Positions 1 through 29,421 of a stretch of DNA of 29,421 bases are shown one piece after another. The translations under genes were made by a program, and so were the position numbers. This DNA comes from a virus: positions 20,141-49,561 of the IMG/VR virus record IMGVR_UViG_3300000385_000003; one strand, 5' to 3'. Numbering within the stretch: the stretch's first letter is position 1; each line of letters starts with the position of its first letter. The notes below the pieces were generated by a model. It saw only the letters and a program-made list of their open reading frames with translations. It was not told the origin of the DNA and did no database searches.

Positions 1-303
1 GGGGATGCCGATGGGGTGGCGCACTACGTCAACCTCTTCAAGCAGAGCATCGCCGCCGAGAAGAAACAGCCCGAGCCGCAGCCGCGCCAGGCAGAGCTTG
101 AGAAGCAGGTCGCGCCGAACCGTTCGGCTGGCCCGCGCGGGCGTCAGGGGGACGGACAGAACTCCAAGGTCTGGACGCAGCAGCAGCTCGCCCAGGCATG
201 GGACAAGGTCCGGGTCCTGAACACGCGGGGGCGGTACGACGAGGCGGCGAAACTTGAAGCTGAAGTGACTGCTGCGTACATGGATGGCCGGGTTCGAGCC
301 TAA
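1..303 (+). CDS. Scaffolding-like protein, C-terminal end (5' partial)
   Basis: The reading frame is open from the first base and stops at TAA 301-303, so only the last 100 residues are visible and the true start lies outside the window. The fragment is highly charged, with a Gln/Pro/Lys-rich linker and then a short helical tail containing WTQQQLAQAWDKV and ending in MDGRVRA. Known of the class: podovirus capsid assembly (scaffold) proteins sit directly upstream of the major capsid gene and end in short, basic, helical domains that bind the coat protein. Position and composition both fit; no enzymatic motif is seen. A GTG at 16 could be read as a start, but coding composition continues upstream of it (GDADGVAHYV), so a partial gene is preferred. 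The function is inferred from context. Confidence 0.6.
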   Translation, partial: GDADGVAHYVNLFKQSIAAEKKQPEPQPRQAELEKQVAPNRSAGPRGRQGDGQNSKVWTQQQLAQAWDKVRVLNTRGRYDEAAKLEAEVTAAYMDGRVRA

Positions 304-304
304 T

Positions 305-322
305 GTGCTAACATGTAAGCAG
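305..322 (+). promoter_or_regulatory. Conserved 18-bp intergenic motif, copy 1 (candidate late promoter or operator)
   Basis: The sequence GTGCTAACATGTAAGCAG lies in the 53-base gap before the capsid gene, and 17 of its 18 bases recur at 16342-16359, also in a gap. It contains a near dyad (TGCT-A-ACATGT-A-AGCA). TGCTAACAT could be read as an extended -10 element, but no good -35 box lies 17 bases upstream. A promoter for a phage single-subunit RNA polymerase is the other reading. A small hairpin (CGTTG/CAACG, 324-337) follows, which could be at the transcript 5' end. Confidence 0.5.
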
Positions 323-356
323 CCGTTGCGACCAACGTGACTGTAAGGAGGCCGAA

Positions 357-1367
357 ATGGCTGCTGTTTTCCCCGTCGTCGGTAGCGGCGACTTCGACAC
401 CAACCCGTCCTACTCGGGCGGTTTCATCCCCCAGCTGTGGTCGGGGAAGCTGAACGCGAAGTTCTACGCGACCACGATGATGACCGAGCTGGCCAACACC
501 GAGTGGGAAGGCGAGATTCGGAACCAGGGCGACACGATCCGCATCCGGACGGCGCCGTCGATCACGATCCGGGACTACGCGGGTGCGGGCACGACGCTCA
601 CGTCCGAGGTTCCGGCGCCGATCTACGACGACCTGCAGATCGACCAGGGCAAGTACTTCAGCGTCCAGGTCAACGACGTGCTGGCGCATCAGGCCGACAT
701 GGACCTGATGAACATGTTCACGGAGGACGCCGCGAAGCAGCTCAAGATCGCCATCGAGAACGACTGCTTCTTCCACTGGTTCGTCACCGAGGGGCCCGAC
801 GCGGCCAACGCCGGGGCGACCGCTGGCGCTCTCTCGGCCGAGTACAACCTCGGCACGGACACGGCCCCGGTGGATCAGTCGACGCCCTCGAACATCCTGA
901 AGACGATCCTGCGCATGTCGGCGGCGCTCGACGAGCAGAACGTGCCCGAAGAGGGGCGCTGGCTCGTGATCACGCCGTACGACCGTCAGCTGCTCATGCA
1001 GACCGACATCGCCCAGGCGTACTTCACGGGCGACGCGTCCTCGACCATCCGGTCGGGTCGGATCGGGATGCTGGACCGCTTCGAGGTCTACGTCTCGAAC
1101 CTCCTGCCGAAAGGTGGCGCGGGCCGCGAGATGGTCGCTGGCCTGTCGGCGACCGGCGACGGTGCCACGCTCACCGACGCGAAGAACCGCCGGATGATGG
1201 TCGCTGGCACTCAGGCGTCGATCACCTTCGCCTCGCAGATCAACAAGACCGAGCCGCTGCGCAACCAGACGGACTTCGGTGACATCGTGCGGGGCCTCGC
1301 GGTCTACGGCCGCAAGGTGATCAAGGACCAGGCGCTCATTACCGCGCTGGTCGGCTCTGCCACCTGA
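357..1367 (+). CDS. Major capsid protein (HK97-fold type)
   Basis: This 336-residue protein forms the head shell. The start is fixed by an AAGGAGG ribosome site at 345-351, the strongest in the head region. The sequence has the usual features of podovirus coat proteins of this size: an N-terminal segment opening onto a Gly/Asp-rich arm, then GDTIRIR, SEVPAPIYDD (E-loop/spine region), VPEEGRWLVITP near residue 200, and a C-terminal stretch with SITFASQINKTEP and RGLAVYGRKVIKD. Neighbours agree: a scaffold-like end lies upstream and adaptor genes lie downstream. A conserved 18-bp motif and a UUCG hairpin flank the gene, suggesting a separately boosted, high-level transcript. The family call rests on motif recognition and gene order; the exact coat family was not tested. 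Confidence 0.88.
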   Translation: MAAVFPVVGSGDFDTNPSYSGGFIPQLWSGKLNAKFYATTMMTELANTEWEGEIRNQGDTIRIRTAPSITIRDYAGAGTTLTSEVPAPIYDDLQIDQGKYFSVQVNDVLAHQADMDLMNMFTEDAAKQLKIAIENDCFFHWFVTEGPDAANAGATAGALSAEYNLGTDTAPVDQSTPSNILKTILRMSAALDEQNVPEEGRWLVITPYDRQLLMQTDIAQAYFTGDASSTIRSGRIGMLDRFEVYVSNLLPKGGAGREMVAGLSATGDGATLTDAKNRRMMVAGTQASITFASQINKTEPLRNQTDFGDIVRGLAVYGRKVIKDQALITALVGSAT

Positions 1368-1374
1368 CCTGAGT

Positions 1375-1394
1375 GAGGGGGCTTCGGCCCCCTC
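1375..1394 (+). terminator. UUCG hairpin after capsid gene (attenuator-type terminator)
   Basis: GAGGGGGC and GCCCCCTC pair over 8 bp around a TTCG tetraloop, seven bases after the capsid stop codon. Only a weak pyrimidine tail (TCTACCTT) follows, so it is likely a partial terminator or an mRNA 3'-end stabiliser that makes capsid mRNA more abundant than the mRNA of downstream genes. Confidence 0.6.
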
Positions 1395-1417
1395 TCTACC
1401 TTCCACAGGAGACTGAC

Positions 1418-1627
1418 ATGGCCGACAAGAAACGCGGAAAGCGCGGAACGAAGTCCAACCCTGCGGGTGGTCCGGACCCCGACAACAGAAACGTCGGGAG
1501 CGCCAAGGGGCGTATGTTCGAGCAGCGGGAAAAGCGGCGTATTTTCGGCGCCATCGCCAACCAGGCCCGAGATGACCGAGAGCCAACCCCCAGCCTGACC
1601 ACCCGGTTTTCCAAGAAAGGGAAATGA
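1418..1627 (+). CDS. Small basic protein of unknown function
   Basis: A 69-residue Lys/Arg-rich protein that I do not recognise. The chosen ATG has AGGAG eight bases upstream; the longer reading from 1373 would run through the terminator hairpin and has no ribosome site. The N-terminus is strongly basic (MADKKRGKRGTKSN), followed by Gly/Pro/Asn residues and a short helix (EQREKRRIFGAIANQ). No membrane segment is present. Its place right after the capsid gene is where head decoration, connector accessory or small DNA-binding proteins are often found, but nothing in the sequence decides between these. It ends one base before the next start (TGACATG). Confidence 0.65.
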   Translation: MADKKRGKRGTKSNPAGGPDPDNRNVGSAKGRMFEQREKRRIFGAIANQARDDREPTPSLTTRFSKKGK

Positions 1628-1628
1628 C

Positions 1629-1850
1629 ATGGACGCAGCGAAGCTCATCAACGCGCTGAAGGCCGAGATCGTCGCGGGCCGGGCCCTTGCCTGGGTGAAC
1701 CGGGAACGCCTCGTCGTGGCGCGCCTCGTCGACGGAACCATGACGCTGACCGACGACGGCAAGCGCGTGGCGGAGATGCTCGCCCAGAAGAGCAAGACCC
1801 GCGCGACCGCCAAGAAGGCTGACACTGAGCCCCCCGCTCAGACGGAGTGA
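1629..1850 (+). CDS. Small head-region protein of unknown function
   Basis: A 73-residue soluble protein that I do not recognise. It begins one base after the preceding stop and is probably translationally coupled to it, since the upstream purine tract (AAGAAAGGGAAATGA) is only a mediocre ribosome site. The first half predicts as helix then strand (LINALKAEIVAGRALAWV, RLVVARLVDGTMTL). A further helix (GKRVAEMLAQKS) and a disordered Lys/Thr/Pro tail follow. The helix-strand-helix plan recalls small winged-helix-like or connector accessory proteins, but this is only a shape impression. It sits between capsid and adaptor genes. Confidence 0.65.
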   Translation: MDAAKLINALKAEIVAGRALAWVNRERLVVARLVDGTMTLTDDGKRVAEMLAQKSKTRATAKKADTEPPAQTE

Positions 1851-1862
1851 TGGAGACTTGCC

Positions 1863-2552
1863 ATGGCCACCGTCAAGGTGACTGACATTGTGCGGCGCGT
1901 GGAGGACGTCCTCCAGGACACGAACATCCGCTGGCCGCGCCTCGAACTGCAAAACTGGATCAACGAGTCCTACCTGGCGATTACGCTGATCCGGCCGGAC
2001 GCCAACGCGCAGTCCGGCAATTTCACATGTGCTGCAGGGACTCGCCAAGTGTTGACGGCCGAGTTCCCTTCCGCGCTGCGGCTTCTGGACGTCACGCGCA
2101 ACGTCGCCGAAACGTCATCTAAGAAGGTGGTCCGCCTGGTGTCTCGGGCCGTTCTCGACGACCAGCGACCGACCTGGCACGCAGAACCGCAGACGGTGGA
2201 CGTGCAGCACTACATGTTTGACCCTCGGCAACCCAAGGAGTTCTTCGTTTACCCTCCAGCCTCGACCTCGGCAGAACTCGAAGTCGTCTACGCGGCTGCA
2301 CCCGAGATGCACTCGCTTACAGAGTCCGAGCTGGACCCGGCGAGCGGCAGCAGCGAAGTTATCCACCTAGACGACATCTACATGTCGCCGATTGTCGATT
2401 GGGTGCTTTACCGCGCCTACTCGAAAGACGCCGAGTACGGCTCGAACGAGGCTCGCGCCGCGTCGTACTACCAGTCTTTCAACGCTTCTCTGGGCGCCAA
2501 GACGCAGTCTGATGCGGCGATCTCCCCCCAAGATGCCAGCGCGGTGACGTGA
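1863..2552 (+). CDS. Phage adaptor protein, DUF6682-like (head-tail connector)
   Basis: This 229-residue protein is expected to form the adaptor ring below the portal. The N-terminus carries the helical adaptor signature (VTDIVRRVEDVLQDT, WPRLELQNWINESYLAI). A beta-rich middle follows with PSALRLLDVTRNV and FFVYPPASTSAELEVVYAAAP. A C-terminal helical part follows with DIYMSPIVDWVLYRAYSKDAEY and ARAASYYQSF, the usual pattern of T7 gp11/P22 gp4-type and DUF6682 adaptors. Length is normal for the family. TGGAGA lies about ten bases before the ATG. The next gene starts one base after its stop, so the two adaptor-like proteins are likely made together. Family assignment is from motif memory. Confidence 0.75.
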   Translation: MATVKVTDIVRRVEDVLQDTNIRWPRLELQNWINESYLAITLIRPDANAQSGNFTCAAGTRQVLTAEFPSALRLLDVTRNVAETSSKKVVRLVSRAVLDDQRPTWHAEPQTVDVQHYMFDPRQPKEFFVYPPASTSAELEVVYAAAPEMHSLTESELDPASGSSEVIHLDDIYMSPIVDWVLYRAYSKDAEYGSNEARAASYYQSFNASLGAKTQSDAAISPQDASAVT

Positions 2553-2553
2553 C

Positions 2554-3168
2554 ATGGTCGTAGCCTGGGACAAGTTCTACACACAGGTCCAGCCCTACGT
2601 CCCGGGCTGCCCGGAGATCGTGATGGACGAACACCTCCGGCGCGCGGCGGTGGACTTCTGCGCGCGGAGCGAGGTCTGGCGCTTCGACATCGAGCCCAGG
2701 CAGACGTTCCCGGGGGTGTCGGACTACTATCTGGACACGCCGAACCACGGGCGCCTTGAGGATGTGACCCACCTTTTCCTCGAAGGTCGTCGGCTTGACC
2801 GGATCGCCGATCTGTATGAGCAGCCGAACCCCCAGGTCCCGGACACACGACCCGATGCCTACGCCGTCTATATGGGCGGCGCACTGCGGTTCTTCCCGAC
2901 ACCGGATCGGGAGTACGCGTTCCAGGGTGCCGGGGTTCTTCGCCCGGCTCAGACTGCGACGGGTGTCGAGGATTTCATTTTCGAGACCTACGGCAGCGAC
3001 ATCATCTGCGGCGCCGTCGCGTCTCTTCTGGAAATCCCGAACAAGGAGTGGAGCAACCCGGAGGCGTCTCTCTACTACCGCTCCCGGTTCCACCGGGCGG
3101 CCGACGACGCGAAGGGGCGCCAGATGCGGAGGACGGGCACCCAGGTCCGCCTTCCCGGTTTCGCATGA
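2554..3168 (+). CDS. Second connector/tail structural protein (adaptor-like)
   Basis: A 204-residue protein with the same broad plan as the preceding adaptor: N-terminal helices (DKFYTQVQPYVPGCPEIVMDEHLRRA), a beta-rich middle (DYYLDTPNHGRLEDVTHLFL, ALRFFPTPDREYAF) and C-terminal helices ending in YYRSRFHRAADDAK plus a basic tail. The motif pair DEHLRRAAVDFC and later SDIICGAVASLLEI resembles the tail-tubular/adaptor group seen next to DUF6682 genes in podoviruses. It starts one base after the upstream stop, without a good ribosome site, so translational coupling is likely. A tail completion or gatekeeper role is inferred from position; no enzyme motif is seen. Confidence 0.6.
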   Translation: MVVAWDKFYTQVQPYVPGCPEIVMDEHLRRAAVDFCARSEVWRFDIEPRQTFPGVSDYYLDTPNHGRLEDVTHLFLEGRRLDRIADLYEQPNPQVPDTRPDAYAVYMGGALRFFPTPDREYAFQGAGVLRPAQTATGVEDFIFETYGSDIICGAVASLLEIPNKEWSNPEASLYYRSRFHRAADDAKGRQMRRTGTQVRLPGFA

Positions 3169-3181
3169 AAGGTGACTGCCG

Positions 3182-6100
3182 ATGATCCCCACCTGCGCTG
3201 TAACCTGCACGGTCCACGACCAGTCCGGCGAACCGGAAGTGGGTGCTGTAGTTCGCGCTCGGCTGACGAGCTACGAAATCTACAACGGTTACGTGGTGCC
3301 GGAAGAAGTCGTTCAGAGGACTGACGAGGCTGGTGAGTGTGTTCTGGAACTCTGGCCGAACCAGCTCGGCGCGGCGGAGTCGATGTACGAGATCACGATC
3401 ATCTCGTCGCGGGGTCGGTCGCTCCGGACGACCGCTGTCGTGCCGAACCAGGAGACTGCGTTTCTCCACCAGATCGCGGAGTTGCCCCCCTACGAGGGTA
3501 AGACCGAAGGCCAGCTGACCCTCGATGCCGCAGTCGCTGCCGGGGCGCAGGCCGTTTCGGACGCGCAGGATGCGGCAAACTCGGCCTCCGCAGCGGCCAC
3601 GTCGGCACTTAACGCGTCTAACAGCGCGTCTGCGGCTGAGAATAGCGAAACCAACGCGGCCACGTCCGAGGCCAACGCCGCTGACAGTGCGTCTGCGGCT
3701 GCCGCCTATGCGACGGAAGCGGCAAACAGCGCGTCTGCTGCCTCGACCAGTGCATCCAACGCCGCCACGTCCGAGATCAACGCTGCTAACAGCGCGTCGG
3801 CGGCGGCCGCGTCCGAGACCAAGGCAGCGAATAGCGCCGATGCAGCCGCCATCTCTGAGACGAACGCAGCCAACAGTGCTTCATCGTCTTCAACCAGCGC
3901 GTCCAACGCCGCCACGTCCGAGACCAACGCGGCAACTTATGCAACGAACGCGGCGAGTAGTGCGAGCGCCGCCCAACTCGCGGAGGCTCAGACGGCGGCC
4001 CTGTTCGACCAGTTTGGCGACCAGTACCTCGGCAGCCACCCCTCGGACCCCACGACCGACAACGATGGCGACTCCCTGACGACGGGCGACATCTACTGGA
4101 ACGCGACTGAGGGAAAGCTCAAGTTCTACGACGGCTCGACCTGGATCGCGCCCGAGACGGTCGCCCAGAACGCGGCCACTGACGCGGAAACTGCACAAGC
4201 GGCTGCCGAGGCTGCGCAGGCCGCTGCGGAGCTGGCAGAAGCGAACGCGGCCACTTCCGAAGCCAACGCCGCGAACAGCGCCAGCAGCGCGCAGGCGTCA
4301 GCGAGCGCCGCTACCACCTCCGAAACCAACGCCGCGACCAGTGAGACTAACGCAGCCACCTCCGAGACAAACGCCGCCAACAGCGCGTCGGCGGCGGCCG
4401 CGTCCGAGACCAATGCGGCCAACAGCGCGTCTGCGGCTTCGACGAGCGAGGCCAATGCGGCGGCAAGCGAGGGTGCGGCTGCAACAAGTGAGGCCAACGC
4501 TGCCGACAGCGCGACCGCAGCAGCGACCAGCGAGACCAACGCGGCCACGTCCGAAGCCAATGCGGCCAACAGCGCGTCCGCAGCCGTAACGTCCGAGACC
4601 AACGCTGGCAACAGCGCCGATGCAGCCGCCATCTCTGAGACTAACGCGGCTACCAGCGCTTCCTCGGCTTCGACCAGCGAGATTAACGCGGCAACCTCGG
4701 CGGCCAACGCCGCCACTTCGGAAGCGAACGCCGCCGACAGCGCATCCGAGGCCGCTACCAGCGCCTCTGGTGCGGCCAACAGCGCCTCCGCAGCGGCCGC
4801 GTCTGAGACCAACGTCGCCAACAGCGCGGCAGCCGCCGCGACAAGTGAGACCAACGCGGCCGACAGTGCATCAGCGGCAGCCACGTCTGAGGCCAACGCG
4901 GCCACGTCCGAGACCAACGCCGCTGACAGTGCATCTGCGGCTGCCGCCTCTGCGACGGAAGCGGCCGACAGCGCGTCTGCGGCCTCGGCCAGTGAAACCA
5001 ATGCGGCGGCGAGCGAGAGTGCGGCTGCGACAAGTGAGACCAACGCTGCCGACAGCGCGACCGCAGCGGCGTCCAGCGAGACCAACGCGGCCACGTCCGA
5101 GATCAACGCTGCTAACAGCGCGTCGGCGGCGGCCGCGTCCGAGACTGACGTCGCCAACAGCGCGGCGGCCGCTGCGACCAGTGAGGCGAACGCTGCCGCG
5201 AGTGAGAGCGCAGCGGCCACCTTCGCAACCGAGGCGGCCACCTCGGCGACTGAGGCGTCTACTTCTGCGACCAACGCCGCCACGTCCGAGACCAACGCGG
5301 CAAGCAGCGCGACGGCAGCCCAGTCTGCCCAGGCCGCAGCCGAAACAGCCCGCGACCAAACCCTCGACGCCTTTGACAGCTTCGACGACCGCTACCTTGG
5401 CGCCAAGGACAGCGACCCCACAACCGACAACGACGGCAACCCGCTAGAGGGCGGCGCGCTCTACTTCAACACCCCCGCTGGCGAGATGAGGGTCTACGAC
5501 GGCAGCGTCTGGCGCGCGGCCTACGCCTCCCTGTCCGGCGCTCTCCTGAGCGGCAACAACCTGTCCGACCTCGACAACGCCGCCACCGCCCGCACCAACC
5601 TTGGCCTCGGCACCGCCGCCACCACGGCCAGCACGGACTACGCCACATCCACCCAAGGCACTCTTGCCGACAGCGCTGTCCAGCCAGGTGATCTCGCCAC
5701 GGTCGCCACCTCTGGCTCCTACGCGGACCTGACGAACGTCCCTGCGACCTTTACCCCGAGCACCCACACGCACACGCTCGCCGAGATCACGGATGCTGGA
5801 ACCGCTGCTGCGCAAGACGCATCGGCTTTTGCGACCGCTGCACAGGGCGCCAAGGCTGATACGGCCGTCCAGCCCTCAGACCTTCCTAGCGTCCCGGTTG
5901 TCGGCACGGACGTGCTTGCCCATGACGACAACCTGCAAGCCTTCACAGACACTTTCAACCTCCCCACGACGGACGGCGCCGCCGACCAAGTCCTGACGAC
6001 AGACGGCGAGGGCAACCTGACGTTTGCCGACCAGAGTGGAGGCGACGGCGAGATCGGCACAGCCCAAAAACTCGCATACGACCTCAAAACACCAGGTCGA

Positions 6101-8113
6101 CGACTGGAAATCATCCCTGACGGGCAGGAGGTCAGCTTCGGAGAAGTTGTCAGTAACGAGTTTTTCTTCGTTACGGGGCAGAGCTATCTGGAGTTCGGGA
6201 GCGGTATCTCCTCCATTCAAGCCGTTTCCGGCACAGACGACCAAGGCCAGGATCGCTTTTACGTCGAGGTTGATGCTGACAGCGCCACATTGTCGGCGCT
6301 CCAAGGACATTATGCGAATTATATTCCGAGCGATGAAAGTTATGTCCAAGTGTTTTTTGGAGATAACGAGAAAACACACATCTCTGCAATTCAAACAGAC
6401 GACAATCGTTTTTATCAGTATATATCCGTTATTGTTGCGGTTTATGAGGGCGTAAACTTACACGACATTGAAAACCCCGTCGATAACGGAGACGGGACAT
6501 TTCGTGTCCGTTTGGGCGCCATGCGCTCCTGGGAGAACCCAAGCGAGACCCACAGCCAGCCCCTTTATACGCCGGGAGACCCCCTGGGCCTCTTCTTTGA
6601 CTACGACGACGGCCCCAGGGAACACAATAAAATCACGTTTGACGGAACTGTCGATATAACAGCGACCAGCTGGTTCTCCAGCGTTGAGGACCGAGGCGAG
6701 GCCCTGATTGCGCTCGACGGCCCGGACCAATCTTACGAGTTTACGGGGCGATACAGGTATGGCCCCGGGGAGACCATTCCAGAAATAACCTCTAACAGTG
6801 TCACCATTAGATCGAACCATTCATATACGAAGGTCTCGGCTTATGAGCCTTGGCCGTCTTACAAAAACCTTCAGGCCCGCATATGGCATAACACTGGCGC
6901 TGAGTTTGAGCCCGTATATATACGCACAGCCACCGTAAGCGACAACAAGGCGGTCTTGGAGTTTGACGCAAGCGGGCTGTATAACGTCCCTACGCCCGAC
7001 TCCGTGGTGCAAAATGATTACTTCACATATGTCGGCCCGCCCGACTATACTATTTATAATCTGGACAATGAGCTAACGTTTGGCGGTGGTTCTGGTAATC
7101 TTTTCCTTGGGCCTAGCGATCTTAAGTTTCACTACTACAACGGCACGAGTTTTCAGAACTTTAGTGGCAACATCGCCCTAACGGGGTCTGGTCAGTATTA
7201 CACAGGCTATGAAAACCTGAGTCCGATCGCCATGAACAACATATCGGCAGGAACTGATAGCCTCCGTGTTAGCCACTTTAATGTTCCAGGTATTGATGAA
7301 ATATCAGGAAACATTGCGTTGGGCTCAAACGCCTTGGGAAATGTGGGTGTTAACACCCACTTCTCGGGTAGCAATTTTTATGTTGGTAACAACATCGCTT
7401 TGGGCAGTAGTGCCGCAGAATGGTTAGAAGCACACTCAAATATAGCGAGCTCTGTTTTTTTAGGGACGCACGCGGGCGCGTATGGAAGTTATGGCTCTCA
7501 GGTTGTGTGCTTGGGCAGCTTTAGCCAAGTAACAGCCGACCACCAAGTGCAGCTCGGCAGCAACCACCACCAAGTCTACAGCCAGTCTGCAATTAACGTG
7601 CGGTCCGACGCCCGAGACAAAGCGGATGTGCGGGACACGGTGTTTGGGCTGGATTTCATCACCAGCTTGCGCCCGGTCGACTATCGCTGGGATATGCGTG
7701 ATGACTACTTCGACATTGAGGAATACGAGGTCGAAGTCACGCGCCAGCGCACAGTGCAGGTGGAAAACCCGGACTTCGACCCTGCCCAACCCGAAGACCC
7801 GGAGCACAACCCGAGGACAGTGCCCGAGGTCGAGGAATACACCGAAACCGAAACCCGCACCCGCAAGGTCAAACTGGACAAAGACGGGTCTAAGAAGCGG
7901 ACGCGCTTCCACCACGGTTTCGTGGCGCAGGACGTAAAGGCCGTCGCAGATAGCATCGGACACGACTTTGGGGGCTATCAGGACCACACGGTGAACGGTG
8001 GAGATGACGTAAAGACACTGCAATACGAGCAGTTGATCGCCCCCATGGTGAAAGCCATCCAAGAGCTGTCTGACCGCGTCAAGGAACTTGAGGCACGTCT
8101 GGGCGAGAAGTGA
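3182..8113 (+). CDS. Long tail fibre with self-cleaving S74 chaperone domain
   Basis: A 1643-residue receptor-binding fibre. Residues 1-110 form a beta-rich attachment domain. About 130-270 and 328-725 are heptad repeats of the type TSETNAA/NSASAAA, expected to make a trimeric coiled coil, as in lambda Stf-like fibres. Two YLG...YDGxxW modules (275-321 and 731-777) each follow a heptad block. Residues 790-950 hold phage-fibre repeats (NNLSDLDNAATARTNLGLG, GSYADLTNVP). The region 960-1400 is AT-rich at DNA level and probably contacts the receptor. NIALGSNAL/NIALGSSA repeats near 1385-1430 resemble YadA-type head repeats. The C-terminal peptidase S74 domain begins at SDARDK, giving the Ser1475/Lys1480 dyad, so self-cleavage should release about 169 residues. 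That domain has a charged insertion and ends in a Leu-rich coiled coil. A leading AAAGGTGA supports the start. Confidence 0.88.
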   Translation: MIPTCAVTCTVHDQSGEPEVGAVVRARLTSYEIYNGYVVPEEVVQRTDEAGECVLELWPNQLGAAESMYEITIISSRGRSLRTTAVVPNQETAFLHQIAELPPYEGKTEGQLTLDAAVAAGAQAVSDAQDAANSASAAATSALNASNSASAAENSETNAATSEANAADSASAAAAYATEAANSASAASTSASNAATSEINAANSASAAAASETKAANSADAAAISETNAANSASSSSTSASNAATSETNAATYATNAASSASAAQLAEAQTAALFDQFGDQYLGSHPSDPTTDNDGDSLTTGDIYWNATEGKLKFYDGSTWIAPETVAQNAATDAETAQAAAEAAQAAAELAEANAATSEANAANSASSAQASASAATTSETNAATSETNAATSETNAANSASAAAASETNAANSASAASTSEANAAASEGAAATSEANAADSATAAATSETNAATSEANAANSASAAVTSETNAGNSADAAAISETNAATSASSASTSEINAATSAANAATSEANAADSASEAATSASGAANSASAAAASETNVANSAAAAATSETNAADSASAAATSEANAATSETNAADSASAAAASATEAADSASAASASETNAAASESAAATSETNAADSATAAASSETNAATSEINAANSASAAAASETDVANSAAAAATSEANAAASESAAATFATEAATSATEASTSATNAATSETNAASSATAAQSAQAAAETARDQTLDAFDSFDDRYLGAKDSDPTTDNDGNPLEGGALYFNTPAGEMRVYDGSVWRAAYASLSGALLSGNNLSDLDNAATARTNLGLGTAATTASTDYATSTQGTLADSAVQPGDLATVATSGSYADLTNVPATFTPSTHTHTLAEITDAGTAAAQDASAFATAAQGAKADTAVQPSDLPSVPVVGTDVLAHDDNLQAFTDTFNLPTTDGAADQVLTTDGEGNLTFADQSGGDGEIGTAQKLAYDLKTPGRRLEIIPDGQEVSFGEVVSNEFFFVTGQSYLEFGSGISSIQAVSGTDDQGQDRFYVEVDADSATLSALQGHYANYIPSDESYVQVFFGDNEKTHISAIQTDDNRFYQYISVIVAVYEGVNLHDIENPVDNGDGTFRVRLGAMRSWENPSETHSQPLYTPGDPLGLFFDYDDGPREHNKITFDGTVDITATSWFSSVEDRGEALIALDGPDQSYEFTGRYRYGPGETIPEITSNSVTIRSNHSYTKVSAYEPWPSYKNLQARIWHNTGAEFEPVYIRTATVSDNKAVLEFDASGLYNVPTPDSVVQNDYFTYVGPPDYTIYNLDNELTFGGGSGNLFLGPSDLKFHYYNGTSFQNFSGNIALTGSGQYYTGYENLSPIAMNNISAGTDSLRVSHFNVPGIDEISGNIALGSNALGNVGVNTHFSGSNFYVGNNIALGSSAAEWLEAHSNIASSVFLGTHAGAYGSYGSQVVCLGSFSQVTADHQVQLGSNHHQVYSQSAINVRSDARDKADVRDTVFGLDFITSLRPVDYRWDMRDDYFDIEEYEVEVTRQRTVQVENPDFDPAQPEDPEHNPRTVPEVEEYTETETRTRKVKLDKDGSKKRTRFHHGFVAQDVKAVADSIGHDFGGYQDHTVNGGDDVKTLQYEQLIAPMVKAIQELSDRVKELEARLGEK
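3578..3990 (+). repeat. Heptad-coding repeat block 1 in tail fibre
   Basis: Imperfect 21-base units encode seven-residue repeats of the form [TN]SxxNAA or NSASAAA. Alternating Ala positions every seven residues suit a trimeric coiled coil. Units differ mostly at third positions and at one or two residues, suggesting old expansion by unequal recombination rather than recent duplication. Confidence 0.8.
4004..4144 (+). repeat. YLG module, copy 1
   Basis: A 47-residue segment running from FDQFGDQYLG through DPTTDNDGDSL to FYDGSTW, paralogous to 5372-5512. This module is common in phage fibres and here separates the two heptad blocks. Confidence 0.75.
4165..5355 (+). repeat. Heptad-coding repeat block 2 in tail fibre
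   Basis: About 57 consecutive seven-residue units, with TSETNAA, TSEANAA and NSASAAA as the commonest forms. Several longer stretches are nearly identical at DNA level (for example around 3771-3820 and 5090-5140), so recombination between blocks 1 and 2 could change shaft length. Confidence 0.8.
5372..5512 (+). repeat. YLG module, copy 2
   Basis: The second 47-residue copy, from FDSFDDRYLG through DPTTDNDGNPL to VYDGSVW, has exactly the same length as copy 1. It closes heptad block 2, giving the order heptads-module-heptads-module. Confidence 0.75.
6080..7560 (+). other. AT-rich island inside the tail fibre gene
   Basis: Base composition drops visibly here against the roughly 60-65% GC of the surroundings. 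Runs such as TTTTTATCAGTATATATCC (near 6410) and frequent A/T-ending codons (TAT, AAT, AAA, TTT) contrast with the C/G-ending codons elsewhere. The protein frame stays open throughout. It covers the likely receptor-contact part and is probably a transferred cassette. Confidence 0.65.
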
Positions 8114-8231
8114 CACTACCAGCGGAGTATCTGATGTTAGGCGTTGGCCCACTAACTTTCGTGCCCGTCGCGGGTGAATCCCGGCTCGCCTGCTCACGCT
8201 ACGGCTCCGTGGCTGCGAAAGGAGCCCTCTG
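8114..8231 (+). other. Longest intergenic gap (fibre to lysis cassette), with hairpins
   Basis: The 118 bases hold three possible hairpins. A GTTAGGC/GCC..TAAC stem at 8136-8156, followed by TTT, could be a weak terminator. A short CGGG/CCCG stem lies at 8171-8184, and the stem at 8203-8226 is listed separately. No promoter with clear boxes, no copy of the 18-bp motif and no small gene was seen. Confidence 0.45.
8203..8226 (+). promoter_or_regulatory. Hairpin that could mask the first lysis gene's ribosome site
   Basis: GGCTCC (8203-8208) can pair with GGAGCC (8221-8226) across a 12-base loop. The 3' arm overlaps the Shine-Dalgarno sequence AAAGGAG (8218-8224) that serves the ATG at 8232. 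If it forms, translation of the first lysis gene would be reduced. This is a fold seen by eye, not calculated. Confidence 0.35.
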
Positions 8232-8546
8232 ATGATCTCACGGTCTGACGACGGCATCACGATCCGCGCGCCGCTGGCATGGACAATCGTCGTGGCGGTG
8301 ATGAGCGGCGGCGTCTGGGTCGGCGGCAATCTCTCGGAGATGCGGGAGGGGATCAACGTGCTCCGCTCCCGGCAGAGCGAGGATCGAGAAGCGATCCAGC
8401 GCAACTCAGAGGCGATTGGGCGGCTGAGCGCGTCCGATGCCCGGATCGAGCAGCGTCTGTCCGGCGTAGACCGGCGCCTTGGGGAGCTTCAGGCCGGACA
8501 GCAAGAAATCCTGCGGTACCTCCGCGAGCGAGAGGATGGAGGCTGA
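8232..8546 (+). CDS. Single-span membrane coiled-coil protein (holin candidate)
   Basis: A 104-residue protein with one hydrophobic segment at about residues 14-36 (LAWTIVVAVMSGGVWVGG). A long charged coiled coil follows (residues 40-100; repeated Leu/Ile with LRSRQSEDREAIQRNSEAIGRL and VDRRLGELQAG). The plan resembles XhlA-like or DUF2730-like small phage membrane proteins, some of which act with holins. It is first in the lysis cassette, one base ahead of the endolysin gene, and is the only stand-alone candidate for the membrane-permeabilising step here. A structural anchoring role cannot be excluded. The AAAGGAG ribosome site may be masked by the upstream hairpin. Confidence 0.6.
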   Translation: MISRSDDGITIRAPLAWTIVVAVMSGGVWVGGNLSEMREGINVLRSRQSEDREAIQRNSEAIGRLSASDARIEQRLSGVDRRLGELQAGQQEILRYLREREDGG

Positions 8547-8547
8547 G

Positions 8548-9213
8548 ATGAGCAACCGAGCGTTCGAGTTGGCCCAGGAGGACCTGGGTACCTGGGAGTG
8601 GGGCGACGGCCATAACCCGAAGGTCGTTCAGTATTTCCACGACGTCGGCCACGAGTGGGTTCAGGATGACGAGACAGCCTGGTGCGCGGCCTTCGTGGGG
8701 GCGATGCTCAAACGCGCCGGGCTCCCTCACACCGGCAAGCTGAACGCGCAGTCCTACAAGACGTGGGGCGAGCACGTGGACCCGGAGAAGGCCCGGCCCG
8801 GTGACATCGTGGTCTTCTGGCGCCAGAGCCCGGACAGCTGGAAGGGCCATGTCGGCTTCTTCGCCCGGTGGACAGACGAGGGGGACCCGGTGGTACTCGG
8901 CGGCAACCAGGCCAACCAGGTCAACATGACCCCCTACCCGCGCGACCGCCTGCTCGCTGTCCGCCGGGACCCGTCCACCAAGACCCCCTCGAAGCCCGCG
9001 ATCTCCAAGGACCGCGACACCCCCACGAAGTCCAAGACGGTGCGCGCCTCGGCCGTGACCATCGCCAGCGGCGCCGGGACGGCGGTCAGCGCGCTCTCCG
9101 GGCTCGACCAATACGCACAGTACATCGTTCTCGGGTTTGCCGGGCTGGTGCTCCTGTCCGGCGTGTTCATCATGCGGGAGAGGATCAAGGCGTGGGCAGA
9201 CGGGTGGCGCTGA
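8548..9213 (+). CDS. Endolysin, TIGR02594/NlpC-P60-like amidohydrolase with C-terminal membrane segment
   Basis: A 221-residue peptidoglycan hydrolase for host lysis. Residues 1-150 match the TIGR02594 pattern: AFELAQEDLGTWEW, then DDETAWCAAFVGAML with the likely nucleophile Cys46, then ARPGDIVVFWR, GHVGFF with His101, and the LGGNQANQVNM block. After a Pro/Lys/Thr linker, residues 192-209 (YIVLGFAGLVLLSGVFIM) form a membrane span followed by a basic end. The ATG at 8548 is chosen because GGATGGAGG precedes it and the domain starts there; the upstream in-frame start at 8479 overlaps the previous gene and adds no domain. The C-terminal anchor suggests a membrane-tethered enzyme. The next gene starts directly after the stop (TGAATG). 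Confidence 0.82.
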   Translation: MSNRAFELAQEDLGTWEWGDGHNPKVVQYFHDVGHEWVQDDETAWCAAFVGAMLKRAGLPHTGKLNAQSYKTWGEHVDPEKARPGDIVVFWRQSPDSWKGHVGFFARWTDEGDPVVLGGNQANQVNMTPYPRDRLLAVRRDPSTKTPSKPAISKDRDTPTKSKTVRASAVTIASGAGTAVSALSGLDQYAQYIVLGFAGLVLLSGVFIMRERIKAWADGWR

Positions 9214-9441
9214 ATGTTAGGTCGCGTAAAGACGTACATCATCGCAGCAACCGCGTTCGTCGCGGCGTTGTTCGGCATCTACTGGCGCGGAAAGTCCGAC
9301 GGGGCCGAAGCCGAACGTGACGAGGAAACAGAGCGCCGCCTTCAGGACATGCAGACCGCCAAGGAGGTCCGCGACGATGTGGAAAGCGATTCCGATCTCG
9401 TTGGTCGTGCTGAGCGCTGGGTGCGGCCCAAGGATGAGTAG
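9214..9441 (+). CDS. i-spanin-like inner-membrane protein (Rz-like)
   Basis: A 75-residue protein with an N-terminal membrane segment (YIIAATAFVAALFGIYWRG) and a charged helical periplasmic part (AEAERDEETERRLQDMQTAKEV). This is the standard layout of inner-membrane spanins, which join an outer-membrane lipoprotein to break the outer membrane in the last lysis step. It abuts the endolysin stop and overlaps the lipoprotein gene in another frame by 65 bases, the usual Rz/Rz1 arrangement. It is short for the family, but the periplasmic partner is also short. Identification rests on topology and gene order. Confidence 0.75.
   Translation: MLGRVKTYIIAATAFVAALFGIYWRGKSDGAEAERDEETERRLQDMQTAKEVRDDVESDSDLVGRAERWVRPKDE
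9361..9368 (+). promoter_or_regulatory. Ribosome-binding site inside the i-spanin gene that sets the o-spanin start
   Basis: AAGGAGGT is a full Shine-Dalgarno consensus, eight bases before the ATG at 9377. It lies within the i-spanin coding sequence and decides the internal, out-of-frame start of the lipoprotein gene. Confidence 0.75.
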
Positions 9442-9574
9442 TGGCGGATATTGCGACCTGGCCGCCCCACTCCTTTTCGGCGACACCGAGACCGTGGAGT
9501 GGCTGAACGCCAACGACCGTCGACTGCTGGAAGACATCGTGGTACACAACGAGACGCACGAGGCTTTGTGCTGA
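9377..9574 (+). CDS. o-spanin-like lipoprotein (Rz1-like)
   Basis: A 65-residue lipoprotein. The signal segment MWKAIPISLVVLSAGC ends in a lipobox-type sequence with Cys16 as the lipidation site. The mature part carries YCDLAAPLLF and the C-terminal pattern HNETHEALC, like the C-(x)n-hN-x-LC ending of Rz1-type proteins in many proteobacterial phages. The start at 9377 is set by the consensus ribosome site just upstream; an earlier in-frame ATG at 9317 would place 20 polar residues before the signal and is rejected. It overlaps the i-spanin gene in a different frame. The protein is expected in the outer membrane, facing the periplasm. Confidence 0.78.
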   Translation: MWKAIPISLVVLSAGCGPRMSSGGYCDLAAPLLFGDTETVEWLNANDRRLLEDIVVHNETHEALC

Positions 9575-9589
9575 GGCTGGAGAACTGAC

Positions 9590-11209
9590 ATGCCCACCAT
9601 TACCGTCAAGTCCTTCGGTGGCATCTCCCCCCGCACCCCTCCGCGTTATCTCGACCAGGGGCAGGCTCAGGTTGCGCTGAACTGCCCTGTCTTCACCGGA
9701 CACCTCGCCCCTCTTCCGGACGTCAGCGCGTCGCTCCTGACCCTCCCCAAGTTCGGCACCCCGCAGACCATTTACCGGTTCGGCCAAGACGTCGTATCGG
9801 ACACCGATTACTGGTTCCACTGGACCAAGGACGTGGATGTCTGCCGGGGCCAGATCGCCGGAGACACCTCGGAGTGGACGTTCTACACCGGGGACGGCGG
9901 GCCAAAGGCCACTTACGCTGCCCTGGCACTGGCCGGGTCGGATTACCCTGCAGCTGCCCGCCCTCTTGGCCTCCCGGCCCCCGGAGACCCGGCGGCTGTG
10001 AGCGTGACCGGGACGGCTGACCCGTCGCAAATCCCGGAGACACGTGTTTACACGTGGACATGGGTGAACAAGGAGTCTGGGTTCGAGTTCGAGTCCGCCC
10101 CCGCTCCTGCGTCCGACAGCGTGGATGTGTACCCTGGCCAGTCCGTCAGCGTCAGCTCTCTCGGGACGGCCCCCGGCGGCGACTACGTGGTGACGCACCG
10201 ACGTATCTACCGGGCAGTCGGTGGCATCTATCTCTTCGTGACGGAAATCCCGGCGACGTCGACGAGCTTCACCGACACGGTCGACGCGGACGCGCTCGGG
10301 GAGCAGCTGCCGTCCATGAACTGGTCCGAACCCCCGTCGACGCTGCAGGGTCTGATTAACCTGCCCAACGGCATGATGGCCGGGTTCGATGGCCGTGACG
10401 TCTATTTCTGCGAGCCGTACCGGCCCTACGCCTGGCCCGAGATGTACATTCAGAGCCTCGACTACCCGGTGGTCGGGCTGGGCCGGATGGACACGACGCT
10501 GGCCGTCCTCACGACAGGGGTTCCCTACCTGATCCAGGGCACCCACCCGGACTCGATGGCCGTCGTGAAGTCGGACCTGGAGCAGGCGTGCGTGTCCAAG
10601 CGCAGCATCGTGAGTTTCGGCGGGTCGGTCGTTTACGCGGCGCCGGACGGCCTCATGCGCCTGTCGCCTTCGGGGTCGGGCATCATCACCGAGGCGCTCT
10701 TCGACTACAAGCAGTGGCAGGCGTACTTCGCGCCGGAGACGATCCACGCTTACGCGCACGACAACAAGTACGTCGCGTTCTACGACAACGGCACGGCGCA
10801 GGGTGGCTTCATCTACGACCTGAAGACCGGCCAGTTCATCCTCCACGACATCTACGCGACCGCAGGGTTCCAGGACGTCCAGCGCGACAAGCTGTTTCTC
10901 GCCTTCGCGGACAGCAGTCTCTCCGTCTGGTACGAGGGCGCCCCCAAGCCGTACATCTGGCGGTCGAAGGTCTTCACCATGCCCCAGGTCACGGGGTTCT
11001 CCTGCGCCCAGGTCGAAGCCGAGACGTACCCGCTCACTCTGGAGGTCTTCGCCGACGGGCAGCTGATCTACACGCACGAGGTGCCGTCCCGGAACCCGTT
11101 CCGCCTTCCTGCCAAGGTCGGCCGCGACTGGGAGGTCCAGATTTCCGGGACGAGCCAGGTGTTCTCGGTGGCGCTCGCCACCTCGATGACGGAGCTTGCC
11201 AGTGGCTAA
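9590..11209 (+). CDS. Tail nozzle/tubular-like structural protein
   Basis: A 539-residue beta-rich protein. It opens with KSFGGISPRTPPRYLDQGQAQVALN, the pattern found at the start of a large podovirus structural family related in place to T7 gp12. Further family-like segments are LALAGSDYPAAARPLGLPAP, VYTWTWVNKESGFEFESAPAP, a PSTLQGLINLPNGMMAGFDGRDVYFCEPYRPYAWP block near residue 245-280, and repeated strand motifs (VVYAAPDGLMRLS, GFIYDLKTGQFI) that suggest beta-propeller blades. No enzymatic residues stand out. GGAG lies about a dozen bases before the start. It overlaps the following gpJ-like gene by eight bases. The nozzle role is inferred from family and position. Confidence 0.72.
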   Translation: MPTITVKSFGGISPRTPPRYLDQGQAQVALNCPVFTGHLAPLPDVSASLLTLPKFGTPQTIYRFGQDVVSDTDYWFHWTKDVDVCRGQIAGDTSEWTFYTGDGGPKATYAALALAGSDYPAAARPLGLPAPGDPAAVSVTGTADPSQIPETRVYTWTWVNKESGFEFESAPAPASDSVDVYPGQSVSVSSLGTAPGGDYVVTHRRIYRAVGGIYLFVTEIPATSTSFTDTVDADALGEQLPSMNWSEPPSTLQGLINLPNGMMAGFDGRDVYFCEPYRPYAWPEMYIQSLDYPVVGLGRMDTTLAVLTTGVPYLIQGTHPDSMAVVKSDLEQACVSKRSIVSFGGSVVYAAPDGLMRLSPSGSGIITEALFDYKQWQAYFAPETIHAYAHDNKYVAFYDNGTAQGGFIYDLKTGQFILHDIYATAGFQDVQRDKLFLAFADSSLSVWYEGAPKPYIWRSKVFTMPQVTGFSCAQVEAETYPLTLEVFADGQLIYTHEVPSRNPFRLPAKVGRDWEVQISGTSQVFSVALATSMTELASG

Positions 11210-13649
11210 ACTCCCGACAGTTTCGAGCAACATCCCCCGTGACCTGCGGCAGTTTCTGGACCGGGTCCGCGAGGCGCTGGACGGCGAGCAGCTCACTCCG
11301 GAGATCAAGAAGGCCCTCCTGGAGTCCGGGTTTGCTCTCGCACCCGACGGCACGCTGATCGCGCCTTCCGGCCAAGCGGAGTATGGCACCCCACCTGCTC
11401 CGCTCAATCTGCAGACTCAGGGCTTCCGGACGAATGTCCTCCTGACGTGGGACGAGCCGGTCTACCCCGGGCACTCGTACGCTGAAGTGTGGGTGGCCCC
11501 AGAACTGGAGGATGGAACTGCTCCCGAAGTCGAGTCTGCCACCCTGATCGGCATGGCTCCAGGGACGACTTACACGCACGTCATCGAAGGCAGCGATGAC
11601 ACGGTTTGGTGGTACTGGGTGCGCTTCGTCAACCTCGACGGCGTTCAGGGGCCTTACGACACGGTGAGCGGAACCCAGGGTCAGAGCGAGTATCTAACCC
11701 CGCCTACCCCGACCGGGCTCACTACGGAGGGGCGCCTGTCCAGCATCTTCTTGGCATGGGACGAGCCAACATACCCGGGCCACTTCTACACCGAAATCTG
11801 GGCCGCCCCGGAAACCACCGAAGGTATAGACCCCGGCCTAGATGCGGCCGAACGCATCGGCATGGCCCCCGGCGGGAGGTACATCCACGGGACGAGTGAA
11901 ATCTGGTGGTACTGGGTCCGTTTCGTGAACCTGGATGGTGTCGCGGGACCTTACAACGCGGTCGGAGGCACCCGGGGACGGAACGCCTACGCCACACCTC
12001 CCGCTCCAGCTAACCTGCAGACCGAGGGCGCACTGGCGAATGTGATCCTGACCTGGGACCAACCCACGTACGAGGGCCACTCACACACCGAAATCTGGGC
12101 AGCCCAGGCCCTCGCGGGGGGAGGCACTCCCGACATCGGCGAGGCCGTCTTGGTGGGTATGTCTCCCGGCACGGTCTATGCACACAACCTGGGCAGCGAC
12201 GCGACCCGGTGGTACTGGGTGCGCTTCGTCAACCGCGATGGCCTCGCTGGGCCTTACAACGCCGTTGCGGGAACACGCGGGGATACCGGCCAAGACCCGG
12301 CTTACCTGATCTCTCTACTGGAGGGCCAGATTTCGGAGAGCGAACTGGCCGAGTCTCTGGGGACCCAGATTACTACCACCCGTAATGATCTCGACGCCCT
12401 TGACGCATCTCTGAACGCCGAGATTACTACCACCCGTAATGATCTCGACGCCCTTGACGCGTCTCTGGACGCCCTGCGCGGTGGTTGGGCTGGGAACCTC
12501 GACGGGTTCCTCGCCGACCGCACTCCGACGCTCACCCTCGCCGATCTCACCGCCGTGTCGGACGACATCGCCAACATTTACGCCACCCAGGCGACGCTAA
12601 CGACCGATTACTACACAATCGCGGAGGCCGACCAGGCGATCAGCGCCGCGACCACAACGCTCAAGTCAGAGATCGAAGACCCGAACGGCACCTCGCTCGG
12701 CGCCACCCTGGAGCAGGACTACTACACCAGCGTCGAGACCGACAGCGCGATCAGTGCCCAGACAACGGCCCTGGAGAGCAGCCTCCAGACTTACGCCGAC
12801 AATGCTGCCAACGCTGCCGAAGCTGGCGCCGTTTCCACGGTGACCGCCACCCTGGAGCAGGACTACTACACCAGCGTCGAGACCGACAGCGCGATCAGTT
12901 CGGCAGCGACGACGCTGAAGTCGCAGATCGAGGACCCCAACGGCAACTCCGTCGGCGCCGCGCTTCAAACAGAGGCAACCACCCGAGCCCAGGAGACCGG
13001 GGACCTCTTCGCCCAGTACACGGTGAAGACCGACCTCAACGGCTATGTCTCCGGCTACGGCCTGGCGAGTACGTCCGTGAATGGCGTGCCGTCGAGCGAG
13101 TTCATCATCAGGTCCGACAGCTTCGCTATCGGCGCACCGGGGGGCACAACTCCCACCCCATCTTACCCTTTCATCGTGCGTACGACGTCTACGACTATCA
13201 ACGGCGAGACAGTCCCTGCGGGGACCTACGTCAAGGATGCGTTCATCCAGAACGGGACCATCACGAAAGCCAAGATCGCGGACGCCGCCATCGACAATGC
13301 GAAGATTGCTGACTTAAATGCAGAAAAGATTACGGCCGGCACTTTGGACGCTGACCGGATAGAGGCTAACTCTATTGACGGCAGCAAAATCAACACCAAC
13401 TTTTTGGCAGCTAAGCTGGCGACGATCACAGACGCGTACATCGACACGGCCAACATAGCCGATGGAGCAATCACCAACGCCCAGATCGCGGACGCGTCTA
13501 TCACCACCGCCAAGATCGACACGGCCACTATCACGGACCTTTCTTCCTTGACGGCTGACATCGGCCACATAACGGCAGGCAAGATGCAGTCCCCGGACGG
13601 GCGGTTCGTGATCGACCTCGACCAGAAGATCATCCGGATCACTGTATGA
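11202..13649 (+). CDS. gpJ-like host-contact protein (Fn3-like repeats plus DUF1983-like region)
   Basis: An 815-residue central tail or fibre protein. GTG at 11202 is chosen because ACGGAG lies seven bases upstream; the TTG at 11196 is too close to it. Residues 1-55 are helical. About 60-365 hold three fibronectin-III-like repeats, each with TWDEP/AWDEP/TWDQP, EIWAAP-type strands and a WWYWVRFVN-type strand ending in GPY. About 385-425 have an 18-residue tandem repeat. About 450-620 contain repeated QDYYTSVETDSAIS units typical of DUF1983 of lambda gpJ-type proteins. The C-terminus carries TKAKIADAAIDNAKI-like repeats and ends in DGRFVIDLDQKIIRITV. Known of the class: such proteins form siphophage tail tips and choose the receptor. 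The NlpC/P60 gene follows with a four-base overlap. Confidence 0.78.
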   Translation: MAKLPTVSSNIPRDLRQFLDRVREALDGEQLTPEIKKALLESGFALAPDGTLIAPSGQAEYGTPPAPLNLQTQGFRTNVLLTWDEPVYPGHSYAEVWVAPELEDGTAPEVESATLIGMAPGTTYTHVIEGSDDTVWWYWVRFVNLDGVQGPYDTVSGTQGQSEYLTPPTPTGLTTEGRLSSIFLAWDEPTYPGHFYTEIWAAPETTEGIDPGLDAAERIGMAPGGRYIHGTSEIWWYWVRFVNLDGVAGPYNAVGGTRGRNAYATPPAPANLQTEGALANVILTWDQPTYEGHSHTEIWAAQALAGGGTPDIGEAVLVGMSPGTVYAHNLGSDATRWYWVRFVNRDGLAGPYNAVAGTRGDTGQDPAYLISLLEGQISESELAESLGTQITTTRNDLDALDASLNAEITTTRNDLDALDASLDALRGGWAGNLDGFLADRTPTLTLADLTAVSDDIANIYATQATLTTDYYTIAEADQAISAATTTLKSEIEDPNGTSLGATLEQDYYTSVETDSAISAQTTALESSLQTYADNAANAAEAGAVSTVTATLEQDYYTSVETDSAISSAATTLKSQIEDPNGNSVGAALQTEATTRAQETGDLFAQYTVKTDLNGYVSGYGLASTSVNGVPSSEFIIRSDSFAIGAPGGTTPTPSYPFIVRTTSTTINGETVPAGTYVKDAFIQNGTITKAKIADAAIDNAKIADLNAEKITAGTLDADRIEANSIDGSKINTNFLAAKLATITDAYIDTANIADGAITNAQIADASITTAKIDTATITDLSSLTADIGHITAGKMQSPDGRFVIDLDQKIIRITV
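12368..12475 (+). repeat. 54-base tandem duplication in the gpJ-like gene
   Basis: Two adjacent 54-base units, differing at only a few positions, encode ITTTRNDLDALDASLNAE and ITTTRNDLDALDASLDAL. The 18-residue period suits an 11+7 coiled-coil pattern. Confidence 0.8.
12702..12899 (+). repeat. Identical 54-base direct repeat, 144 bases apart, in the gpJ-like gene
   Basis: Bases 12702-12755 and 12846-12899 are identical by eye and encode ATLEQDYYTSVETDSAIS. Identity at all third positions suggests recent duplication or gene conversion of this DUF1983-type unit. Confidence 0.8.
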
Positions 13650-14308
13650 TGGAAGCCCTGAAACTCAACAACCTCAGCCCTCTCATAGAGGCCAGCGACG
13701 TCTGGGCCGAAGCGCCAGACACTTCACTGTGGTTGGCCCACGACAAGGGGCGCGTGCGCCTTGCCCGCGAAGAACCCGGGGCGCAGGAGTATTTCGCTGA
13801 CCTACGGCAGACCCCGGACCTCGCTCAGTCTACCGAGAAACTGGAAAAGCCAACCATCTTCGTCGAGTGGCCAAGCGGGCGCCACCAGCTCGTTTTACCC
13901 GCGCGATGGAACTTTGCTGCACCCTACACTGGCCGACCCTACATTCTCGGACGCTTCGACTGCTACACCCTGGTCAGGGACTGGATGTGGAGAGAACGCG
14001 GCATTGAAATGGAGTACCTGACAGAGCGCCGAGAGACCATACTGAATGAGTTTGCGACCGATAGCGCATTTCTGTCGAACACCGAGATGGACAAATGGGA
14101 CCGAGTGACCCGGCCTGAACCTGGGGACGGCATCTTGTTCTCTCTGGGGAACGACGGCGAGTTTGCGTCCGGCAACCCCAACCACTGCGGTGTCTACCTC
14201 GGAGGTGGACGATTTTTGCACCACTTCGCAAACAGGGTGTCTTGCGAAGAGGAAATGAGCCCCCGCTGGAAGTCCCGAGTGGCCGCCTACATGAGGTACT
14301 ATGGCTAA
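13646..14308 (+). CDS. NlpC/P60 tail-tip peptidase (gpK-like)
   Basis: A 220-residue protein with a C-terminal NlpC/P60 cysteine peptidase domain like that of lambda gpK. Visible signature: GRFDCYTLVRDWMW with nucleophile Cys106, then RPEPGDGILF, NHCGVYLGGGRFLHH with His180 and His192/193, and SPRWKSRVAAYMRYYG at the end. The N-terminal 90 residues are specific to this protein; they may be a docking part. Known of the family: these enzymes cut peptidoglycan stem peptides during entry. The gene overlaps the gpJ-like stop by four bases (ATGA), so the two products are probably made in step and assembled together. Lysis is more likely the job of the separate endolysin at 8548. Confidence 0.78.
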   Translation: MMEALKLNNLSPLIEASDVWAEAPDTSLWLAHDKGRVRLAREEPGAQEYFADLRQTPDLAQSTEKLEKPTIFVEWPSGRHQLVLPARWNFAAPYTGRPYILGRFDCYTLVRDWMWRERGIEMEYLTERRETILNEFATDSAFLSNTEMDKWDRVTRPEPGDGILFSLGNDGEFASGNPNHCGVYLGGGRFLHHFANRVSCEEEMSPRWKSRVAAYMRYYG

Positions 14309-15029
14309 GACCCTTTATGCAGACGGCAATTCCGGTCGCGTGATGATCTACAACAACGCGGACGACCCGTCCGTTTACGCGAACCCGACTGAGACCCAGT
14401 TGGGAGACCTGCATTTTCACTCCGATCTGTCCTATCTTGGCGGCACCCAAACGATAGATACGACTATCACCCACCCTCAGCGTACGCGGAGCTCCGACAC
14501 CAACAAGTGGGGCAACACGAACTACAAGGTGCGCAGAGGGACCGCGACCTATACGCTCGCCAGCAACAGTTTCGGTGCCATTAGACCGTTCGTAGGCATT
14601 TACAACGGCGCGCAGATGTTGTCCGGGACGATCATTCAGACCGCAGGCCAGAGTGTGCGGGCCGTTTCTCTCTACATCAACGCATCCGAGATCGGCCTGT
14701 TTGAGCAATGGCTTACTTTCGACGACACCCTTGGATCAGCGGAGCGCAGGTACAAGGTTTTTGTGTTCGAGACTTTGTTTACCCCGGACAGCAATACTTC
14801 TATCTACGCGGACCCAAACAGTTTTGAGGCTGGCTTCGGGAAGTTGAGCACAGACTACCGTTACCTGCGCCGCGAAGATAATTTTCCTGACTTCTATCTG
14901 ACCGCCCGGCGCACAGCAGATGTATCCGGTGGCGGCTTGAAGGTTGTCATGCCGGATGGGACCACGACCTACGACAGCGGGTATTCCGGTAGTTTTAACG
15001 GTTTTTCGTCCGTGGGGGTAAAGATATGA
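14301..15029 (+). CDS. Putative tail structural protein, unknown function
   Basis: A 242-residue protein that I do not recognise. It is rich in Thr, Ser, Asn, Tyr and Gly, low in charge, with alternating short strands (RVMIYNNADDPSVYA, GDLHFHSDLSYLGG, YKVRRGTATYTLASNSF), as expected of a beta-structured virion protein. It contains no Cys and no signal or membrane segment. It begins eight bases before the peptidase gene ends and overlaps the following gene at ATGA, so it belongs to the tightly coupled tail-tip cluster. Base composition is somewhat lower in GC than the connector genes, as is common in host-contact proteins. A distal tail or tip role is inferred only from position. Confidence 0.62.
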   Translation: MAKTLYADGNSGRVMIYNNADDPSVYANPTETQLGDLHFHSDLSYLGGTQTIDTTITHPQRTRSSDTNKWGNTNYKVRRGTATYTLASNSFGAIRPFVGIYNGAQMLSGTIIQTAGQSVRAVSLYINASEIGLFEQWLTFDDTLGSAERRYKVFVFETLFTPDSNTSIYADPNSFEAGFGKLSTDYRYLRREDNFPDFYLTARRTADVSGGGLKVVMPDGTTTYDSGYSGSFNGFSSVGVKI

Positions 15030-15856
15030 GCTTCGAGGTCGAGAACAATAACATTCGCGTCACGGACACCGACGGGTCCGTGGTTTTCGACACGGCGACA
15101 CCGATGCCACATATCGCCAAGGTTATCAACACGACGGTCACGCACACATTTCCTAACTCGCCCAACCAGGGGGAGTTTTCTTCGCGGTTCACCCCCAACT
15201 CTACACTTTGCAGCAGCCAAGAGTACGTTTGCACGAGCGATTATGTCTGCGATTCGGTTTGGGTGTGCGAAGATAGGTTGACGTGTGGGTATGTTACGGA
15301 CCCGTGGACAGGAGAGTCCGAGTACGACTGCTGGTACGAGGAAGAGTGTGGTTATGAGCAGCAGTGCGGCTGGGAAGAAACCTGCGGCTGGGAAACTGTC
15401 TACGGTGATCTGAGAGAAGTCACGGGGTGGAACGAAATAGACGCGGCGGAGTACACTGAGACGTATACGCTCGGGCAACTTGAGCCCGGAACGGGGCCGG
15501 ACTTTCTGCAGGTGCTCGCCATAGCGAACAGGACGAAGACAGGCTCGCAGGTCGACTATGGCGATTTCATAAGCGCCATCCCGAACACGGAGAGAATATC
15601 GGTCGGCGGGTCGACAGTGCTGGAGATGGCGTTCGAGCCCGGCGGCACCCCCTGGCTCAGCCGGATTATGAGTGTCTACCTGTCTGGCGACAAAATCATG
15701 GCGGAGTTCAAGCACTCCAACAAGTCGTACATATCCAGGACGACAACTGAAACGTCGTCTTGTAGGTCTTTTCCAGACCTCCCAACATGGACCGAAGACA
15801 CCAGCTCCGAGTGGCAAGTCAGTTTCGACATCTACGTGGGGAAGTTCACGATATGA
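15026..15856 (+). CDS. Tail-cluster protein with a C-x5 cysteine ladder
   Basis: A 276-residue protein of unknown function. Its N-terminal 60 residues are beta-like (RVTDTDGSVVFDTATP). Residues 62-120 carry nine Cys at 62, 69, 75, 81, 87, 102, 108, 114 and 120. Apart from one step of seven and a central gap of 15, the spacing is exactly six, and each unit ends in an acidic or aromatic-Cys pattern such as TSDYVC, DSVWVC, GYEQQC and GWEETC. The remainder looks like a globular beta protein with one more Cys (ETSSC). No signal peptide is visible. It overlaps both neighbours by four bases (ATGA). The ladder could bind metal or form stacked disulfides. It is probably part of the tail tip, by position. 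Confidence 0.65.
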   Translation: MSFEVENNNIRVTDTDGSVVFDTATPMPHIAKVINTTVTHTFPNSPNQGEFSSRFTPNSTLCSSQEYVCTSDYVCDSVWVCEDRLTCGYVTDPWTGESEYDCWYEEECGYEQQCGWEETCGWETVYGDLREVTGWNEIDAAEYTETYTLGQLEPGTGPDFLQVLAIANRTKTGSQVDYGDFISAIPNTERISVGGSTVLEMAFEPGGTPWLSRIMSVYLSGDKIMAEFKHSNKSYISRTTTETSSCRSFPDLPTWTEDTSSEWQVSFDIYVGKFTI

Positions 15857-16041
15857 GGGTCATACTTCAAAGCGTCTCCCGCAATATGGTCGGCAACCTT
15901 GCCGACGTACGTGCGGACATCCTGGAACACACAGGCCCCTACGAAAGGGTGCGAGACACGATCATCGTGCGCGTGGAGGGCGGTGCGCGGATGACCAACG
16001 ATGAGTTGGAAGCAAAGGTCGAGGAGGTCTACAATGGCTGA
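15853..16041 (+). CDS. Small tail-cluster protein, unknown function
   Basis: A 62-residue protein that I do not recognise. The ATG at 15853 overlaps the previous stop in ATGA, which supports this start over the longer reading from 15787. The pattern is strand-helix-strand-helix (MRVILQSVSR, LADVRADILEHTG, RDTIIVRVEGG, TNDELEAKVEEVY), with no membrane or Cys features. It overlaps the next gene by eight bases and contains that gene's GAGGAGGT ribosome site near its end. Translational coupling with neighbours suggests a role in the same structure, or as an assembly helper. Confidence 0.6.
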   Translation: MRVILQSVSRNMVGNLADVRADILEHTGPYERVRDTIIVRVEGGARMTNDELEAKVEEVYNG

Positions 16042-16300
16042 GCGTCCCCGATACCTGTCGTTACCCGCAAGGCAGAAACCTGTTTTCGACGACAGCGGTA
16101 CCCACGTGGGGTATCGCGTCGCGGTCAAGTTCCAGAAAAACGGCCACGAACACGAAGAGGCCGCCGAGGTCGTTGTCGGTCCAGAGGAGGCAAGCCGCCT
16201 GGCGGCCGCAAGTCCGGAGGAGTTCACCGCCTGGAACAAAGAGCAGGTGGAAGCGCATGGCCTTGTCGAAAAGGCCAATGCAGCCCTCGATAAGCTCTGA
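16034..16300 (+). CDS. Small charged protein, unknown function
   Basis: An 88-residue, Glu/Lys-rich soluble protein that I do not recognise. The ATG is preceded by GAGGAGGT (16021-16028), so the in-frame start at 16001 is not needed. It has an N-terminal basic segment (RPRYLSLPARQKP), a beta hairpin (VGYRVAVKFQKNGHEHEEAAEVVV) and a C-terminal helix (NKEQVEAHGLVEKANAALDKL). It closes the tail-tip cluster; a 66-base gap with the second 18-bp motif follows. Chaperone or minor structural roles are possible and nothing in the sequence separates them. Confidence 0.6.
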   Translation: MAERPRYLSLPARQKPVFDDSGTHVGYRVAVKFQKNGHEHEEAAEVVVGPEEASRLAAASPEEFTAWNKEQVEAHGLVEKANAALDKL

Positions 16301-16341
16301 CGCGGCCGGGTCATCGGTGTATTGCGGGCTAGACGCCACAC

Positions 16342-16359
16342 GTGCTAACCTGTAAGCAG
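16342..16359 (+). promoter_or_regulatory. Conserved 18-bp intergenic motif, copy 2 (candidate late promoter or operator)
   Basis: GTGCTAACCTGTAAGCAG matches copy 1 at 17 of 18 bases and again sits in a short gap before a gene cluster, here the acetyltransferase and ejection genes. In this copy ACCTG-TAAG-CAGGT can form a small hairpin just before the ATG at 16367. A poor -35-like TTGCGG lies at 16322. No third copy was found by eye. Confidence 0.5.
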
Positions 16360-16366
16360 GTGAAAC

Positions 16367-16795
16367 ATGAACACGACCCGCCTCATCTTCGACGACAAGG
16401 CCCGCGTCGCACAGTGGGTCGCCTATCACGTCGGGCAGCTCTCGTCGTGGGGTGACTACTACGCCATGGGGGCCGAGGTGAACGGCGAGTTGGTGGCCGG
16501 TATCGTGTTCAACAACTTCACCGACTCCAGTGCCACCACACACATAGCGGTCAGCAAACCCACCAAGCTCTTTCTGGAGCTTCTGGACCACGCCTACAAC
16601 TACGCCTTCAACGTCTGCGGACTCCTCCGCCTGACCGGACTGGTGGAAGCACACAACGAGAAGGCTTTGAAACTCGATAAGCACGTCGGATTCGTTGAGG
16701 AGAGCGTGATGCGGAAGGCAGGAACCGGAGGGCAGGACATCATCGTCCTCGTCATGTGGCCAGAGAATTACGTGAGGGGAAAGCGCAATGGGTAA
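16367..16795 (+). CDS. GNAT-like N-acetyltransferase
   Basis: A 142-residue protein with the usual order of a small GNAT enzyme: an N-terminal helix region, strands (YYAMGAEVNGELVAGIVFNNF), an acetyl-CoA-binding turn replaced by SKPTKLFLELLDHAYNYAF, and a C-terminal part LTGLVEAHNEKALKLDKHVGFVEESVMRKAG. In that part the Asn-x-x-A-x-(R/K)-x-x-x-x-x-G-F pattern is characteristic of the family. Similar proteins are often encoded beside podovirus ejection genes, where the target is unknown. The gene directly follows the second 18-bp motif and overlaps the next gene by eight bases. The classical RxxGxG/A loop is not obvious, so activity is not assured. Confidence 0.75.
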   Translation: MNTTRLIFDDKARVAQWVAYHVGQLSSWGDYYAMGAEVNGELVAGIVFNNFTDSSATTHIAVSKPTKLFLELLDHAYNYAFNVCGLLRLTGLVEAHNEKALKLDKHVGFVEESVMRKAGTGGQDIIVLVMWPENYVRGKRNG

Positions 16796-17819
16796 GAGCA
16801 GTCCTCCGCCTCCGGATTACGGCCCCCTGGCGCAAGCGTCCAAGGAGTCGGCGCAGATCATGGCCCGTCTGGGCCGTGAGCAGCTGAATTTCGCCCGCCA
16901 GCAGTACAACGAGACCGCGCCGCTTCTCGAAGGGATCGCGCAGCAGCAGATGGCTGCGCAGGACCAGCAGATGAACCAGGCGCAGGACTACTACGACTAC
17001 CTGCAGACCACGTACCGCCCCCTGGAACGCTCCATCGTTCAGGACGCTGAGGATTTCGACACGGCGGCCTACAGGGAACGACTGGCGCGGCAGGCTGCGG
17101 CTGACTCCGGCCTCGCTTTCCGGCGGGCTCAGCAGGCCAACGAGCGGTCCATGGCCTCGATGGGTGTGAACCCCGCGTCCGGGCGCTTTGCCGGTATGCA
17201 GAACGCCACGGGGCTCAGTCAGGCCGCCAGCCGGGCATCGGTCATGACCTCGGCGCGCGAGCGGGCCGACCAGATGGGCTACGCCCGCAAACTGGATGCT
17301 GCCGGTCTCGGCAGGAACCTGCCCGGTGCCTCCACGGCTGCTTACGGTGGCGCTACGGCGGCGGGTTCGGCGGCGGGACAGAGCGCCCAGTCTGCCGGGC
17401 AGAACTACATGGGAAACATGGCCGTCGGCGCCAGCACGATCCAGGGCGGCCTCAACACGCAGGTTCAGGGCCTGAGCAACGTCCTGAACGCGCAGACCAG
17501 CGCCTACGTGAACTCGAACGACAGCTTCCTCGGCGACGTCGGTGGCATCCTCGGCGGCCTCGGCGGCATCGCCAAGGCGGGCGGTTTCGCGGCGCTGTCG
17601 GACCGCCGCTTCAAGGAGAACGTGGAGGAAGTCGCCGTCGACGGCCGAACAGGGCTCACGCTCTACGAGTTCAACTACGCAGGCCAGCCCGGCAAGCGGT
17701 ATCGCGGCGTCATGGCTGACGAGGTCGAGATGCTCTACCCCGAAGCCGTCGTTGATCGGGATGGCGTCAAATCCGTCCGGTACGACCTTCTCGGCATCGA
17801 ACTCAAGGAGGTGTCGTAA
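16788..17819 (+). CDS. Ejection-type virion protein with C-terminal S74 domain
   Basis: A 343-residue protein. Residues 1-180 are helical and Gln/Ala-rich (REQLNFARQQYNETAPLLEG, RLARQAAADSGLAFRRAQQ). About 185-265 are Gly/Ala/Ser-rich and probably flexible or membrane-active (GGILGGLGGIAKAGGFAAL). The C-terminus is a compact S74-type domain starting at SDRRFK, with Ser271/Lys276 in the Ser-x4-Lys arrangement of the self-cleaving fibre chaperone, then YEFNYAGQPGKRYRGVMADEVE and YDLLGIEL. Proteins of this plan sit next to internal or ejection proteins in many podoviruses. It shares eight bases with the acetyltransferase gene and overlaps the next gene by one (TAATG). Whether it is an inner-core protein or a tail part is inference. 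Confidence 0.72.
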   Translation: MGKSSPPPPDYGPLAQASKESAQIMARLGREQLNFARQQYNETAPLLEGIAQQQMAAQDQQMNQAQDYYDYLQTTYRPLERSIVQDAEDFDTAAYRERLARQAAADSGLAFRRAQQANERSMASMGVNPASGRFAGMQNATGLSQAASRASVMTSARERADQMGYARKLDAAGLGRNLPGASTAAYGGATAAGSAAGQSAQSAGQNYMGNMAVGASTIQGGLNTQVQGLSNVLNAQTSAYVNSNDSFLGDVGGILGGLGGIAKAGGFAALSDRRFKENVEEVAVDGRTGLTLYEFNYAGQPGKRYRGVMADEVEMLYPEAVVDRDGVKSVRYDLLGIELKEVS

Positions 17820-19222
17820 TGGCCCGCCAATCCCGCTGGAAGCAGTTCGCGGACAGTTTCAACGCGGTCTACGGCACCGTGACCGGGGTCGCCCAGGACT
17901 TCGAGCTGGCTCGCGCCGCGAACAAGGACTACACCGACGACGCCGGGAATATACTCGAAGGCGCCGAAGCAGATCGTGCGCGCTACGACGAGATGGCGCG
18001 CATCTACACGAAGTACGGCCAGCCCGACAAAGGGATCGGCCTGCAGAGTGACGCGGCCGTCCTGACCGGACAGCGGATCGAGAACGACATCAACCTGGCG
18101 ACCAAAGACGACCAGATTCTGCAGCGCGGCCTCCTTGCGTCGAACGAGATGCGGTCTGTGGCTAACAGGAACAATGCCTCGGCAGCGGCGTCGAGCGCCC
18201 GCGCGCGGCGCACAAATGCACTTACGCCCTACGAGGTGGAGGAGCTGCGGCTCGCAAACGAGGAAGCCGCGCTCGGGCTAAGTTTCGATAGGGACACCTA
18301 CGACGACCGCGTGGGGAGGGAGCGTGCGCTCCGTCGCAGCGAAGAGGCCGCCGCAGACCTTGCGGTGGGTACCGTTGATTCGGGCATCGCTCGGGCTAAC
18401 GCGGAGAACTCGGAGATTACTGCGGAGGCAAACCTGGGCGCGGGCTTGGCGAACGACGCCAACGCTGTGCGGCAGCGGGAAAACGCCCTACTGCGGCAGG
18501 CTGCGTCCATGGACTTCGACACGCCGGAAGAGGCAGAGGAGTGGTTTACATCTCAAGTCCGCCGCGACCCCCTTATCCCTTACGCGCGCAAGAACGAGAT
18601 CATTTCTGCCGTCGACAAGCACCGCCTGATGCCTCTCATGTCGCGGGCCGCAGAACTCACGGCCAAAGCTGACGATGCCATCCGGACCGGCGGCTTGGAC
18701 GGCCTGGTCGATTTCTACGAGACCGTCAACGACGGCGGCGCCCTCGAAGTTGTGCGCAGCGGCGACCGTGTTGCCATCGCGCAAAAGTCTGGCGGACAGT
18801 CGCGTATCATCGAAGAGGCGCGGGGCCCGGACGCGGAAAAAATCCTCATTAACCGCGTTCGGTCTATTATCAGTGACCCCGGCTCCGCGATGGAAGTCGC
18901 CGCTACTGAGGCGGATGTGGCGCGAGTTCGCGCCCTCACAGACCGCACCCGGCAGGCAATCGAGCAGACACGGGCGGAGATCGCAATGGCGGGCAGTGAG
19001 GGTGCTCGCATGCGACTCGTCGAAGAAGGTCTCATAAAACTGTTGTCGGACCCCGCAGTCGCCACTCTCGACACGGAAACTCTGGAGAAGGTGAGGTTCA
19101 ACTACCTGAGCGCTTTCGGTCTCACTACTTCGGCCTCCGAAGACGTCGGACCACCCCCCGAAGGTGTGTCGGAAGAGCAGTGGCGGGTTATGACCCCCGA
19201 AGAACGTCGGCTGTTCAGATAA
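17819..19222 (+). CDS. Putative internal virion (DNA ejection) protein, helical
   Basis: A 467-residue, almost wholly helical, Ala/Glu/Arg-rich protein without signal or membrane segments. Clear helical stretches include WKQFADSFNAVYGTVTGV, ALRRSEEAAADLAVG and ADVARVRALTDRTRQAIEQT. The C-terminus has the SEEQWRVMTPEERRLF type end often seen in phage ejection proteins. GGAGG lies eight bases before the ATG, inside the previous gene. Sitting between an S74-type virion protein and the giant polyvalent gene is the position of T7 gp15-like or P22 gp16/gp20-like ejection proteins. No family signature proves this; the call is made from composition, size and gene order. Confidence 0.6.
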   Translation: MARQSRWKQFADSFNAVYGTVTGVAQDFELARAANKDYTDDAGNILEGAEADRARYDEMARIYTKYGQPDKGIGLQSDAAVLTGQRIENDINLATKDDQILQRGLLASNEMRSVANRNNASAAASSARARRTNALTPYEVEELRLANEEAALGLSFDRDTYDDRVGRERALRRSEEAAADLAVGTVDSGIARANAENSEITAEANLGAGLANDANAVRQRENALLRQAASMDFDTPEEAEEWFTSQVRRDPLIPYARKNEIISAVDKHRLMPLMSRAAELTAKADDAIRTGGLDGLVDFYETVNDGGALEVVRSGDRVAIAQKSGGQSRIIEEARGPDAEKILINRVRSIISDPGSAMEVAATEADVARVRALTDRTRQAIEQTRAEIAMAGSEGARMRLVEEGLIKLLSDPAVATLDTETLEKVRFNYLSAFGLTTSASEDVGPPPEGVSEEQWRVMTPEERRLFR

Positions 19223-19232
19223 CGAGGTCTAC

Positions 19233-22200
19233 ATGGCATGGACGGCGGCACAACGCGCAGCTCTTGAGCGGGCGGAAGCTCGTCTTTCGGGGCGCGAACG
19301 CGAGGACGACGATCTCACCGAGGCACAGCGCGAGGCTCTTCGTCGCGCAGACGAACGCGTCCGCCAAGGCGGAGGCGGCCAAACCTACGTCGATCCTTAC
19401 GGCAACCGCTACACCCCGCAGTCTTTCCAAGAGAGCGAGGAGGACGACAAGGGCCTCGTAGACCGTGTCCTGAGCCTGGGCGAAGCACCCGCTAGGATGA
19501 ATGAGTTCGTGGGGTCCCTTGGCCGGGGCATCATTCGAGGAGCCGTCAACCTCAGCACCCTGCCCGACGTCCGGACGGCCGAGCGCCTGCCAGAGACCGC
19601 CGAATATGAACGCGACCGCGCGGAGCGGGCCGAAAGCGGCGATCTTCCCCTGTGGGAGCGCATCGTCACAGGGCGCTTCACCGGCCGGGAAGACCCGGAA
19701 GAGCTGGAAGAAACTGCTGCGGAAGCCGCGCAACGCGCTGCAGAGCGTCGGGCGTGGGCCGCAGAGACCTTCCCCATGTCGGAACGCGGCGGTCAGGCGG
19801 TCCGAGACATCACCGGCGCCCAGTCGTTCCGGGAGGGCCTCAGCGCTGCGGTATCTCAACCTCTGGCGACGGCTCAAGGGGGTCTTGAGGTTCTATCCGA
19901 GCAGGCCCTCCCTATGGCTGCCGGTCTTGCCACGCGCAGACCTCAGCTCGCTGTTCCCGCCATGGCGGCGAGCGACTACACGCAGGAGCGTTATGGCCAG
20001 CTGGTCTCCGAGGCCGCCGAAGCAGGCTACGACCTGACCGACCCAGAGCAGGCACGAGCTGCCGTCAACGACCGCGAGTTCATGGAGCGCCAAGCTCAAC
20101 GTGGGCGCACGCGCGGCTCCGTCATGTTCGTGGCGAACATCTTGTCCGGCGGCCTTGCGGCGCGCGCCCCGCAGTCCCTGATCGGTGTAGCGGGCAACAC
20201 CGGCGCGCAGATGGGTATCGGCGCGGGTTCTGAGGCGACTGCCGAGTACCTCGACACCGGGACAGTCCAGCCTGGCGAAGTCATCATGGAGGGCTTGGTC
20301 GAAGGTGCCACTGCACCGGCTGACGTCGCCGCCCTCGGCCGCGAGCCCCAACAGCCCCTCTCCAGCTCTACCGACCTCAGCCCCGAGGACGCGGCCCAGT
20401 CTGCACTGGATGAAGCCGCCCTGTCTGCCCAAGCACGCCGGGAGGCAGAGGAAGCCGAGGCCCAGGAGGCAGCCAAGGAACGCGCCCGCAAGGAAGCCCG
20501 CTTGGCCGCGCGCCCGACGTTCATCTCCGAGCAGGAGTTCCTGAAGGTCCGCGACCAACAGCGCCAAGAGGCACTCCTCGATCCCGAGACGGAGATTGGC
20601 CAGGACTTCCGCGAGTGGCAGATGGAGAACGACATCTACGACGCCACTCCCCAAATCCAGAAGGAGTTCCTGCAGGCGTACGTCCCGCCGGACGACGCGG
20701 ACATCGGGCGCGCGGAGTATGTCGAGGCGCTCGACCAGCACGCCGAGTTCAAACAGGCGGAGGCGCAGCGTGCGCCGGAAACCCAGGCCGAGATCGAGGA
20801 GACCAAGTCCCGCCTGATCGCGGAGCGTCAGGCCGCCATGGAGAGCGGCGATGCGGAGGCCCTGCGCCTCGTGGAGCAGGAAGCCGCCAACGTGCTCCTT
20901 CCCGGTGAGTGGCGTGCCGCCAAGTTCGAGGCGGATGGCATCATCACCAACAAGACGGCCACGGAGAGCACACGCAAGGCCGTCGAGGAGACCGCCGCCA
21001 AGGAGACGACCGGCACCGGCGAAGACGCCGCACCGGCTCAGACGCGTGCCCCGCGCCAGACGAAGAAGGACGAGATGCGCGCCTACGCGCAGGACAAGCT
21101 CGGCCCTGACTGGGAAGCCGAGAACCCCGAGCTGTCCCAGATGATCTCGGACGGCCGCAGCATCTACCCCAAGCGCAAGGGCGCCACGCCGCGTTTCGTG
21201 CGCATGGTGGATCGTCTGGCGGGAGAAGACGCCGCGACGCAGGCGCAGGCAGCGGCCCAGGACGCGAGCCCACAGGCCGGTCAGGCGACGACCGCCGCAC
21301 CCACGGCAGAGCCGACCGGACCCGACGCCGAGGCGACTGACGCAGACGCGCAAACCCCTGCAGAGACGCTCGCGCAGGTTCCGCCCGAGGACCGCCCCGA
21401 AGCCCGCACGAAGATGCGGCGCGACGTCATCGCCAAGGCGAACGAGCTACTCACCGAGTCCTGGCGGTCGGATCACCCCGACATCGTGGACGCCATCGCC
21501 AAGAACCGTCTCCAGGAGGCTGAGGCGCGGATCGACGAGCTGTCGGCGCGCGCTGTCGATGGCGAAGTAACGGACCCCGAGGTCGAACCCGACACCGACG
21601 CACAGGAGACCGACGCACAGGAGACCGACGTACAGGAGACCGACGCCCCGGTGCCGCTGGCCACGACCGCCCAGGGCGGCACGCCCGCGCAGGCTGTCTT
21701 CACGCCGCGTTCCAAGGTGGAGGAGAACGCCGTGGCGTTCGCCGAGGAGCGCCTCGGGGAGAACTGGCAGACCGTCTACCCCGACCTCGTGGACACGCTG
21801 CAGGACCGGAAGTACGCCCTCTTCCAGCGCGAGGTGGAGGCACAAGCCGAAGCGCAGCAGCGCGACATCGAAGAGACACAGGGGACGGAGACTGCCGCCA
21901 GGATCGTGGCGACGTCGGATCAACTCTCCACGGCCCTCTCCGGGAACCAGAAAGCCGTCTTCGACACGCTGATCGACGCGCTCCAGAACAATGAAGTCGA
22001 CAGGTTCCTGCAGGCCGGGAAGGCGGTCAACTTCAAGGACCTCGCGGAGGCATCTGGGGTGGGGTCCAGGCAGGCCGCCCGCGCAGCGATGCAGCAAGTG
22101 CGGCCCAAGATCGCCGAGGTTCTCGGCGTGACCGAGGACAAGGTGGCGGAGGCGCTGCGCAGCACTTCGCGCCGGACCACCGAGGAGGCCACTGCCCCTG

Positions 22201-25200
22201 ATGACCCTGTGTCCGTCGTGGACGGCAGCGAGTTCACTGATACTGAGAGTTCGTCGCGCACCATGGGCAGGATCGACTCCCTTGGGGGGTCTCAGAGCGC
22301 CACTGCGGAAGGGTTGGAAGCAGCGGACGCGGAGTTCACCGCCGCGCGCTCCCAGGAGACGGACGCTGTTTACGAGCGACGGGTGGCAGAGGCGCAGCAG
22401 CGCCGCGAGCGCGACATCGACGAGACGCTTCGCAGCATGCCCCGGCAGCTCGCCAAAGACGCGATCACTTTCTGGGACAACCTGAAGTCCGATGGGGCGG
22501 TGCCGATCTCCCGCCTGAGCAAGGAGGACGCCTACGAGTGGGTCATGGCCGTTCAGGAGTTTCTCGACGACCGGATCAGCCGTGAGGCGCTTGACGCGGA
22601 CCAACGCGACATAGAACGTCAGTATGACGCCGAACCCCAGGAGGCAGTGACCGATGGCCAACAAACCACTCCCGAAGCTGACGTCATCGAAGGAGGATAT
22701 AAAGAAGGCGGGCGAGATACTCGACAAGTCGGCGCTGAGGATGGACGAGATGCGCGCGGAGGGGGAGCGTCTGCCCGAGCGGGTGGAGAGGCGGATCAGA
22801 CGCCTCAAGAAAGAGCAGCAGTCGAAGACGCAGAAGTAAGCGACGGGACGTCAGCTGACATTGCGCGGCAGATTTCTGATGCCGATCCGACGCCCCGGGA
22901 GCTTCGCAACCAGAAGTCTTTCAAAGAGGCTTATGCTGAGAAGGATGGCCGCAACCGCGCGCTTTGGGAAAACCCGGCGCTCTCTGATGTGGCGGAGTAC
23001 GCTGACTGGCTCGGTAGCCTCACCCAAGAGCAGTGGGACAAGATAAACCCCTCGTTCACGAACGACCTCAACCCGTTCAAAAACGCGGGGAGTATCGACC
23101 CAGAGGCGGCCAAAGCCAAACTGGAAGCCGCCCTGGAAGAGCCAGAAACCGGTGGCGCAAGCCAAGGGGCGGAAGGCGAAGTAAGCACCCCGGACACGGG
23201 CGTCGTCGGCACGCAGCGGACCGCGCGGGTCGAGACCCGTCAGCGGAAGAAACTCTCGCCGGAGAAGCTGAAGGCGCTGGCAGCGCAGCGCAAGACCCCG
23301 AAGATGGGCACCAGCCCCTTCCTCGACCCCAACGAACTGCTCGGGTCGGACTACTTCGACATCGACGCGGACTACAGTGTCGAGCTGGCCTCCCGCGACA
23401 AGATGGAACGCGTCTTCGAGGAGCTTACAGGTAAGCGCAAAGACCCTCGCGTTCACATCTTCGACACGCTCGACGAGGCCCTGGACGCGGTCGAGGCGGG
23501 GGACCTACCCCCCGTCGACACTAAGCGCATCTGGGACAAACAACCGTTCGGCTGGGTCGCCGAGGACGACAACGGCGACGCCCATGTTCATATGATCCTC
23601 GGCAACATCCCGGCCGGTGGCGAACGTGCGGCCTTCATGCACGAGGTGGGCGGCCACATGGGCATCGACGAGGTGCTCAATCTCGATGAGCGCGAGACTA
23701 TCGCGCAGAAAATCTTCGACTGGGCCAAGCTGGAAGATGGTTCGCAGGAAGCGGTTATCGCCAACAGGGCGGTCGCACGAGCCGATTTCGCCGACAGCAG
23801 AGGCGGCGTGACCGAGGGTAATTTTGCCTCGGAGGTCATCGCCTACTTCCTCGAAGAGGCTACGAACGCGGGCATCGAGCCCACGGTCAAGAACCCGGTC
23901 GGGCGCCTTCTGCGCAACCTCTACGCCGCCTTCAAGAAGGCCATGCGCCGCCTTCGCATGGCGAACGTGGACAACCTGACGCCGCAGGACGTCGTCGACA
24001 TCGCGTATGGCGCTGCGCGTATCAATCTGTCCACGCGTTGGCACGGCACCGGCGCGGACTTCCGCAAGTTCGACCTTCGGTTCATGGGTAGTGGCGAGGG
24101 GAACCAGGCGTTCGGCTTCGGCATGTACCTCGCTGAGCGGTTCGCCATTGGGCGGTTCTACCTGAACGCCATGCAGAAGCAGGCCAGGAAAGACGCCCGC
24201 AAGAAGGCGGGGACCATCAAGGCGTCCAAGTTCCCCGAGTTTACGGAACGCCTCGCTCAAGGCGGTATCCGTCTCATGGACGACCATGGCCGCACGCGGA
24301 AGAACAACGTCGGAAGCCCGCGCGAGGCGTACGTCACGTTGCCGGAACTCAAGAACGCGACGAAAGACACCGCCAGTTTCGACATCGGGCCCAGAGGCCC
24401 GGTCGTGATCGTGGAGACCCGCTACGGGACCGCGAAACACTCCCTTTCGACCCTGGTGGACCCGGCCGAGGACAAGCCCTTGTTCAGCGCCGACGAGCTG
24501 CAGCAGCTCACGGACGCAATTTCGCGGGAGATTTTCCCCGAGGGCGAGCCCGAGGGCGTCATGATGTCCGTGGACACCACGGTCGATGACAGCGAGATGG
24601 TGAACTGGTTCGACGACCTGCGTTCGGAGAACGGCAGCCAGATGCTCTCCCTCCTGGAACTGCTCGACGACGCTGACGCAGACGCAGTGGGGGCCCGCCT
24701 CACCGATTTCGTGAAGGCCAAGAACCGTCTGAAGCCGGAAGATGTGGAGGCTCTCTCCGATCAGGAGTGGGAGGACATGGTGTTGTCCACTCGGGTGGGC
24801 GAACTCTACCAGGTCATGTCGCGCGAGATCGACACTCTCATGCCCTACGTCAGCGAAGACGCCCAGAGGCGTGCCACGTCTTACGAGACCCCGTTCGTGC
24901 GCGGCAAGGCGCTCGTGTCGGCGTTTCTCGACGAGAACGGCATCAAGGGGATCATCTACAACGACGCCGAGTCGCGCGCTCCGGACACGTCTCGTCCGCT
25001 CTACAACCGCGTCATCTTCGACGACCGGAACCTCATCGTGGTCGGGCGCACGCGCGGAAACGCGGCGAGGGACCAACGGCAGACTGTCCGCGAGGCCCGC
25101 TTCGGCATCAACCGCGACCACGCAAAGATGGTGGGCGGCGACAAGCTCGCTCAGCTCTGGGACGACAGTACGTTCATCTTCCGGAACGCGGCCAACTCGA

Positions 25201-27836
25201 CCAAGTTCCTCCACCAGTTCATCCGCGAGGTGCGGGACACCATGCCCGCCGCCAAGCGCTGGTACGACGCGCTCCTCAACACCGAGAAGACGCGCAACGA
25301 CATCCGCCAGTCCGTGGAGAGCATCGCGGCCCGCGCCCGTGACCTGGCGCCCGAGCGCCTGGCGCTCGTGAACGACTTTATCGGGAAGTCGACTTTCTAC
25401 CAGAAGTGGGGCTACGATCCGAAGTGGGAGGGTCGGAAGGTCAAGGTCGACCCGATCATGTCCAAGGCGTTCAAGCGTCTGCGCCCCGAGGAGCAACAGC
25501 TCGTCAAAGCCGTGTTCCAGCATGGTGAAGACATGCGCAAGAGCAAGGCCCAGCTTGCGAAAAACTTCGGTGTGGAGGGCAAGTTCTTCACGGCAGAGAG
25601 CCTCGACGGCCCCTACGCTCCCCTCAAGCGGTTCGGCAACTTCGCGGCCGAGCTGAAGTCGCAAGAGCTGATCAACGCCGAGATGAAGCTGCGGGAGAAG
25701 GAGAACAAGATCAACCGCGACCGGGTGAACAAGCTGAAGTCCGACGACAAGCATTACGTCATCAGCTTCTTCGACACGCTGGGTGCGGCGCGGCAGTTCA
25801 CGGAGGCCAACAAGCAGAACTACGCCTATGCCGAAGCCTCGGAGCGCGCGCCCGACCTGGCGGAAGATCGCGTGTCGAACCCTGAAGCCTTCCAGAAGGT
25901 CCTCTCGGCCCTCAAGGCTGACGAGTCCTCGGCCATCGACTCGGACGCGAAGCGCGCCTTCGGCGACATGGTGAAGACCCTCTACTTCCAGTCCCTGGAT
26001 GAGCGCGATGCCCGGCAGTCCGGCGCCAAGCGTCTCAACCGCGCGGGCTACGATAAGAACATGATGCGCTCGTTCCTCTCCCACGCGCGGGCCGAGGCCG
26101 CCCTGGTGGCTAACCTTAAAAACGGGACTGAGGTCAATGCAGCTCTCGCCGCAGCACATGACGAGGCGCGCCAGGACAGGGCGAACCTGCAGCCCATCTA
26201 CAACATGATGGTCCGCCACTACCGCGACGTGCTCTCCACCAAGGAGACGCCGATCCAGGACCGTCTCGCGGCCATCAACACGACCTACATGCTCACGACG
26301 AGCATCGGCTACCACGTCACCAACGCGACGCAGCCTTACATCTCTGTGATGCGCCTGGCCGGAGACTTCAACAACTACACCCGGGCCTGGAGTTCTCTTT
26401 TCAACGGCTACCGGGTCGCACGGCAGGTGGTGAAGTCGAGCTTCTTCCGGCAGGCGGCAACGACCGTCACGCTCGGTGCTGTGGACACCAAGAACAAGAT
26501 CGAGCTGGACCTCAACAACGCGCCGGAGAAATACCGGCAAATCCTGCACGACCTCGAACTTCGCCAGCTGCTCGACGTGGGCCTCGAAGAAGACCTCGCC
26601 GGTTTCGACCGCTTCAACACAGGCTACGCCATTATCGACAAGGGGTCCGAGGCGTTCGGGACAGTGACGCACAGGCTCTACCAGATTGCCCGCTACGTGG
26701 AGGCGTACAACCGCGTCTCGGCCGCCGTGGCGGCCTATGACATGGCCGGGGAAAACCCCGACGCCCTGAAAGCCATGGACATGACGCGGGAGGAATACAC
26801 GACAGCGGTGTTGGAGGATACGCAGGGTAACTTCAGCCGCCTTGACTCGCCGTTTCTTCTGAAGTTTCTGCCCAAGCTCACGGGGCAGTACCGAAAGTAT
26901 CAGGTGATGATGGCCTGGGTCTATGCGGACGCCGCCAAGAAGGCGTTCACTCACGAGAACCCAAAAGTCCGGGCCATGGGTAAACGCACGCTCGCCTATA
27001 CACTCATCCACACCGGGTTGTTCGCTGGTGCTACGGGTATTCCGCTCCTGAACTTCCTCGGGTCTTACGCCCTGGCGTTCATGAACGAGGACGAGGAGGA
27101 ACCGCAGAACCTGGAGCGGTGGATCAGGGAAAACGTCGAGGACGAAACTCTGGCTGATGTTCTCGCTCGCGGCCTGCCTGCTTCGCTCGGCTTCGACATG
27201 TCGCTCAAGCTGAGCCAGGGGGACATTTTCCACCCGCTGCCCTACGCAGACTTCGAGGTCTCCGAGTCCGGGCTGCACAGCCTGTTCTTCAATGCCGCTC
27301 TGGGCCCGTTCGGTGCGACAGCCACCAACTTCGTGCGCTCAGCGTCCTATTTCTCCGAGGGCGACGTCCAGCGCGGGATCGAGTACATGGTGCCCAAGGG
27401 AGCCCGCAGCATGATCGAGACGCACCGCTTCGCCACGGAGGGGTACTCGCTGCGCAACGGAGACATCATCGTCGATCCGACGGACTTCGACTTCCAGGAC
27501 CTGTTCCTCAACACGCTCGGTCTGCCCTCCACGGAGGTGAACAAGATCAAGTGGACGCGCGGCCAGCAGTACGAGCTGGAGCAGTGGTTCTCGTCAAAGA
27601 GCGGAGACATCCGCAGGCAATACGTGGAGGCTTACGAAGCCCGAGACAGCGAGAAGATGGCGGAGCTGCGCAAGGAGTTCCTAGAACTGCAGGACGCGAA
27701 AGACCGCGTGCGGCCCTTCTTCAATGACTCGCGCAATGTCCTGCGTCGCCAGTTGTTGACAGACCTTATTCGGGCGCCTATGGATTACAGAAGGCGTGAA
27801 CGTCGCTATCGAGAGCAGATGGGAACGCTGGATTGA
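19233..27836 (+). CDS. Giant polyvalent internal virion protein (metallopeptidase-like, ART-PolyVal-like, LPD38-like)
   Basis: A 2867-residue protein, the last late gene. Residues 1-420 are charged helices with a Gly/Ala-rich hydrophobic part. Around 613-860 a repeat of about 28 residues occurs three times (Trp627/Pro632, Trp744/Pro749, Trp845/Pro850), separated by acidic linkers. About 900-970 hold a helix-turn-helix-like segment. Residues 1140-1202 are low-complexity, where a second gene is nested. HEVGGH (His1470, Glu1471, His1475) with Glu1534 in SEVIAYFLEE fits a HExxGH metallopeptidase. WHGTGADFRKFD (His1604) and GFGMYLAE (Tyr1632), with GIKGIIYNDAESR and NRVIFDDRNLIVVG, match ART-PolyVal domains. 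The C-terminal third, with a hydrophobic span in TLIHTGLFAGATGIPLL, resembles LPD38. Known of the class: such proteins are packaged and ejected into the host. Activities here are inferred. Confidence 0.85.
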   Translation: MAWTAAQRAALERAEARLSGREREDDDLTEAQREALRRADERVRQGGGGQTYVDPYGNRYTPQSFQESEEDDKGLVDRVLSLGEAPARMNEFVGSLGRGIIRGAVNLSTLPDVRTAERLPETAEYERDRAERAESGDLPLWERIVTGRFTGREDPEELEETAAEAAQRAAERRAWAAETFPMSERGGQAVRDITGAQSFREGLSAAVSQPLATAQGGLEVLSEQALPMAAGLATRRPQLAVPAMAASDYTQERYGQLVSEAAEAGYDLTDPEQARAAVNDREFMERQAQRGRTRGSVMFVANILSGGLAARAPQSLIGVAGNTGAQMGIGAGSEATAEYLDTGTVQPGEVIMEGLVEGATAPADVAALGREPQQPLSSSTDLSPEDAAQSALDEAALSAQARREAEEAEAQEAAKERARKEARLAARPTFISEQEFLKVRDQQRQEALLDPETEIGQDFREWQMENDIYDATPQIQKEFLQAYVPPDDADIGRAEYVEALDQHAEFKQAEAQRAPETQAEIEETKSRLIAERQAAMESGDAEALRLVEQEAANVLLPGEWRAAKFEADGIITNKTATESTRKAVEETAAKETTGTGEDAAPAQTRAPRQTKKDEMRAYAQDKLGPDWEAENPELSQMISDGRSIYPKRKGATPRFVRMVDRLAGEDAATQAQAAAQDASPQAGQATTAAPTAEPTGPDAEATDADAQTPAETLAQVPPEDRPEARTKMRRDVIAKANELLTESWRSDHPDIVDAIAKNRLQEAEARIDELSARAVDGEVTDPEVEPDTDAQETDAQETDVQETDAPVPLATTAQGGTPAQAVFTPRSKVEENAVAFAEERLGENWQTVYPDLVDTLQDRKYALFQREVEAQAEAQQRDIEETQGTETAARIVATSDQLSTALSGNQKAVFDTLIDALQNNEVDRFLQAGKAVNFKDLAEASGVGSRQAARAAMQQVRPKIAEVLGVTEDKVAEALRSTSRRTTEEATAPDDPVSVVDGSEFTDTESSSRTMGRIDSLGGSQSATAEGLEAADAEFTAARSQETDAVYERRVAEAQQRRERDIDETLRSMPRQLAKDAITFWDNLKSDGAVPISRLSKEDAYEWVMAVQEFLDDRISREALDADQRDIERQYDAEPQEAVTDGQQTTPEADVIEGGYKEGGRDTRQVGAEDGRDARGGGASARAGGEADQTPQERAAVEDAEVSDGTSADIARQISDADPTPRELRNQKSFKEAYAEKDGRNRALWENPALSDVAEYADWLGSLTQEQWDKINPSFTNDLNPFKNAGSIDPEAAKAKLEAALEEPETGGASQGAEGEVSTPDTGVVGTQRTARVETRQRKKLSPEKLKALAAQRKTPKMGTSPFLDPNELLGSDYFDIDADYSVELASRDKMERVFEELTGKRKDPRVHIFDTLDEALDAVEAGDLPPVDTKRIWDKQPFGWVAEDDNGDAHVHMILGNIPAGGERAAFMHEVGGHMGIDEVLNLDERETIAQKIFDWAKLEDGSQEAVIANRAVARADFADSRGGVTEGNFASEVIAYFLEEATNAGIEPTVKNPVGRLLRNLYAAFKKAMRRLRMANVDNLTPQDVVDIAYGAARINLSTRWHGTGADFRKFDLRFMGSGEGNQAFGFGMYLAERFAIGRFYLNAMQKQARKDARKKAGTIKASKFPEFTERLAQGGIRLMDDHGRTRKNNVGSPREAYVTLPELKNATKDTASFDIGPRGPVVIVETRYGTAKHSLSTLVDPAEDKPLFSADELQQLTDAISREIFPEGEPEGVMMSVDTTVDDSEMVNWFDDLRSENGSQMLSLLELLDDADADAVGARLTDFVKAKNRLKPEDVEALSDQEWEDMVLSTRVGELYQVMSREIDTLMPYVSEDAQRRATSYETPFVRGKALVSAFLDENGIKGIIYNDAESRAPDTSRPLYNRVIFDDRNLIVVGRTRGNAARDQRQTVREARFGINRDHAKMVGGDKLAQLWDDSTFIFRNAANSTKFLHQFIREVRDTMPAAKRWYDALLNTEKTRNDIRQSVESIAARARDLAPERLALVNDFIGKSTFYQKWGYDPKWEGRKVKVDPIMSKAFKRLRPEEQQLVKAVFQHGEDMRKSKAQLAKNFGVEGKFFTAESLDGPYAPLKRFGNFAAELKSQELINAEMKLREKENKINRDRVNKLKSDDKHYVISFFDTLGAARQFTEANKQNYAYAEASERAPDLAEDRVSNPEAFQKVLSALKADESSAIDSDAKRAFGDMVKTLYFQSLDERDARQSGAKRLNRAGYDKNMMRSFLSHARAEAALVANLKNGTEVNAALAAAHDEARQDRANLQPIYNMMVRHYRDVLSTKETPIQDRLAAINTTYMLTTSIGYHVTNATQPYISVMRLAGDFNNYTRAWSSLFNGYRVARQVVKSSFFRQAATTVTLGAVDTKNKIELDLNNAPEKYRQILHDLELRQLLDVGLEEDLAGFDRFNTGYAIIDKGSEAFGTVTHRLYQIARYVEAYNRVSAAVAAYDMAGENPDALKAMDMTREEYTTAVLEDTQGNFSRLDSPFLLKFLPKLTGQYRKYQVMMAWVYADAAKKAFTHENPKVRAMGKRTLAYTLIHTGLFAGATGIPLLNFLGSYALAFMNEDEEEPQNLERWIRENVEDETLADVLARGLPASLGFDMSLKLSQGDIFHPLPYADFEVSESGLHSLFFNAALGPFGATATNFVRSASYFSEGDVQRGIEYMVPKGARSMIETHRFATEGYSLRNGDIIVDPTDFDFQDLFLNTLGLPSTEVNKIKWTRGQQYELEQWFSSKSGDIRRQYVEAYEARDSEKMAELRKEFLELQDAKDRVRPFFNDSRNVLRRQLLTDLIRAPMDYRRRERRYREQMGTLD
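22639..22644 (+). promoter_or_regulatory. Ribosome-binding site for the nested gene
   Basis: AGGAGG lies nine bases before the ATG at 22654, inside the giant gene. It is a full consensus core and sets the start of the nested out-of-frame gene. In the nested frame a TGA (22648-22650) stands just before that ATG. Confidence 0.6.
22654..22839 (+). CDS. Small helical protein nested out of frame in the giant gene
   Basis: A 61-residue Lys/Glu/Arg-rich protein read one base out of phase with the giant gene. It looks like a genuine amphipathic helical protein (KEDIKKAGEILDKSALRMDE, then ERLPERVERRIRRLKKEQQS). By hand count, about 52 of its 61 codons end in G or C, against about 23 of 62 for the giant gene's codons over the same bases, while neighbouring parts of the giant gene are GC-ending. 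An AGGAGG site nine bases upstream supports initiation. I do not recognise the product. The giant frame here encodes Gly/Ala/Arg/Asp filler, as expected if this stretch is constrained by the nested frame. It could be a regulator or assembly factor made with the ejection proteins; nothing shows which. Confidence 0.65.
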   Translation: MANKPLPKLTSSKEDIKKAGEILDKSALRMDEMRAEGERLPERVERRIRRLKKEQQSKTQK

Positions 27837-27905
27837 TGGTGGTCTCGCCACAGGCAACGCACGCTGTCCTCCCTGTCTGTACCCCGGCTTGTGGCGTGTA
27901 ACTAA

Positions 27906-27930
27906 CCCGGCTCCGAGGAGCCGGGTTTTT
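27906..27930 (+). terminator. Intrinsic terminator of the late transcript
   Basis: CCCGGCTC and GAGCCGGG form an 8-bp stem with a CGAG loop, extendable by two A-T pairs. TTTTT then CTT follow directly. It lies 69 bases after the giant gene and just before the end of the convergent minus-strand operon. On the minus strand the stem is followed by only a mixed TTAGTT, so termination there would be weaker. Confidence 0.85.
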
Positions 27931-27931
27931 C

Positions 27932-28147
27932 TTAGTGGACTTCGTCGTTGCCGTCGCCGATATAGATCGACCACCATCGCCCTTTGGAGTCCACTCCCAC
28001 GGCGCATATGCCGTCGTCGCTGTCGCAGTAGTCGCCAAACTCGTCGATGAACCCCCGAAGCTGAACGACCGCGTCGTCATCCGTGACGGCTATCCCCCGC
28101 TCCCGGTTGAGCAGCGTGATGCCGGGTTGGTCAGCTTCCTCGGCCAT
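27932..28147 (-). CDS. Small acidic protein, unknown function
   Basis: A 71-residue strongly acidic protein that I do not recognise. The start at 28147 has GGAGGT seven bases upstream on the minus strand; the much longer reading from 28684 is the shadow of the deaminase gene. Sequence: an N-terminal polar segment, VTDDDAVVQLRGFIDEFGD, then an acidic loop YCDSDDGIC and a short strand-rich end (GVDSKGRWWSIYIGDGNDE). The last gene of the minus-strand operon, it begins two bases after the deaminase stop and ends beside the shared terminator. Acidic mini-proteins of this kind can be DNA mimics or inhibitors, but no specific evidence points there. Confidence 0.65.
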   Translation of the reverse strand: MAEEADQPGITLLNRERGIAVTDDDAVVQLRGFIDEFGDYCDSDDGICAVGVDSKGRWWSIYIGDGNDEVH

Positions 28148-28149
28148 GT

Positions 28150-28593
28150 TCAGACCTCCATGACTTCGACACCCGCCTCTTGCAGCTGAGCCCGCGACAG
28201 CTCCAGGTCCTGGCTCCACCGTTCGACGAACGTCGCGTCCGGCTTCGGCCAGATGACGTGCTTGATCCCCGCCTGGATCAGGAGCGCCGAGCACCGCGAG
28301 CAGCAGGGGTGTGTGCAGACCATCGTGCAGCCTTCCAGAGGCGCCACGGCGAACATGATGGCGTTCGTCTCCGCGTGGATAGTCAGGCGGTACTTCGTGT
28401 CCCGGTCCGCGAGGCGGTCCGGGGCGTCTTCCACGCCGCGCGCGAAGCCGTTGTAGCCCGCGCTGACGATCCGGCGCTTGTCGTCGAGGATGACCGCCCC
28501 GACCTGCGTGCTCGGGTCCTTGCTCAAGCTGGAGACCTGCTGCGCCATGCCCAGGGCCCACTCCTGCAGCCGCGTCGAGTCGAGGGGGTTCAT
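28150..28593 (-). CDS. Deoxycytidylate (dCMP) deaminase
   Basis: A 147-residue zinc enzyme expected to convert dCMP to dUMP and so feed dTTP synthesis. The cytidine/dCMP deaminase signature is complete: IHAETNAI gives His73 (zinc) and Glu75 (catalytic), and HPCCSRCSALLIQAGI gives the Cys98/Cys101 zinc pair. SKDPSTQVGAVILD near residue 25 and SAGYNGFARG near 45 are the usual substrate-site strands. Length is typical of phage dCMP deaminases. The start codon overlaps the upstream exonuclease stop by four bases, so the two are co-translated. It lies in a nucleotide/replication operon running toward the late block. The choice of dCMP over other deaminases rests on family resemblance. Confidence 0.9.
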   Translation of the reverse strand: MNPLDSTRLQEWALGMAQQVSSLSKDPSTQVGAVILDDKRRIVSAGYNGFARGVEDAPDRLADRDTKYRLTIHAETNAIMFAVAPLEGCTMVCTHPCCSRCSALLIQAGIKHVIWPKPDATFVERWSQDLELSRAQLQEAGVEVMEV

Positions 28594-29114
28594 GACAGGA
28601 TACCCCCGAGGTTGTTGTTGATGCGGATGAGGTGCAGCGCCTGCGACTTGGCGTCGTCGAGCGCGTTGTGGTGCGTCCCCTCACGCGTGATCGGGATCGA
28701 GGGCGCGAGCTTCTTCACCGTGCGGTAGCAGCGGTCGAGCCAGAACGGCCAGGGCGGCTCCAGGTGGACGCGGGCATAGGACTCCGCGAGGATCACGTTG
28801 TCGAAACTCGCGCCGTTCCCCCACATACCCTCGATCTCGTGGGGCTTGAGCCAGTCCCGGAACAGGTAAAGGGCCGTCATCACGCGGTGCGGGTTCTCCT
28901 GGAGGGCCTTGCGTGCGTCCTCGGCCTGCCCGAGCCACCACATGACGGTCTCGGGTTCGATCTCCCCTAAGCCTTCCTTCGTCGCGCTGCCGAGGTCGAC
29001 GTTGATGTAGAACTCGTCGTGGATGTGGTCCGCGTCGAACTTCACGGCCCCGATAGCCACGATAGGGGCGCTCGGCCGCGTCCCCATGGTTTCCAGGTCC
29101 ACCATGACGTGCAT
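28590..29114 (-). CDS. DEDDh 3'-5' exonuclease (RNase T/Rv2179c-like)
   Basis: A 174-residue nuclease. The four acidic residues and the general-base His are all present: DLE (Asp6, Glu8; Exo I), GNGASFDNVIL (Asp105; Exo II) and HNALDDA (His149, Asp154; Exo III, DEDDh type). VAIGAVKFD and MWWLGQAEDARKAL are typical of the Rv2179c/T4 DexA-like phage group. The ATG at 29114 has AAGGAGG upstream on the minus strand and begins with the Exo I strand; the longer start at 29156 would only add a non-conserved leader. It is part of the replication operon, one base after the preceding stop. The substrate may be RNA or single-stranded DNA; the sequence does not say which. Confidence 0.85.
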   Translation of the reverse strand: MHVMVDLETMGTRPSAPIVAIGAVKFDADHIHDEFYINVDLGSATKEGLGEIEPETVMWWLGQAEDARKALQENPHRVMTALYLFRDWLKPHEIEGMWGNGASFDNVILAESYARVHLEPPWPFWLDRCYRTVKKLAPSIPITREGTHHNALDDAKSQALHLIRINNNLGGILS

Positions 29115-29115
29115 G

Positions 29116-29421
29116 TCAGTCCTCCTTACTGTTGGCGGATTGGGTGGCGACCCCACCCTCGGTCGGCACGACGGAGAGGTTCTTGCCGTCGAAGAGCTTG
29201 TGGAACTTGACCTCGACGCAGCGCATCTGGCCGCTCGGCATGGTCGTCCCGGCGCCGATGTAGACTTTCCGGGTCAGCTCACCGTCGGGCGTGGCGATCA
29301 GGTATCCCTGCCTGTCCATCTCCTCGCGGAGCACGCCCGGGTTGACCCCGTTGTCGCGGCACCAGTCGTTCATCGCGCGCACGGCGATGTAGACCTTCTT
29401 GTCCTCGGTGCAGACGCGGCC
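29116..29421 (-). CDS. C-terminal end of an unrecognised replication-operon protein (5' partial)
   Basis: The frame is open to the window edge, so only the last 101 residues are seen. An internal ATG (29382) is not a convincing start because coding sequence (VCTEDKKVYIAVRA) continues before it. The visible part starts with a helix (AMNDWCRDNGVNPGVLREEM), then a wing-like hairpin (GYLIATPDGELTRKVYIG), a further strand pair (RCVEVKFHKLF) and a disordered tail. This resembles a winged-helix module at the end of DUF927-type helicase/primase proteins, though that is only a shape impression. It lies one base before the exonuclease gene, so the two are probably co-translated. Confidence 0.6.
   Translation of the reverse strand, partial: GRVCTEDKKVYIAVRAMNDWCRDNGVNPGVLREEMDRQGYLIATPDGELTRKVYIGAGTTMPSGQMRCVEVKFHKLFDGKNLSVVPTEGGVATQSANSKED

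Follow-up and report, generated by a model that had tools for sequence, protein, structure and literature searches.

The window analyzed here, a stretch of 29,421 nucleotides, corresponds to positions 20141–49561 of a 63,305-base virus record (IMGVR_UViG_3300000385_000003) from a double-stranded DNA tailed phage. It carries a giant gene whose neighbors encode capsid, tail, and internal virion proteins, indicating that the giant gene is itself a late, virion-region gene. The C-terminal part of its product matches the DarB-like antirestriction family phrog_10089 over residues 2117–2820 only (E 3e-21), and phage records annotated as PLxRFG or DarB-like match the giant protein at 21–26% identity. 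No Pfam family matched it at E ≤ 0.01 when methylase-helicase domains as in P1 DarB were sought. A small ORF lies wholly inside this gene in its +1 frame, so that the following features occupy the locus:

19233–27836, plus strand: host giant gene, 2,867 aa (ORF translation)
22209–22640, plus strand: domain X of the giant protein, adjoining the overlap on its upstream side, with ..QRDIERQYDA as its C-terminus
22639–22644, plus strand: Shine-Dalgarno sequence AGGAGG, 9 nt from the nested ATG
22641–22928, plus strand: predicted disordered stretch of the giant frame, including the overlap (AlphaFold2 pLDDT <50)
22648–22650, plus strand: TGA in the nested frame, separated from the ATG by a single codon; the stop-to-stop frame begins at 22651
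22654–22839, plus strand: nested ORF, read here as an overlapping gene, ATG start, 61 aa, +1 frame of the giant gene
22848–24182, plus strand: conserved giant segment downstream of the overlap (profile match), with an HEVGGH motif visible in the translation

On the minus strand, antisense to the giant gene, a 1,257-aa open frame with a GTG start spans window positions 23505–27278; it would most likely be a by-product of high GC content.

The original prediction, made before any database search, had placed a nested 61-codon ORF at 22654–22839, with approximately 85% of its codons ending in G or C as opposed to approximately 37% for the giant frame, and with AGGAGG nine bases before its ATG. All three claims held. 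The ORF was found exactly as placed, with both frames open over the same bases, and GC3 was 0.839 in the nested frame and 0.377 in the giant frame, compared to 0.813 over the whole giant gene. However, the nested figure is partly trivial because the third position of nested codons is the first position of giant codons (gene-wide GC1 of 0.67), and GC3 of the +1 frame was 0.6–0.75 over much of the sampled giant gene; we therefore rejected high nested GC3 as proof of coding. Openness alone was not significant either, given that the nested frame stayed open with a probability of ∼0.48 under synonymous shuffling. The informative signal within the window is instead the collapse of giant-frame codon usage: the codon-usage z-score was −9.1 in the overlap, whereas the lowest value among as many as 200 windows drawn at random from this gene was −3.3, and a GC3 as low as that of the giant frame was reached by none of 3,000 synonymous shuffles. 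The anti-Shine-Dalgarno duplex predicted for the nested ATG (−10.3 kcal/mol) was stronger than that of any of the 36 remaining ATGs that are out of frame in the giant gene.

The 61-residue product is basic, without cysteine or an apparent membrane segment. The claim that a charged helical protein had been laid over filler of the giant protein was supported by structure prediction. AlphaFold2 modeled the nested product as a helical hairpin (pLDDT 77.5); what is conserved among the nested products is a pair of helices joined by a G-x-x-L turn. In the model of the giant segment, the C-terminal part of domain X was predicted to be well folded (pLDDT mostly 89–95), while past the end of domain X the values dropped to <50 and stayed low across the overlap (31–40 there), consistent with a disordered linker, which would be the cheapest place for a second gene. 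The downstream HEVGGH segment likely represents a zincin-like metallopeptidase motif, as inferred from sequence alone. A fold search of the hairpin against viral folds gave no significant match, a PDB sequence search with the nested product returned nothing, and Pfam, NCBIfam, PADLOC, and PDB contained no credible match to the nested products, with only isolated weak hits to single members (PADLOC, E 0.0075; NCBIfam, E 0.039 or worse). Two candidate identities were not supported. The family phrog_13097 matched the window product only (E 8e-4; one of 10 members scanned), with no convincing match in relatives, and an Rz1-like o-spanin, which would carry a signal peptide and a lipobox cysteine, does not fit a product without cysteine.

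Two scans yielded approximately 45 distinct giants related to the downstream part of the window giant. Relatives are ∼44–61% identical in the C-terminal part of the giant, which represents deep divergence. In the first set, a +1 ORF of 45–64 codons was present at the same place in the nine relatives reaching far enough upstream. A profile built from these nine and the window product (10 nested products) was compared to 3,514 alternative-frame ORFs of 46 giants and matched only the +1 frame, once per giant; additional giants passed E < 0.01 in the initial round, and iteration brought all 23 to E ≤ 2e-10. All 23 giants with domain X had a +1 ORF of 44–64 codons at this place, and domain X was absent from every other giant in a profile search. 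The computation shows that both frames remain open, that the start codon and ribosome site are maintained, and that the nested gene and domain X always occur together. Members sit directly after domain X, which in many ends in ..QR(D/E)IE..YDA. Six-frame searches of whole loci found no family member at any other site; they did recover nested copies from two contigs that are broken, an intact one in L044 and one in L015 that is truncated by the contig end. L044 (positions 1–3700) is a low-GC contig in which the giant is split by several apparent frameshifts, likely assembly errors, and the nested ORF is intact.

An ATG was present in all aligned nested members, and ribosome sites were far stronger than at other out-of-frame ATGs (combined p ∼1e-8, 16 dereplicated loci), with weak Shine-Dalgarno sites in L008 (with the near-identical L002) and L044. 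Product, frame, position, ATG, and ribosome site were conserved even where giant GC3 was ∼0.2. The outcome named in advance as refuting an overprinted gene, relatives with a normal giant frame and a broken nested frame, was checked and came out the opposite way: over the overlap, the giant frame of relatives had abnormal codons and relaxed evolution, while the nested frame stayed open, kept its start codon, and nearly always kept its ribosome site. Codon usage of the giant frame was abnormal in the overlap in most members. However, where relatives are low in GC, it is the giant frame that matches host codon usage better than the nested one, so that codons do not settle the direction of overprinting.

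The window product is the most divergent member of its family. Held out of the profile, it scored only 6.6 bits, which was the best score of 119 alternative-frame ORFs in its giant; its membership rests on the combination of place, +1 frame, ribosome site, codon signal, and the residues G37/L40. A direct homologue search with this product in phages and viral contigs returned nothing, a search of the overlap region for phages closely related to that of the window returned only two already known distant contigs, and no copies of the giant were found in bacterial genomes. The original prediction had also suggested looking for the small protein as a stand-alone gene; none was found for the window family in the searches made.

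Substitution patterns provided evidence of selection. If only the giant protein mattered, changes would be expected at giant third positions, as the flanks mostly show. Instead, substitutions in the overlap fell at giant codon positions 1/2/3 in counts of 21/8/3 between L014 and L017 and 25/18/10 between L006 and L007, with third-position-rich flanks in both pairs, and changes that are silent in the nested but not in the giant frame numbered 18, compared to 8 expected. The L014 and L017 nested products were 80% identical, compared to 54% for the giant frame, and nested identity was the higher in most pairs; the close pairs L025–L028 and L008–L002 had too few changes to tell. When each cluster was left out in turn, the product scored above all 500 shuffled versions (synonymous shuffling of giant codons) at 21 of 22 loci, the exception being L014, where 8 of 500 shuffles reproduced the score. 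Giant-frame GC3 in the overlap was 0.15–0.49 across relatives with gene-wide expectations as far apart as 0.13 and 0.80, as would fit those bases being second codon positions of another protein. These results show that, in the relatives, selection acts on the nested frame at the protein level and constrains it more than the giant frame, with the reservation that they could not include a phage closely related to that of the window.

Given that distant relatives keep the small gene at the same place, we consider it very likely (probability ∼0.9) that the nested ORF is a real, translated, and overlooked gene, in the absence of translation data. The proposal that a real gene has been overprinted onto a disordered linker was supported by every test made. 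In the proposed mechanism, a small gene with its own Shine-Dalgarno sequence and ATG would lie inside a giant late-gene message, and ribosomes would initiate independently at the nested ATG to make a 61-residue basic protein, a putative helical hairpin whose Gly-x-x-Leu turn is conserved. In the giant frame, shifted by one base, ribosomes would read through this stretch as well, and its translation would yield a disordered linker joining the folded domain X to the zincin-like segment. That the nested product is made during infection is inferred, as we have no expression data. Because it is always paired with domain X and is presumably expressed from the message of the giant gene, the product may act with the giant protein as a partner or chaperone in folding or virion loading; a late-expressed partner or chaperone is a possibility only, with function purely inferred.

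Three other explanations of the nested frame were considered. A chance ORF, left open in GC-rich DNA and accompanied by a codon shift due to odd linker composition, would be compatible with the ∼0.48 probability of openness and the elevated +1-frame GC3 described above. It is all but excluded by the conservation of product, +1 frame, position, ATG, and ribosome site in relatives, including those with a giant GC3 of ∼0.2, as well as by the reversed substitution pattern in the overlap and the failure of shuffles to reproduce the product score. Programmed +1 frameshifting, in which the nested frame would be the C-terminal tail of a truncated giant protein, could account for the nested frame always being +1, and an internal Shine-Dalgarno sequence can stimulate frameshifting. 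However, a nested-frame stop is separated from the ATG by a single codon in the window and by 0–4 codons in several relatives, which leaves almost no room for a shift, and the ATG with its suitably spaced ribosome site is conserved; no shared slippery sequence was apparent in the upstream stretches, which were inspected only informally by eye. We regard this mechanism as very unlikely. It is also unlikely that the product works independently in host takeover or counter-defence and has only the transcript in common with the giant. This reading is suggested by the relatives of the host gene, which include DarB-like antirestriction and polyvalent proteins, but the lack of credible PADLOC, NCBIfam, Pfam, or PDB matches counts against it, and the strict co-occurrence with domain X points to a link with the giant protein.

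Other small genes were found nested in giants. Window-type giants contained 26 +1 ORFs with an ATG and a strong ribosome site, compared to 10.9 expected (maximum 16 in 40 shuffles), while their +2 frame contained none. In four related giants, a protein of phrog_2423 (E 1.5e-11) was encoded in the +1 frame, next to a linker rich in Pro/Ala/Thr, at the following positions:

L047, 8799–8975: nested phrog_2423 ORF, ribosome site GGAGGT
L048, 8793–8969: nested phrog_2423 ORF, ribosome site GGAGGT
L052 and L057, 8799–8975: nested phrog_2423 ORFs, ribosome site GGAGGT

In phage DSL-LC04, a 64%-identical gene follows the portal gene as a stand-alone gene. A further family, named for its N-terminal MPFKSEAQRR motif (MPFKS), has at least 265 relatives in viral contigs. 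Of 81 loci examined, 16 (L081–L092, L114, L115, L133, and L051) had its gene wholly within a long ORF of about 930–2,855 aa, in the +1 frame, and in the other 65 it lay outside any long same-strand ORF. The engulfing giants form several groups with little or no detected similarity between them. Stand-alone MPFKS genes often begin a few bases from the end of a long upstream gene; none of these upstream genes matched the engulfing giants, and a sister phage with the exact pre-fusion gene order was not found. In L108, the MPFKS gene (6001–6183) starts one base past the stop of a ∼2,000-codon frame (3–5999), in +1 phase, and it is possible that this locus is one lost stop codon away from nesting. 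Descent of the window product from the MPFKS family, considered for a shared G..LPE.V look, found no support in profile comparison: profile–profile probability was 0.1%, and the single-sequence match to the MPFKS profile had an E of 0.027 over 18 columns. On the criteria of an N-terminal MPFKSEAQRR and a KLPExV motif, the window product did not qualify for the family.

How the overlap arose is less certain. The original prediction had offered fusion of two genes across a former small gene as its second reading. For the window family this is unproven and has indirect support only, from a remote relative, L040, in which the zincin-plus-C-terminal part is a separate 1,480-aa gene preceded by other genes, from the occurrence of domain X only with the nested gene, and from the two other families that stand alone. 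The L040 split and the stand-alone phrog_2423 and MPFKS genes lead us to favor, by inference and without great confidence, a giant frame that came to run over an older small gene, which could have occurred by loss of a stop codon or by insertion of the small gene into the linker. The alternative is classical overprinting, in which the giant gene would be the older one and the small gene would have arisen de novo within its linker. Consistent with de novo birth, no stand-alone member of the window family was found, for which reason this origin cannot be excluded; moreover, the giant frame fits codon usage better in low-GC relatives, and de novo frames in internal viral overlaps are mostly +1 (PMC8227390). 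Against it, the giant frame is the less constrained and the codon-abnormal one in most relatives, phrog_2423 and MPFKS exist as stand-alone genes, and L040 carries the downstream half as its own gene. On balance, de novo birth seems to us the weaker of the two origins, by a modest margin.

Growth of a giant frame over small genes, which the stand-alone copies in two of three families suggest, would also underlie a bolder reading. In this reading, at least three unrelated families (that of the window, phrog_2423, and MPFKS) have come to lie inside giants of several unrelated lineages, and we lean towards the view that small late genes repeatedly settle, in the +1 frame, in the disordered linkers that giant proteins of phages contain. 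If so, and with standard gene callers discarding genes of this kind, annotations would lack a whole layer of phage proteins.

Genes nested fully and out of frame in another gene are familiar from tiny viruses; few have been documented in tailed phages, and nested genes tend to be dropped by annotation pipelines. Viral overlapping genes have been reviewed (PMC8227390), and in the literature we searched, which was incompletely covered, no description of the present arrangement was found. In phage lambda, Rz1 is embedded in Rz in another frame, and the window gene is likewise a small phage gene inside a longer one, in a shifted frame and with its own start. However, Rz1 is an outer-membrane lipoprotein of a lysis cassette, whereas the window product is a soluble-looking basic hairpin encoded in a virion-region giant. 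The overlapping genes of phiX174 (B in A, E in D, and K) are similarly nested out of frame, with selection maintaining both products, but phiX174 is a tiny single-stranded DNA phage, in contrast to the 63-kb record of a tailed phage studied here. The host gene itself belongs with the polyvalent and DarB-like proteins (phrog_10089; Iyer et al., 2017, PMC5512222) in being giant, multidomain, late, and equipped with a zincin-like HEXXH; in that article we found no mention of out-of-frame nested genes, and the word "overlap" is absent from its text. Comparable in arrangement is also phrog_2423, a phage protein that is likewise small and basic and is encoded, in the four related giants listed above, in the +1 frame; it is unrelated in sequence to the window product and stands alone in DSL-LC04. 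The comparative evidence shows a nested gene conserved over deep divergence inside a giant virion-region gene, an arrangement that recurs with other small families. The stand-alone copies in two families also offer a handle on the direction of overprinting, under which the long disordered linker would likely be the new protein.

Some further giants contained small ORFs that we record as observations. The giants of L038 (3797–12610) and L039 (3749–12610) each have two separate small +1 ORFs, at 5739–5894 and 6714–6848, with strong ribosome sites (AAGGAG and TAAGGAG); the first encodes an MPFKS-family protein, and the product of the second, which is unassigned, starts with MATLVKAYVRGGMK. In a more distant giant, L042, a candidate nested +1 ORF at 7239–7418 has an AAGGA site and encodes yet another sequence.
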